From an uncultured Schlesneria sp. (lineage in GTDB: Bacteria; Planctomycetota; Planctomycetia; Planctomycetales; Planctomycetaceae), in the NCBI GenBank assembly GCA_903840265.1, contig CAIMFH010000137.1, positions 1-52,709 of the forward strand: DNA of 52,709 nucleotides, written 5' to 3'. The translations under genes were made by a program, and so were the position numbers. The notes below the pieces were generated by a model that did no database searches, was not told where the DNA came from, and saw only the letters and a list, made by a program, of their open reading frames with translations. Shown here piece by piece: positions 1 through 52,709 of this stretch (positions are counted from its first letter, which is position 1; each line of letters starts with the position of its first letter).

Positions 1-315
1 CCGCATGACGGACTTGGGGACCTGTACCAAAATCACCTTAGCCAGCCGGAAAAAGCGGAGCAGGCCTATTTCAAGGCCATTGAGATCGACTCCAAATATG
101 CCTCTCCGCATAAGGGGCTTGGGAACCTGTACCAATATTACCTGGGCCAGCCTGAAAAGGCGGAGCAGGCCTATTTCAAGGCCATTGAGATCGACTCCAA
201 ATATGCCTATCCGCACAACGGGCTTGGGAACCTGTACCAATATTACCTAGGCCAGCCTGAAAAAGCGGAGCAGGCCTATTTCAAGGCCATCGAACTCGAT
301 TCCAAATACGTTGAT
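1..315 (+). repeat. Tandem 105-bp coding repeats (3 copies)
   Basis: Three head-to-tail units (1-105, 106-210, 211-315) each encode one 35-residue TPR-like unit. By eye, neighbouring units differ at about 11-12 of 105 positions, and the stretch CAGGCCTATTTCAAGGCCAT is identical in all three. The array probably continues upstream of the window. Near-identity at DNA level points to recent duplication and possible copy-number variation between strains. Confidence 0.9.
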
Positions 316-861
316 CCGCACAACGGGCTTGGAAATTTATTCACGGTTTTACGACGATGGGCCGATGCCTCAACGAGATTCACGCAATGTCTGACATTGG
401 ACAAGACTTTCGGCACTGGACAGCGCGGATTGGCTTGGCTCGCACTGCTTGGTCGCGATGATATTGCTGCGGCTCGAGAATGGGCGGATCAGGCGGTCGC
501 GTTCAGTACGAAGCATCCCGGAACACCGCTGGTCGCAATCGCCGTCGATGTCTGGGGCGGAAATTGGAAAGGTAGCGCCAATCGCTTCGCGAGTTGGGCT
601 CATGATCTTTCGAAGTCCGATAGTTGGGTTCCGTGGTTGCGGCGGCATTGTCTCATTTTCATGCTTCAGAAAGTGGATGCTGACGGTGGTTTGAAGGACG
701 TGGCCGAGATTTTTCGGACCGTTTCGGATCGAGACTGGTGGCGACCGTGGTCCCTGGCTGTGGACGCGATTGTCGCAGGCGCGGATCGGAACTCATTGTC
801 CGATCCCAGAGCCGGGGAATTGTACGACCACTTCACTCAGACGAGTCCGCGAGGTACTTAA
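1..861 (+). CDS. TPR-repeat protein, C-terminal part (5' end outside window)
   Basis: The reading frame is open from base 1 and ends at TAA 859-861, so only the last 286 residues are seen. The first 105 residues are three near-identical 35-residue TPR-like units (PHNGLGNLYQYYLGQ..., PEKAEQAYFKAIEIDSKYA), followed by a fourth, degenerate unit beginning PHNGLGNLFTVL. After that comes about 150 residues of non-repetitive helical sequence rich in Trp (WADQAV, WGGNW, SWVPWLRRH, RDWWRPW). Such TPR arrays are protein-protein interaction scaffolds. In planctomycetes and cyanobacteria they often form the C-terminal sensor half of large signalling ATPases, but the N-terminus is missing here and no enzyme domain is visible. 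The function is therefore unknown. The CDS call is secure because frame and stop are clear. Confidence 0.85.
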   Translation, partial: PHDGLGDLYQNHLSQPEKAEQAYFKAIEIDSKYASPHKGLGNLYQYYLGQPEKAEQAYFKAIEIDSKYAYPHNGLGNLYQYYLGQPEKAEQAYFKAIELDSKYVDPHNGLGNLFTVLRRWADASTRFTQCLTLDKTFGTGQRGLAWLALLGRDDIAAAREWADQAVAFSTKHPGTPLVAIAVDVWGGNWKGSANRFASWAHDLSKSDSWVPWLRRHCLIFMLQKVDADGGLKDVAEIFRTVSDRDWWRPWSLAVDAIVAGADRNSLSDPRAGELYDHFTQTSPRGT

Positions 862-1337
862 GTGCGGTCCATCGCCCCTGAGGTGCGCTAGTGATTTGAC
901 CATTGCCGAGCGAGGGGCCTCAGCACGAGAACGCCAGATTGTAGCATCTGCAACACCCCTGAAAGGGCTGGCCCCGCAGGCCTCAAGAAGGCTTGTCTGC
1001 GACTATTTTCCAGGACCGCAGTGCCTTGGCTAGATAAAGGTCCAACCCGTTCGGCCTTAAGGCAACGGGCTTGGAATATCGTTCCGACCACCGTGCGCAG
1101 GTTGCGGTGAAATTTTGCAGCGTTCCTCCCTCACGAATTCGTCGCACGTCAAATCTGACGTACGTCAACGATGACGCATGATCAATGTCCATTCAAAATC
1201 AGCGCGATAGAATGTTGCACTCATCACGAAAGAGGAGAAATCTTACGCCCGAAGAGGCCAGGGGCGTAAGACGGCTTACGCTGCTCCGCTCAGAAGATGG
1301 CGGTTGGGACCACGAGATCAGCGTCGGTTCGGAGTAG
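862..1337. other. Intergenic region, no convincing gene
   Basis: Convergent gap between the TPR gene and the GspF-like gene. Short open frames here have no start signals or recognisable protein character. It holds one copy of a dispersed repeat (1251-1297) and otherwise nothing I can name. Confidence 0.6.
1251..1297. repeat. Dispersed intergenic repeat, family C, copy 1
   Basis: The segment starting GAAGAGGCCAGGGG and ending CCGCTCAGAAGA recurs at 12791-12828. The copies differ mainly by a 10-base insertion here (CGTAAGACGG) that forms a local CGTAAG/CTTACG dyad. Both copies lie between genes. Confidence 0.7.
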
Positions 1338-2387
1338 TCAAATCCCCTTCGAGAGATCATTCAGCAGAGCGACGTAGCCCATGAAGACTCGGAGGATGAT
1401 GAAGATGATGAGGGCGGCGACCATGGCCCAGACTAGCCAGGCTAGGGCTAGCGTCAGGGCGGAGAGGCTGCGGCGGGCTTGTTCTTCTAATTGCGGGCTG
1501 ATGCGTTGCAGGGCTTCGGGGACGGTGCCGGTGGTTTCGCCGACTCGGACCATTTCCAAGTAGTCTCTGGGGTAGAGGCCCGTCAGTTGCAGCGTCGTGG
1601 CGAAGTCTTCGCCCGCGACGATCATGGCCAGGGTTTGCGGGATGGAGGCGATGAAGGCTCCGTTGCCGGTGGCTTTCAGACTGGCTTCGATGCTCGGTTC
1701 AATCGACATCCCCGATTCCTGCGTCAGGGCGAAGGCCCAGGAGAAGCGCGCGATCGCGAAGGAGCGGAGGCAGCCGCCGACGATTGGGATCTGAAGGAGG
1801 AGCGAGTGGACCATGGTCTGGCCTTTGAGGCCCTTGGTCAGCATTTGATAGCCGATGAACAACGCGAACATCGACCCGAAGCATCCCGTCAGCCAGATGA
1901 TCGCCCCCTTTGTGCCAACCAGGCCGAGGCCGAGAATGTCCACTGATTCACCCGGTTTGGAACTGCCGAGGATTCCCAGCAAAAAGATCAACCCGGCGAT
2001 GATGAAGATGGCGGCCAGCAGTTGGAAGACCGGCCAGGCGATGGCACCCAAAAACGTCTTTCGCAGCCGGACCAGGTTATCGTAGTGTTCGGCCAACGAG
2101 AGCAACACTTCGGGGAGTGAGCCGGTTTGCTCACCCACATCGACCAGGTCGATCATCAGGTCGGGGAAGGCCCCTTGTTCACGCATGGCGTCGGCGACTT
2201 GTTTTCCTTTGCGAATGTCGGTGACGATTGCCTTGGAGGCTTGTTGCAGTTTTGGATTGAGGGACTGTGCGCCGGCGACTTGGAACGACTTGACGATGTT
2301 CACACCCGAGTGCAGCATCGTGCTGAGCGACCTGCTGAAGATGGCCAGCGTGTTCCATGACAGTTGCGTTCCACCGAACACGCCCAC
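1338..2387 (-). CDS. GspF/PilC-like type II secretion inner-membrane protein
   Basis: A 349-aa protein with the duplicated T2SSF architecture. The first cytoplasmic helical domain spans about residues 10-120 and carries VGEQTGSLPEVL. A hydrophobic segment follows (FLGAIAWPVFQLLAAIFIIAGLI broken by short loops), then a second domain (about 195-320) carrying VGETTGTVPEAL, and a C-terminal membrane helix. The paired VGE-TG--PE motif is the family signature. GspF/PilC proteins form the inner-membrane platform that couples the secretion ATPase to pseudopilus assembly. The start is GTG at 2387, supported by AAGGGG six bases upstream. It stands alone here, without gspE or pseudopilin neighbours, which is common in planctomycetes. 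Length is slightly below the usual 400 aa because the N-terminal extension is short. Confidence 0.9.
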   Translation of the reverse strand: MGVFGGTQLSWNTLAIFSRSLSTMLHSGVNIVKSFQVAGAQSLNPKLQQASKAIVTDIRKGKQVADAMREQGAFPDLMIDLVDVGEQTGSLPEVLLSLAEHYDNLVRLRKTFLGAIAWPVFQLLAAIFIIAGLIFLLGILGSSKPGESVDILGLGLVGTKGAIIWLTGCFGSMFALFIGYQMLTKGLKGQTMVHSLLLQIPIVGGCLRSFAIARFSWAFALTQESGMSIEPSIEASLKATGNGAFIASIPQTLAMIVAGEDFATTLQLTGLYPRDYLEMVRVGETTGTVPEALQRISPQLEEQARRSLSALTLALAWLVWAMVAALIIFIILRVFMGYVALLNDLSKGI

Positions 2388-2731
2388 AGCGATCCCCTTG
2401 CGACCTAATGGCCGTGCATCTTGAAATGGCAGTCGAACTCTAAATCACAGACGAATGGTAGCTTCGATTCACGTAACGTAAACACCCGTCAAAGGATCAC
2501 TGGCCGGTCAAATTCACAGGGCGATCGCCCTTATCACTTTGCGGGAGCGTAGGATTTTGGCTTCATTCCCGACCACGCCCTTCGCAAAGCCTCAGGGCGT
2601 GCCACACAAATCGACAAAAACGATGGCTCTGGTCAAATTCGCCGCGTCACTCGTTTCAGCCCGGCTGTTGATGGTAGCATTCGTCGCACGTCTTTGAATC
2701 ATTCTATCACCATGATTGCCAGGAAGCTCAC
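2388..2731. other. Divergent intergenic region with one palindromic repeat
   Basis: This gap must hold promoters for both the GspF-like gene and the FG-GAP gene, but no clear -35/-10 pair stands out. The only structured element is the repeat at 2571-2607. Confidence 0.55.
2571..2607. repeat. Dispersed palindromic repeat, family A, copy 1
   Basis: Reads CCACGCCCTTCGCAAAG then CCTCAGGGCGTGCCAC. CACGCCC and GGGCGTG form a 7-bp stem. The same about 33-base unit occurs twice, head to head, at 6768-6852 and again at 27694-27728. Confidence 0.8.
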
Positions 2732-3931
2732 ATGCCTCGAATCCATTGGGTTTGCTCATCGATCGCCGCTGTCGTGCTGGGGGTGTCTCGACCGGTTTTT
2801 GGCGGCGTGCCCGCGTTCGAAGCGAAGGTGATTGATCCCAATATCGGGGCGGTCTGCTACGCCGTGACTAGTGCGGACGTGAACGGAGACGGCAAGCGAG
2901 ACATTGTCGCCGTCAGCGAGAATCGAGTGCAATGGTACGAAGCTCCCACCTGGACCAAGCATGTCATCATCGAGAATCAGACGGAACTGGATAACGTCTG
3001 CATTGCGGCTCATGACATTGATGGCGACGGGAAGGTGGACTTCGCTTTGGGGGCGGGTTGGATCAAGGCGAATACGGGGACGATCCAATGGATTACGCGC
3101 GGAGCTAAGGATGATGACAAGTGGTCGGTTCATTTCATCGCGAAGGAAGTCAGTACGCACCGGATGAGTTTTGCCGATGTACTCGGCAAGGGAAGCAAGC
3201 AGTTGGTGGTCTCGCCGCTGAATCGCAGTGTTTCTCCCGCGGGGATTCGGTTAATGGCGTTTGAGGTCCCGGTTGCTCCCAAGACGGAGCGATGGGCGAT
3301 GACGGTGCTGGATGAGAGCCTAAACCGGATGCACAATCATACTCATGTCGATTGGGATGGCGACAACCAACTGGACACGATCACCGCCAGCGAAGAAGGG
3401 GTCTACCTGATCCAGCGCAAAGGAACCAGCTTCAGCAAGACGAAGCTGGGAACGGGTGCTGCCGGAGAGACACCTGAGCAACGCGGGGCCGGGGAGATTC
3501 GAGTCGGCAAGCTGAAGAGTGGTGCTCGTTTCCTGGCGACTGTGGAACCGATGCACGGGACCAGCATTGCTGTTTACACCTCGAACGCCAACGGTTCGTT
3601 GCCAATGCTGCGGACTGTGATTGAAGAGACGCTCAAGCAAGGTCACGCGGTCTGGCCGGCCGATCTGGATGGCGACGGCAGCGACGAGATCGTGGTCGGT
3701 CACCGCGAAGCCGGGACCGGAGCGATCAAGGGTCCGGGCCTGTACGTGTACTCCTGTGATGACGAAGCCAATCACAAATGGTCGAAGCATGTGATCGATG
3801 ATGGCGGAGTTGCCGTGGAGGATGCGCTGGCGGCTGATTTCAATGGGGATGGTAAGCTGGATTTGGTGGCTGGGGGGCGAGCGACGCATAATGTGATGCT
3901 GTATGTGAATCTGGGGGCGGACAAGAAGTGA
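2732..3931 (+). CDS. Secreted FG-GAP/VCBS repeat protein
   Basis: A 399-aa protein with an N-terminal signal peptide (hydrophobic core SSIAAVVLGV, likely cleavage after VFGG). It has at least five calcium-binding FG-GAP motifs: DVNGDGKRDIV, DIDGDGKVDFAL, DWDGDNQLDTI, DLDGDGSDEIVVG and DFNGDGKLDLVAGG. These repeats build a beta-propeller with Ca2+ bound in the D-x-D-G-D-G loops. In planctomycetes such single-propeller proteins are abundant cell-surface or periplasmic proteins, mostly of unknown ligand. The ATG at 2732 is supported by AGGAAG a few bases upstream. No catalytic domain is fused, so a binding or scaffolding role is more likely than enzymatic activity. Confidence 0.88.
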   Translation: MPRIHWVCSSIAAVVLGVSRPVFGGVPAFEAKVIDPNIGAVCYAVTSADVNGDGKRDIVAVSENRVQWYEAPTWTKHVIIENQTELDNVCIAAHDIDGDGKVDFALGAGWIKANTGTIQWITRGAKDDDKWSVHFIAKEVSTHRMSFADVLGKGSKQLVVSPLNRSVSPAGIRLMAFEVPVAPKTERWAMTVLDESLNRMHNHTHVDWDGDNQLDTITASEEGVYLIQRKGTSFSKTKLGTGAAGETPEQRGAGEIRVGKLKSGARFLATVEPMHGTSIAVYTSNANGSLPMLRTVIEETLKQGHAVWPADLDGDGSDEIVVGHREAGTGAIKGPGLYVYSCDDEANHKWSKHVIDDGGVAVEDALAADFNGDGKLDLVAGGRATHNVMLYVNLGADKK

Positions 3932-4332
3932 GGACGGGCTTTCGTTGGAGCTGTCACAACGGGATCAGCAACAATCGAACGACGAGGCGAAACCAACTAA
4001 GAACTCTTTCGGCGTGCATCCGGAGGGGTTGCGGACATCGTAGCGGTGAAGTCGTTGCTTTCGCCCGGGCGAGCCGGGCGGAGAGCCAGGTTTTCGTGGA
4101 GACGTGCGGGTAGCTGGCTAGTTGTTGGCTCCGTTGGGGCGAGCCCAACGGAAGCCTATGAGTGCCAGACTGAACAGTAGGATCAATTGGGCGGGACCAC
4201 CTCATTCGTACGAAAATTGTGCGAGTAATTTGAGAAGTGGAATTCATCGCGTTGTGACGTGCGACGATCGCGGTCGTTGATAAACTTGGGAAGTTGATCG
4301 AGTTGCCTCATCGAAACAGATTCACTCCCTGA
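3932..4332. other. Intergenic region with two GCGAG-loop hairpins
   Basis: 400 bases without a believable gene; a 97-codon antisense frame has no start signal or protein-like composition. The region contains two strong inverted repeats at 4062-4080 and 4127-4156. Confidence 0.6.
4062..4156. repeat. Pair of hairpins sharing the pentaloop GCGAG
   Basis: Hairpin 1 (4062-4080) is CGCCCGG-GCGAG-CCGGGCG, a perfect 7-bp stem. Hairpin 2 (4127-4156) has stem GGCTCCGTTGGG against CCCAACGGaAGCC with one bulged A and the same loop GCGAG. A shared loop with different, compensated stems suggests related mobile or structured REP-like elements. No T-run follows, so neither looks like an intrinsic terminator. 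Confidence 0.75.
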
Positions 4333-5922
4333 ATGCGGAATGATTTCATGGCATTGCCAGTTGTTGAAGTTGCCGGACGTTCGTGGAATCGTCGCCAGTT
4401 TTTGATCGCTGGGGGCGCGGCTGTCGCCGCTTGGCCGGTGTTGGCAGGACCGCGATCGGCGTTCGCTCAGAAGTCGGTCACGTTGAGGGATTATCCATTC
4501 ACGCTGGGAGTCGCTTCTGGCGATCCATCACCCGATGGGTTCGTGATCTGGACACGACTGGCTCCGAAGCCGCTCGAAGGGGGCGGGATGCCGACGGAGA
4601 ATGTCATTGTCGATTGGCAAGTGGCGGACGACGAGGGGATGACCAATGTGATCGCCAAAGGGACGGCGGTCGCGTCGCGCGAGTTGGCTCATGCAGTACA
4701 TGTCGAAGTCCAGGGCTTGGAACCGGGCCGCTGGTATTGGTATCAGTTTCAAGCGGCGGGCGAAGTCAGTCCGAAAGGTCGAGGTCGCACGACTCCGAAG
4801 GCCGAGGAGACTCCTGATCGATTGCGTTTTGCGTTTGCATCGTGCCAGCACTTTGAAACGGGGCTCTTCACCGCGTATCAGCACATGGTGAAAGAAGACC
4901 TGGACCTGATCGCTCATTTGGGTGATTACATCTACGAGGGGGCGGGACGCGAAAAGCAGATTCGGCAGCATGTCGGGCCCAAGCTGCATACGTTGGATGA
5001 CTACCGAAACCGATATGCTCAGTATCGATCTGATGCCTTCCTGCAGGCCGCGCATGCGAAGTGTCCGTGGCTGGTGACGTGGGACGATCACGAATTTGAG
5101 AACAACTACGCGGGCTTGATCCCCGAGAAGGAAGTCGATCTGGCCGCGTTCCAAATTCGGCGGGCGTATGCGTATCAAGCGTGGTATGAGCACATGCCGG
5201 TTCGCAGGGCTCAGATGCCGAAGGGACCGGACCTGTTGCTGTACCGTCAGGTTCATTTCGGCAAGCTGGCGAACTTTGCGATCCTGGATTCGCGTCAGTA
5301 TCGGACCGATCAGCCGTGCGGCGATGGAAACAAGCCGCCGTGTGCGGCGGCGCTCGATCCCAATGCGACGCTGCTGGGCGACATTCAGGAGAAGTGGCTG
5401 TACAAGACTCTTGATGCATCGCCAGCGACTTGGAACGTGCTGACTCAGCAAGTGATGATGGCTCGCGTGGACTTCACCCCTGGGCCTGTGAAGTCGCACA
5501 GTATGGATCAGTGGCCGGGATATGAGGCGAACCGACAACGTGTCCTGAAGTATTTCGCCGAGCGAAGGCCATCGAATCCGATCGTGTTGACCGGTGACAT
5601 TCATTCGAACTGGGCGAACAACCTGCAGCTTGATTGTGAGAACGAAAAGTCACCGGTGGTGGGGACGGAGTTTGTCGGGACGTCAATCAGTTCGGGCGGT
5701 GATGGAGCGGAGGCGACTCCGCGAGCGGATGCACTGCATGCCGAGAATCCCTTCGTGAAGTTCTTCAACGCGGAACGAGGCTACGTGTCGTGCGAGGTAA
5801 CTCCGAAGATGTGGACGACTCGTTATCAGACGGTTCCGTTTGTCACCAAGCCCGATGCGCCGCTGGTGACTCGGAAGACGTTTGTTGTTGAGAATGGGCG
5901 GCCGGGGGCGGTGGAGGCTTAG
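4333..5922 (+). CDS. phoD: PhoD-type alkaline phosphatase/phosphodiesterase, Tat-exported
   Basis: A 529-aa protein with a Tat signal (NRRQFLIAGGAAVAAW, cleavage near AFA|QKS). The N-terminal beta domain starts FTLGVASGDPSPDGFVIWTRL and the C-terminal metallophosphatase domain follows. Diagnostic motifs are FAFASCQ, HLGDYIYEG, WDDHEFENNYAG and LTGDIHSNW, which supply the metal ligands of PhoD enzymes (Fe/Ca centre). PhoD hydrolyses phosphomono- and diesters outside the cytoplasm to scavenge phosphate. The longest frame starts at ATG 4333; ATG 4348 has GGAA seven bases upstream and is an equally good start, because it leaves the Tat motif intact. There is no Pho-box I can identify by eye and no phosphate-transport neighbour. 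Confidence 0.93.
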   Translation: MRNDFMALPVVEVAGRSWNRRQFLIAGGAAVAAWPVLAGPRSAFAQKSVTLRDYPFTLGVASGDPSPDGFVIWTRLAPKPLEGGGMPTENVIVDWQVADDEGMTNVIAKGTAVASRELAHAVHVEVQGLEPGRWYWYQFQAAGEVSPKGRGRTTPKAEETPDRLRFAFASCQHFETGLFTAYQHMVKEDLDLIAHLGDYIYEGAGREKQIRQHVGPKLHTLDDYRNRYAQYRSDAFLQAAHAKCPWLVTWDDHEFENNYAGLIPEKEVDLAAFQIRRAYAYQAWYEHMPVRRAQMPKGPDLLLYRQVHFGKLANFAILDSRQYRTDQPCGDGNKPPCAAALDPNATLLGDIQEKWLYKTLDASPATWNVLTQQVMMARVDFTPGPVKSHSMDQWPGYEANRQRVLKYFAERRPSNPIVLTGDIHSNWANNLQLDCENEKSPVVGTEFVGTSISSGGDGAEATPRADALHAENPFVKFFNAERGYVSCEVTPKMWTTRYQTVPFVTKPDAPLVTRKTFVVENGRPGAVEA

Positions 5923-5972
5923 CAGGTCGGGGGGCGTCGGAACAAGCCAGTTGGGGGCCCAATTTACGATCG

Positions 5973-6000
5973 GGGTGCGTTTCGAAGACGGCACGCACCC
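5973..6000. repeat. Hairpin between convergent genes
   Basis: GGGTGCGT and ACGCACCC form an 8-bp stem around a 12-base loop. It lies between the 3' ends of phoD and the small membrane protein gene. It may act as a terminator-like structure, but there is no T-run. Confidence 0.6.
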
Positions 6001-6017
6001 TACTGAAGACCTGGCAG

Positions 6018-6233
6018 CTAATCGAGGGGTGGCTGATCAGCCTTGCGGGCAAGGAAACCAAAGATTGTCTCTCGCCAGAAGTAGAAATAGAATGAGAGCA
6101 GCAATAACGTCATTGTTAAAATTCCTGTTGTGGCATCGTCACGACCCCGTGTCGCTCTCATCAAGGCACAGGTGGCGAGAAACAATAAACCGCCAGGAAG
6201 TTCTCGCCAGTCTAGTCGCCAGTTGAATCTCAT
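6018..6233 (-). CDS. Small membrane protein of unknown function
   Basis: A 71-residue frame with two hydrophobic helices, LPGGLLFLATCALM and TGILTMTLLLLSFYFYFW, separated by a charged loop RATRGRDD. The ATG at 6233 has GGAG six bases upstream; a TTG two codons earlier is possible but less likely. The composition is clearly that of a membrane protein rather than a shadow frame, and there is no competing gene on the other strand. I recognise no family. It lies co-directionally about 100 bases downstream of the FmdB-like gene and might be co-transcribed with it. Confidence 0.55.
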   Translation of the reverse strand: MRFNWRLDWRELPGGLLFLATCALMRATRGRDDATTGILTMTLLLLSFYFYFWRETIFGFLARKADQPPLD

Positions 6234-6336
6234 GAGCAACTCCGATCACGAATCGACAGGGAAATTTGTCGTCTCATCACTCGCTGGCCGCCCGTCTGAG
6301 CGGGAATGACGATCAGGAGAGAATGTTGCTGATGCT

Positions 6337-6636
6337 CTAAACGTGATCTTCTTTTTTGATCAAGTCGGGACCATCACCTAAGACTTTCTCGTACTGGCCG
6401 GTTTTGGTTTTCTGGTACTTCGTGAAGCCTTGCTTCTCGAGACTCTTGTTGCTGATGTCGCCCTTGATCCGGTCTGCCGGTGGGCGCGGGACGCTGGCGG
6501 CGGAGATTAAGCGTTCGACCGCCTCGCCTGTTTGAGGGTGCTTGGTGAGCGCGGGTTCGCCGATTCGCTGCAGAACTTCGAATGGCTCTCCGTGAGATCC
6601 GTCTGGATTTAGGACGGCGTACTCGTACAACGGCAT
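6337..6636 (-). CDS. FmdB-like protein lacking the zinc cysteines
   Basis: A 99-aa protein starting MPLYEYAVLNPDGSHGEPFE, which aligns with FmdB-type putative regulatory proteins (typical start MPLYEYxCxxCGxxFE...). The downstream pattern VLQRIGEPALTKHPQTGEAVERLIS also matches the family (xxSExPLxxCPxCGxxVxRLIS). All four cysteines of the usual zinc ribbon are replaced (YEYAVLNPDG; KHPQTG), and the whole protein has no Cys. A role in metal binding is therefore unlikely even though the fold seems related. The start at 6636 is chosen because AAGGA lies seven bases upstream; a GTG five codons earlier would place the SD inside the gene. FmdB proteins are poorly characterised, so no function is proposed. 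Confidence 0.8.
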   Translation of the reverse strand: MPLYEYAVLNPDGSHGEPFEVLQRIGEPALTKHPQTGEAVERLISAASVPRPPADRIKGDISNKSLEKQGFTKYQKTKTGQYEKVLGDGPDLIKKEDHV

Positions 6637-6767
6637 TTCAAATTCCTTCACCTGACGATCTGGGTCGTCGGATTGTGACTTTCAATCTTCTGCATTGTAC
6701 AAGAATCTGCGGCTGACCAAGAAGCATCCGGATTTAATTCTCAAGTCAATCGCTATTTTCAATTTGG

Positions 6768-6852
6768 GTGGCACGCTCTGAGGCTTTTGCGAAGGGCGTG
6801 GTCATGACTGAAGCCGAAATCCCACGCCCTTCGAAGACTCAGGGCGTGCCAC
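6768..6852. repeat. Inverted pair of family A repeats
   Basis: The left arm (GTGGCACGCTCTGAGG..., from 6768) and right arm (CCACGCCCTTCGAAGACTCA..., 6822-6852) are two copies of the family A unit in opposite orientation, about 20 bases apart. Together they make a long imperfect hairpin, resembling a minimal two-ended REP/MITE unit. Confidence 0.8.
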
Positions 6853-6901
6853 ACTCTCCGCTGGACGGATTTTTCAAGACATCTGCTGAAGAACTGATTT
6901 C

Positions 6902-6922
6902 GGACGGATTGGAAATCCGTCC
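6902..6922. repeat. Family D palindrome, copy 1
   Basis: GGACGGATT-GGA-AATCCGTCC is a perfect 9-bp stem with a 3-base loop, followed by TACGG. A longer version of the same palindrome is at 52487-52517. Confidence 0.8.
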
Positions 6923-7145
6923 TACGGAAATCGTCATAGATGCTTTCCTGCGGACAATTGAACTTGGAATCACCGGCAGGAAAGGTAGAATCGACGGATG
7001 TTGATGAATTTGTCGGGTGATCCGCAGATCGGCCCATCCGGCACGCAAGCTGACCGACTTCGCGATACGATCCTAATCTCAGCTCAACCTGCGTTGAGGC
7101 TAAGATCCCGCCCGCCGACCTCCCTCCGATTTTGCGAGTTTCCCT

Positions 7146-10100
7146 ATGGCATGTTCCCTTGACGGTTGGGTTTGGCCGGCACTGGTGCTGTTATTGGCGG
7201 CCCCTTGCGTCGCAGCGGAGCCTGATCAGGCGGGAGTGGAGTTTTTCGAGACCAAGATTCGTCCGGTCCTGGTGATGCATTGCCAGGAATGCCACAGTTC
7301 GACTTCGAAGTCGCTCAAAGGTGGACTTCAGCTTGATCATCGAGCGGGATTGCTGAGCGGCGGCGATTCGGGACCGGCGATTGTGCCTGAGCAACCCGAC
7401 AACAGCTTGCTGGTGAAGGCCCTGAAATACGACGGCTATGAGATGCCCCCAAAAGGGAAGCTGCCTGCGAATGTGGTGGCCGACTTTGAGCAGTGGGTCA
7501 AGATGGGGGCACCGGACCCTCGCGAAAAGCCTGCCGTCGCCACCTCGACCAAGATGGATTTCGCCGAGGCGAGCAAGCTGTGGTCTTTTCAACCGCCGAA
7601 GCAAACTTCGCCCCCGGCCGTTCAACAGACAGACTGGCCGCAGCGTGACTTGGATAAGTTTGTCCTGGCCGCTTTGGAGCAGCAGCATCTTAAGCCAAGC
7701 GCCCCAGCCGATCGTCGGACGCTGATTCGCCGTGCAACCTTCGATCTGATCGGCCTGCCACCGACTCCTGAAGAAATCGAAGCATTCGTCAATGACATGA
7801 CGCCTCAGGCCTTCGCCACGGTCGTGGATCGATTGCTGAAGTCACCGCACTACGGGGAACGCTGGGGACGGCACTGGCTGGATGTCGCTCGGTATGGCGA
7901 AGATCAAGCTCACACCTTTAAGGCTCGCAACTATCCGCAGGGATATCGGTACCGCGACTGGGTTGTCGACGCTTTGAACCAGGATTTGCCTTATGACCGA
8001 TTCATCTCGGAACAGATTGCGAGTGACTTGCTGGGGAGCCCCAGCGATCCCAAACGGCTCGCGGCGTTGGGACTGTTCGCACTTGGTCCGGTTTACTATC
8101 AGGACAATGGTGAACAGGCGAAGGCTCTGGCTGATGAATGGGACGATCGAGTCGACACGCTGACGCGCGGTGTGCTCGGCCTGACAGTGGCTTGTGCGCG
8201 CTGTCACGATCATAAGTTCGATCCGATCACGACGGCTGATTACTACGGGTTGGCGGGGATTTTTGCGAGTTCCGATTATCAGGAACGACCGATTGTCTCG
8301 CAGGAGGTGCTCGATCAGAAGAGCGTTGCCGAAGCGGCGGCAAAGATGCATCAGCTGCAACTCGATCGCGTGTTGGATGACGAGGCTCGCAAGCTCCGAC
8401 CAACATTGGTGGCTGACATCCCGCAGTATATGACTGCCGCTTGGAAGGCGATCAATCACCAAAAACAAAAGCCGGACGATAAGAAGGTGCTCGCGAAAAT
8501 CGCGAAGGATCAGAAGGTCAGTGAAGTGCTGCTGAAGCGATGGGTCGACCATCTGACCGCAGCACCAGATGTCCAGAAAACGCGACCTTATTTGAACGGC
8601 TGGTCAGAATGGTTCGCGAAACAGGATCTTAAGACAGATCTGTCGAATGATGCTGAGGCCTTGGCGGCAATTCAAAAGTTCGCGGCTGAATTGCAGACTG
8701 TCGTCGAATCGAAGCTGCCTCAACGGGAAGCCCTGTTTGCCGAATTTGGTGAGAACGTCGCGTTTGTTAAAGAGGAAGATCGAGCTGTCGTTGCCGCGGG
8801 TGTGGTTCCATTGGGGAACCTGTTTGATGATTCGGCGACGGTGTCGCTTGGGGCGGCGGTCGTGACTGACAAATTCGGAGCGGCGGCCAGCGACAAGAGC
8901 CTGGGCGTTGAACGCGTTGTCCAAGGTTGGGGCAAGCAGACACGGATCGCAGCGGGACTGGACTTTGAATTCACGCAGCTCGGCAGCGACGGCAGTACGC
9001 ATGGCGGCGTCATTAATGACGGCTGGGATGCATCCGGTGGGATCCGCACTTTGGGTCAAGGATTCCCGTCGAACGCAAAGCGGACCGAGCAAGGGATCGG
9101 GATGCATGCGAATGCCCTGATCACGTTTGATCTCGAACAACTTCGGCAGGCGGGACTGCTCCCTGCGGATCAGCGATTCATTTTTCGAGCGGATCGAGCT
9201 GGTTTGAACGATGACACCTTTGGAAATGGGGGATCGAGTGCCCATCTCGCCGTGATTGTGTCGCGGCCGCATCGCAAGACTGATGTTTACGACGGGATCA
9301 TCGCTGGCTATGTGAATGGCCAACAGGTTCAGATCGCCGAGAACGATCGCGTCTACTACTTCAGCGGCGCGATTCCCGCTCCACTGAAGGCCGATGGAAA
9401 GTTTGCGACATTCGAAGTTCCCGTGCCTGCCGATGCGAAGTATCTGACGCTGGTGAGCACGGGAGCTGGCGGACCGGGCGAGAACACGATCAGCAGCGAT
9501 CACTCGGTCTTTTCGGGAGCTCGACTGGAACAGGATCCGTTGCCTCAGTCGGTCGAGGTCGCGGGGCAACAGTCGTCTGGGCCAACGCGCACGGAAGCGG
9601 AACAACAGCAAGCTCGACAAGATGCGATGTTGCTGTCGGAACTGCTCTACGACCAAGGGCTGCTGGCCCTGCCTGGCAACGAAGCTGACAAGCGACTGCC
9701 CGAAGCTTCAATGCAGCAGTTGAGTCAATTGCGTGGTGAACAGGACCGGTTGAAGAAAGAGGTCGACGCGATTCAGGTCGCGACGGCTCATTCCTTGATG
9801 GACACCAAAGGCCGCGACCTGAAGATCTATCTGCAGGGCAATCCCACTCGGACGGGGGAAGTCGCACCCCGCTCGGTTCCCGCGGTTTTGACCAGCGGCA
9901 AAAAGAAGCCGTTTGATAGCAAAGGGAGTGGTCGCGCCGAACTGGCTGAGGCCATCGCGTCGCGTGAAAATCCGTTGACGGCGCGAGTGATCGTGAACCG
10001 CGTCTGGCGCGGCCATTTTGGATTTGGGCTGGTGCGAACACCCAGCAACTTCGGTCAGCTTGGTGAACGACCGACTCATCCCGAGTTACTAGATACGCTG

Positions 10101-10736
10101 GCCGTGCGATTCATGGAAGCGGGCTGGTCGTTGAAGGCCCTGCATCGTGAAATCATGCTCTCATCGACCTACCAGCAGAATAGTGCCTACCGAACGGACG
10201 CGGCCGAAGTGGATCCCGAAAACAAACTGCTGTGGCGGATGAATCGACAGCGACTTGAAGTGGAACCCTGGCGCGATGCGATGCTGGCGGTGACGGGCGA
10301 ACTCGATCGCACTGTGGGCGGCCCACCGATCAATCTGGGGTCGGGCAGCAATCATCGCCGCACGGTGTATGCGTTCATCAGCCGCCATGAACTGAATGAA
10401 TTGCTACGATTGTTTGACTTCCCCGATCCGAACATCACCAGTGATCGGCGGAGTGTGACAACGGTTCCCTTGCAACAACTGTTTGTGTTGAACAGCGATT
10501 TTATGACTCAGCGAGCGAAAGCGTTGGCTTCGAAGTTGAATGCTAATAAAGAGGCGACGGACGAGAGCCGGATTCAGCAGGCGTTCGTGTGGCTGTATGC
10601 TCGGCCGCCGAGTGATGACGAGCTGAAGTTGGGGCTGTCGTTTTTGAGCTCCGCCACGCCTGAGAAGCAGATGTCCGCGTGGGAGCAGTATGCTTTGGCA
10701 TTGTTGGGTACGAACGAGTTTTCTTTTGTCGATTGA
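7146..10736 (+). CDS. Planctomycete cytochrome c / DUF1549 / NPCBM-like / DUF1553 secreted protein
   Basis: A 1196-aa exported protein. A signal peptide (ALVLLLAAPCVAA) is followed by PSCyt1 with a haem c motif C46-Q-E-C49-H50 and the distal methionine-containing YEMPPKGKLP. DUF1549 (PSCyt2) spans about 165-390 and holds a second C-A-R-C-H motif near residues 350-354 (ACARCHDHKFDPI). A central insertion, about 585-800, resembles an NPCBM-type carbohydrate-binding module (GIGMHANALITFDL ... YLTLVSTGAGGPGENTISSD). DUF1553 (PSD1) fills the C-terminus (TARVIVNRVWRGHFG, ERPTHPELLD). Members of this family are plentiful in planctomycetes and paired with DUF1501 proteins; a role in oxidative polysaccharide breakdown has been proposed but not proven. 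No strong SD precedes ATG 7146. The partner gene follows after 197 bases. Confidence 0.93.
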   Translation: MACSLDGWVWPALVLLLAAPCVAAEPDQAGVEFFETKIRPVLVMHCQECHSSTSKSLKGGLQLDHRAGLLSGGDSGPAIVPEQPDNSLLVKALKYDGYEMPPKGKLPANVVADFEQWVKMGAPDPREKPAVATSTKMDFAEASKLWSFQPPKQTSPPAVQQTDWPQRDLDKFVLAALEQQHLKPSAPADRRTLIRRATFDLIGLPPTPEEIEAFVNDMTPQAFATVVDRLLKSPHYGERWGRHWLDVARYGEDQAHTFKARNYPQGYRYRDWVVDALNQDLPYDRFISEQIASDLLGSPSDPKRLAALGLFALGPVYYQDNGEQAKALADEWDDRVDTLTRGVLGLTVACARCHDHKFDPITTADYYGLAGIFASSDYQERPIVSQEVLDQKSVAEAAAKMHQLQLDRVLDDEARKLRPTLVADIPQYMTAAWKAINHQKQKPDDKKVLAKIAKDQKVSEVLLKRWVDHLTAAPDVQKTRPYLNGWSEWFAKQDLKTDLSNDAEALAAIQKFAAELQTVVESKLPQREALFAEFGENVAFVKEEDRAVVAAGVVPLGNLFDDSATVSLGAAVVTDKFGAAASDKSLGVERVVQGWGKQTRIAAGLDFEFTQLGSDGSTHGGVINDGWDASGGIRTLGQGFPSNAKRTEQGIGMHANALITFDLEQLRQAGLLPADQRFIFRADRAGLNDDTFGNGGSSAHLAVIVSRPHRKTDVYDGIIAGYVNGQQVQIAENDRVYYFSGAIPAPLKADGKFATFEVPVPADAKYLTLVSTGAGGPGENTISSDHSVFSGARLEQDPLPQSVEVAGQQSSGPTRTEAEQQQARQDAMLLSELLYDQGLLALPGNEADKRLPEASMQQLSQLRGEQDRLKKEVDAIQVATAHSLMDTKGRDLKIYLQGNPTRTGEVAPRSVPAVLTSGKKKPFDSKGSGRAELAEAIASRENPLTARVIVNRVWRGHFGFGLVRTPSNFGQLGERPTHPELLDTLAVRFMEAGWSLKALHREIMLSSTYQQNSAYRTDAAEVDPENKLLWRMNRQRLEVEPWRDAMLAVTGELDRTVGGPPINLGSGSNHRRTVYAFISRHELNELLRLFDFPDPNITSDRRSVTTVPLQQLFVLNSDFMTQRAKALASKLNANKEATDESRIQQAFVWLYARPPSDDELKLGLSFLSSATPEKQMSAWEQYALALLGTNEFSFVD

Positions 10737-10762
10737 GATTAATGCAGACGGCACTCGGAAGG

Positions 10763-10898
10763 ACTTTTAAGTAACCTTCTCGCTCCGCGAGAAGCAAGCC
10801 GATGAACGCAACGCCGTGATCGCCATCCTGAGCCGATTCATCAGGGTGTGCGGATTTGCGGATGGCTTTCTTCTCGGAGCGAGAAGGCTACTTAAAGG
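10763..10898. repeat. Long imperfect inverted repeat between the PSCyt and DUF1501 genes
   Basis: The left end contains CTTCTCGC-TCC-GCGAGAAG (10776-10794), itself a perfect hairpin. The right end contains CTTCTCG-GAG-CGAGAAG (10870-10886) flanked by CTACTTAAAG, the complement of CTTTTAAGTAA at the left end. Inner segments (AAGCCGATGAA / TTCATC...GGCTT) also pair partly. In the mRNA this would fold as one large structure between two co-directional genes. Confidence 0.75.
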
Positions 10899-10902
10899 GA
10901 GA

Positions 10903-10931
10903 CACGGCACACGGAGTGTGCCTTCTACATT
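10903..10931. repeat. Family B palindrome, copy 1
   Basis: CACGGCACACGGAGTGTGCC then TTCTACATT; the core GGCACAC-GGA-GTGTGCC is a perfect 7-bp hairpin. It differs at one base from the copy at 14931-14959. It ends two bases before the first possible ATG of the DUF1501 gene. Confidence 0.85.
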
Positions 10932-10933
10932 GA

Positions 10934-12352
10934 ATGCGAAAACAAGCCATGAATAATCCAATGATCGTTCACCAATCCTGGAGTCCCACTTCAATGCTGT
11001 CGCGCCGAGAGATGCTCCGTCGAACCGGGACTGGATTCGGCATGCTGGGACTCGGTAGCCTGCTGGCCGAGCAATCGGCTCGGGCTGGCTTGGCGACGGT
11101 TGATTCGAGCAATCCGCTGGCTCCTCGGGCTCCGCACTTTGAACCCAAAGCGAAGCGAGTGATTTTCCTGTTCATGAATGGGGGGCCATCACATGTCGAT
11201 ACGTTCGACTACAAGCCGGCATTGAAAGAGCAGGAAGGGAAATCGGGGCCGGGTGGCAAGTTCATGCCGTCCCCGTTCAAGTTTGCCAAGTACGGCGAGA
11301 GCGGGATTGAGATGAGCGAGTTGTATCCTCATCTGTCGAATTGCGCTGATGATCTGTGTGTGATTCGTTCCATGCACACGACGACTCCGAATCATGAACC
11401 TGGTTTATTCATGATGAACAGTGGTTCGCAACAACCGATCAGGCCGAGCCTGGGGTCGTGGCTGACCTACGGTTTGGGAAGCGAGAATCAGAACCTGCCC
11501 GGTTATGTCGTGCTCTGTCCCGGCAAGCCGGTTGTTGGGCCCGCTTTGTGGGGCAACAGCTTTTTGCCGGGGATCTACCAGGGAACGCATATCAATAACT
11601 CGAAGATCGATCCCCGGCAGGTGATTGGGCACCTTAACAACAAGCATCTGACAACGCCAGAACAACGCAAGGTCCTGGATGTCTTGCAGGCGATGAATGA
11701 AAAACATCTGACGGCGCGCGGACAGGACATTGAGCTGGAAGCGAGGATTGCGTCACTGGAGATGGCGTTTCGGATGCAGTTCGAAGCTCAGGACGCATTC
11801 GATGTCAGCTTGGAATCGGCGGCAACTCGAACTGCCTATGGCGAGGGTGAGTTCGCCAACGGCTGCCTGATCGCTCGGCGGCTGGTCGAACGCGGCGTCC
11901 GCATGGTGCAACTGTACTACGGAGCGGGCCAGCCGTGGGATGCTCATGGCGACATCATGGATCACAAGCGGGATGCCGGGAAAAGTGATCAGCCGATTGC
12001 GGCGCTACTGCAAGACCTGAAGTCGCGAGGAATGCTCGACGAGACGCTCATTCTGTGGGGTGGTGAGTTTGGACGGACCCCGGCAGCTCAGGGGTCAAAA
12101 GGGCGTGACCACCACCACACCGGCTTCACCGTCTGGATGGCGGGCGGGGGAGTGAAGGGGGGCCTGACCTATGGAGCCACGGACGAAGTTGGTGTGAATG
12201 CAGTCGAGAATCGGATGGATGTGCATGACCTGCATGCGACGATCCTGCATCTGATGGGGCTCGATCATACGAAGCTGACGTATCGTTATAGTGGTCGCGA
12301 TTTCCGATTGACTGATGTGCATGGATCGGTGGCGACGAGTATTCTTGCTTGA
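10934..12352 (+). CDS. DUF1501 protein, Tat-exported
   Basis: A 472-aa protein with a Tat signal (SRREMLRRTGTGFGMLGLGS) followed by the DUF1501 core: FLFMNGGPSHVDTFDYKP, MHTTTPNHEPGLFMMNSGS, WDAHGDIMDHK, LWGGEFGRTP and GRDHHHTGF. DUF1501 belongs to the alkaline-phosphatase/sulfatase-like superfamily and its conserved Asp/His residues are present, but its substrate is not established. In planctomycetes it is almost always encoded next to a PSCyt1/DUF1549/DUF1553 protein, as here, which suggests a shared periplasmic pathway. The start is uncertain: ATG 10934 or ATG 10949, neither with a good SD. The first lies immediately after a family B repeat. Confidence 0.93.
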   Translation: MRKQAMNNPMIVHQSWSPTSMLSRREMLRRTGTGFGMLGLGSLLAEQSARAGLATVDSSNPLAPRAPHFEPKAKRVIFLFMNGGPSHVDTFDYKPALKEQEGKSGPGGKFMPSPFKFAKYGESGIEMSELYPHLSNCADDLCVIRSMHTTTPNHEPGLFMMNSGSQQPIRPSLGSWLTYGLGSENQNLPGYVVLCPGKPVVGPALWGNSFLPGIYQGTHINNSKIDPRQVIGHLNNKHLTTPEQRKVLDVLQAMNEKHLTARGQDIELEARIASLEMAFRMQFEAQDAFDVSLESAATRTAYGEGEFANGCLIARRLVERGVRMVQLYYGAGQPWDAHGDIMDHKRDAGKSDQPIAALLQDLKSRGMLDETLILWGGEFGRTPAAQGSKGRDHHHTGFTVWMAGGGVKGGLTYGATDEVGVNAVENRMDVHDLHATILHLMGLDHTKLTYRYSGRDFRLTDVHGSVATSILA

Positions 12353-12364
12353 TTCTTCACTACG

Positions 12365-12772
12365 GTGGATACTTCAGGGATGAGTTCACGTCAGGTCGAC
12401 CGGCCAGCGTCTTCCATTGAGGACCAGCAGCGCGATCGCGAGGCTGCCAGGGAATCCGGAATTGCAGAGCAGAAGGCGGTACACGTCGCGATCATGACGA
12501 TCGCTTTGCCCTGTGCAGTATCAGGCCTCTTGTGGACACTCAGCTACTCGCAACCAGCGGTACCTCATCTGGCGGCATTTGTCTTGATGCCAACGCTTGG
12601 ATCGATGATGGCGGGAAGCATTATCGGATGGGTCGCCCATCGCCTCTTTTGGCGAAAGACTCGGCTTCCGCTCCACTACTACGTGGCGATTGCGATGGCC
12701 TTAGTCGTCGATTTGACGCTGTTTGGGTGGATGCAGGTCTACTTGAGTTCCTTGGAAGAATGCTCACGATGA
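12365..12772 (+). CDS. Small hypothetical membrane protein
   Basis: A 135-aa frame beginning 12 bases after the DUF1501 stop. The N-terminal 35 residues are polar (SIEDQQRDREAARESG). Three hydrophobic segments follow: IMTIALPCAVSGLLWTL, FVLMPTLGSMMAGSIIGW and YYVAIAMALVVDLTLFGW. The first codon is GTG 12365; ATG 12380 (MSSRQVDRPA) is an alternative. Neither has a convincing SD, so translational coupling to the upstream gene is possible. I recognise no family. The close spacing suggests co-transcription with DUF1501. Confidence 0.6.
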   Translation: MDTSGMSSRQVDRPASSIEDQQRDREAARESGIAEQKAVHVAIMTIALPCAVSGLLWTLSYSQPAVPHLAAFVLMPTLGSMMAGSIIGWVAHRLFWRKTRLPLHYYVAIAMALVVDLTLFGWMQVYLSSLEECSR

Positions 12773-12790
12773 GGGGCTGACACCCGAGGA

Positions 12791-12828
12791 GAAGAGGCCA
12801 GGGGGCTTACGCCGCCCCGCTCAGAAGA
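12791..12828. repeat. Dispersed intergenic repeat, family C, copy 2
   Basis: GAAGAGGCCAGGGGGCTTAC followed by GCCGCCCCGCTCAGAAGA; the counterpart of 1251-1297, lacking its 10-base insertion. Confidence 0.7.
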
Positions 12829-12948
12829 GTTCGGTGGGAGCTGAGGCCGCTTCGGGCCGGACGGTGAAACTGCCGTTGGGATCGGCTATCCTCGTCGGTT
12901 GCTGCTTCAAGATATTTTTTGCTTTGATTGACCTGATTCGATATCCGC

Positions 12949-13857
12949 ATGGCCGTTCGCCCCGCCAAATCGCTTTCCGACCCGACTGCACTCGCCAAGT
13001 TTGGCGGGTTGGAGGTGGTGGCGAAGCTGTTGGTGGAGGGGTACATGATTGGGCAGCACAAGAGTCCCTTCAAAGGATCGTCGGTCGAGTTCGTCGAGCA
13101 TCGGCAGTATTACCCTGGCGATGAAATCAAGCATATCGACTGGCGGGCTTATGGTAAGACCGGGCACTACTACATCAAGGAATACGAAGAGGAAACGAAC
13201 CTGCGGGCGTATCTGATCGTCGATTGCTCGGGGAGCATGGCTTACCGCGGCGAGACGATTTCGAAGTTCGACTATGCACGGCAACTGGCCGCGGCGTTGG
13301 CGTATTTGCTGCTGGCTCAACGGGATGCCTGTGGCTTGATTACGTTCGATACGAAGATTGCGGATCGACATGAACCGTCGACGAATCGGCAGTCGTTTCA
13401 ACAGATCATCAATCTGCTGGAAGCTCGGAAGCCGGGGAAAGAGACTCAGTTGTCGGAGGTCTTTCCACAGATCCTGCCGTCGCTGAAGAAGCGTAGCCTG
13501 ATCTTTATGATCAGCGATTGCTTTGATCGGATCGAGCCCCTGGTGGCGGCCTTGAAGTTGTTTCGGGCGGCTCGGCATGAGGTGGTGTTGTTTCAAGTGG
13601 TTGCTCCGGAAGAGGAAGACTTTCCCTTTAAGCATCCGACGGAATTTCGTAACCTCGAACGTGCTGGCCACCAGATCCTCGCGGATCCCTATCGGTTACG
13701 TAAGCAGTACCTCGACAAGTACCAGCAGTTCTGTCAGGAACTTGCCAAGCAAAGCGGGAACTGCGGGGTCGACTATTTGAAGTTGCGGACCGACGAGCCC
13801 TACGAAAAAGCGTTGGGGGCGTTCCTCGATCGGCGAGTCCGCAATACCGGCCGTTAA
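12949..13857 (+). CDS. DUF58 / vWA-like protein
   Basis: A 302-aa protein with the DUF58 signature FVEHRQYYPGDEIKHIDWRA, then YYIKEYEEETNLRAYLIVD, and a von Willebrand A-type MIDAS motif DCSGSM. A second MIDAS-like region is MISDCFDRIEPL. DUF58 proteins usually sit next to a MoxR AAA+ ATPase and BatA/BatB-like vWA proteins and are thought to work with MoxR in chaperone-like maturation or envelope stress. Here no MoxR gene is adjacent within the window. The ATG at 12949 has no strong SD. The family call is secure; the cellular role is not. Confidence 0.92.
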   Translation: MAVRPAKSLSDPTALAKFGGLEVVAKLLVEGYMIGQHKSPFKGSSVEFVEHRQYYPGDEIKHIDWRAYGKTGHYYIKEYEEETNLRAYLIVDCSGSMAYRGETISKFDYARQLAAALAYLLLAQRDACGLITFDTKIADRHEPSTNRQSFQQIINLLEARKPGKETQLSEVFPQILPSLKKRSLIFMISDCFDRIEPLVAALKLFRAARHEVVLFQVVAPEEEDFPFKHPTEFRNLERAGHQILADPYRLRKQYLDKYQQFCQELAKQSGNCGVDYLKLRTDEPYEKALGAFLDRRVRNTGR

Positions 13858-13902
13858 CGAATCGGTACCGGATGATGTTGTCTTTTGAGTTTGGATCGTC
13901 GA

Positions 13903-14862
13903 ATGCGCATTGGTTCCGTCGCGGTTTCGCACCCCATCACTTTGGCTCCGATGGAGGAGCACACCAATTATCCGTTTCGATTGATCTGCAAACAACTCGG
14001 CGCCAGCCTCGTTTGTGGTGAGCGTGTTGATGCTTGCGATGTCGCGAAGCGGGACCGCCGTGCGATCAAGCTGCTGCATACGTCGCCGACCGAGCGGCCC
14101 TCGGTCGGTCAGATCAGCGGTAATGACCCGAAAATCCTCGCCGAAGCAGCGAAGGTTGTGGCTGAGCAAGGGTTCTCGATCGTCGACTTGAACTTCGAAT
14201 GTCCGATCCGTCGCTTGATTGGACGCGGAGAAGGGGGAGCCCTGATGGCCGATCCCCCTGCCATCGCCAGACTGGTTGAAGCGGTGGTGCGTGCGGTCGA
14301 TATTCCTGTCACGCTGAAGATCCGCTCTGGTCCCGATGCCGAGCGAGAGACGGCGGTCGAGATTGCGCAGTTGGCAGAGCGAGCGGGGGCGGCGGCCGTG
14401 GATGTGCATGCTCGCAGTGTGGCTCAGTCGTATGTCGGGGGGCCGGACTGGTCGGTGGTGACTCGCGTGAAGCAGGCGGTGCAGATTCCAGTGATGGGGA
14501 GCGGCGGGGTTCGTGAAGCGGTCGATGCCATTCGCTTTCTGAAAGAGACCGGTGCTGACGGAGTGGCCATTGGACGAGGATGCCTGGGAAACCCGTGGAT
14601 CTTTCAGCAGGCGCGGTCTCTGGTCACCGGTGGTGCGACGGTGGCTTCGCCAAACTTGGGTGAGAGGGCTCGGGTGCTGTTGCAGTTGGTCGCCAGTGAG
14701 TTTGACTTCTACGGCAATCATCTGGCGCTGAAGCGACTACCGCGAGTGGCATGTTACTTTGCGAAAGCGTTGCCGGACTTTGCTTCTTTTCGTGAAGCGG
14801 TTCAGAAGGTGAAGAACGAGCAGGAGTTTAAGAGGTTGGTGCGAGAGCACTTCGTGGGGTAG
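13903..14862 (+). CDS. Divergent tRNA-dihydrouridine synthase (Dus family)
   Basis: A TIM-barrel flavoenzyme that would reduce uridine to dihydrouridine in tRNA using FMN and NADPH. Evidence is the N-terminal PITLAPMEEHTNYPFRLICK (usual form APMAGVTDxxFR), catalytic-Cys motif DLNFECPIRR (usual DINxGCPxxK), GGALM, TLKIRSG, VHARSVAQSYVGGPDW, IPVMGSGGV and GVAIGRGCLGNPWIF. The catalytic Cys is kept, but the conserved Gly before it is Glu and AGVTD is EEHTN, so this is an unusual subgroup. ATG 13903 fits the family N-terminus best; a TTG six codons upstream (13885) is the other option. It lies about 45 bases after the DUF58 gene on the same strand and may be co-transcribed. Confidence 0.9.
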   Translation: MRIGSVAVSHPITLAPMEEHTNYPFRLICKQLGASLVCGERVDACDVAKRDRRAIKLLHTSPTERPSVGQISGNDPKILAEAAKVVAEQGFSIVDLNFECPIRRLIGRGEGGALMADPPAIARLVEAVVRAVDIPVTLKIRSGPDAERETAVEIAQLAERAGAAAVDVHARSVAQSYVGGPDWSVVTRVKQAVQIPVMGSGGVREAVDAIRFLKETGADGVAIGRGCLGNPWIFQQARSLVTGGATVASPNLGERARVLLQLVASEFDFYGNHLALKRLPRVACYFAKALPDFASFREAVQKVKNEQEFKRLVREHFVG

Positions 14863-14930
14863 GGGGTGGGCCAAGCGAGTCAACGTCTGCCGCCCCGAGG
14901 GGATTGGAAAACAAAGCAATCGAGAACAGC

Positions 14931-14959
14931 CACGGCACACGGAGTGTGCCTACTACATT
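14931..14959. repeat. Family B palindrome, copy 2, overlapping a stop codon
   Basis: CACGGCACACGGAGTGTGCC then TACTACATT, one base different from 10903-10931. Its right end overlaps the last two codons and supplies the TAG stop (14953-14955, minus strand) of the LigD-N-like gene. Confidence 0.85.
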
Positions 14960-15300
14960 AGTTGGCGATGCCATTGCCACGATCCATTTTCGTTTTGCAA
15001 CATCGTGACTTCGCCAATTATCTGTTGCCCGTGGAGCATCACGACGACTTTTTCGGGCTGATCGGATAGCAGATCGAATGTCCCGTAGTCCCAGCGTGTC
15101 ACGTTGCCGCGATCACCGCTGACGGGGCCTTCGTAGTCGAGGTAGTGGATCCGATGGTCTGGGAGTGGCTCGGCGGGGATCTGGCTGGCCGCGTCTGGGC
15201 TTTGCAACAAACGCCATGTCCAACAGGTGGAACCTTGTTCCAGTAGGAAATCCCAGTGGAGAAACGGGTGGTCGTGAATCAGGATCGCAAATCGTGGCAT
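14953..15300 (-). CDS. Stand-alone LigD-type 3'-phosphoesterase domain protein
   Basis: A 115-aa protein matching the DNA ligase D N-terminal phosphoesterase domain. The metal-site signature is H9-x5-H15-x-D17 (HDHPFLHWDFLLEQG), followed by TWRLLQSPDA, DHRIHYLDYEGPV, RWDYGTFDLL and LHGQQIIGEVTML. In LigD this domain removes 3'-phosphates or ribonucleotides to heal ends before non-homologous joining. Free-standing copies exist in many bacteria and archaea. No ku or ligase gene is nearby, so it probably acts alone in 3'-end repair or has diverged. It is shorter than the LigD domain (about 150 aa). Its final codon and stop lie in a dispersed repeat, suggesting the 3' end was reshaped by repeat insertion. 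Confidence 0.82.
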   Translation of the reverse strand: MPRFAILIHDHPFLHWDFLLEQGSTCWTWRLLQSPDAASQIPAEPLPDHRIHYLDYEGPVSGDRGNVTRWDYGTFDLLSDQPEKVVVMLHGQQIIGEVTMLQNENGSWQWHRQLM

Positions 15301-15456
15301 AGTGACCGTTCAGACTAGTCAGATCGATCGACGCTCGCCAATGATTGTTCTGAAATCATTTCTGGGTTCTGGTTTCCGTCAGTCGATCAACGACGCGTCA
15401 GAATGTCGTATTGCCGGTTTTTGACGAAAACAGGAGCCGAAAATCCGGTTTGGTCA

Positions 15457-15471
15457 CCTGATTTAATCAGG
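15457..15471. promoter_or_regulatory. Palindrome upstream of the glnA promoter
   Basis: CCTGATT-T-AATCAGG, a perfect 7-bp dyad with one central base, 12 bases upstream of the -24 element. It may be a regulator-binding site. It does not match the NtrC consensus, and the position is close to the promoter for a classical enhancer. Confidence 0.4.
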
Positions 15472-15483
15472 CCGCTTGCCCGG

Positions 15484-15499
15484 TGGTACTGTGTTTGCA
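15484..15499 (+). promoter_or_regulatory. Sigma-54 (RpoN) promoter of glnA
   Basis: TGGTACTGTGTTTGCA matches the -24/-12 consensus TGGCAC-N5-TTGCA: GG at 15485-15486 and GC at 15497-15498 are separated by exactly 10 bases, as required. Transcription would start near 15510, leaving a leader of about 36 bases before ATG 15546. A GTG at 15483 that opens a longer frame lies inside this promoter and so cannot be the start. glnA is a classical RpoN/NtrC-dependent gene. Confidence 0.75.
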
Positions 15500-15545
15500 T
15501 ATCGTGGGTCAGAACCACACCCTGACCGCATCCTTTGTGCGCCCA

Positions 15546-16982
15546 ATGGAGACCGCGTCTGTGCATTCCCCGACCCCTCGTGAAGTTTTAGCCCTATGTC
15601 GAGAGAAAGAAGTCCGTGCCGTGGACTTACGGTTCATGGATTTTCCGGGGAACCAGAAACATTTCACGATTCCCGTCACCGCCCTGTCCGAAAAGAGTTT
15701 TGAGGACGGATTTGGTTTTGACGGGTCTTCGATTCGCGGCTGGCAGGCCATTAACGAGAGCGACATGCTGGTTGTTCCCGACCCGGGAACGGCCTTTGTT
15801 GATCCGTTTATGTCTCAAACGCTGGTCATGACCTGCAATATTCAGGATCCGATCACGCGGGAAGACTATGCCAAAGATCCGCGCAATGTTGCCCGTAAAG
15901 CCGAAAACTACATGAAATCGACGGGCCTGGCCGACACGGCTCAATTCGGTCCGGAAGCAGAATTCTTCGTCTTTGACGATGTTCGGTTCGATCAGAACGA
16001 GCACGAAGCGTATTACCATCTGGATAGCATCGAAGGACAGTGGAATCGCGGGCGGGTGGAATCGCGCGGTAACAACGGTCAGAAGGTCCGTTACAAGGAA
16101 GGTTACTTCCCGTTGCCGCCAGTCGACACTTTGCAGGACCTGCGGACAGAGATCATGCTAACGCTGCAGGATTGCGGCGTGCCGGTGGAGGCGCAGCATC
16201 ACGAAGTGGCGACGGCGGGTCAGTGTGAAATTGACATGCGCTATGCTCCGCTCGTGAAGACTGCTGATAACCTGCTGCTGTACAAGTACATCGTGAAGAA
16301 CGTGGCGGCTCGACATGGCAAGTCGGCGACGTTTATGCCGAAGCCGCTGTGGAACGACAACGGTTCGGGGCTGCATCTGCATTTCTCGTTGTGGCACGGC
16401 GCGAACAACCTGTTCGCGGGTTCGGGCTACGCGGGGATGTCGGAAACGGCGATGTTTGCGATCGGCGGCATCCTGCATCACGCTCCGTCCCTGATGGCTT
16501 TTTGCTGTCCGACCACGAACAGCTACAAGCGGCTGATTCCGGGGTTTGAAGCCCCGATCAACTTGACTTACAGCAGTCGAAACCGTTCGGCGGCGATTCG
16601 GATCCCGGTGCATACTCCACGACCGGAGAGCAAGCGGATTGAGTTCCGGTGTCCTGACGCTTCGTCGAATGGTTACCTGGCGATGTCGGCGGTATTGATG
16701 GCCGCGCTCGATGGCATCCAGCGTCGAATTGATCCCGGTCGGCCGCTCGACAAGGATATTTATGATCTGGCACCTGATGAACTGACCGACGTGCCGAGGA
16801 CGCCGGCCTCGCTGGAGGAATCTCTGGCGGCCTTGCGACGTGATCACCAGTACCTGCTGCGCGGCGATGTCTTCACGGAAGACGTGATCGATACGTGGAT
16901 CTGGTACAAGACCGAAAAAGAAATCGAAGCGCTGCGCCAGCGGCCTCATCCGTACGAATTCGCGATGTACTACGACATCTAA
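15546..16982 (+). CDS. glnA: Glutamine synthetase, type I
   Basis: A 478-aa enzyme that makes glutamine from glutamate, ammonia and ATP in the cytoplasm, as a dodecamer. Visible family motifs are the beta-grasp segment FGFDGSSIRGW, the catalytic GPEAEFFVFDD, GEVATAG-like EVATAGQCEIDM, NGSGLHLHFSLW, the substrate loop NRSAAIRIP and the C-terminal RIEFRCPDAS. The adenylylation tyrosine is present at about Tyr406 in KDIYDLAPDEL, which implies control by a GlnE-type adenylyltransferase (GSI-beta). The start at ATG 15546 is preferred because the sigma-54 promoter covers the longer GTG start and METASVHSPTPREVLAL begins at the usual family position. Expression is expected to rise under nitrogen limitation. 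Confidence 0.97.
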   Translation: METASVHSPTPREVLALCREKEVRAVDLRFMDFPGNQKHFTIPVTALSEKSFEDGFGFDGSSIRGWQAINESDMLVVPDPGTAFVDPFMSQTLVMTCNIQDPITREDYAKDPRNVARKAENYMKSTGLADTAQFGPEAEFFVFDDVRFDQNEHEAYYHLDSIEGQWNRGRVESRGNNGQKVRYKEGYFPLPPVDTLQDLRTEIMLTLQDCGVPVEAQHHEVATAGQCEIDMRYAPLVKTADNLLLYKYIVKNVAARHGKSATFMPKPLWNDNGSGLHLHFSLWHGANNLFAGSGYAGMSETAMFAIGGILHHAPSLMAFCCPTTNSYKRLIPGFEAPINLTYSSRNRSAAIRIPVHTPRPESKRIEFRCPDASSNGYLAMSAVLMAALDGIQRRIDPGRPLDKDIYDLAPDELTDVPRTPASLEESLAALRRDHQYLLRGDVFTEDVIDTWIWYKTEKEIEALRQRPHPYEFAMYYDI

Positions 16983-17311
16983 ATGACCGTGCGCGATAAT
17001 GCTCGCTTTAAATATGGGACTGGGTGCCACGGTCTCACCGTCTTCGGTGTGGCCGTGTCTTCGACGAAGACACGGCCATGTCGAAGACTCCAAGTCCGTG
17101 GCACCCGAACCTCTGCTCCTCTCACGCAGTGATTTAGCGAGCGAATTGGCCAGAAAGCGTCACCGATCAGGACAAAGAACCGTCATTTGTAGATTTGCCG
17201 CCTTTACGTGAGCGCGAGGGGTTCGATCCCGAGCGCATGACTCGACCAATCCCCGGCGGTATTGCATAATCTGGATCTACATTTCCAGATTCTGATGGGG
17301 AGAGCCAGAAC
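16983..17311. other. Intergenic region holding a giant palindrome
   Basis: No gene visible. It contains the 85-base palindrome at 17022-17106. The remainder, before the CorC-like gene, has an AT-richer stretch (GCATAATCTGGATCTAC, about 17265) that could hold a promoter. Confidence 0.5.
17022..17106. repeat. 85-base two-tier palindrome (family E)
   Basis: The outer arms GGGTGCCACGG / CCGTGGCACCC (17022-17032, 17096-17106) pair perfectly. The inner hairpin GGCCGTGTCTTCG-A-CGAAGACACGGCC (17051-17077) is a perfect 13-bp stem around one base. The linkers are partly complementary (CGTCTTCG / CGAAGAC). No T-run follows. It could extrude as a cruciform or fold as an RNA hairpin after glnA. Confidence 0.85.
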
Positions 17312-18667
17312 GTGCCGAGTTGGGCGGTTGAGTTAGGAATCATCGTGCTGTTGGCGATGTTAAACGGTTTCTTCGCCGCCGCCGAAATCGCGATCTTGAC
17401 CGCTCGCCGTGGACGACTGGAGCTATTGGCTGAAGAAGGGGATGGCGCGTCTGCTGTTGCCCTGAGACTTGCTCGCGACGCGGATCGCTTCTTGCCGACG
17501 GTTCAGGTTGGGATCACACTCGTCGGCACGTTTACGTCCGCCTTCGCCGGGGCCAAACTCGTGGCTTCGCTATCCCAGGCGTTGCAAGTGGCGCCGGAGT
17601 GGATTGCTCATCGCCGCGAGGGGATCGCGTTTGGCGTGGTCGTCTGCGGAATTTCCTTCATTCAACTGATCGTCGGTGAACTGGTCCCGAAGCGGATCGC
17701 GTTTCAGAACGCTGAACCGATCGCCCGATTTGTGGCCTATCCGATGCTGTTTCTGCAGCGGATTTCGCGTCCCGCCATCTGGGGTCTGCATATCACCACG
17801 ACCGTGATGTTGCGACTGCTGGGACAAAAAATTGAACCGCAACGAACTGTGTCGGTCGAGGACATCGAACACCTTATTGAAACGGGTTCCGAAACGGGAG
17901 TGTTGGAACAGTCCGAGCACAATGTGGCAATGGAGGCGCTCCGACTAGGTGACCGCACGGTCGTCGACATCCTGCGACCGCGCATCGACATCGATGCCGT
18001 CGATATCGACACTCCCTCTGAAGAGGTGGTCGGTGCGATCGCGATGTCGGGCTTTTCGCGTGTTCCCGTTTGTGAAGGAACGATCGATCAGATTGTCGGG
18101 TTCGTGTACATCAAGGATGTCTTCCTGCAGCAGTATCTGGGTCGACCCATCGATCTGCGCCGGCTGGTCCGTGCTCCGCTCTTCATCCCGAAGTCGCTCA
18201 CCATTACGCGGTTGCTGGAACTGTTCCAAGAGAACAAGACGCAGCTGGCGTTCGTGCTGGACGAATACGGTGGCACGCAGGGGATGGTGACGCTGGAAGA
18301 CGTGATGGAGATGCTGGTCGGCGAGATTCATGATGAACTGCGGCATGAACGAAGCACTCTGCAGCAGAACCGCGAGCAGTCGATCGTCAAACGCGAAGAC
18401 GGCAGCTTTTCGGTCGACGGGACCGTCAATTTGCATGAACTCGAACAGGCTCTGGAAGTGAGCCGTTGGCCGGAGCCGGCTCCGCGAGGCATCGGCACGG
18501 TCTCGGGCCTGGTGCTCGCGCTGCTTAAGCGACCTCCGACGATTGGCGACGTGCTGACCTGGAGCAACTTGCGGATCGAGATTATCGATATGGATGGACC
18601 CAAGATCGACCGGCTTCTGATTTCGCCGCAAGCACCGGCCAGCGGGGAAATCCCGGTGACGGAGTGA
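17312..18667 (+). CDS. CNNM/CorC-HlyC family membrane transporter
   Basis: A 451-aa protein: an N-terminal DUF21/CNNM membrane domain with ELGIIVLLAMLNGFFAAAEIA, LVGTFTSAFAGA and VVVCGISFIQLIVGELVPK; two CBS domains (about 205-335) with VEDIEHLIETGSETGVLEQ, DVFLQQYLG and FVLDEYGGTQGMVTLEDVME; and a C-terminal CorC_HlyC domain (SFSVDGTVNLHELEQAL). The family is linked to Mg2+/Co2+ efflux or homeostasis; the older name haemolysin C is misleading. The start is GTG 17312 with GGGGAG about nine bases upstream. Length and domain order are normal. It is probably an independent transcription unit. Confidence 0.94.
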   Translation: MPSWAVELGIIVLLAMLNGFFAAAEIAILTARRGRLELLAEEGDGASAVALRLARDADRFLPTVQVGITLVGTFTSAFAGAKLVASLSQALQVAPEWIAHRREGIAFGVVVCGISFIQLIVGELVPKRIAFQNAEPIARFVAYPMLFLQRISRPAIWGLHITTTVMLRLLGQKIEPQRTVSVEDIEHLIETGSETGVLEQSEHNVAMEALRLGDRTVVDILRPRIDIDAVDIDTPSEEVVGAIAMSGFSRVPVCEGTIDQIVGFVYIKDVFLQQYLGRPIDLRRLVRAPLFIPKSLTITRLLELFQENKTQLAFVLDEYGGTQGMVTLEDVMEMLVGEIHDELRHERSTLQQNREQSIVKREDGSFSVDGTVNLHELEQALEVSRWPEPAPRGIGTVSGLVLALLKRPPTIGDVLTWSNLRIEIIDMDGPKIDRLLISPQAPASGEIPVTE

Positions 18668-18766
18668 ATGCGATCGCTGTGATCCACTGGACGAATGTCG
18701 TTTGACGTGGTTGGCACATCGACTTACGCCCCATCTCTTGGCGAGATTGGCTACATAAGACAACCA

Positions 18767-19693
18767 CTACTTCCCGTCCATCACCTGGACGCCGCTCAGC
18801 GTGACTTCACGAGTCATCCGCCACATTGCGACAAAGTAGACGACGAGCGCGCTGCAGACGCCATGCAAGACGATTCCGGCTCGTGTCATTGGTTCGGGTT
18901 CGACGACACCCAGCCACTCCAGCGCTGCGTACCACCTGAATAAGCTGATGCCGAAAACGACCGGAATCGCGATGAGCCAGATGTAGTGGTACATCATCGG
19001 GACTTCCGACGGATGGATTGGAAAGATCCAGCCGCGCATTGTCAGGTGGGCTCCGCCGGTGGCAGCCTTGAAGAATTCCAGCACTGTTCGGGGCGACGCA
19101 GCAGTGATTGTTTGAGCGATTGTCTCGCGATGCCTCAGAAAACCGAGCCAGATCCCGCAGAACAGCGTGATGTAGAGCGATTGCGTGACGAGTGCATGCA
19201 CATAAACAAAGGGAAGCGAATGCTCGGAATCGAGTAGCACTCGAATGTAGGGGTTCCCTTCCATCTCAAGATCGGGGCTATGGGCGACCGTGACGGCGAT
19301 ATCCAGAATCGCGCCGCCAACGATAAAGGCCCCTCCGCACCACGACACCATTCTCGGCAAGCCGCTTTCGCCCTGACTGACAAGTCGATCGAGCAGGATC
19401 AGCACGACAAGCCCCAGTGCGGGGAGCGAATAGGCAGTGTAGAGGTGCAGTCGCCAAGTATCGATCTGCCAGACATCAAACAGCTGTCGCCGTACATCGA
19501 TGCCGATCGCGCGTTCGAGGGACATCCAAGTGCTGGAGCCCACAATGTTGATATCGGTCAGGGCCTGCAGCAACAGATCGCACGCGATCCACGTGAGCAA
19601 CAGGCCCGAGACGAACAAGAATCGTCTCAGTGGAGCGTTCTGGTGCCAGTTGACAATGGATTCGTTGACGCCACCGGCTGCTGAATTTGACAT
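18767..19693 (-). CDS. Polytopic membrane protein of unknown function
   Basis: A 308-aa protein with about seven hydrophobic segments, for example FLFVSGLLLTWIACDLLLQ, LPALGLVVLILLDRLV, CGGAFIVGGAILDIAVTV, VHALVTQSLYITLFCGIWL, YIWLIAIPVVFGISLF and VLHGVCSALVVYFVAMW. ATG 19693 (MSNSAAGGV) is chosen because GGGGA lies upstream; a start 18 codons earlier gives an arginine-rich tail with no SD. It follows the large propeller gene by 63 bases on the same strand and is probably in its operon. Charged loop motifs (HSPDLEMEGNPYIRVLLD) may be conserved, but I cannot assign a family. Confidence 0.8.
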   Translation of the reverse strand: MSNSAAGGVNESIVNWHQNAPLRRFLFVSGLLLTWIACDLLLQALTDINIVGSSTWMSLERAIGIDVRRQLFDVWQIDTWRLHLYTAYSLPALGLVVLILLDRLVSQGESGLPRMVSWCGGAFIVGGAILDIAVTVAHSPDLEMEGNPYIRVLLDSEHSLPFVYVHALVTQSLYITLFCGIWLGFLRHRETIAQTITAASPRTVLEFFKAATGGAHLTMRGWIFPIHPSEVPMMYHYIWLIAIPVVFGISLFRWYAALEWLGVVEPEPMTRAGIVLHGVCSALVVYFVAMWRMTREVTLSGVQVMDGK

Positions 19694-19756
19694 GGTCGGA
19701 TCCCCAAGTCGCAATTCCCGAGTCGATCGGGAAGATCTTCGTCGCACAGGTCATCA

Positions 19757-22700
19757 CTAATTGTCTTTGGCCCGCTCCTGCATTGGCTCCTGTTTGCCAG
19801 GCTGATAATTCAATCGGAAGGTTTCTCGTTCGGTCGAGATCTCTAGCGTCTCGAAATTCTCGGACGGATTCAAGACCAAATACGCGTAGAGCGTCGTATC
19901 TCGGTAGGTCATGATCTCGCTCCCTGTCCGCTTGTCGATGACCCGCAACAGACCCACGACGTTCATTTCGCCCCCCGCATCGGAAGCAGGGCGTCGCCAC
20001 AATTGTACGATGGCAGGGGCCACTTGAGACGCATGCCGCGGCAGGGACTCTGAGTCCAGATGTCGTCTCCACGAGATCGCGGCGTCATTTCGGTCGATGC
20101 CATACAGCCAGCCATTCACGAAGACGACTCGCGAGCCGCCCCACAACTGATCTGCCTGAAGAATCGAGAGCTTGGGGACCGGACCTGAAATCGCCACGTA
20201 CCATCGTTGAGCGTCGTGCAGACACACGATTCGCTCGACCTTGGCCGGGCATTCCACAGTCAGTGGTTCACCCAAGGGGGCTCCGGTATCCGCCGCGAGG
20301 AGATGCAAAATTCCGCTTCGTTCCAAGACGCCGATCGCTGTCGGGTCCATGGCGAACGGAATCGCATCGGCTTCAAAAGTTCGAGACCAGACCACTTTTC
20401 CGTTTCGGGACTCTTTGAGACTGACTGTGGTCACCGGCTTGCGGTCGATGCTCCAAACCTGCCCTCCGTGGTTCATCAAGACATCGTCGGGCGAAAGTTT
20501 CCAAGGGATCTCTTCGAGCAGATGCCCATCGATCGCGCTCACGATTTGCATTCGCCCGTTATCGCCACGCCAAATAGAGACGCAGTCCTCGTCGCCCGAG
20601 ACTTGGCAGTTCGCGGGGAGGTCGAGTCGCTCCCAGAGCTTTTTCCCGGTCTGCGTGTCGATGGCGACCAGCTTGGCTTGCGTGCGATAGCAGATGTAGC
20701 CCGAGCGGACCACGCTTAGGCCTGTGAATGCTCGACCGAATGCGTCGATCAAACGCGATCCTTCGTGACGAATCCCGACTCGCGCGGGGATCGGTTCCTG
20801 ATACCAGCCCGCTTCGGTGGGAAGTTCGGAAATATCAGGGGCAATGTCCACCCGCAAGTCGGTGAGTTCGGCCCGCGGTTCGCCTCGTGCATTGAAGGGC
20901 AGGACTCCGAACACTTCGGAACCGACACGCAGAATCAACAGGTGCCCGATGGCATGGGCCTCGACTTGATCATAGTTGGCGAATCCCGTACGCAGCACTT
21001 TTGAAGGACCCGGCAGTTTCCTGTCCCAGGTGCCCGAATAGCCTGCGTGCGCGAAACGTACAAATGCCCCGTTGCGCTCGACCGAGACGTCAATTTGGTG
21101 AAGCAGGCTGCCAGGGGACGATTGCACTCGCACCGGCAGCAGATAGACATCTTGATGGCGCTCGGATTCTCGTTCGACGGTCGGTAGGCGATTCGGCCAC
21201 AGATCTGGGGAAGGGCCCAGGACATGACCTCGCGTTTCAGAGCGGTCCTCCTGCGAGGCCAAGGTCGCACCCAGCGTCCGCCCATTCGATAGCGGCGTGC
21301 CCGGAGATAGTGCGAGCAGACGACGCTGGATGGTTTCTGCATCCTGACGGCTACCGGACCGCGATTGCAGTCTGGCGAACAACTCGTATCCCTTCGCCGA
21401 TGTCTCTTGGTCTCGTGAGCCCGCGATCGACAGGATCAGGGGATCGACCTTTTGAGGCGGTCGAGCGTAAAGAGCCATCGTTTCGTTCGACAGGATGGCA
21501 CGTCGAGTCCATTCGAGAGGGAGCATTCGGTCCAGCAGTCGCTGCATGGCGAACGGATCGTCGTCTCGCTTTGCCGCTTCCAGTCGATCGTTCAAGAGTT
21601 GTTCGAGGTCTCTCGTCTGAGCCTTCGTGTGTGATTCGTCGAGGATTCGCTGAATCGCTCCCAGCAAGATGCGGTCGGCTCGGACCGACCTTGCCGATGT
21701 GGTATCAGCCGTCCAGTAACCGACATATCGCAGTCCGATCGTCTCGATCAACTGCAGCCCATCCAGATAAAGCGACGTCGCTCGGGAAAGATCGCCAACC
21801 GCGTGGGCGGCATCTCCCATCGCGCGCAGGGCGATCAGTCGCTCCCCGTCGTCAGCGCACAGACTGAGCAGTTCCTCTCCTAAACTCACATCGTCGAGCC
21901 GGCTCTCTGCAGGCGATTCCTGTTTCAGGTTGGACTGCTGCCGGAGCATTGTCAGGATCGCCTCGCGGCGGATTGGCTGGGCGTCACTCGTGTCGATGTT
22001 GTGCAACCGCTGACGCGCCGCGTCGGGCCTTCCGGCCTGGAGATCGAGACGAGCCAATTCCATCAACGCCATCTCAGTCGGCTCGGCCTCCCATCTCGCC
22101 TGGGCCGATTGACGAATCGTTTCCAGCAGTGGCAACCGATGCAGTTCGTCGTCAGTTTGAGCGATCCATCCGTCGTCACAGGGCACGATGGACTTGTAGA
22201 TTTTGTCGGTCGCGGCCAAGCCGGTTATCTGAGTTCCGTTGGCAACGTTGATGGCGGCCACGCCGCCGGCTCGCCGAGGTTGAAGCAGGTAGTCACCGGA
22301 GATCGCCCCGCGCCCCGAGATTTCCCCGGTTTCGGCACGCCACAGCAGTCGACCGGTTTGCAGATCGTGGCCGCGTACGGCCATCGACTCCACGACGAGC
22401 GCGACGTTCTGCAGGACACCGGCGAGATGCAGACCGGCCCCGCGCGGTGCGTTCCACAGCTCAATGCCTGTAGTGGCATGAATCGCATGCAAACGTTCCG
22501 TGTCGGGAGACGTTAACAGGATGACGCCCGGCGTCTTGTCTTTAGCGGCGACCTGATGGAGGCTGACTTCACGCCATTCGTTCCACCAGGCATCTGTCAG
22601 GACGGCCGTTGGGACGCCGGCTCCTGCTCGAAGAGGCAGGTCATGCTGCAACAGAGGATAGCGATAAGCCCATTCAATCGACCGCGTGAGTGGATTGACG

Positions 22701-24295
22701 GCGACCAACATTCCTGCCGCGGTCGGGCACAGCAGCACACCATCCCCCATGATGACCGGGCAGGCGATCCGACGCCGCGCGAGATTGTCCGCGAGGTGAG
22801 GGGCCAGGACACCCAGACTGACCGACCAACGGAGGTGACCAGTCGCCTGGTCCATCGCCAGCAAGACAAGTTCGTCATCGCGGCGGGCGACGACGAACAG
22901 CAGGTTATCGACGAACAACGGGACACCCAGGAACGTGATACCGCCGAATACGTCAGCCGGACCAGTGGGAGGACCACCCATCTGCCAGACCAACTGGCGA
23001 GTGCCAAGGTCATAGCCGCACAGTTTATTCCAGTAGGTGTTCGTGGCTGGCGCATTGACGGGACGAGGCGCACTGGTGGCGGTTGAAAAATCGGTCATCG
23101 AACGATCGGGTTCTTGCACGACGACGACCAGGTTTCCCTGCGACGCGATCGAGGCAAATACGGAATCGACTTCTGATCGACGGTACCAACCTGCGGCATT
23201 CCCCGAGCGAGCAGGACTGATTTCGGGCGCTCCCGAACGTTTCGCGAGCCACCCGTATTCCTGATTCGGAACGGCCCAGATCTGCTCGCCAGTTTTGATG
23301 TCACAGGCGACCAGTTCCTGCATCGACCGCGTGAGGACGATGTTTCCGAAAATGACCGGCCGAAGCACGGGAGATGAGATCACCCCCTGGTCTCGATAGA
23401 AACGTTGGATCAGCGAGCCCGCTTTCTGAAATTCGGGAATCGTGGCCAGACTTCGAGTCCAGACAGGAACCGGGGCCGGCAGGCGCGGATCCGATGAGGA
23501 GACCGTCAATGCGGAAGCGGGGCGCATCTGTTGACGTTCACGCAGGCGACTCTGCATCCACTCAGTTGGGTTAACCTCTTTCCCGGCGATCATGGTGTTA
23601 CTGACAGAACTCAACTTAAGATCGACCGCCAGCTGTTCCGCCGATTGCAGGTCACCGGCCGACAACAGAGTATCGAAGAGGGCTAACGCCGCGTTCGTTT
23701 GCTGTTGCTTTGTTGCCAGCGGGTGCCGCCGGACTGCCTGCCAACCCACTGCAGCCAGTCTGTGACGTCCCGCGTCGCGATCGTTGGCAGCCGTGAGACG
23801 AAGAGCCTCCAACCCCAATCCCGTCATGCGATAGCGGTTCAAGAAGGCACCTAATGCGGCTGACGACGGAGCCTGCTTTGTCGTCTGCCATGATTCTTGA
23901 GCGATGCGATCCAGTTCCACCTCAAGCCGCTGACGGACTTCAACGGGCAGTTTCGCAGCCAGTTGGCCGGCCTGGTCACGAGCCGAGGTCAGCGTTGAGT
24001 TTCCAGGGCTCGCGAGGAACGAGTCATCGTCCGTTGCAATCATCCTGCGGAGCAGGACGACGACTTGCCCGTAATCCCCTTCTTCCAATGACTTTCGAGC
24101 CGAATCGAGCCATTGTTCCTGCTGGCGATCCTGAGGCAGCAACAGCGGATTGCCGAGGTCGACCTGATCCACGACTGGCTGCGACAAGCCTGCAAGCGGG
24201 GGTGCCGCGAATGCCTGTGAAATTGACAGGCATGCCCACGGGATCACCACGGAGATCTTGATCAGCAACTGGCAATAAGCTGGAAGTCGCATCAT
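19757..24295 (-). CDS. Large exported protein with two PQQ-like beta-propellers and a TPR-like middle
   Basis: A 1512-aa protein with a signal peptide (LLIKISVVIPWACLSIS, cleavage near AFA). After a helical region, a first PQQ/BamB-like propeller shows blades with the W-motif pattern: VACDIKTGEQIWAVP, YDLGTRQLVWQMG, MDQATGHLRWSVSL, VNPLTRSIEWAYRY and HDLQTGRLLWRAETG. A helical, TPR-like section follows (ELARLDLQAGRPDAARQRL), then a second, weaker propeller (AIDTQTGKKLWERL, DRNDAAISWRRHL). Such proteins are common in planctomycetes and presumably act as envelope scaffolds; no quinoprotein catalytic residues are evident. ATG 24295 or 24292 is preferred because the longest frame begins with TTG and would bury the signal peptide. 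Confidence 0.88.
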   Translation of the reverse strand: MMRLPAYCQLLIKISVVIPWACLSISQAFAAPPLAGLSQPVVDQVDLGNPLLLPQDRQQEQWLDSARKSLEEGDYGQVVVLLRRMIATDDDSFLASPGNSTLTSARDQAGQLAAKLPVEVRQRLEVELDRIAQESWQTTKQAPSSAALGAFLNRYRMTGLGLEALRLTAANDRDAGRHRLAAVGWQAVRRHPLATKQQQTNAALALFDTLLSAGDLQSAEQLAVDLKLSSVSNTMIAGKEVNPTEWMQSRLRERQQMRPASALTVSSSDPRLPAPVPVWTRSLATIPEFQKAGSLIQRFYRDQGVISSPVLRPVIFGNIVLTRSMQELVACDIKTGEQIWAVPNQEYGWLAKRSGAPEISPARSGNAAGWYRRSEVDSVFASIASQGNLVVVVQEPDRSMTDFSTATSAPRPVNAPATNTYWNKLCGYDLGTRQLVWQMGGPPTGPADVFGGITFLGVPLFVDNLLFVVARRDDELVLLAMDQATGHLRWSVSLGVLAPHLADNLARRRIACPVIMGDGVLLCPTAAGMLVAVNPLTRSIEWAYRYPLLQHDLPLRAGAGVPTAVLTDAWWNEWREVSLHQVAAKDKTPGVILLTSPDTERLHAIHATTGIELWNAPRGAGLHLAGVLQNVALVVESMAVRGHDLQTGRLLWRAETGEISGRGAISGDYLLQPRRAGGVAAINVANGTQITGLAATDKIYKSIVPCDDGWIAQTDDELHRLPLLETIRQSAQARWEAEPTEMALMELARLDLQAGRPDAARQRLHNIDTSDAQPIRREAILTMLRQQSNLKQESPAESRLDDVSLGEELLSLCADDGERLIALRAMGDAAHAVGDLSRATSLYLDGLQLIETIGLRYVGYWTADTTSARSVRADRILLGAIQRILDESHTKAQTRDLEQLLNDRLEAAKRDDDPFAMQRLLDRMLPLEWTRRAILSNETMALYARPPQKVDPLILSIAGSRDQETSAKGYELFARLQSRSGSRQDAETIQRRLLALSPGTPLSNGRTLGATLASQEDRSETRGHVLGPSPDLWPNRLPTVERESERHQDVYLLPVRVQSSPGSLLHQIDVSVERNGAFVRFAHAGYSGTWDRKLPGPSKVLRTGFANYDQVEAHAIGHLLILRVGSEVFGVLPFNARGEPRAELTDLRVDIAPDISELPTEAGWYQEPIPARVGIRHEGSRLIDAFGRAFTGLSVVRSGYICYRTQAKLVAIDTQTGKKLWERLDLPANCQVSGDEDCVSIWRGDNGRMQIVSAIDGHLLEEIPWKLSPDDVLMNHGGQVWSIDRKPVTTVSLKESRNGKVVWSRTFEADAIPFAMDPTAIGVLERSGILHLLAADTGAPLGEPLTVECPAKVERIVCLHDAQRWYVAISGPVPKLSILQADQLWGGSRVVFVNGWLYGIDRNDAAISWRRHLDSESLPRHASQVAPAIVQLWRRPASDAGGEMNVVGLLRVIDKRTGSEIMTYRDTTLYAYLVLNPSENFETLEISTERETFRLNYQPGKQEPMQERAKDN

Positions 24296-24522
24296 GAGGC
24301 CTAAAATGGCAGCATCAAATGACCTGAGGATTCTCGCTTGAATGGCGACTGGCGGCAACGAAGATTTCCGGAAATCCTGTCTATCAAGGAGATTCGGACA
24401 ATCTTTGGAAGTTAGGAGGGAAGCGGACCGAGGTGACTTTTCTGGAGTGACCTAACCTGCTATTCTCATTCCCCTTCGCCCACTTGGGGCTTGATTTGTT
24501 TGAGCACGGAGATGATTTAGTC

Positions 24523-24621
24523 ATGGCCAAGACCACTCGCAAAGTTAACAAGGCAAACCACGGGCGCCGCCCTGCTAGCTCGAAGGCCCGTAAGGCCAAG
24601 CGACGCAAGCTGGGTGTCTGA
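24523..24621 (+). CDS. 32-residue highly basic protein
   Basis: The frame ATG 24523 to TGA 24619-24621 encodes a short protein beginning MAKTTRKVNKANHGRRP and ending KARKAKRRKLGV; 13 of 32 residues are Lys or Arg. A GGAG lies 11 bases upstream, slightly far for an SD. Two strong hairpins follow the stop within 75 bases, and the gene is divergent from the propeller gene, so it looks like an independent, efficiently terminated unit. Size and charge recall small ribosomal or nucleoid proteins, but I recognise no named family. A longer antisense frame across this position has no merit. Confidence 0.65.
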   Translation: MAKTTRKVNKANHGRRPASSKARKAKRRKLGV

Positions 24622-24632
24622 TTCAGGTTGCC

Positions 24633-24657
24633 GCGAGTCCGACTAATGCGGACTCGC
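24633..24657 (+). terminator. Hairpin after the 32-aa gene
   Basis: GCGAGTCCG-ACTAATG-CGGACTCGC is a perfect 9-bp stem with a 7-base loop, 11 bases after the stop codon. There is no T-run directly after it, so it may protect the 3' end or act with the next hairpin. Confidence 0.55.
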
Positions 24658-24676
24658 CACGATGAATTGCTGAACG

Positions 24677-24695
24677 AGGCGGGAAATTCCCGCCT
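24677..24695 (+). terminator. Second hairpin, terminator-like
   Basis: AGGCGGGAA-A-TTCCCGCCT is a perfect 9-bp palindrome followed by the T-rich TGATTCATTCTTT. With the hairpin at 24633 it forms a tandem terminator region. Confidence 0.6.
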
Positions 24696-24954
24696 TGATT
24701 CATTCTTTGGTGCTTCTTCGCACGGCTCGACAATTTCTGGTTTCGCATGTCGCCCGGGCGGCAAGATTTGCGATTGCTGTCGTTGCTGACACGGAATTTG
24801 CGTCATCCCTCCGCAGTGCTGCCCTCCACAGGTCGATCTTTTCGAGGTCTGGCCGCTTTGCTAAAACCCCGCCCTCCCGAACTTCTCCGCGAATTGAATT
24901 GTCAGCAGTGTCAGAGGCGGCTGCACTTTTGCATCCGTTACTTCTGCTGCGTGT

Positions 24955-26436
24955 TTGCGTTTGCCGCGAAATGAGAATGCTGTGTGGTCTTTAACCGGTG
25001 CAAAGCGGGCGATTATTGTCGCCAGCTGCCTGGCTGCCGCCTATACCCAACTGACGACATCGCCCGCCACGATCCGTTATGCGCGATCCATCGGCGCGAA
25101 TGAACTGCACATCGGGATCCTCAGCGCGCTGCCGACCCTGATGCTGTTTATGCAGTTCATCTCGGGAGTGGTCGTCAATCATCTTCGCTATCGACGGCGG
25201 CTGTGGTTCTGGTCGGCGATGGTCCATCGACTTTTGCTGCTGCCAACCGCACTCGGTCCATTCCTGATTAAAGACATGCCGCCCGAGTTCTGGGTAATGA
25301 CGTTGCTGGTCACGACTGCCTTGAACCAGGCGCTGCTGCATTTCAGCTCGCCCCTCTGGCTGAGCTGGATGGGGGACTACCTGCCCCATGAAGGCTTGAG
25401 TCATTACTGGGGAAGCCGGCAATTCTGGATGCAGATCACGGCCGCGGGATCATTGGCGGCGGCCGCATTCTTGATCCTGAAGAGCGACCTGGGAATTGAA
25501 TCCGGCTATGCCGTGTTGACCTGCATTGGCACCCTGTGCGGGGTCATCGATCTGACGTTGTTTCATCGGATCGTTGAGCCACCCGTCACGCGCATGCCCA
25601 GCCCGCGACTGCGACAGGTGTTCGCCGCTCCATTCCGAAACAAAGATTTCCGCCGCTATATCCGATTTATGTGTTACTGGAACTTCGCGGCGATGGCGGG
25701 AGCTCCGTTTATCAGCTTGTACCTGCTGGAAGAGTGCCAGATGGACCTCTTCCGGGTGTTATTGCTGTGGACGATCAGTTGGATCGGCGGCGCGATGTTC
25801 TCTCGCACGCTGGGTCGTTGGGCTGATGTCTATGGCACCCGGCCAGTGCTCGTGGTCTGCGTCGCGACCAAATCCGCGAACATGCTGGCGCTGCTGCTCA
25901 CACCGCATAACCCGGATATCGCCTTCTGGGTTCTGGCTCCCTTTTTCATGCTGGATGCCGCTCAAAACGCGGGCATCCTGATTGCCAACAACGGCTTTAT
26001 GATTAAGCACTCGCCGACGGAAAATCGGACGATGTACATCGCCGCGACTCAAGCCTTGGCGGGAATCGTCGGTGGGCTGACTTCAATCGCAGCCGGTGGA
26101 ATTATGACGATTCTGGCCGGTCACACCTGGGTGATCGGCGGCTGGTCGATGGGCCACTTTCAGATGATGTTTGCCAGCAGCATCCTGCTGCGATGGCTGG
26201 CTCTGCTGCTCGTGGGAACAGTCCGCGAACCGAACAGCCATGCCACGATGACGCTGGTTGTTGACGTCGTGGAGTCGTTCTCATGGCGAGCGATGTTTCC
26301 CTCTGCAGGATTGTCGCAGAACAGTGACGAATCAGAGCAACCCGCAGCAGAGACAGCCACCGAACCTGACGCAGTGCCATCGCCGAAATTCGCCACCAGC
26401 CGCAAGTCACGTCGGGCCGTTGCCAGGCCTCATTAG
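24955..26436 (+). CDS. MFS permease
   Basis: A 493-aa protein with about 11-12 hydrophobic helices, for example IIVASCLAAAYTQLTTSP, LSALPTLMLFMQFISGVVV, AAGSLAAAAFLIL, VLLLWTISWIGGAMF and SILLRWLALLLVGTV. The loop RTLGRWADVYGTRPVLVV resembles the MFS motif A region (G-x-x-x-D-x-x-G-x-R) in the second half. The substrate is unknown. The frame has an in-frame TGA at 24895 and only TTG 24955 as an upstream start; GTG 24979 is a later option, so the N-terminus is uncertain. The polar C-terminal tail of about 45 residues ends in a basic cluster (SRKSRRAVARPH). It is convergent with purU across a repeat element. Confidence 0.85.
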   Translation: MRLPRNENAVWSLTGAKRAIIVASCLAAAYTQLTTSPATIRYARSIGANELHIGILSALPTLMLFMQFISGVVVNHLRYRRRLWFWSAMVHRLLLLPTALGPFLIKDMPPEFWVMTLLVTTALNQALLHFSSPLWLSWMGDYLPHEGLSHYWGSRQFWMQITAAGSLAAAAFLILKSDLGIESGYAVLTCIGTLCGVIDLTLFHRIVEPPVTRMPSPRLRQVFAAPFRNKDFRRYIRFMCYWNFAAMAGAPFISLYLLEECQMDLFRVLLLWTISWIGGAMFSRTLGRWADVYGTRPVLVVCVATKSANMLALLLTPHNPDIAFWVLAPFFMLDAAQNAGILIANNGFMIKHSPTENRTMYIAATQALAGIVGGLTSIAAGGIMTILAGHTWVIGGWSMGHFQMMFASSILLRWLALLLVGTVREPNSHATMTLVVDVVESFSWRAMFPSAGLSQNSDESEQPAAETATEPDAVPSPKFATSRKSRRAVARPH

Positions 26437-26460
26437 ACCGAAGACGGAGAAGAGAAGAGG

Positions 26461-26623
26461 TAGCCACGGATCGACACAGACGAACACGGATTAAGAGGGT
26501 AAAGAATCAGAAAGGGACTGCCGATCATCGGGAATCCGCGCGTGAACAACGCTAGCCGCATTTGTTTCCGCTGCTAAATTCGGCTGCTCCTAATCCGTGT
26601 TGATGCGTGTCCATCCGTGGCTA
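26461..26623. repeat. MITE-like element with 33-base inverted ends (family F)
   Basis: The left end (26461-26493) starts TAGCCACGGATCGACACAGA and ends AACACGGATTA. The right end (26591-26623) is its complement, starting TAATCCGTGTTGATGCG and ending CCATCCGTGGCTA. By eye about 28 of 33 positions pair. The inner 97 bases have no gene. It sits between the convergent MFS and purU genes. Confidence 0.75.
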
Positions 26624-26632
26624 ATCTCTTGG

Positions 26633-27502
26633 CTATTCCGCAGGCGGATTGCGGCGGATGACTCGATGGAAATGGAGTTCCACTTCGCGATCGACCACGC
26701 GGCGGACTCCTTCGACCAGGCAGCTTGGTTCGTGATCGGATTCGCCTTGCCGCTTGATCTCTTCCAGCGAAGTTCCGGGGAAGACCGTGAACGTGCTCTG
26801 GTGGATGATCTGATTTCCCGCGTCGAGTTCCGGCACGATGAAATGCACTGTCGCACCGTAAGTCAGCATGCGGTGCTGATAGGCGTCTTCGTAGGGACGG
26901 AATCCCGGAAACGGGGGGAGCAGTCCATGATGCAAGTTGATGATTCGGCCGGCAAAACGCCAACAGGTGCTGGCTGGGAGGACTCGCATGTAGCGGGCCA
27001 GCAGGATGTAGTCGACCTGGTAGCGGTCGAAGATCTCGACCATCTGGTCATTGTCAGGTTCCCCCTTCGCATCACCGACGGTGTGCCAGGGAACGTCGAA
27101 CTGTTCGGCCACACCTCGACAGGCGTCGCGGTTGCCTAACATGACGGCGGGAGTCGCGCGCAGGCGTTTGTCGCGGATCGCTCGCAAGACGGCCAAGGCA
27201 GGTTCTGGACGATAGGTGGTGCAGATGGCAAGTCGCGGAGGCTCGGTCTGTTCGTCGCGTGACCATGTGCGAATCGACAGGTTCTTCGCCTTGCCGATGT
27301 CGTGCATTTGCGATCGCAATGTCGCGAGCGGCTTGGAATCGCCTGGCCAGTCGCAGCGCAGCAACATGGCAAAAATCCGCTGGGTATCGTGGTCATACAT
27401 CTGGATTTCGTAGATGTTGGCCCCGGATCCGGTCACATGATGAATGATCGGGTCGGCCAGTCCGTGATTATCCGGACCGACGGCGGTGATGACGACTTGC
27501 AT
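26633..27502 (-). CDS. purU: Formyltetrahydrofolate deformylase
   Basis: A 289-aa enzyme that hydrolyses 10-formyl-THF to THF and formate, balancing the one-carbon pool. An N-terminal ACT-like domain (VVITAVGPDNHGLADPIIHHV) is followed by the formyltransferase-like catalytic domain: YILLARYMRVLP, the active-site strand INLHHGLLPPFPGFRPYEDA, GATVHFIVPELDAGNQII and Q-rich RQGESDHE. The His of INLHH and the Asp of ELDAG match the catalytic residues of the formyltransferase fold. The usual family length is about 280 aa. The start ATG lies at 27502. Co-directional with the ppiC gene but separated by 244 bases and a family A repeat, so probably its own unit. Confidence 0.93.
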   Translation of the reverse strand: MQVVITAVGPDNHGLADPIIHHVTGSGANIYEIQMYDHDTQRIFAMLLRCDWPGDSKPLATLRSQMHDIGKAKNLSIRTWSRDEQTEPPRLAICTTYRPEPALAVLRAIRDKRLRATPAVMLGNRDACRGVAEQFDVPWHTVGDAKGEPDNDQMVEIFDRYQVDYILLARYMRVLPASTCWRFAGRIINLHHGLLPPFPGFRPYEDAYQHRMLTYGATVHFIVPELDAGNQIIHQSTFTVFPGTSLEEIKRQGESDHEPSCLVEGVRRVVDREVELHFHRVIRRNPPAE

Positions 27503-27693
27503 GGTGGGTTAAAGCAACTTGAGTGGCTGGAGTGTTTGCGGGTTCTTTGAACCTGCAGTATATCCACCGACAGAACCCGTCGTCACGCCGTAGTTGCCGT
27601 GAGGCCCGTTTTTCGGCCGATCCCGAATTGGTTACCGCGGGTGTTTTGAACCGGGCTGGGTACCACGCTCAGCTGTCGCGTTGTAGCGTACTG

Positions 27694-27728
27694 CCCACGC
27701 CCTTCACAAAACTTCAGGGACGTGCCAC
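27694..27728. repeat. Family A repeat, copy 4
   Basis: CCCACGCCCTTCACAAAACT then TCAGGGACGTGCCAC, a slightly decayed copy of the unit at 2571-2607 and 6768-6852. It lies just after the ppiC stop, in the purU upstream region. Confidence 0.75.
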
Positions 27729-27746
27729 CCGTATTTGTCTTTCAGC

Positions 27747-29069
27747 CTATTTCGGAGCGATGCTGGGTAGATCGTACTTCGTTTCGATGATCGCTTCAGA
27801 AAATAGCTTCTTGAAGAGCTTTTCAGGGCGCTTCTTGTTCTGCTCGTTCTCCATCTTCTGACGGATCTCATCTTGTACGTCGCCAAATTGTTTTCGCCCG
27901 GCGGCGGCACGCTTTTTGACTCGGACCAATTGAAACTCTTCGGGGGCCTCGTAGACACTGCTGAGCTTGCCGACTGGCATGTCGAACAGCATCTTCTCGA
28001 GTTTCGTGTCCTTCAAACTGCCGACTTCCATTTCTTCGCGGAGCCCACCATCTTTGGATGTCGGACCATCAGAGTACTTTTTGGCGACCACGTCGAACGA
28101 AGTTCCTGAGGAGAGTTCTTCCAGAGCCTCCTGCATCCGTTCTTTTGCTTTTGCCTTCGTCATTGCAGGAGTGACTGAGACCTGGATCTGTTCCCAAGTC
28201 ACATTGGCCGCGACCGCGTAGTCATCCAGATGGGCCTGGTAGTAGGCGAGCAGATCCATCCGGTCGATGTGATCGGGCTTTTCCATCTTCATCGAGACGT
28301 ATTCCATCGCCATTCGCTCGGTCGCGAACTGATCTCTCACGTTCTGAAGCGTCGTTCCCTTTTTGTTCAATTCCAACTCGAGTTCGGTACGAGTGGAGAC
28401 CTTCAATTCACGCTTCAGCTTTTCGACTTCCTTCTCGAACATGGCGTCCAAGTGATCGTTCAACAACTTGACCTGCTCGGTCTTCAGGCTCGATTTCATC
28501 GTCTCGACAAGCAGTCGTCGCTGAATATGGCTCGGCAGATCGCGCTGGACGAACATCTCGCGCACCTTCTCGTATTCCGATGGCGGCACTCGTTTATCTC
28601 GCATGCTCTTGCGCATATCGATCAGATATCCGCTGTAGCGATCGAGCACGTCACCATTCAGAATGGGATAGCCGTTGACCGTTGCAGCAATATTCGAGTT
28701 ATAGATCGCCGTGTCGTCGGTCCAGTCGGCCCAGGGATCTGTGCCTACGGGCGCGATGGCAGCTGTGGCAACTACTTTGGCTTTTTCCGGTGCATCAGTC
28801 TCTGCATCCGCGATCTTGGTCTCGTCGTCACTGTCCTTCGCCAGGTTCGTCACACGATGAGGTGCTTCGATCAAGACGGGGTGGTCGTGCTTTTTCCCCA
28901 TACCTTTCAGCGCATTGCAACCTGACGTTGTCAGTACCATCAGGCTGGCGAGAAGCAGGCAACACCGTATGGCAATACCAAATCTCAAGACACGTCGCCC
29001 GCAGGTGACGAGTTCGCGATGTCCACGTGAGATCTGGAACATGTGAATTGCTTTGGAAACTGATTTCAT
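27747..29069 (-). CDS. PpiC/SurA-type peptidyl-prolyl isomerase lipoprotein
   Basis: About 440 aa. An N-terminal membrane segment ending in the lipobox LTTSGC predicts a lipid-anchored periplasmic protein. A SurA-like N-domain begins AATVNGYPILNGDVLDRY, with long helices (MFEKEVEKLKRELKVS). A parvulin domain follows, with VTWEQIQVSVTPAMTKAKAK, LSSGTSFDVVAKKYSDGPTS, KDGGLREEMEVGSL and FDMPVGKLSSVYEAPEEFQL. Such proteins assist folding of outer-membrane and exported proteins. The start is uncertain: ATG 29069 has a GGAT upstream, while the longest frame starts with TTG 29102; all put over 40 residues before the lipobox, more than usual. It begins 59 bases after mfd and is probably co-transcribed with it. 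Confidence 0.9.
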   Translation of the reverse strand: MKSVSKAIHMFQISRGHRELVTCGRRVLRFGIAIRCCLLLASLMVLTTSGCNALKGMGKKHDHPVLIEAPHRVTNLAKDSDDETKIADAETDAPEKAKVVATAAIAPVGTDPWADWTDDTAIYNSNIAATVNGYPILNGDVLDRYSGYLIDMRKSMRDKRVPPSEYEKVREMFVQRDLPSHIQRRLLVETMKSSLKTEQVKLLNDHLDAMFEKEVEKLKRELKVSTRTELELELNKKGTTLQNVRDQFATERMAMEYVSMKMEKPDHIDRMDLLAYYQAHLDDYAVAANVTWEQIQVSVTPAMTKAKAKERMQEALEELSSGTSFDVVAKKYSDGPTSKDGGLREEMEVGSLKDTKLEKMLFDMPVGKLSSVYEAPEEFQLVRVKKRAAAGRKQFGDVQDEIRQKMENEQNKKRPEKLFKKLFSEAIIETKYDLPSIAPK

Positions 29070-29128
29070 GTTGCGCATCCATGCGAACACACTTCGGCGC
29101 AATTAACAGGAGAAATGGATTTGTAGTT

Positions 29129-32100
29129 TCAGGAGGGACTTGCCTGCAAGGTCTCTTTGATGAGTCGCAGCAAAGCTTTGTTGCCCTTCAAGTTGGGAGG
29201 CAACACCAGACAAGCTTCTTCGGTGTCCAGGATGCGGAGCGGGATCAACGTCAGACGACTCAATTGGGCCATCAGCTTCGGGTTACGATACCCGAGGATT
29301 ACGTAACCCGGCTCCAGATGAATGTCATGGATCTGCCAGCGCAACGCGAGGAGTTGAAGCTCTCGCACCAGGAATAGCTTCTCGGCCGGATCCGGCAGCG
29401 GTCCGAATCGGTCACGAAATTCGGCTTTCAGCTCCGCCAGATCGTCCAGCGACGAGATACTCGACAGCTTGCGGTACATTTCAATCTTTGGGCGTCCCTC
29501 GGGAACATAGTCCAGTGGGAGGAACGCGGAGACGGGCAATGTCACTTCGACGTGCCGATGTTCACGAATCGGCTGTCGCTTCATCGCCCGGACGGCGTTG
29601 TCGAGCAACTGGCAATACAATTCGTAACCGACGGCGGCGATATGGCCGCTTTGTTCGGTCCCCAGAATGTTGCCCGCGCCGCGAATCTCAAGGTCACGCA
29701 TCGCGATTTTGAAACCGGCACCGAGTTCGCTGAATTCTTCGATCGCTTTCATTCGGCGAGAGGCCTGCGGAGTCAACGTCTTGCCATCCTCTAACAGCAA
29801 GTAACAGTAAGCTCGGTGCTTGTAGCGTCCGACGCGGCCTCGCAGTTGGTGCAGATCGGCCAGCCCGTAGTTTCCCGCCTGATGAATAAAGATCGTATTG
29901 GCGTTGGGAATGTCCAGGCCGCTCTCGATAATCGTCGTGGCGACCAGGATGTCGGTTCGCCCCTGGACGAACCCGTGCATCGCGTTCTCCATCGTCGTCT
30001 CGTCCATCTGACCGTGAACGATGTCGATCTTGGCTTCGGGCACGAGTGCATGGATCTTGTCTGCGATCGTTTGGATGTCGTAGATCCGGTTATGCACGAA
30101 ATAGATCTGCCCCGTTCGGTTCAACTCGCGCACGATCGCCGATCGAATCAATTCTCCATCCCAGCGACAGACCCGCGTTTCGACTGCCATACGATCCTGC
30201 GGCGGCGTCTCGAGATTGGAGATGTCGCGGATGCCAACGAGTGACATGTGTAACGTGCGGGGAATCGGTGTTGCCGACAACGTCAGCACGTCGACTTCCA
30301 ACCGCAGATGCTTCAATAGCTCTTTGGTTTCCACTCCAAAGCGTTGCTCTTCGTCGATTACCAGCAGACCCAGGTCTTTGAATTTCACATCCTTGCTGAC
30401 CAGACGGTGGGTTCCAATCACGATGTCGATCGTTCCGTTGGCCAGCCCTTGCAGGACTTCGCGGGTTTCGCTCGCCGATCGAAACCGATTGAGCGACGCG
30501 ATCGACACGGGGAATTCGGCCATCCGTTCGCAAAAGCTGCGAAAATGCTGCTCGCACAAGACCGTTGTCGGGACCAGGATCGCGGCCTGGCGTCCGGCAT
30601 CGACCGCTTTGAACGCGGCTCGCATCGCGACTTCTGTTTTGCCGTAGCCGACATCGCCGCAGATCAGTCGGTCCATCGGACGCGGACGCTGCATGTCCTC
30701 TTTCGCTTCGGCGATCGCTTTTAACTGATCGTCCGTTTCGGTGTACGGAAACTCCGCCTCGAATTCCTCCATCCAGTGGCTGTCTGGCGGGCAGGCCAAT
30801 CCCGGCTTGAGATCGCGGTCGGCCTGCAGCTTCAACATGTCGGCCGCCATGTCCCCGACCGCCTCGGCGACGCGCTTCTTCTTGTTGACCCAACTGGTCC
30901 CGCCAATCTTGGACAGTTCGGGGGCCGCCTTGGCCCCGCCGATGTATTTTTGAACCAGATGAATCAGCGATGTCGGGACGTACATCTTCAGTTCATCGGC
31001 GAATTGGAGAACGAGATTCTCCTCAACTAAATCTCCTTTCTTCTGCACTTCCATCCCGCGAAACCGAGCGATCCCATGCGATAGATGGACCACCAGATCG
31101 CCGATCGCCAAGTCCAGAAAAGTATCGATCACTCGGGATTCGATACGCTTCTTGCGGGGGGCCCGCTGCACTTCTGTTCGCGCGAAGAGTTCATTGTCGC
31201 TTAAAACGACGATCTTCTCGCTGACAAGGCGGAAACCCCGGCTGACGTGACCCACGCACAACCGCACTCGCTGATGAAACGGATGCTCCTTCGGTGCGGA
31301 TGGCTCGGCGGGAGCAGGTACGATCGGTTCCGGTTGCGCGAGCACGGGCGCACTCTTCGCAGCAACGGGGTCCGGCTTGCCTCGCAGAAACCGCTTGAGT
31401 GGCGGACCAGACGGTGGCGGGGGAGGTTGATCCTTCGGTTTGGCCGAACCGGGCGGTCGAGATTCGGGGCCGAGCAAACTGGGGTCGCTGTAGACCTCAG
31501 CCAATAACTCGGTCAGACGCTGCTTGGCACCCTCGTTATGACAGGCGATCAGGACTGATTCATCCTGTTGAACGACGCGTTCGAGTTCCTTGAGTGATTC
31601 TCCTTTCGCACCGCCAAATCGTTCGATCGAGGCTGTTTGCAGGTGAATGGTCTGTTTGCCGTAGCTGCCTGCGACCAGCGGTGCCAGATTCATGTGAGGT
31701 CGAGCAGCACAGCGCTGCATCGTTGATTCCACGCTGAACAGGCCCTTGGGATCGGCGAGGCGATCCAGGTATTGCCGACCTTCTCGAATCATTTCCTCCA
31801 TCTCGATGAACACGACCCACGCGTTTGCCGGCATCGCATCCAGCACATGCTCGCCGTTCGCGACAAGCGGCGATACGCCGGCGACGGGGGCGTCGTCATC
31901 GTGCTTCAAGTCTGACGGCGAGAGGACTGTGATCGCAATCTCGGAGACTGAGGCCACCTTTCGCTGTGACTCCACATCAAATAACCGGATCGATTCGATT
32001 TCGTCGCCGAACAGTTCCACACGGACGGGATCAGACGAATCGGGCGGAAAAATGTCGATGATCCCGCCGTGAATGCTGAACTCGCCAGGGACCTCCAGTG

Positions 32101-32665
32101 CGGTGACTCGCTCGAATCCTCGCTCCACGAGCCACGCGGCCATGTCATCCAAATCCAGATCCTCGCCGACTTTGACCAGGCGCGAGGCAACGACTCGCTG
32201 CGAGCGGCTGGGGACCGGTTGCAGCAGTGCGTTAATGGTCGCGATCACCACTTGCGGCGACGAGTTCGCTTCAAAGCCACGAACGATGCGTAAGCGACTG
32301 CCCAGGATGGGATCAGCGATACTCAATTCTCGCGGCAACGATGGCCAGGCGGGCAAGATGGCGGGAATAATTCGCTGTCCCGGTTCAACTGTAGGCTTTG
32401 ACTTGGATGATGGGATTCCAAACGAGGCGACATCGGCGGCGAAGTCATCCAGTTCCCGCTCTCGTGGCAGAATGACGATGACCGTATTGGGAGCGACTCG
32501 CGTTAGTGCTGCAACGACCAGGGCACTCGATGAACCCCAGGCTCCATCAATCGTGACCGCATCACCCGACTGAAGGCAATCCACCACATCTTTGAAGGCA
32601 GCGGCATTCAGCAGGCGCGGAGCAAGTTCCGCGATTGGTGATGCCACTGTCGTCACGGTCGCCAT
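29129..32665 (-). CDS. mfd: Transcription-repair coupling factor
   Basis: About 1178 aa. Mfd removes RNA polymerase stalled at DNA lesions and recruits UvrA. Visible parts are the UvrB-like N-terminal region (FGIPSSKSKPTVEPGQ, ELFGDEIESIRLFDVESQR), the RNAP-interacting domain (GDLVVHLSHGIARFRGME), the RecG-like translocase with Walker A GDVGYGKTEVAMRA and Walker B DEEQRFGV, motif VI in HQLRGRVGRYKHRAYCYLL, and the C-terminal TRCF domain. Start 32665 (MATVTTVASP) is chosen for the AGAAGG nine bases upstream; the longest frame adds 63 unsupported residues. An unusual Pro/Ala-rich insert of about 60 residues lies near 400-460, in the region before RVRLCVGHVSRGFRLV. Convention and length otherwise fit the family. 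Confidence 0.96.
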   Translation of the reverse strand: MATVTTVASPIAELAPRLLNAAAFKDVVDCLQSGDAVTIDGAWGSSSALVVAALTRVAPNTVIVILPRERELDDFAADVASFGIPSSKSKPTVEPGQRIIPAILPAWPSLPRELSIADPILGSRLRIVRGFEANSSPQVVIATINALLQPVPSRSQRVVASRLVKVGEDLDLDDMAAWLVERGFERVTALEVPGEFSIHGGIIDIFPPDSSDPVRVELFGDEIESIRLFDVESQRKVASVSEIAITVLSPSDLKHDDDAPVAGVSPLVANGEHVLDAMPANAWVVFIEMEEMIREGRQYLDRLADPKGLFSVESTMQRCAARPHMNLAPLVAGSYGKQTIHLQTASIERFGGAKGESLKELERVVQQDESVLIACHNEGAKQRLTELLAEVYSDPSLLGPESRPPGSAKPKDQPPPPPSGPPLKRFLRGKPDPVAAKSAPVLAQPEPIVPAPAEPSAPKEHPFHQRVRLCVGHVSRGFRLVSEKIVVLSDNELFARTEVQRAPRKKRIESRVIDTFLDLAIGDLVVHLSHGIARFRGMEVQKKGDLVEENLVLQFADELKMYVPTSLIHLVQKYIGGAKAAPELSKIGGTSWVNKKKRVAEAVGDMAADMLKLQADRDLKPGLACPPDSHWMEEFEAEFPYTETDDQLKAIAEAKEDMQRPRPMDRLICGDVGYGKTEVAMRAAFKAVDAGRQAAILVPTTVLCEQHFRSFCERMAEFPVSIASLNRFRSASETREVLQGLANGTIDIVIGTHRLVSKDVKFKDLGLLVIDEEQRFGVETKELLKHLRLEVDVLTLSATPIPRTLHMSLVGIRDISNLETPPQDRMAVETRVCRWDGELIRSAIVRELNRTGQIYFVHNRIYDIQTIADKIHALVPEAKIDIVHGQMDETTMENAMHGFVQGRTDILVATTIIESGLDIPNANTIFIHQAGNYGLADLHQLRGRVGRYKHRAYCYLLLEDGKTLTPQASRRMKAIEEFSELGAGFKIAMRDLEIRGAGNILGTEQSGHIAAVGYELYCQLLDNAVRAMKRQPIREHRHVEVTLPVSAFLPLDYVPEGRPKIEMYRKLSSISSLDDLAELKAEFRDRFGPLPDPAEKLFLVRELQLLALRWQIHDIHLEPGYVILGYRNPKLMAQLSRLTLIPLRILDTEEACLVLPPNLKGNKALLRLIKETLQASPS

Positions 32666-32991
32666 CGTGCATTGCCTTCTTGCGTGATGTGGAAAGGAAT
32701 TCGGTCGGATACGCGCAAACAAGCACACTCCGTCCAGTGCCAACAGGTGGCTCAGCGGGTGTGCGTCAATTCGAGTTGCACGGATTCTATCGCACTTAGT
32801 GATCCGGCCAAGCGTCAGCTGCGTAATATGAGGGGGCAGCAAGTCCGGTCGCATTTCGCGAACTTGCCGAAATCTGCTACTGGACGGCGGAACACCCGCT
32901 GGCTAGAACTGAAGAGACGGATGAAACGCACTGCCAAGAGTGAAAGTATCTCTTGGCAGAGCGATCGCAATTAGACTCAGGAGATTCGCAA
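32666..32991. other. Divergent mfd/sppA intergenic region
   Basis: Holds the promoters of both genes, none clear by eye, and the perfect dyad at 32931-32959. No coding frame is supported. Confidence 0.5.
32931..32959 (+). promoter_or_regulatory. Perfect 10-bp dyad in the sppA leader
   Basis: CTGCCAAGAG-TGAAAGTAT-CTCTTGGCAG is a perfect 10-bp inverted repeat with a 9-base spacer, ending 32 bases before the sppA ATG. It could be an operator for a dimeric regulator or an mRNA leader hairpin. No T-run follows, so a terminator is unlikely. Confidence 0.6.
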
Positions 32992-34797
32992 ATGAAGGTG
33001 ACTGCTGCCCTGTTGGCCTTACTGATGATGTCTCCTGTGTTTGCGGCAAACACTCCCGAGCCTCAAGCGGATGCAGATCAAGCCGTCGCCAAGAAGAAAT
33101 TGACGGTCGCTCATATCGAGATTCATGGAAGCTATCCCGAAGGGGCGGCCGCCCCTGGCTTATTCAGTGAAGTCGTCGAAACGTTGACCATTGGCCTGCA
33201 GCGAATGGACAAGGCGGGACGCGACGATGACCTGGAAGCCGTGATTCTGCATATCGACAGCCCCTCAATTGGTTGGGCCAAGCTGCACGAACTGCGAACA
33301 GGCATTCAGAAGATGCGACAGAAAGGTCGCAAGGTGTATGCGTGGCTCGAAAGCGGCATGACGAAGGACTACCTGCTGGCTTCGGCCTGCGACGAAATCG
33401 TGCTTCCCGAGTCCGGCATGCTGATGATGCCGGGTCTGCGAGCAGAGGTTTCGTTCTACAAGAACCTGTTCGACATGCTGGCAATTCAGCCGCAAATGCT
33501 GCGAGTCGGCGAGTTCAAATCGGCTGCCGAACCCTATAGCCGGTCCGAAATGAGCCCCGCGTTCCGCGAAGAAATGGAAGCGATTCTGGACGATTATTAC
33601 CGCCAGATTGTGGAGATGGTTGCATCGTCACGCAAACTGACCGCGGATCAAGTCAAAGCTGCGATCGATACGGGTTTGTATACTGCTGCCGATGCGAAGA
33701 AGCTCGGTCTGATCGATCGTATTGCCTATGAAGATGCCATCTCCGATCTGATCAAAGGGGATCGCAAGGACGCTGAAGTCAAGATCGTGAAGGGCTACGG
33801 CAAGAAGAAGATCGATACCGATTTCAGCGGCATCGCCGGTATGGCCAAGATGATGAATCTGATGATGGGGGTCGAGCCGACTCAGCGTAAATCGAGTTCG
33901 CCCAAGATTGCGATCATCAATGCCGTCGGCCCGATCATGTCCGGCAGCAGCAAGGCCGATTTCTTCGGTGACGAATCGATGGGCTCGACGACGATGATTA
34001 AAGCGATCCGACAAGCTCGTGATGACGCGTCGGTGAAAGCGATCGTGCTGCGAATTGATAGCCCTGGCGGTAGCGCTCTGGCCAGCGACTTGATGTGGCA
34101 CGAATTGGAAACACTCGACGGCAAGAAGCCGCTGATCGTCAGCATGGGCGACGTCGCGGCCAGCGGCGGCTATTACATCGCGATGGGAGCCGACCGCATC
34201 TTCGCCGAACCCGGCACCTTGACCGGCTCCATCGGAGTCGTCGGTGGCAAACTGGCGTTCGAGAAGTTCTTCGAAAAGATCGGCATCACGACCAGCGTCG
34301 TGCAACGCGGCAAGAACAGCGGCGTGCTGAGCATGACGACGCCGTTCACCGAATCGGAACGTGAATCAATGCAGAAGATGCTGAACGACATTTACGGCCA
34401 ATTCACGAAAAAGGCGGCGGCCGGTCGCAAGATGGACTACGACAAGCTGGAAAAGATGGCCCGCGGCCGAGTCTACACCGGAGCCCAAGCACTGCAACTG
34501 GGCCTGGTCGATGAACTCGGCACCCTGACCGACGCCATCGCTCACGCGAAGAAAGCGGCGGGACTCGACCCCGACCAGAAGCTGGAACGCCTGGACCTGC
34601 CGAAACCAGTCAGCCCGTTCGAACAACTGTTCGGCCCGATCGATCCAGGGACAACGTCGCTGAATGTCGCCACCTCGGCCTGGCTGAAGCAACTGCCTCC
34701 GGAAGTTACCGAGCAACTGCAAGGTTTGGGTGTCTATGAGTTGCTCGCGAAAGAACGAGTCTTGACCGTGATGCCGTATCGGATGCTCGTCAAATAG
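32992..34797 (+). CDS. sppA: Signal peptide peptidase SppA, long (double-domain) form
   Basis: A 601-aa serine protease of the S49 family that degrades cleaved signal peptides and other membrane-associated peptides. A signal sequence (ALLALLMMSPVFA) is followed by two tandem ClpP-like domains. The general-base lysine is K176 in RVGEFKSAAEPYSR and the nucleophile is S391 in GDVAASGGYYIAMGAD, preceded by VLRIDSPGGSALASD, matching the Lys/Ser dyad of E. coli SppA (67-kDa type). ATG 32992 is preceded by AGGAG at eight bases, so the 13-codon upstream extension is rejected. A terminator follows at 34828-34870. The N-terminus looks more like a cleavable signal peptide than an anchor. Confidence 0.96.
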   Translation: MKVTAALLALLMMSPVFAANTPEPQADADQAVAKKKLTVAHIEIHGSYPEGAAAPGLFSEVVETLTIGLQRMDKAGRDDDLEAVILHIDSPSIGWAKLHELRTGIQKMRQKGRKVYAWLESGMTKDYLLASACDEIVLPESGMLMMPGLRAEVSFYKNLFDMLAIQPQMLRVGEFKSAAEPYSRSEMSPAFREEMEAILDDYYRQIVEMVASSRKLTADQVKAAIDTGLYTAADAKKLGLIDRIAYEDAISDLIKGDRKDAEVKIVKGYGKKKIDTDFSGIAGMAKMMNLMMGVEPTQRKSSSPKIAIINAVGPIMSGSSKADFFGDESMGSTTMIKAIRQARDDASVKAIVLRIDSPGGSALASDLMWHELETLDGKKPLIVSMGDVAASGGYYIAMGADRIFAEPGTLTGSIGVVGGKLAFEKFFEKIGITTSVVQRGKNSGVLSMTTPFTESERESMQKMLNDIYGQFTKKAAAGRKMDYDKLEKMARGRVYTGAQALQLGLVDELGTLTDAIAHAKKAAGLDPDQKLERLDLPKPVSPFEQLFGPIDPGTTSLNVATSAWLKQLPPEVTEQLQGLGVYELLAKERVLTVMPYRMLVK

Positions 34798-34827
34798 AGC
34801 TGATCGATGCTCTGACATATTCTACTT

Positions 34828-34870
34828 GGGCGAGTGGTGTTCTAAATCAGTTCACCATTCGCCCATTTTT
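34828..34870. terminator. Bidirectional intrinsic terminator
   Basis: GGGCGAGTGGTG / CACCATTCGCCC form a 12-bp stem with one G-T pair around a 13-base loop, followed by ATTTTTGTT. It lies between the convergent sppA and TPR-MBL genes and could end both. Confidence 0.8.
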
Positions 34871-34880
34871 GTTGAGTCAT

Positions 34881-36980
34881 CTAAGTGATCATGCAGTCGG
34901 TGCACAAATACGCCAAGTTGCCAAAGTGGTCGGTCGGGGGCGCGACGTTGGCGCGATCGAACGGCGTCGCTTCGCGGCATTCAGTGCATTGGATTTTCAG
35001 CGAAGGAAGATCAAGATGCATGCCCAATCCGGCGGGTAGAATACTTGTTAGACCAGATCGCTCGCGCAGCCCTTTTACCAGGGGGATTCGCACATCAGTG
35101 AAACCTGCCCAGAACTCACCGATCAACACCAGTCGGGGTGAGGGTTTGAGGTTGCGCAACAGCTCGGCTGTACCGAGGTATCCCAGATGTACCTTCCGCG
35201 GCTCACCATGCGGATCCTTCAACTCCTCGATTGTCGGTTGACTGATATGCGCAATCAACAGATCAGACTGCTCTAAGTGTTCAACGAGTTCTGGAAAATA
35301 TCCTGTGTCGGCGGTGTAACCGATCGTTAGCGCCGTCTGACCGTCGTCATCCAACAATTCGATACGCATCCCCATCGCATTCGGGACATCTCCATCCTTT
35401 GCATGTTCTACCTTGAACGGAGTAATCCGAATCGGAATTTTCTGCGGATGATGGGCTGCCAAATCGAAGGGCTGCGTCAATGCCGTGTTAAGTTGTACCG
35501 GTTCACAGCGGTGCTTAGTCCTGTCGAAGAGAAACCTGGTCGCGCCCTCTGTATCCTTGTCCCAGACCACCAAATAAGGCTTTCCCAATCCTTTCATTCG
35601 GGTGAACACTTCGTAGCGCAAGTCGTCGATCGATTTCATGTCGTAGTTGTGATCAGGGTGATTGTGACTGACAATCACCACGCTGATCTCGCGCCCGTGA
35701 TACCCTGCATCGTGAAAGTTGCGGAGGAAATCGAAGCCAGGATCAATGACAATGCCGTGCCCTTTCCACTTCAAGAAATAACCGCCGCCTCGCCACCGCC
35801 GTTCCGATCCTTCTAGTAATGTGACTGCACTGCTCCATCCCCGCAGAATGCTTAGGACATTGTCGCGACCAGAATCCGCCCGATCATCTACATATTTGTC
35901 ATATTGAGTGTCACCAGCTTGACGGATGGCGGCGATAATGCCGTCCTCGATCTGTCGTGTCTTTTCGATGGAAGACGACATCGCCAGCACGGCCTGATCG
36001 TCTGGCGACAAGGCTGCTGGCTCGATCTGTGACTCGACGAGCCTCAGACTGAGACGAGCCCTTGAATGTTGAAGCCCGCCTCGATCGGGACAGTCCAACG
36101 CCGTTTTGAAAGCTTTGACAGCCTCATCTCGTCGGCCTGCCTTCGCATAGACTTCAGCGAGGTTGGTCCAAGCCTTGGCTGGGGTTATGTAATTCGGAGC
36201 GTCAAGAGCCTTGCGATACGCTTCGATCGCATTGTCGTATTCGTCCTTGCCAGCGTACGCCAGACCCAGGTTGTTCCATGCGCTTCCTGGGGTATCGTAA
36301 TTCGGAGCGTCTAGAGCCCTGTGATAGGCCTCGATCGCTTCGTCGTACTCGCCCTTGCCAGCGTGTGCGAGACCGAGATTGTTCCAAGTGGCTCCTGGAC
36401 TATCGTAATTCGGAGTGTCGAGTGCCTTGCGAAGGGCGTCGATGGCTTCGTCGTACTCGTTCTTGCCGATAAGTGCCAGACCCAAGTTGCTCCAAGCGTT
36501 TCCCGGAGTAATATTATTCGGAGTGTCGAGTGCCTTGCGGTACGCGAAGATCGCTTCGTCGTACTCTCCTTTGCTCGCATAAGCGAGACCGAGATTGTTC
36601 CAAATGAATCCTCGCGTCTCATAATTCGGGGTATCGAGGCCCTTTCGATAAGCCCTGATCGCTTCGTCATAGTCGCCTTTTCGGACTAACGCACTCCCAA
36701 GCACGAAGCTGAAAACACCTTGCAATTCGCTCGGTGTCAATTGTTCGCACGCTAGCAGACGTGCGATGTCGCTGTCGTCGATCAAGCGTGCGAAATCCAG
36801 ACGGCTAGTTTCGAGTATCGTTTCTGCCCAAGTCCATCCGCGAGCTTTGGCAAAGTCCCAAGCCGCACGATGATCATTTCCAAGCGACATCTGCCGATGT
36901 TCTTTTCGCGCTGCCCAAAACAGGCGACTGAATTCGGCATTGGTATCAAGATTCACGGCCTTTGCGTGTCTTTTCGCCAT
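34881..36980 (-). CDS. TPR / metallo-beta-lactamase fold / C-terminal zinc-ribbon fusion protein
   Basis: A 699-aa cytoplasmic protein (no signal or membrane segment). Residues 1-90 are helical. Six TPR units with a 36-residue period follow (EYDEAI at 102, 138, 174, 210, 246 and a last one at 282; linker LDTPNYDTPGSAWNNLGLAY). From about 383 there is an MBL-fold hydrolase: GGGYFLKWKGHGIVIDPG, VSHNHPDHN (H439, H441, D443, H444), H525, TADTG (D558) and VHLG (H598), a complete dinuclear metal site. The C-terminus is a CxxC-x24-CxxC ribbon (C665, C668, C693, C696). MBL enzymes hydrolyse nucleic acids, cyclic nucleotides, thioesters and others; the substrate here is unknown. Not part of an obvious operon. 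Base composition seems lower in GC than neighbours. I know no name for this arrangement. Confidence 0.88.
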   Translation of the reverse strand: MAKRHAKAVNLDTNAEFSRLFWAARKEHRQMSLGNDHRAAWDFAKARGWTWAETILETSRLDFARLIDDSDIARLLACEQLTPSELQGVFSFVLGSALVRKGDYDEAIRAYRKGLDTPNYETRGFIWNNLGLAYASKGEYDEAIFAYRKALDTPNNITPGNAWSNLGLALIGKNEYDEAIDALRKALDTPNYDSPGATWNNLGLAHAGKGEYDEAIEAYHRALDAPNYDTPGSAWNNLGLAYAGKDEYDNAIEAYRKALDAPNYITPAKAWTNLAEVYAKAGRRDEAVKAFKTALDCPDRGGLQHSRARLSLRLVESQIEPAALSPDDQAVLAMSSSIEKTRQIEDGIIAAIRQAGDTQYDKYVDDRADSGRDNVLSILRGWSSAVTLLEGSERRWRGGGYFLKWKGHGIVIDPGFDFLRNFHDAGYHGREISVVIVSHNHPDHNYDMKSIDDLRYEVFTRMKGLGKPYLVVWDKDTEGATRFLFDRTKHRCEPVQLNTALTQPFDLAAHHPQKIPIRITPFKVEHAKDGDVPNAMGMRIELLDDDGQTALTIGYTADTGYFPELVEHLEQSDLLIAHISQPTIEELKDPHGEPRKVHLGYLGTAELLRNLKPSPRLVLIGEFWAGFTDVRIPLVKGLRERSGLTSILPAGLGMHLDLPSLKIQCTECREATPFDRANVAPPTDHFGNLAYLCTDCMIT

Positions 36981-37160
36981 GAGTTTTGGCCTATTTAATT
37001 TTCACGCACTACGAACGTTCCGATAGCATCAGATTCGCATGATAGTACTCGCGATCCAGTAAATAGCTCGCGGCTCACAAAGTAAAAGAAGCTGAACTCG
37101 CAGAATCTATCTCAGCGGGATCAGCCTCTGTTTACGATCAAGTTGTGAACATCAGAGCTG

Positions 37161-38702
37161 TTACTTCGCGTACTCGATCACTCGCGTCTCACGCAGCACA
37201 GTCACCTTCACTTCACCCGGATAAGTGAGCGACTGTTCGATCGCCGTGGCGAGGTCTCGGCACAGGCGAGCCGCTTCGCGGTCGCTAACGTCTTGCGGAT
37301 TAACCACCACTCGGACTTCGCGGCCGGCTTGGACGGCGAAGGCTTGTTCGACACCGGGGAAACCGCAGGCGAGCGATTCGAGTTCTTCCAGGCGGCGAAC
37401 GTATTTTTCGAGCGTTTCGCGGCGGGCACCGGGACGTGATGCCGAGCAGGCATCGGCGGCGGCGACCAGCACCGTGTAGATGTACTCGGGGCGAATGTCG
37501 TCGTGATGACCCAAGGCCGCGTGGACGACTTCGCCCTTTTCGCCGTAGCGCTTCAGCAGTTCGGCACCGACGGCAGGGTGGCCCCCCTCCATTTCGTGGT
37601 CGGCGGCTTTACCGATGTCGTGCAGGAAGCCGCAGCGGCGACCGAGGTTGCCGTTCAGGCCCAATTGCTCGGCCATTAAGCCGGTCAGGTGCGAAACTTC
37701 GATCGAGTGTCGCAGCACGTTCTGGCTGTAGCTGGTGCGGAAGTGCAGACGCCCCATCAGGGCGAGCAGTTTTTCGTGCAAGTTGGGGACACCCGCTTCC
37801 TGTGCCGCTTCGTGTCCTTGGCGAAGGATGAACGCTTCCATTTCCTTCTGCGTTTCGGCGACAATTTCGTCGATGCGGGTTGGATGGATCCGACCGTCCT
37901 GGATCAGCTTCACGAGCGCCTGCTTGGCCGTTTCGCGACGGACACTGTCGAACGCCGACACCACGACAACGCCCGGCGTATCGTCGACAATCACGTCGAC
38001 GCCGGTCGCTTTTTCGAAGGCGCGAATGTTTCGGCCTTCGCGACCGATAATACGGCCCTTCATTTCGTCGCTGGGGATGTCGATCGTCGAAACAGTCGAT
38101 TCGGACGTGTGAGCCGACGCATAACGCTGGATCGACATGCCGATGATTTCGCGAGCCATCTTCTCGGACTGCAGCTTCAGCTCCGATTCCTGCTTCAAGA
38201 TCAGAGCGCCGGTTTCGTTCTTGAGTTCGCGTTCGAGCTGCGTCAGCAGCAAGTCGGTGGCGGACTTCTGATCGAGGCCGCTGATCTTGTAGAGCTGTTC
38301 CTGGCCCTGCTTCATTGTGCGATCGAGTTCTTTTTCTTTCGCTTCGATCGACTTATTGCGTTCCACAAGCTTCTGCTGGGTCGCTTCCAGCATGCGTTCT
38401 TTCTTCTGGATGTCGTCCTGCAGATCTTTGATTCCGGACTCGCGCTTGTCGAGTTGCCGTTCTTGATTGCGCAGGCCGTCGCGAGCACTGTTCAGCTCTT
38501 TTTCGACTGCTTCGCGGCGTCGGAAGCCTTCTTCTTTCGCGGTCAACTCGGCTGTCTTCGCGATGTTTTCGGCGTCGCGTTTGGCCTGCTCGACGATTTC
38601 ATCGCGAGTCTTATAAGCGCCGCCCTTCATTGCGCGTTCGACGATGAAGCCAATTGCTCCACCGATAAGAATGCCCAGGATTCCACCGATGACATATTCC
38701 AT
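37161..38702 (-). CDS. rny: Ribonuclease Y
   Basis: A 513-aa membrane-anchored endoribonuclease that starts mRNA decay. The N-terminal helix is [20 protein letters not shown] long charged coiled coil follows ([20 protein letters not shown] ... [18 protein letters not shown]), then a KH domain ([19 protein letters not shown]) and an HD domain with [16 protein letters not shown] and LGHHDDI supplying the metal ligands. The order and length are typical of RNase Y. The start is ATG 38702 (MEYVIGG), with a G-rich GGGGG four bases upstream; the 34-codon longer frame would place extra residues before the anchor. It presumably works in the cytoplasmic-membrane degradosome. Confidence 0.96.
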
Positions 38703-38843
38703 AGTGCCCCCAATTGCCGTGATCCGGAGACACCAAATGGACGAATCGTGTCGAAACACGAGGCCCTGATCGGGACATAGCATTCCTACTGATGACAGAG
38801 CCACCAGTCGGCAGAGAGCAAACGGATTGTCGAATCGAGATGA

Positions 38844-39131
38844 TCAGCCGCGAATGAAGCGACGCGACGGAATGGAAGCTGTTACCAGTTGGACCGACCC
38901 GACAGGATTGCCGAACAAACGGGCGCACCAGTCCCAAGGAGGACCGCTCGCCAATCTGTGCGCGGCGATTGCCGGCCAAATGGAATTGCGCGAATTGGCC
39001 TGCTGCAGAATCGCGATGGTCTGCTCATCCAGTTCGACTGGCATAGCTCCCACTGCAATCTGCAAACCCCGATAGGCTCGCTGAAACAGCAAGACCATCA
39101 GTTCAATCAATTCGCCAAGGAAAGGAAACAT
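38844..39131 (-). CDS. Doubtful small protein upstream of rny
   Basis: A 95-codon frame starting MFPFLGELIELMVLLFQRAY, with GAAGG seven bases before the ATG and a plausible hydrophobic N-terminus. The second half (WPAIAAHRLASGPPWDWCAR) is undistinguished. It has no recognisable family, and an overlapping 152-codon frame on the plus strand has no SD or protein character. It would be the first gene of an rny unit if real. Apart from this frame the stretch 38703-39347 shows nothing. Confidence 0.3.
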   Translation of the reverse strand: MFPFLGELIELMVLLFQRAYRGLQIAVGAMPVELDEQTIAILQQANSRNSIWPAIAAHRLASGPPWDWCARLFGNPVGSVQLVTASIPSRRFIRG

Positions 39132-39347
39132 CCTGGCACCTTCACACAACTGACCATCAAGAAACAACTTGCGAGGCGGAGTTTGCTTAGCAAAGCCCGC
39201 ATTCGAAAGACCGTTCGTCTCCGAGCCATGAACGACTCGGCTGTCTCCGGGTTGTATTTCGGAAAAAACGCCCCAGATTGCGGTCGCATCGTAACACGTT
39301 GCAACACATGTGCAACTCTACGGTCCGTCCCTAGTGAAATTCCCTAG

Positions 39348-40196
39348 TTATGACTTGCGAGTCATGATTTCTGAGGCTGCCGCGATGGCTTCGCGGACCA
39401 GGGTTCCCATCTTGGGATGAGAAGGTTCCAAATCGACAGTTAAGCCCCCTTCGACCAGGGTCTCGGTCGCCGTCGGACCGATGGAAGCGACGACGCACCG
39501 TTGGGTGGCCTGCAGCCATTTTTCGCGAGAACCGGATTCCTCTGCGACCGTAATCAGGTGGTGGAACTGCTGCGCACTGGTGAACAGAATCAGGTCGAAC
39601 TCGCCACGAATCGTTTGCTGGATTGCCTGTCGCAATGGCTCCGTATCCGCGGGCAATTCCCAACGGTAGACGGGAACGGACAGAACGCTGGCACCGAGGC
39701 GTTGCAGCTCACCTTCCAGCGTTTCACTCTGTTTTCCGTACTCCTGAACGGCGATTTTCTTCCCGACGAGTGGAACTTCGGCCACCAGCGTGGCGAGCAA
39801 CTCGCGCCAGGTATTCGGTTCGGGAGCTCGATGATCGATCTTCAAACCCCAATCTCTTAGCACGGCGGTCGGTTTGGGGCCGCGAACCACGATCGTGCAG
39901 CGATTGAATGCCGCCAGGATTTCCGGGCGAGGCCACCGAGTTTCCAGGACGTCCATTAACGCGGCCGCTCCGACACCGGTCAGAAACACCATGATGTCGA
40001 CATGCCCGGCAAACAGGCTCTCGCCAAAGGTCAGGGCCGCGTGATTTTCTTCGAGCCGGATTTCTCGCATCGACGGAGCGACCGTGGCGATCGCACCATG
40101 CCGCTCAATCAGCGAACGCATCTCATCGGCCCGGCGACTCTCCAAACTGAGAACGCGTAGGGGCGAAGTGGATGTTTTCGGAGAGGTTTCGGTCAT
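39348..40196 (-). CDS. hemD: Uroporphyrinogen-III synthase
   Basis: A 282-aa two-domain protein that closes hydroxymethylbilane into uroporphyrinogen III for haem, sirohaem and cobalamin. Family features are the N-terminal RVLSLESRRADEMRSLIERH, IMVFLTGVGAAALMDVL (usual form FTSxNGV), IVVRGPKPTAVLRDWGL, GKKIAVQEYG, a mid-domain VYRWELP, FDLILFTSAQQFHHLI and VVASIGPTATETLVEGGL. Sequence conservation in HemD is low, but this motif order is distinctive. It is not next to hemC here. The gene is divergent from the riboswitch-controlled exporter gene. The ATG has only a weak SD. Confidence 0.92.
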   Translation of the reverse strand: MTETSPKTSTSPLRVLSLESRRADEMRSLIERHGAIATVAPSMREIRLEENHAALTFGESLFAGHVDIMVFLTGVGAAALMDVLETRWPRPEILAAFNRCTIVVRGPKPTAVLRDWGLKIDHRAPEPNTWRELLATLVAEVPLVGKKIAVQEYGKQSETLEGELQRLGASVLSVPVYRWELPADTEPLRQAIQQTIRGEFDLILFTSAQQFHHLITVAEESGSREKWLQATQRCVVASIGPTATETLVEGGLTVDLEPSHPKMGTLVREAIAAASEIMTRKS

Positions 40197-40332
40197 GGAA
40201 CGAATCTCGATTGGTCAGTGGGTCGCGACTCGCAGAGTATTGACTTGCAGGGAAGCGGGATCAAGCTGCGGTCGCGCCATATTTCCTTCCTGTGATGGGC
40301 TGCGTAAGATGTTGGCACTGGCCACAGTTGGT

Positions 40333-40376
40333 CCCGGACGAGACGCGCCGTACCCGGTTATGCAAAGACGACGCCC
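40333..40376 (+). promoter_or_regulatory. Guanidine-III (ykkC-III) riboswitch aptamer
   Basis: The segment has the core CCGGACGAG-x3-CGCCGTACCCGG followed by AAGACGACGCC. From memory, this is nearly identical to the Thermobifida fusca guanidine-III aptamer (CCGGACGAG..CGCCGUACCCGG..AAGACGGCGC). Stem P1 is CCGG/CCGG; the pseudoknot pairs GCGCCGT with ACGACGC, with one C-A mismatch. It lies 20 bases upstream of a Gdx/SugE gene, the classical partner. Binding of guanidinium should switch expression on. Confidence 0.85.
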
Positions 40377-40396
40377 TATTCAAAAGGGGTATCGTC
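40367..40396 (+). promoter_or_regulatory. Predicted SD-sequestering hairpin (riboswitch expression platform)
   Basis: GACGA (40367-40371) pairs with TCGTC (40392-40396, directly before the ATG), and CCCT (40374-40377) with AGGG (40385-40388) of the SD AAGGGG. The 5' arm is also the 3' strand of the aptamer pseudoknot, so the two folds exclude each other. Without ligand the SD is hidden; with ligand it is free. This is inference from base pairing. Confidence 0.6.
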
Positions 40397-40714
40397 ATGG
40401 CGTGGTTGCTGCTAATTGTTGCCGGGCTAATTGAAGCGGGTTGGGCTGTCGGCCTGAAATTCACCGACGGGTTCACCAAGTTCTGGCCCAGCCTGTTTAC
40501 GATCCTGGGGATCGTGGCGAGCATGATTCTGCTGTCGATCGCCGCCCGGACGTTGCCGATTGGGACCGCTTACGCCGTCTGGGTCGGAATTGGCGCCGCC
40601 GGGGCTGTGCTGCTGGGAATTGTGCTCCTTGGCGAGCCTGTCAGCCCGGCTCGGATCTTCTTTATCTGCTTGCTATTGATCGCAATCGTCGGGTTGAAGT
40701 TCAGCAGTCATTGA
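40397..40714 (+). CDS. sugE: SMR-family guanidinium exporter (Gdx/SugE type)
   Basis: A 105-aa protein with four membrane helices. It begins MAWLLLIVAGLIEAGWAVGL with the essential central Glu of SMR proteins (GLIEAGWAV), followed by KFTDGFTKFWPSLFTI, PIGTAYAVWVGIGAAG and LGEPVSPARIF. The GLK-T-GFT and W-GIGA patterns fit the Gdx/SugE subgroup, which exports guanidinium by proton antiport, rather than EmrE. The start is ATG 40397 with AAGGGG upstream; the longer 140-codon frame is rejected because it runs through the riboswitch. The guanidine-III aptamer directly upstream supports the substrate assignment independently of the protein. It works as a dual-topology dimer in the membrane. Confidence 0.93.
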   Translation: MAWLLLIVAGLIEAGWAVGLKFTDGFTKFWPSLFTILGIVASMILLSIAARTLPIGTAYAVWVGIGAAGAVLLGIVLLGEPVSPARIFFICLLLIAIVGLKFSSH

Positions 40715-40821
40715 TGGAAGCGAGGGTGACGAAGGCATTTGCCCGTCTTGAATAGGTCGTCCCTCCCTAGCATTGGCCTCCGTTCATTCAAAAAAGGCCG
40801 CGGCGAGCATATCATTCCGGG

Positions 40822-41583
40822 ATGATTGCTCAATTTGCATTGATGTTGATACTAGGGATGAGCCTGATGTGGGCGCTGATGCCGCGCTCACAGGTCACCG
40901 CCGGGTTCTTTCGCATCCAGATGATGGTGGCGATGGGACTGGGGGTTCTGGCGATGCTGACGTTGGGACAACTGACGTCTTCGAGTGGCCAACAGATCTC
41001 GGATGAATGGATCCTGGCCGCGCGAATCACGGCGGGCGTGGTCGCCGCCTGCGGTTACGTCGGGTCCGTGCTGTGGATGCTCGACAAACGCCGAGCGGGA
41101 ACAGTCTGCGTGTTTGTCATCTTGATCGCCAGTTTCTGCAGCCTGGTGCTGTCTCGCGGTGGATTTGAATCTGGAGCGTTGGTGCTGATCTCTCAAGTTG
41201 CCACAGCAGCCGTGCTTGGGGGAGCGGTGACGGGAATGCTGCTGGGGCACTGGTACTTGACCGCTCCGACCATGTCGATCGATCCCTTGAAGCGACTCAG
41301 TCTGTTGTTCGGAATCGCTGTCATCTTGCGACTGCTGGTCTCTGCCGCTGGCTGGCTGCTGGCGGGAACGGTTTTGACAGGCGGAACGGTCTGGACGTGG
41401 TTCGCGTTGCGATGGCTGGCCGGGATTATTGCCCCGCTGGTGATCTCCGCGATGGCTCTGCAAATCCTGAGATATCGGAATACACAAGCGGCGACCGGAG
41501 TTTTGTTTGCAGGGGTGATCCTGACTTTTATCGGCGAAATGTCCGCGGCGTTATTGTATTACGAACTGCACGTTCCTCTTTGA
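40822..41583 (+). CDS. Polytopic membrane protein, unknown
   Basis: A 253-aa protein with about seven to eight hydrophobic helices. Segments include FALMLILGMSLMWALM, VAMGLGVLAMLTLG, ITAGVVAACGYVGSVLWML, TVCVFVILIASFCSLVL, LFGIAVILRLLVSAAGWLL and WLAGIIAPLVISAMAL. A distinctive motif, LLGHWYLTAPTMSIDPLKR, lies between helices 4 and 5. It begins 107 bases after sugE and is followed 44 bases later by the zinc-ribbon membrane protein, so an operon is possible. I do not recognise the family. Confidence 0.82.
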   Translation: MIAQFALMLILGMSLMWALMPRSQVTAGFFRIQMMVAMGLGVLAMLTLGQLTSSSGQQISDEWILAARITAGVVAACGYVGSVLWMLDKRRAGTVCVFVILIASFCSLVLSRGGFESGALVLISQVATAAVLGGAVTGMLLGHWYLTAPTMSIDPLKRLSLLFGIAVILRLLVSAAGWLLAGTVLTGGTVWTWFALRWLAGIIAPLVISAMALQILRYRNTQAATGVLFAGVILTFIGEMSAALLYYELHVPL

Positions 41584-41627
41584 TTCGATCTTAATTCCAC
41601 ACGCGAACCAGAAGCGTTTGTTATTCC

Positions 41628-42107
41628 ATGCAAATCACGTACGACTGCCCCAAATGTCTGCAGCCCGAGCGCAGTGAAGTGACTGCCGCCAGCCAGGCGA
41701 TCATGTGCCCCGATTGCCAGTGGACTCGTCCGATTGGCGAAGGGGATCTGCAGGGTGAACTGCCCACCAGATGCCTGGCCTGCGGATGCCAGGATCTGTG
41801 GCGACAGAAGGACTTCTCGCAGACATTGGGCGTGGCGATTGTGGCCCTGGGTGTCGTTCTCAGCACCGTGGCCATGGCCTACATGCAGCCGGAGTTGTCG
41901 CTGGGCATCTTGATGGTGTTCGCACTCGCCGACATGATCTTGTTCGTCGTCATGCGCGATTGCCTGGTCTGCTATCGCTGTCATGCCAGATTCCGTCGCA
42001 TCCCGAACCTCGAACAGGTGGGAGCATTCGACCTTGAGGTGAATGAACGTTATCGTCAGGAAGCAATTCGGCTCAAACAAGCAGAACAATCCGTCGCTCC
42101 GCGGTAG
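41628..42107 (+). CDS. Zinc-ribbon membrane protein, unknown
   Basis: A 159-aa protein. The N-terminus has paired ligands CPKC and CPDC (about 7-10 and 27-30), a third pair CLAC followed by CQ (about 49-54), and a CYRC after the membrane region. Two hydrophobic helices, VAIVALGVVLSTVAMAYM and LGILMVFALADMILFVVM, separate the cysteine clusters, placing the ribbons on the same side of the membrane. This resembles small multi-ribbon membrane proteins of unknown function. It lies in a tight co-directional run (44 bases after the previous gene, 60 before the next), but the neighbours do not reveal a role. Confidence 0.8.
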   Translation: MQITYDCPKCLQPERSEVTAASQAIMCPDCQWTRPIGEGDLQGELPTRCLACGCQDLWRQKDFSQTLGVAIVALGVVLSTVAMAYMQPELSLGILMVFALADMILFVVMRDCLVCYRCHARFRRIPNLEQVGAFDLEVNERYRQEAIRLKQAEQSVAPR

Positions 42108-42167
42108 GACCGTCGCTTTGTAACGTTCGTCGATCTTCGTTGACCCTTCATCTCATCAGAATGACCC

Positions 42168-45140
42168 ATGGACGCCCGGCAGACGAGACTCGTCGAAGAC
42201 TTGGCTGGTGTGTTCCGGGGTGAACTCGCGTGCGATCAGATTTCCACGTCGCTGTACGCGAGCGATGGAAGTCTGCATCAGATCACGCCGATGGCCGTTG
42301 CGTGCCCGCTCGATGGTGACGACTTGGCGACATTAGTCACCTACGCGGCCGAGCAAAACCTGCCGCTGGTCGCGCGTGGAGCGGGAACCAGCGTGGGAGG
42401 CGAGGCGCTGGGAAGTGGGATCATCGTCGATTTCGCGCGGCACATGAATGCAATTGAGCACGTCAACGACCAGACGGTGCGGGTCCAACCCGGTGTGGTT
42501 CATAGCGTACTTAATCGAACCTTGGCGAAAACAGGTCGCTGCTTCGCACCGGATCCGTCCAATTCGGCCACGACGACCATCGGCAGCATGCTGGCCCTGG
42601 ATGCCGCGGGATCGCACTCGATTCGAATTGGCTCAACCCGGGATCACGTAATCAGCATTGATGCGATGCTCGCCAGCAAGGCTAGATTCACGGCCGAATT
42701 GGAGCCGTTGAATCATCTCGCCGCCGACGGGTCCAACGGATCATTGGCCAAGCGAGAGATCGTTAGTCAGTTGGCAATCCTGCTGGCTGAGCATGCCGAA
42801 CTGATTGGCGAGAAACAGCCGGCCAGCCTGCCACGAAATCGGGCGGGCTACTTTTTGAGAGGCGTGCTGACACCGACGCATCTGAATCTGGCCAAGCTGC
42901 TGGTCGGGTCTGAAGGAACACTGGCTCTTTTCACATCGGCCACACTTCGAGTCACCGCTTTACCGGCCCACCGAGGGGCGATGTTGATTTCGTTTGGATC
43001 GTTGGAAGGAGCCGTGCAGGCGGTCACCAACATCGCCGTCGACCGCCCCAGTGCTTGCGATCTGCTGGATCGCCGGCTACTGACGCTTGCTCGGGAGACC
43101 GACACGCGGTTCGAGCGATTGCTGCCGGCGAATGCAGAAGCAGCGATCCTGGTGGAACATGTCGGCTTCAGCGAAAACGAAGTGGCCGGCAAACTGACCA
43201 GTCTGGCGAAACGTTTGGGAGAACTCACCGATTCGGGGGCGACCGCGTTTGTGGCGCGCACGTTGGAAGAGCTGGACTTCCTCTGGTCGCTGCCGTTGCG
43301 CGTGGTTCCACTTCTCAATGGCGTGCGGACTCCCTCAAGCAGTCCGTTGCCGTTCGTTGAAGATATCTCCGTCCCTCCCGAAGCGTTGGAGGAATTCGTC
43401 GTCCGGATGCGGCGGATTCTGCAACGGCACGAGGTGACGGCGTCGCTCTATTCGCATGCAGCGGTGGGCCAATTGCATATTCGCCCGTTTCTGCCGCGAC
43501 CAACACTGCATGACGGCCCGCGACTGGAAGCATTGGCCCGCGATCTTTATCACGCAGCCCTGTCACTCGGCGGATCAATCAGCGGCGAACACGGATTGGG
43601 GCTGTCGCGGACGGCTTTTTTGAGATCGCAATACGGTGAACTGTATCGTGTCTTTCAACAGGTGAAGGATCTGTTTGATCCGCAACATCTGCTGAATCCG
43701 GGCAAGGTGCTATCGGATGATCCACATCTGACTGTGCATCATCTTCGTCCCGTCCCCGCAATCGAAGTCGACCCTGCGTCCAACGGGAAACCGGCACCAC
43801 AACTCTACGATTTGCAGTCCAACTGGACGGCCGTCGAAATGAGCGCCGAAGCAGCGTCATGCCATGGCTGCGGCGCGTGCCGCACTCAAGAACCTGAACT
43901 GCGGATGTGTCCGTTCTTTCGAGTGGAGCAGTCAGAAAGCCGATCACCACGTGCGAAGGCAAATGCCGTTCGCGCGGTGTTTGACGGTCGCGTGCCGACT
44001 CATGATCTGGCGTCCCCTGAAATGCGGAAGCTGGCCGATCTTTGCTTTAACTGCAAACAGTGCGAAGACGAGTGCCCGAATCACGTCGACATCCCGCGAC
44101 TCATGATCGAGACGAAGGCTCAGTATCTCGCCAGTAATGGACCAAGGACATCAGAGTGGTTTCTCTCTCGAGTTCATTCGTGGGGCAATTTCCTCTGCGG
44201 CATCTCGTGGTTGGTGAATCCGATCCTGGGCAATTCGTTCTCGCGCTGGGTCTTGGAACGCACGCTAGGTGTCGCCGCGGACCGTCGGCTGCCACCTTTG
44301 GCTCGGCGCCCGTTCTTAAAGGCCGCCCGCCGCGAATGGACCGCCCCGCCAGCATCCGTGCGAAACGGTCAGCCAGTGGTCTACTTTGTTGATCACTTCG
44401 CGAACTTTCATGACACGGAACTGGCGACGGCCTTTGTGCGGATCCTGGAATTCAACGGTCAGAAGGTTCATGTGCCGACTCGACAGTTGCCTTCGGGAAT
44501 GGCGCTCATCTCGATGGGTGATTTCGATGCGGCTCGCCAGATTGCGGAAGCCAACATTCGGGTTCTTGCCGATTTCGCTCGCGAAGGAAGCCCCATCGTT
44601 TGTACCGAACCGGCCGCTGCGGTTTGCCTGAAGTATGAGTACCCCAAGCTGGTTAACCATCCCGATGCGGCCGTGGTTGCCGATGCTGTTGTGGAAGCCG
44701 GGGCGTTCTTGATGGGACTTCGGCGTAATGGCCAACTTCGAACCGAATTCAACGAGCTTCCACTCACTGCCACCTATCACACTCCCTGCCACCTCAAGTC
44801 GCTGGGGCCGTCCACGCCTCTGGCAGACCTCTGCAGTTTGATCCCCTCGTTCACCGCCTTACGGCCAGAAAATGGCTGCTCAGGCTTGGCCGGGACGTTT
44901 GGACTGACGCGAGAGCATTTTCAGGAATCTCTCGACATTGGCCGCGATCTGATCGAACGGATGCGGGCGGACGACCATCAATTGGGGCTGACCGAATGCA
45001 GTAGCTGTCGCATGCAGATGGAACAGCGAACCCCCACGCCGACCTTACATCCTCTCAAGGTGCTGGCACTCGCGTACGGCTTGATGCCGGAGATCCAGCG
45101 TCGGCTGAGACCGAACACTCGCCGACGAACGACGACCTAG
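42168..45140 (+). CDS. FAD-linked oxidase / Fe-S / CCG fusion oxidoreductase (D-lactate/glycolate dehydrogenase-like)
   Basis: A 990-aa protein joining GlcD-like and GlcF-like parts. The FAD-binding domain (about 35-210) has VARGAGTSVGGEALGSGIIV and GCFAPDPSNS-type CFAPDPSNSATTTIGSM. The FAD-oxidase C-domain ends with ISGEHGLGLSRTAFL and LFDPQHLLNPGKVL. Two ferredoxin-type clusters follow: CHGCGACRTQEPELRMCP (about 565) and CFNCKQCEDECPNHVDIP (about 626). The CCG domain has YHTPCHLKSLG, CSGLAGTFGL and CSSCRMQMEQ. Such fusions oxidise 2-hydroxyacids (D-lactate, glycolate and relatives) and pass electrons on to the respiratory chain. The specific substrate cannot be read from the sequence. The length is normal for the fused form. 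ATG 42168 lacks a strong SD. Confidence 0.93.
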   Translation: MDARQTRLVEDLAGVFRGELACDQISTSLYASDGSLHQITPMAVACPLDGDDLATLVTYAAEQNLPLVARGAGTSVGGEALGSGIIVDFARHMNAIEHVNDQTVRVQPGVVHSVLNRTLAKTGRCFAPDPSNSATTTIGSMLALDAAGSHSIRIGSTRDHVISIDAMLASKARFTAELEPLNHLAADGSNGSLAKREIVSQLAILLAEHAELIGEKQPASLPRNRAGYFLRGVLTPTHLNLAKLLVGSEGTLALFTSATLRVTALPAHRGAMLISFGSLEGAVQAVTNIAVDRPSACDLLDRRLLTLARETDTRFERLLPANAEAAILVEHVGFSENEVAGKLTSLAKRLGELTDSGATAFVARTLEELDFLWSLPLRVVPLLNGVRTPSSSPLPFVEDISVPPEALEEFVVRMRRILQRHEVTASLYSHAAVGQLHIRPFLPRPTLHDGPRLEALARDLYHAALSLGGSISGEHGLGLSRTAFLRSQYGELYRVFQQVKDLFDPQHLLNPGKVLSDDPHLTVHHLRPVPAIEVDPASNGKPAPQLYDLQSNWTAVEMSAEAASCHGCGACRTQEPELRMCPFFRVEQSESRSPRAKANAVRAVFDGRVPTHDLASPEMRKLADLCFNCKQCEDECPNHVDIPRLMIETKAQYLASNGPRTSEWFLSRVHSWGNFLCGISWLVNPILGNSFSRWVLERTLGVAADRRLPPLARRPFLKAARREWTAPPASVRNGQPVVYFVDHFANFHDTELATAFVRILEFNGQKVHVPTRQLPSGMALISMGDFDAARQIAEANIRVLADFAREGSPIVCTEPAAAVCLKYEYPKLVNHPDAAVVADAVVEAGAFLMGLRRNGQLRTEFNELPLTATYHTPCHLKSLGPSTPLADLCSLIPSFTALRPENGCSGLAGTFGLTREHFQESLDIGRDLIERMRADDHQLGLTECSSCRMQMEQRTPTPTLHPLKVLALAYGLMPEIQRRLRPNTRRRTTT

Positions 45141-45370
45141 AGTCGAGGATTCCCGAAGCACGCGAACACCGCAGGACCTGCCGCGCCTCGTTACAGGTTA
45201 CCCAGTCTTCCTGACCGATACCGGATGATCCGTCCCATTCAGATTCGGTACAGGCGGCTGCTCAAAATGACGATTTTGCGGACTGGAGCGGTCATGTCGG
45301 CTGTCTCCACGAGTCCACGGTTACCTCCAGATTGCGCGACGCTCCGCCATTCGGGAAAGGATGTCCTGGC

Positions 45371-47575
45371 ATGGCTGCCCGAGTCCGACTGATCCTGACA
45401 CTCCACAATCATCAACCCATCGGCAATTTTGATGGGGTCTTCGAGAATGCGTATCGCGACAGCTACTCGCCATTCTTGGATGTCCTGGAAGAATTTCCCG
45501 AGCTGCCAGTGGTGCTGCATATTTCCGGCAGCCTGCTCGACTGGCTGACCGAACATCATCCAGAGTACGTCGCCCGCGTGAAGCAGCTTGTCCAGCGAGG
45601 GCAAGTCGAACTATTGGGCGGTCCGTATTACGAATCGATCCTCGCTTGCATTCCCCGTCGCGATCGCCTGGGCCAGATTCGGGCCTACAAGCAGCACTTG
45701 GAACAGCTCTTTGAGACCCAGGTTCGCGGCATGTGGGTTCCGGAACGCGTCTGGGAACAGGCGTTTGCCGGTGATATCGCCGAAGCCGGGATGGAATACA
45801 CGCTGCTCGACGATTCGCACTTCCGCAATGCCGGGATGAACGACGACGAACTTTATAGCTATCAGCTCACGGAAGAAGATGGTCGCCTGCTGAAAGTCTT
45901 TGCGGGCGGCGAACGCCTGCGGTACTTGATCCCGTATCGTGATCCACAGGAAACCATCAACTACTGTCGCGAGATCGCAGAGCGATTCTCCAACGCAGTG
46001 CTGGTCTTTGGCGATGACGGCGAGAAATTCGGCGTCTGGCCTGGATCGAAAGACCTCGTTTTCCGTGACCAATGGTTGCGTCGTTTCTTCACGGCCCTGC
46101 GCGACAATCGCGATTGGTTGCAGGTGACGACCATGGCCGAGACGGTCGATCATGTCTCGCCCGGTGGTCGAGTCTACCTGCCGGATGCCAGCTATCGTGA
46201 GATGACCGAATGGGCCTTGCCGACCGATAAGCAGGGGCATTTCCGTCACCTGATTCGCGAGCAAGAGCAACGCCATGACTGGCATCGCTTCAAGCAATTC
46301 GTCCGCGCCGGTTTCTGGAGAAACTTCCTGGTGAAGTACCCGGAAGCAAACGAGATGTACTCGCGCATGCTGCAGGTCAGCCGACGGGTCGAAGAGGCCG
46401 CGGCCTCCACCGATGATCCGGAATCGATGCGACTGATCGAAGATGCTCGTGTCGAACTGTATCAGGCGCAGTGCAACTGTCCGTATTGGCACGGGGCCTT
46501 CGGGGGCCTTTACCTGCCGCATCTGCGAAATGCGATCTATTCCAAGCTGATCACTGCCGACACCTTGCTGGAGCGTGCGGCCGGTCGGCGCGGCCAATGG
46601 GTCGATATCCAAGCGGATGACTTCAATCTGGACGCCCGCAAGGAATTGCGTTTGGCGGGCGATCGGATGATCGGATACCTGGCTCCAGGTCGCGGCGGCC
46701 ATCTCTACGAATTGGACGTCCGCACGATCCAAGTCAACTTGCTGGCGACGCTCAACCGCCGCCCCGAACCGTATCACGACAAGATCCGTCAGCACGCTGG
46801 CCAAGCCAGTTCGACAGGCGGTGGCGTCGATCCCAACGGCGGCATCTGCTTCAAGCAGCCGGACCTTGATCAGAAGCTGCAATACGACAATTGGCCTCGC
46901 AAGAGCCTGGTCGATCATTTCTTCCAGCCGGGGCTATTGTACGACGCGTTCGCCCAAGGGCACGGCGAGCTCGGGGACTTCTGCGAAGGGGTCTATCAGT
47001 CGAAATTACGCCGCAGTGCGGATCGAGTGGAAGCGTGCATGTGGCGCGAGGGCAAACTGGGCCCCTTCGGTTGCAAGCTGACCAAAACGGTGGCTCTCGA
47101 CCTGGCAGATTCGGGGACGCTGGATGTCGTCTACACGCTGGAAAACCTGCCGGCCAATGTGCCGATTCATTTTGGCGTGGAATTCAACTTCGCTGCCATG
47201 CCGGCCGGAGCGTCCGACCGCTATTACTACGGTGAGAGTGGCCAATCGCTAGGGACGCTCGATTCGCGACTGAGCACCTCGAACATCAGTCGCTTCGGCC
47301 TGGTTGATGAATGGCTCGGAATCGATGTCGCGCTGGAATCGTCACAACCGGCCTCCTTCTGGACGCTGCCCATTCAAACGGTCAGTCAATCCGAAAGCGG
47401 ATTTGAGTTGGTCCATCAAAGCTGCGCGGTCGTTCCGCACTGGCAGTTTGTGGCTCCGGCGGATGGCAGGTGGACGGTTAGACTGTGTCTCTCGATCGAT
47501 ACCACGGTCTCGCAGGCCCGAGCATTGGCAGCACTGCGCCCAAGTACCCGAGAATTGACGGGTGCCACTGGCTGA
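45371..47575 (+). CDS. GH57 4-alpha-glucanotransferase (DUF1925/DUF1926 type)
   Basis: A 734-aa cytoplasmic enzyme of glycoside hydrolase family 57 that transfers alpha-1,4-glucan segments, acting in starch or glycogen metabolism. The N-terminal catalytic barrel starts LILTLHNHQPIGNFDGVFE. The nucleophile is Glu125 in WVPERVWE and the acid/base lies in FGDDGEKFGVWP (Asp215/216), agreeing with Glu123/Asp214 of the Thermococcus litoralis enzyme. The C-terminal DUF1925/DUF1926 regions follow (CPYWHGAFGGLYLPHLR, RFGLVDEWLGIDVAL). ATG 45371 is chosen for AAGGA ten bases upstream and family N-terminus; the longer frame adds 13 residues without support. Confidence 0.93.
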   Translation: MAARVRLILTLHNHQPIGNFDGVFENAYRDSYSPFLDVLEEFPELPVVLHISGSLLDWLTEHHPEYVARVKQLVQRGQVELLGGPYYESILACIPRRDRLGQIRAYKQHLEQLFETQVRGMWVPERVWEQAFAGDIAEAGMEYTLLDDSHFRNAGMNDDELYSYQLTEEDGRLLKVFAGGERLRYLIPYRDPQETINYCREIAERFSNAVLVFGDDGEKFGVWPGSKDLVFRDQWLRRFFTALRDNRDWLQVTTMAETVDHVSPGGRVYLPDASYREMTEWALPTDKQGHFRHLIREQEQRHDWHRFKQFVRAGFWRNFLVKYPEANEMYSRMLQVSRRVEEAAASTDDPESMRLIEDARVELYQAQCNCPYWHGAFGGLYLPHLRNAIYSKLITADTLLERAAGRRGQWVDIQADDFNLDARKELRLAGDRMIGYLAPGRGGHLYELDVRTIQVNLLATLNRRPEPYHDKIRQHAGQASSTGGGVDPNGGICFKQPDLDQKLQYDNWPRKSLVDHFFQPGLLYDAFAQGHGELGDFCEGVYQSKLRRSADRVEACMWREGKLGPFGCKLTKTVALDLADSGTLDVVYTLENLPANVPIHFGVEFNFAAMPAGASDRYYYGESGQSLGTLDSRLSTSNISRFGLVDEWLGIDVALESSQPASFWTLPIQTVSQSESGFELVHQSCAVVPHWQFVAPADGRWTVRLCLSIDTTVSQARALAALRPSTRELTGATG

Positions 47576-47650
47576 TCCAGATTCGGAGCTTAATGCGGAT
47601 TGCGAAGGCTTTCACGCCAAGCAATTTCGCGACCTCAAAGAATTTCCAGA

Positions 47651-47677
47651 GGCGCTTCAAGCAAAGCCTGAAGCGCC
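47651..47677 (+). terminator. Hairpin after the GH57 gene
   Basis: GGCGCTTCA-(9)-TGAAGCGCC is a perfect 9-bp stem 75 bases after the stop. No T-run follows, so it is only a possible terminator. Confidence 0.45.
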
Positions 47678-47834
47678 CCTGGATACTGATCTGCAAGTGC
47701 GGGCCAACGCGTGCAGTCAGCATTTCACACTATGGCAGTTTGCGTGCCCATTCCAAAAAATGTGTTCCGGAGCAGAATGCATTTTGATTTAGCCATGTCA
47801 GGCCGCGAATTCAGCCTAAACTCCATGATATCGG

Positions 47835-47893
47835 GCGCTTTCATTTGATCAATAATAAATCAAATGTATTTATTTGCTGATCAATAAAAGCGC
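47835..47893. repeat. Nested AT-rich inverted repeat
   Basis: The outer arms GCGCTTT / AAAGCGC enclose CATTTGAT / ATCAAATG (47842-47866) and two TGATCAATAA units. By eye about 15 of 17 bases of the outer arms (GCGCTTTCATTTGATCA) match. The local base composition is unlike the surroundings. Confidence 0.65.
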
Positions 47894-48054
47894 GACAAAT
47901 CTATTGCCACCACCAAGTGGCCAGACTATGCAAAAGCGAAGCCAACTTCGGCTGGATATTGGTCACTCCATTCTGTGTGGACAAATGACTAAACTGAGTC
48001 GATTCCGAGACCAGCAACCTCATCGATTCTCGAACGACAAGTCCGCGACCCACC

Positions 48055-48867
48055 ATGAGTGCAGCCACGCCCCCCAAACGAGATTTCATGACGGTCCCTC
48101 GCTTCACCGCAGCGAAGGGCCAACAGCGAAAGCTTTCCGTCATCACAGCTTACGACTATTTGTGGGCTGGACTTTATGACGAGGCCGGGATCGACGCGAT
48201 TCTTGTTGGCGATTCGCTGGGAATGGTAGTGCAGGGCCGCTCGACAACGCTGCCTGTCACGTTAGAGCAGATGATTTATCACGGCGAGATGGTGGCGCGA
48301 GCGGTCAAGAACGCATTAGTCATCGTTGATCTTCCGTTTATGACCTACCAGGTCAGTCCGGCCCAAGCCGTCGAAAATGCCGGCCGAGTTCTCAAGGAAA
48401 CGGGTGCAGCGGCGGTGAAACTGGAAGGGGGAGTCCATCAAGCGGCCACAATTCGGGCATTAGCCGAGGCCGATATCCCTGTGATGGCTCACGTCGGCAT
48501 GCGGCCGCAATCTGTGCGAAAGCTAGGCGGCATGTCCCGAGTCCAACGCGACGAAGCAGGATTAATGGCGGATTCGAAGGCGGCCGAAGAGGCGGGTGCG
48601 TTTGGAATCGTCCTGGAACTCATCCCGCGGGGACTCGCGGGCAAGATCACCGCGGCCCTGTCGATTCCAACGATCGGTATCGGAGCCGGTCCCGACTGCG
48701 ACGGCCAGGTTCTGGTCAGTTGCGACATGCTCGGCTTGTCGGGCTTCCAGCCACGGTTTCTGAAAAAGTACGCTGATCTTCGCTCCACGGTCATCGAAGC
48801 GACCAAGCAGTACATTCACGAAGTGGGCAACCAGACGTTTCCGGATCAGTCGCATTCGCACGAGTGA
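48055..48867 (+). CDS. panB: 3-methyl-2-oxobutanoate hydroxymethyltransferase
   Basis: A 270-aa TIM-barrel enzyme that adds a hydroxymethyl group from 5,10-methylene-THF to alpha-ketoisovalerate, the first committed step of pantothenate and CoA synthesis. Motifs are ITAYDYLWAGLYDEAGID, ILVGDSLGMVVQGRSTTLP, IVDLPFMTYQVSP, AAVKLEGGVHQA, AHVGMRPQSV, catalytic Glu in IVLELIPRGLA, and IGIGAGPDCDGQVLV. The metal-binding Asp residues of GDSLG and VDLPF are present. The family length is about 265-280 aa. panC and panD are not next to it within the window. The ATG at 48055 has no clear SD; ATG 48088 (MTVPRFTAAKG) is an alternative start. Confidence 0.96.
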   Translation: MSAATPPKRDFMTVPRFTAAKGQQRKLSVITAYDYLWAGLYDEAGIDAILVGDSLGMVVQGRSTTLPVTLEQMIYHGEMVARAVKNALVIVDLPFMTYQVSPAQAVENAGRVLKETGAAAVKLEGGVHQAATIRALAEADIPVMAHVGMRPQSVRKLGGMSRVQRDEAGLMADSKAAEEAGAFGIVLELIPRGLAGKITAALSIPTIGIGAGPDCDGQVLVSCDMLGLSGFQPRFLKKYADLRSTVIEATKQYIHEVGNQTFPDQSHSHE

Positions 48868-48977
48868 TCTAGACGATCATCGATTAGCGTGCACTCCACC
48901 TAACTGTGGCGTCCCCGCGAGCCAGATCCCACTGTGACTAACCCATGTTTCAACGCGAAAAGGAAGTGCGACCCGCA

Positions 48978-49739
48978 CTAGGTGGCAACGCGGACTGGCG
49001 TATCGCGAATGCGATCGAGTCCCAATAGAAACAAGTCGCGTAGTGCTCGGACCATTTCTTTGACGTTGATCTTCGATTGTCCGACGATTCGGTCTTCGAA
49101 GACGATCGGCGTTTCCGCAATCCGGCCACCGACACGAACGCAGCGGTAGAGCATTTCTTCCTGAAAGGCATAGCCGCGCGATCGAAACCGGTCGAAATCG
49201 ATCTGTTTCAATGTCGAAGTTCGATAGCAACGAAACGCCCCGCTGCAGTCTTGCGTCCGCAGCGCCAACAGTACTTGGGAATAGATATTGATTCCCTGGC
49301 TCATGAAGTGACGCTTGGGGCTCCAGCCGACGATCGCCCCGCCCGGAACATAGCGCGATCCCACTCCGACATCGGCGACAGCCATGCACGCCCGAACCGC
49401 GGCAAGATGACGGGGATGATGGCTGAAATCGGCGTCCATATTCAGAGCAAAGTCATAACCGTGATCGACGGCCCAGCGTAGACCCGCCAGGGTCGCCGCG
49501 CCCAACCCTTCCTTTTTCATTCTCAGCAACAGCAAGACTCGCGGATCTCGCTGCGCAAAGTCGCGAACAACTTGCGCCGTGCCGTCCGGTGAATTGTCGT
49601 CCACGACCAGCACATCCGCATCGGGCAACGCAGCCAACACCTGCGGAATCAGGTTGGCAATGTTTTCACGCTCGTTGTAGGTACAGATCGTGACGAGGGT
49701 CCGCCCGGAATTCGGGTCGGGCTTCAGTGTTGAGGACAT
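48978..49739 (-). CDS. GT2 polyprenol-phosphate mannosyl/glycosyltransferase (DPM1-like)
   Basis: A 253-aa family 2 glycosyltransferase: TICTYNERENIANLIPQVL, the nucleotide-binding VLVVDDNSPDGTAQVVRD, LGAATLAGLRWAVDHGYD, the D-x-D-like MDADFSHHPRH, GSRYVPGG and the C-terminal FRCYRTSTLKQIDFDRFRSR and EDRIVGQSKIN. This pattern is that of dolichol/polyprenol-phosphate mannose synthase, which charges a lipid carrier with mannose or another sugar from GDP/UDP-sugar on the cytoplasmic side. No C-terminal membrane helices are present, as in the soluble subtype. The exact sugar is unknown. The ATG at 49739 has only a weak SD. Confidence 0.92.
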   Translation of the reverse strand: MSSTLKPDPNSGRTLVTICTYNERENIANLIPQVLAALPDADVLVVDDNSPDGTAQVVRDFAQRDPRVLLLLRMKKEGLGAATLAGLRWAVDHGYDFALNMDADFSHHPRHLAAVRACMAVADVGVGSRYVPGGAIVGWSPKRHFMSQGINIYSQVLLALRTQDCSGAFRCYRTSTLKQIDFDRFRSRGYAFQEEMLYRCVRVGGRIAETPIVFEDRIVGQSKINVKEMVRALRDLFLLGLDRIRDTPVRVAT

Positions 49740-49866
49740 TCGAGATTCCGCAAGTCGCGAGTCGTTCTACCTTTAGAACAGGCAGAGACCGCAGGGTCAG
49801 TCGGTTGTTGCCGAATTGGCGAGCGGCAGGATAACAACCAACCTCTGTCGGAGGGAAGAAAGAGGC

Positions 49867-51045
49867 TTAAGGTCCGAGGCGTTTGTCACTGGCGACGACA
49901 ATAAACGGAGGCGTCGGCCGATTCGACAGCACCGGCAGTCCCCCAGGGACGGGTTCCGCAACGGGATTGAGCGGAGGGAGCAAAGGAAGCGGAGGATTGG
50001 GGAGTTGCGGAGCAGGGGCCTGCTGGAACCCGGCATCTGGCAAAGGAGGCAATTCCAACAGCAAACCCGGCTTTCCCACGGGGGGCGGTTGCTGATCCTG
50101 AGCCGCCAATAACGCCACGATGTGATCGGTGGAATCCGTCGAAACGCGCTGCGCCGCCTTCAGAACTTCTCGCGACCGCGGGTCATCTTCGTAGTGCAGC
50201 AACAGCCCCAGGAGGAAGAGCCGATCAGCATCCTTGGAATCTTCTTTCACCCAATCGGCGACCTTGTGCAGAACGGAGGTGCGCAGGGCTTCACTGCCGG
50301 GACCAAATAACATCGCGAGCCGAATTCCGTTCAACGGAAGGTCGCGGTCCAGGTACAGCCCTCGCTTAAATTCACGTATGGCAGGAGCGTAGTGCTGCAT
50401 CACCGTATGAGTGAAGCCTTGTCGAAACTGCGCCTCTCCTCGGTCGCCTGCCGCCTCGATGGCACTGCGATATCTCATATAAGCCTGCGCCCAAAGCTGT
50501 TTGCGAAGCTGCTCATCGCCGTTCGCCTGATGTTCCAGACTCCGCAAACGCGCCGCGGGGGTTGACGGCTTCACCGGGCGTTTCGAAGAATCTTCGGCCG
50601 GATCGGGCAACGTCGGCTGAACAACGGGCATTACGGAGATCACTGGAGCAACGACGACCGGGGCCAGTGGAGCCCAATAGGCAGGCCCCGTGTTGACATA
50701 AACGGGCGTCTGATAGACGGGCGTCTGGAAAACCGGTGTCTGATAGACTGGTGTTTGGTAGACCGGCGTTTGATAGACACCGCCATCGTGATAGTGCTGG
50801 CGATGACCTCTGTAGCCGCTGATTGCCACTTGCGGATACGGAGTCCTGACCCCAGAGACGACGGGAGAGTTGGGATAGGGGTTGCCGGCCCAACCTCCGC
50901 CACCCGACGATCCGTAAGTCGGTTGCCCCTGGGAGGTGCCGTAGTTGTAGCCACCCTGATGATGATGATGGTGGTGCTGCTGGGCCTGCGCCACCGCTGC
51001 CACACCACAGGCCAGGCACATCATAATCGACCGCACACACGCCAT
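49867..51045 (-). CDS. Secreted protein with natural His6 N-terminus and (VYQTP) repeats
   Basis: A 392-aa protein with a signal peptide (MACVRSIMMCLACGVAAVAQ) predicted to be cleaved after AQA, leaving QQHHHHHHQGG at the mature N-terminus. A Gly/Tyr/Pro-rich stretch follows, with five to six VYQTP repeats (DNA 50700-50778) and a proline-rich linker. Then comes a TPR-like helical domain (QLWAQAYMRYRSAIEAAGDR, AIREFKRGLYLDRDLP), and a Pro/Leu-rich tail (PNPPLPLLPPLNP). ATG 51045 is chosen: AGGG lies six bases upstream and the signal peptide starts there; longer frames from 51117 or 51060 are possible. The His tract may bind metal ions. I know no family name, but TPR-like domains in planctomycete envelope proteins are common. 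Confidence 0.8.
   Translation of the reverse strand: MACVRSIMMCLACGVAAVAQAQQHHHHHHQGGYNYGTSQGQPTYGSSGGGGWAGNPYPNSPVVSGVRTPYPQVAISGYRGHRQHYHDGGVYQTPVYQTPVYQTPVFQTPVYQTPVYVNTGPAYWAPLAPVVVAPVISVMPVVQPTLPDPAEDSSKRPVKPSTPAARLRSLEHQANGDEQLRKQLWAQAYMRYRSAIEAAGDRGEAQFRQGFTHTVMQHYAPAIREFKRGLYLDRDLPLNGIRLAMLFGPGSEALRTSVLHKVADWVKEDSKDADRLFLLGLLLHYEDDPRSREVLKAAQRVSTDSTDHIVALLAAQDQQPPPVGKPGLLLELPPLPDAGFQQAPAPQLPNPPLPLLPPLNPVAEPVPGGLPVLSNRPTPPFIVVASDKRLGP
50700..50778 (-). repeat. 15-bp coding tandem repeat (VYQTP)
   Basis: Five or six 15-bp units with one VFQTP variant encode tandem pentapeptides in the secreted His-rich protein. The codons vary between units, so the repeat has drifted at DNA level while the peptide is kept. 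Confidence 0.8.
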
Positions 51046-51216
51046 TGTGAGCCCTGTCATGAATAATCGATAAGACTCCTCCACATTATGCGGAATTACT
51101 TTCCAAATGGTCAACATGCGAACCGGGGATTCGCGTCGAGTTTCGAGGGAATGTCTGTCTCGTTAGAATCCAAATCGCTTCTGAACCGTCTCTTCATGCA
51201 TTTCAAGGATTTCACC

Positions 51217-52056
51217 ATGACTGTTTGCCGTCGATCCTGGTTGGCTGCCGTGCTGGCCGCGTGTTCGTCGATGTGCTACGCCGCAGATGCGCCAAAGCCA
51301 ATCAAGGCGATGCTGGTCACAGGGGGCTGCTGCCACGACTATGCGAAGCAGAAGGAAGTGCTGAAGAAGGGATTGCAGCAACGCGCGAACGTGGAAGTGA
51401 CTCTCGTCCATACAGCCGACACGACGACTGCCGCCCGCTTCAAGATGTATGAAAGCCCCGACTGGGCCAAAGGCTATGACGTCGTCATTCACGACGAATG
51501 TACTTCCGATGTCAAAGAGTTGCCCTATGTCGAGAACATCCTGAACGCTCATAAGGGCGGAGTAGCCGCGGTCAACTTGCACTGCGCGATGCATTGCTAC
51601 CGGATCGGTAAGGACGACTGGTTCCAGTTTGTCGGCATTCAATCTTCCGGACACGGACCACAAAAGCCCATCGATGTCACGTTCCTCGATCGTGATCACG
51701 CGGTGACCAAAGGCCTGGAAAACTGGACCACCGTCAACGAAGAGCTCTACAATAACATCAAGCCGATCGAATCGGCCAAGGCCTTGGCTCGCGGTCGTCA
51801 AGACGTAGGCCAAAAGGTCGACGATGCTGTCGTGGCTTGGGCCAACGAATACGGCAAAGCTCGCGTGTTCAGTACGACTCTGGGCCACAACACGGCGACT
51901 GTCGCCGATGCCCGTTACCTCGATCTGGTGGCAAACGGCCTGCTGTGGTCCGTCGGCAAACTGACCCCTGAAGGCAAACCGATGCCCGGCTATCAGGGAA
52001 CTGGCGTCGAGCCAATCGATGTGAACACCCTCAAGCCCGAACCAGATCCGAAATAG
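51217..52056 (+). CDS. Secreted ThuA-like protein
   Basis: A 279-aa exported protein with a signal peptide (SWLAAVLAACSSMCYA) and a ThuA-like glutamine-amidotransferase-fold domain: KAMLVTGGCCHDYAKQKEVL, YDVVIHDECTSDVKEL, GGVAAVNLHCAMHCYR, DDWFQFVGIQSSGHGP and VFSTTLGHNT. ThuA-like domains are frequent in planctomycetes, often in carbohydrate-linked or PSCyt-type proteins; the name comes from trehalose utilisation but biochemical function is unclear. ATG 51217 has AAGGA seven bases upstream, so the 43-codon longer frame is rejected. A strong terminator follows. Confidence 0.9.
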   Translation: MTVCRRSWLAAVLAACSSMCYAADAPKPIKAMLVTGGCCHDYAKQKEVLKKGLQQRANVEVTLVHTADTTTAARFKMYESPDWAKGYDVVIHDECTSDVKELPYVENILNAHKGGVAAVNLHCAMHCYRIGKDDWFQFVGIQSSGHGPQKPIDVTFLDRDHAVTKGLENWTTVNEELYNNIKPIESAKALARGRQDVGQKVDDAVVAWANEYGKARVFSTTLGHNTATVADARYLDLVANGLLWSVGKLTPEGKPMPGYQGTGVEPIDVNTLKPEPDPK

Positions 52057-52063
52057 TCCGCGG

Positions 52064-52099
52064 CAAGCCCCGGCGATATGCTGGGGCTTGTTTCGTTTT
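52064..52099 (+). terminator. Intrinsic terminator after the ThuA-like gene
   Basis: CAAGCCCC / GGGGCTTG form an 8-bp stem with an inner GC pair region, followed by TTTCGTTTT. It lies 8 bases after the stop codon. Confidence 0.8.
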
Positions 52100-52125
52100 G
52101 ACGTCTTGACGGATGGCGACCAGCC

Positions 52126-52437
52126 GTGCACGACAAAGGTCACATAATCGCATTTGCACTGGCTCTTGCACCAGCCGCTTTCATCGCATGGCTATCCAAA
52201 GCGCGGACCGTGTTCATCGCTGGAGCGGTCGGAGCAATCGTAGGGCTATCTGTGGCACCCTACGTCAGGTCGGATGGAACTGGCTACAACGAGAGGGACG
52301 CCATTATCGACACGGCTGGGTGGGATATTCCTTATACTCTTGTCGGCGCAATCGTCGGCAGTTGTCTATTTCAAGCCATTAGCGCTTCTCCAAAACGCCA
52401 TTCCAAGAGTGAACCGTCAGAACCGCCACAGGTTTAG
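52126..52437 (+). CDS. Small membrane protein, unknown
   Basis: A 103-aa frame with a GTG start at 52126. It has two or three hydrophobic segments, AFALALAPAAFIAWL, VFIAGAVGAIVGLSVAP and IPYTLVGAIVGSCLFQAI, and a polar, Ser/Pro-rich tail (HSKSEPSEPPQV). No convincing SD precedes it, but the composition is clearly that of a membrane protein. I recognise no family. The stop is at 52435-52437, just before a repeat-rich stretch. Confidence 0.55.
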   Translation: MHDKGHIIAFALALAPAAFIAWLSKARTVFIAGAVGAIVGLSVAPYVRSDGTGYNERDAIIDTAGWDIPYTLVGAIVGSCLFQAISASPKRHSKSEPSEPPQV

Positions 52438-52486
52438 GATCGTCTGGCGATACTCATCCCCAATTTAGGCGGAAAGTACCCGATTT

Positions 52487-52517
52487 CCGTAGGACGGATT
52501 GAAAATCCGTCCTACGG
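52487..52517. repeat. Family D palindrome, copy 2
   Basis: CCGTAGGACGGATT-GAA-AATCCGTCCTACGG is a perfect 14-bp stem with a 3-base loop. A shorter version is at 6902-6922. It lies upstream of the transposase fragment. Confidence 0.9.
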
Positions 52518-52666
52518 GACGAGCCCGTTCGCTTTTTGCCACGATGCTGGCGCAGTGGTCAGTTTTTGAGCTAGTGGTTTGTCAGGCTTGAAAACTAGGG
52601 TTGCGTCGAATGAGGAAATCGGCGCTGATTTGCAGGACCAAACTCGATCCAAGGAGGGGTTCTGTG

Positions 52667-52709
52667 ATGAGTGTGAAGAAGTATCTCGTTCGTTTGACCG
52701 ATGCGGAAC
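52667..52709 (+). CDS. Probable IS630-family transposase, first 14 codons (3' end outside window)
   Basis: ATG 52667 is preceded by a very strong SD (AAGGAGGGG, seven bases upstream). The only visible protein is MSVKKYLVRLTDAE, which resembles the start of many IS630-type transposases in planctomycetes and other bacteria (KYxVRLTDxER). The element's terminal repeat would lie somewhere in the preceding 150 bases, but I could not locate it without the other end. The call rests on 14 residues and needs the following sequence. Confidence 0.6.
   Translation, partial: MSVKKYLVRLTDAE

What the first reader, a model, noticed from the sequence alone, without database searches (positions are those of the whole stretch)
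40333..40396. Guanidine-III riboswitch with a readable switching mechanism upstream of a Gdx exporter in a planctomycete
The aptamer core (CCGGACGAG-x3-CGCCGTACCCGG ... AAGACGACGCC) matches the guanidine-III class, and the next gene is a Gdx/SugE-type exporter, its usual partner. The pseudoknot 3' strand (40368-40374) is also the 5' arm of a hairpin that hides the SD and ends exactly at the ATG, so ligand binding and SD sequestration exclude each other. The pseudoknot has one C-A mismatch relative to the well-known form, which may mark a lineage variant.
Basis: partly seen in the sequence, partly recalled or inferred. Interest (0 to 1): 0.75.

Follow-up and report, generated by a model that had tools for sequence, protein, structure and literature searches.

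The report
Guanidine riboswitch controlling an exporter gene
This is an RNA sensor of a known kind that most likely lets a planctomycete bacterium make a guanidine-export pump only when guanidine is present; the odd base mismatch in it is shared by many other members of the class, usually together with one matching change elsewhere in the RNA.

Summary
Rfam's Guanidine-III model matches window 40315-40377 (+) at 55 bits (cut-off 36), 19 nt before a Gdx-type SMR exporter gene (40397-40714). The 3' strand of helix P2 can instead form a hairpin (40367-40396) that closes over the SD and ends at the ATG: -15.4 kcal/mol, or -1.7 without that strand. Of 40 planctomycete leaders compared, 32 fold better than 95% of linker shuffles, and in 33 the P2 strand closes over or pairs the SD; one clade of 8 deviates.

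The mechanism is not new: guanidine-opened translation and RNase E protection are in print.

The C-A mismatch does not mark this lineage. That pair is C.A or A.A in 40 of 40 planctomycete leaders and C.A in 51 of 110 pattern loci. In the crystal structure it forms a triple with nt 10. Where the insert is 2 nt, A10 occurred only with C15.A38: 50 of 50, then 16 of 16 in fresh genomes. So the 'mismatch' may be an alternative triple; shared descent is not excluded. Within this family, guanidine-II serves other Gdx genes.

The parts
40315..40377 (+). Guanidine-III riboswitch aptamer (RF01763), whole model
   Evidence: cmscan 55.0 bits, E 9.8e-9
40320..40333 (+). 5' hairpin (P0) of the Rfam model, 40320-40324 with 40329-40333
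   Evidence: Rfam alignment; sequence
40334..40337 (+). P1 5' strand CCGG, pairs with 40354-40357
   Evidence: sequence; one fully compensatory change (G-C to C-G) in L159, 0 unpaired cells in the helix
40354..40357 (+). P1 3' strand CCGG
40343..40343 (+). A10 of the third strand (numbering of the T. fusca structure, C1 = 40334); predicted partner of the C15.A38 pair
   Evidence: C15-G38.G10 triple in PMC5696562; with a 2-nt insert A10 was seen only with C15.A38
40345..40351 (+). P2 5' strand GCGCCGT; C40348 = nt 15
40368..40374 (+). P2 3' strand ACGACGC; A40371 = nt 38, non-Watson-Crick opposite C40348; shared with the OFF hairpin
40367..40396 (+). Alternative (OFF) hairpin: 40367-40371 with 40392-40396, 40373-40377 with 40386-40390
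   Evidence: -15.4 kcal/mol against -1.7 without the P2 strand; shuffles and natural controls; in MFE and centroid of the 106-nt leader
40384..40389 (+). Shine-Dalgarno AAGGGG, 7 nt before the ATG, inside the OFF hairpin
40397..40714 (+). gdx (sugE-like) SMR exporter, 105 aa
   Evidence: PF00893 99 bits; NCBIfam SugE NF008512 118.7 bits, under its cut-off of 126; closest solved structure Gdx-Clo 6wk5, E 1e-31; has E13, W16, S42, Y59, W62 (translation; residues named in PMC7695847)

Best explanation
A guanidine-III riboswitch, an ON switch, in the leader of a guanidinium exporter gene. Without guanidine, the 3' strand of P2 (40367-40374) pairs with the bases between it and the ATG, forming a hairpin that contains the SD, so little exporter is made. 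Guanidinium binding locks the P1/P2 pseudoknot and its triple helix, which uses up that strand and leaves only a weak 3-bp remnant around the SD, so translation starts; protection from RNase E may add to this. Shown here by computation: the class membership, the shared strand, the recurrence of the competing hairpin in most of the planctomycete leaders compared, the exporter type. Inferred: ligand binding, direction of switching, translational control. The non-Watson-Crick pair C15.A38 is read as an alternative base triple with A10 that leaves P2 weak unless the third strand docks (inference).
For: Rfam hit. 40 of 40 planctomycete leaders over the cut-off precede a Gdx-like SMR start (a 41st match, G635, under the cut-off, was dropped). 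OFF hairpin: 32 of 40 with p<=0.05 against linker shuffles, mean z -3.2; one leader per genus, 20 of 22; 15 of 26 short leaders at or under the 5th percentile of 69 natural pre-start controls, MWU p 2.3e-9. Its two halves fit each other better than halves swapped between leaders: 332 of 20000 permutations reach the sum (25 leaders), 38 of 20000 with one per genus (16). The helix from the P2 strand closes over or pairs the SD in 33 of 40. 0 intrinsic-terminator-like sites in 40150-40820. Gdx residues incl. W16. An RNase E/G family protein is encoded in the genome. Nearest-neighbour estimate of P2, triple helix ignored: C.A -3.4, C-G -10.6 kcal/mol.
Against: No binding or expression data. L013 has no hairpin better than shuffles (p 0.94). 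The predicted SD exposure in the window rises only from 0.33 to 0.50, since a weak inner stem can persist. The half-swap test is modest: the own 5' half is best or tied-best in 2 of 25. In-line probing of a published RNA is reported to show P1 and P2 formed even without ligand (PMC5696562), which differs from the model here.
Confidence: 0.87

Rival explanations
1. The aptamer acts mainly on mRNA stability: the guanidine-bound pseudoknot blocks RNase E scanning, and the SD hairpin is secondary.
For: Published for guanidine-III as reported by the review PMC12186494, citing Richards and Belasco 2021 (passages; that paper itself is not held). The genome encodes an RNase E/G family protein, 332.7 bits. 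In one clade the hairpin does not cover the SD in 7 of 8 leaders.
Against: The SD-covering hairpin recurs in 33 of 40 leaders with different linkers and registers, which stability control alone would not need. The PF10150 match does not tell RNase E from RNase G.
Confidence: 0.1
2. Transcription attenuation: the competing hairpin is a terminator.
For: The hairpin is stable and mutually exclusive with P2.
Against: 0 terminator-like sites in 40150-40820, shuffles give 0.9 on average. The hairpin ends at the start codon and no U-tract follows.
Confidence: 0.02
3. The C.A mismatch exists because A38 must pair with U in the OFF hairpin, not because of a base triple.
For: A38 has a predicted U partner in 37 of 40 planctomycete OFF hairpins. 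Among the pattern loci, A38 leaders have stronger competing hairpins than G38 leaders (median z -1.71, n 58, against -0.54, n 42; MWU p 1.3e-5; not corrected for descent).
Against: U15 would give a Watson-Crick pair with A38 and keep the OFF pairing, yet is seen in 0 of 40 planctomycete leaders. A38G in silico costs the OFF hairpin a median of only 0.6 kcal/mol. Leaders with U15-A38 have hairpins as strong as C15.A38 ones (median z -1.74, n 10, and -1.71, n 47), and U15.G38 leaders are nearly as strong (-1.48), the weak ones being C15-G38 (-0.38). It does not explain the tie to A10. The two accounts can both be true.
Confidence: 0.35

Closest known systems
Guanidine-III (ykkC-III) riboswitch, RF01763; Thermobifida fusca crystal structure (PMC5696562)
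   Same: P1/P2 H-type pseudoknot, ACGA core, CGTACCCGG, AAGACG joining strand; position before an exporter gene and near its ribosome binding site
   Different: Pair 15/38 is C.A with A10 instead of C15-G38.G10; the 22-nt linker between P2 and the ATG forms a hairpin with the P2 strand. C.A is common in the class.
Guanidine-II (mini-ykkC) riboswitch before gdx in the same planctomycete family
   Same: Same ligand and the same exporter type; of 15 further Gdx-like loci examined, 11 carry one over the cut-off
   Different: Different fold (PMC5696562); its exporters lie outside the group that holds the planctomycete guanidine-III exporters. No match in the window's own genome.
Gdx-Clo (6WK5), SMR guanidinium exporter
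   Same: Best solved-structure match over residues 1-104, E 1e-31; E13, W16, S42, Y59, W62 shared
   Different: Sequence diverged; NCBIfam SugE model scores just under its cut-off

Membership tests
Guanidine-III riboswitch (RF01763) | Covariance-model score over the curated threshold | tested here: met
   55.0 bits against 36
Guanidine-III riboswitch (RF01763) | P1 pseudoknot helix CCGG/CCGG conserved by pairing | tested here: met
   4 pairs formed in 39 of 39 distinct planctomycete rows, one pair with a change on both sides in L159; CCCG/CGGG also in Myxococcota and Actinomycetota loci
Guanidine-III riboswitch (RF01763) | P2 helix of 7 pairs | tested here: met
   6 of 7 pairs form; the middle one is C.A or A.A in 39 of 39 distinct rows, a state also common elsewhere in the class
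Guanidine-III riboswitch (RF01763) | Genomic partner in guanidine export or metabolism | tested here: met
   Gdx-like SMR gene starting 19 nt after the end of the model match
Guanidine-III riboswitch (RF01763) | Binds guanidinium and activates expression | not testable with these tools
   needs in-line probing and a reporter
SMR Gdx subtype | W16, with E13, S42, Y59, W62 (W16 separates Gdx from Qac; PMC7695847, passages) | tested here: met
   all five present in the window protein (translation; residues)
SMR Gdx subtype | NCBIfam SugE equivalog cut-off (126 bits) | tested here: not met
   118.7 bits, still the best model by far, the next being 72.3. So the gene is called Gdx-type from residues and structure match, not by that equivalog model.
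SMR Gdx subtype | Guanidinium/proton antiport | not testable with these tools
   needs transport assay

The most novel reading that the evidence does not exclude
Guanidine-III riboswitches come in two versions of one base triple. Where the crystal structure has G10 in the groove of C15-G38, many members in several phyla (Planctomycetota, Actinomycetota, Myxococcota and others) have A10 with C15.A38. That version keeps P2 weak until guanidinium docks the third strand, so that in planctomycetes P2 itself, not only the third strand, is remade by the ligand, in competition with a hairpin over the SD.
Probability: 0.4. Interest if true: 0.5.

Novelty: new member of a known kind. Interest (0 to 1): 0.33.

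Why it matters
As a single find it adds a planctomycete member to a class whose taxa, in the papers seen here, are Actinobacteria and delta-Proteobacteria (first report) or mainly Actinobacteria (review), and it shows that gdx genes of one planctomycete family carry one of two unrelated guanidine sensors. The useful part is the pair 15/38: a 'mismatch' present in 40 of 40 planctomycete leaders compared and tied, in this sample, to nt 10 of a known base triple. It gives a two-nucleotide test (A10, A38) of how this small pseudoknot is tuned between staying open and folding on the ligand.

Tried and rejected
P2 5' strand pairing with the start codon (AUGGCG) in the OFF state, suggested by the MFE: not supported, since observed starts pair no better than synonymous-codon versions (median fraction 0.45 over 40 leaders).

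Exchange of riboswitch class on one exporter lineage, suggested by a same-genus genome (G024) with guanidine-II: not supported. In the exporter tree all 40 planctomycete guanidine-III rows fall in one group of 52 (99/96) with 12 of the 27 guanidine-III rows from other phyla (Myxococcota, Pseudomonadota, Verrucomicrobiota, Cyanobacteriota); the 13 guanidine-II rows lie outside it; the other 15 guanidine-III rows, from Actinomycetota, lie farther out. So guanidine-III exporters as a whole are not one group apart from guanidine-II ones. Whether the guanidine-II rows are one clade is unresolved (held-together test p-AU 0.08).

Mismatch as a mark of this lineage: rejected.

Results that weaken the A10/C15.A38 tie: 1 exception with a 1-nt insert (L233, A with U15-A38) and 4 A-first loci with C-G among 3-5-nt inserts (L047, L073, L105, L148), where the register is unclear; the converse does not hold (C.A also with G10 or C10 in 8 of 103 rows, and 6 of 25 fresh ones). 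Fresh data alone give Fisher p 0.037; a strict first parse of them (71 of 95 loci; 14 new distinct with a 2-nt insert) gave p 0.21. The relaxed parse read 80 of 95 and can misread rows (L257 came out differently; not a 2-nt row). On a quick exporter tree of 88 rows only 2 supported independent pairs exist, so the tie cannot be shown free of shared descent.

Dropped: L160 (G635) under the cut-off; 9 of 119 pattern loci without a P2 3' strand; 6 of 110 without a start codon; 15 of 95 fresh loci unparsed; matches under the cut-off not fetched or not used. The sets hold one planctomycete record (L044), the same locus as L006. Viral pattern loci L194-L200 were not studied; a plasmid search gave 2 records, not followed.

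Literature: searches for the mismatch, triple covariation or planctomycetes with guanidine riboswitches listed no paper on them; two searches listed only 20 of 171 and 10 of 64 papers. Sherlock and Breaker 2017 and Richards and Belasco 2021 are not held, so what they show is known here only through other papers. The Rfam seed alignment was not seen.

Full report
What is there. Rfam's only match over threshold in the window is Guanidine-III at 40315-40377 +, full length, 55.0 bits against a cut-off of 36. It is the one match found in the assembly. The next gene, 40397-40714, is a 105-aa SMR protein (PF00893) whose best NCBIfam model is SugE, slightly under its equivalog cut-off (118.7 of 126 bits); its best solved relative is the guanidinium exporter Gdx-Clo (E 1e-31). 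It carries E13, W16, S42, Y59 and W62 (translation); W16 is described as conserved in Gdx and Gly/Ala in Qac proteins (PMC7695847, passages). Upstream and divergent is a hemD-like gene (PF02602).

Anatomy. With C1 = 40334 (numbering of the T. fusca structure paper, PMC5696562): P1 40334-40337/40354-40357; P2 40345-40351/40368-40374; third-strand A10 = 40343; C15 = 40348; A38 = 40371. GACGA 40367-40371 can instead pair with TCGTC 40392-40396, with GCCCT 40373-40377 against GGGGT 40386-40390, enclosing the SD 40384-40389 and ending at the ATG 40397. The hairpin is -15.4 kcal/mol; without the P2 strand the remaining linker folds at -1.7. It is present in the MFE and centroid of 40315-40420, though that stretch as a whole is not more stable than shuffles (z -0.60).

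Is it more than chance across relatives? Guanidine-III was found in 13 of 392 genomes drawn from the phylum, 15 of 170 of the family and 36 of 397 of the class (35 over the cut-off); these samples overlap and give 41 matches in all, of which the 40 over the cut-off were compared. All 40 precede a Gdx-like start. The competing hairpin beats 95% of linker shuffles in 32 of 40 (33 of 40 in a second run), in 20 of 22 with one leader per genus. Against 69 real pre-start regions with an SD-like motif, 0 of 69 match the window's hairpin and 15 of 26 short leaders lie at or under the 5th percentile. Swapping halves between leaders weakens pairing (332 of 20000 permutations as good; one per genus 38 of 20000), but the own half is the best or tied-best in only 2 of 25, so most of the signal is the shared strand plus SD, with modest extra fit. 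The f2g19 clade differs: in 7 of its 8 leaders the helix of the P2 strand does not cover the SD, so SD masking is not shown there.

Mechanism in print. PMC5696562 (abstract, passages, sections 6, 11, 12 and part 1 of section 16 seen) states that guanidine probably stabilises the folded riboswitch, destabilises competing structures and exposes the ribosome binding site. The review PMC12186494 (passages) states the same and adds protection from RNase E, citing Richards and Belasco 2021. An RNase E/G family protein is encoded here. No intrinsic-terminator-like site was found in 40150-40820.

The mismatch. In planctomycetes pair 15/38 is C.A in 30 and A.A in 10 of 40, never Watson-Crick (39 of 39 distinct rows). 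On the exporter tree nt 15 changes at least twice among these rows. Elsewhere, in 110 of 119 loci of a capped pattern scan that could be read: C.A 51, C-G 34, U-A 12, U.G 12, A.A 1. In the tree sample, the 9 of 27 other rows with G38 are loci of Actinomycetota (names, states). The structure paper describes C15-G38 with G10 in its major groove. Tabulating nt 10 among 103 rows with a 2-nt insert (40 planctomycete, 51 actinomycete, 12 other): A10 occurs 50 times (30, 12 and 8), always with C15.A38; the other 53 rows are C.A 8, other 45 (Fisher 4.9e-21, not corrected for descent). Fresh genomes: 61 of 195 in the phylum of Corallococcus, 38 of 296 in that of Streptosporangium (31 over the cut-off) and 3 of 194 in that of Haloferula (2 over the cut-off) had a match (each sample including the known centre genome). 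From 95 loci given, 34 new distinct aptamers were read (18 actinomycete, 16 myxococcal); of the 25 with a 2-nt insert, A10 in 16, all with C15.A38, the rest 6 C.A and 3 other (p 0.037). Exceptions with other insert lengths and a stricter parse are listed under Tried and rejected. On the tree the traits change 4 and 5 times and in the sampled pairs never in opposite directions, but with 2 supported independent pairs no significance can be claimed. Chemically, A10 could contact the Hoogsteen edge of A38 as G10 contacts G38 (inference). Nearest-neighbour energies put P2 at -3.4 (C.A), -3.1 (A.A), -8.5 (U-A), -10.6 (C-G) kcal/mol; they ignore the triple helix. The combined reading is that the C.A form keeps P2 weak so the SD hairpin wins until guanidinium docks the third strand. 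A38 also pairs with U in the OFF hairpin in 37 of 40 leaders, so two constraints may act on one base.

Distribution. In the window's family 43 of 170 genomes have a Gdx-like gene at E <= 1e-15 (44 matches); the 15 best-scoring genes belong to the 15 genomes with guanidine-III. Of the next 15 loci, 11 have guanidine-II over the cut-off directly upstream, 2 have one under it, 2 none; the 14 weaker matches were not examined. The exporter tree (82 rows, 106 columns, few columns for so many rows) puts all 40 planctomycete guanidine-III exporters in one group (99/96) with 12 from Myxococcota, Pseudomonadota, Verrucomicrobiota and Cyanobacteriota, guanidine-II ones outside it, and 15 actinomycete guanidine-III ones farther out.

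Verdict. A genuine, well-preserved guanidine-III switch, by inference an ON switch, of a gdx gene; ordinary in kind. The worthwhile addition is the coordinated A10/C15.A38 state.

Noticed in passing
L176-L190 (planctomycete family of the window): The next-best Gdx-like genes without guanidine-III mostly carry a guanidine-II riboswitch directly upstream (11 of 15 over the cut-off): two unrelated guanidine sensors divide one exporter type within one family.
   Followed up: partly
L006 and L044 (Phycisphaeraceae), leader between aptamer and start: An 81-nt linker made of repeated TGGGCCCCTGGAGCCCG-like units sits between the aptamer and the GTG start, unlike the 17-49 nt of the other 39 planctomycete leaders.
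   Followed up: no
L003, L004, L007, L008, L025, L027, L029, L032 (clade f2g19): A different expression platform: the P2 strand pairs with TCGTG-like sequence upstream of the SD, leaving the SD outside that stem in 7 of 8; how these switch is open.
   Followed up: partly
L159; L227, L290, L291; L239-L241, L247-L249: P1 reads CCCG/CGGG instead of CCGG/CCGG, a both-sided change that keeps pairing, in Planctomycetota, Myxococcota and Actinomycetota.
   Followed up: partly
window 34881-36980 (-): A protein with TPR repeats in near-identical units followed by a metallo-beta-lactamase-fold domain.
   Followed up: no
window 40822-42107 (+): Two ORFs (253 and 159 aa) after gdx with no Pfam or NCBIfam match at E <= 0.001.
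   Followed up: no
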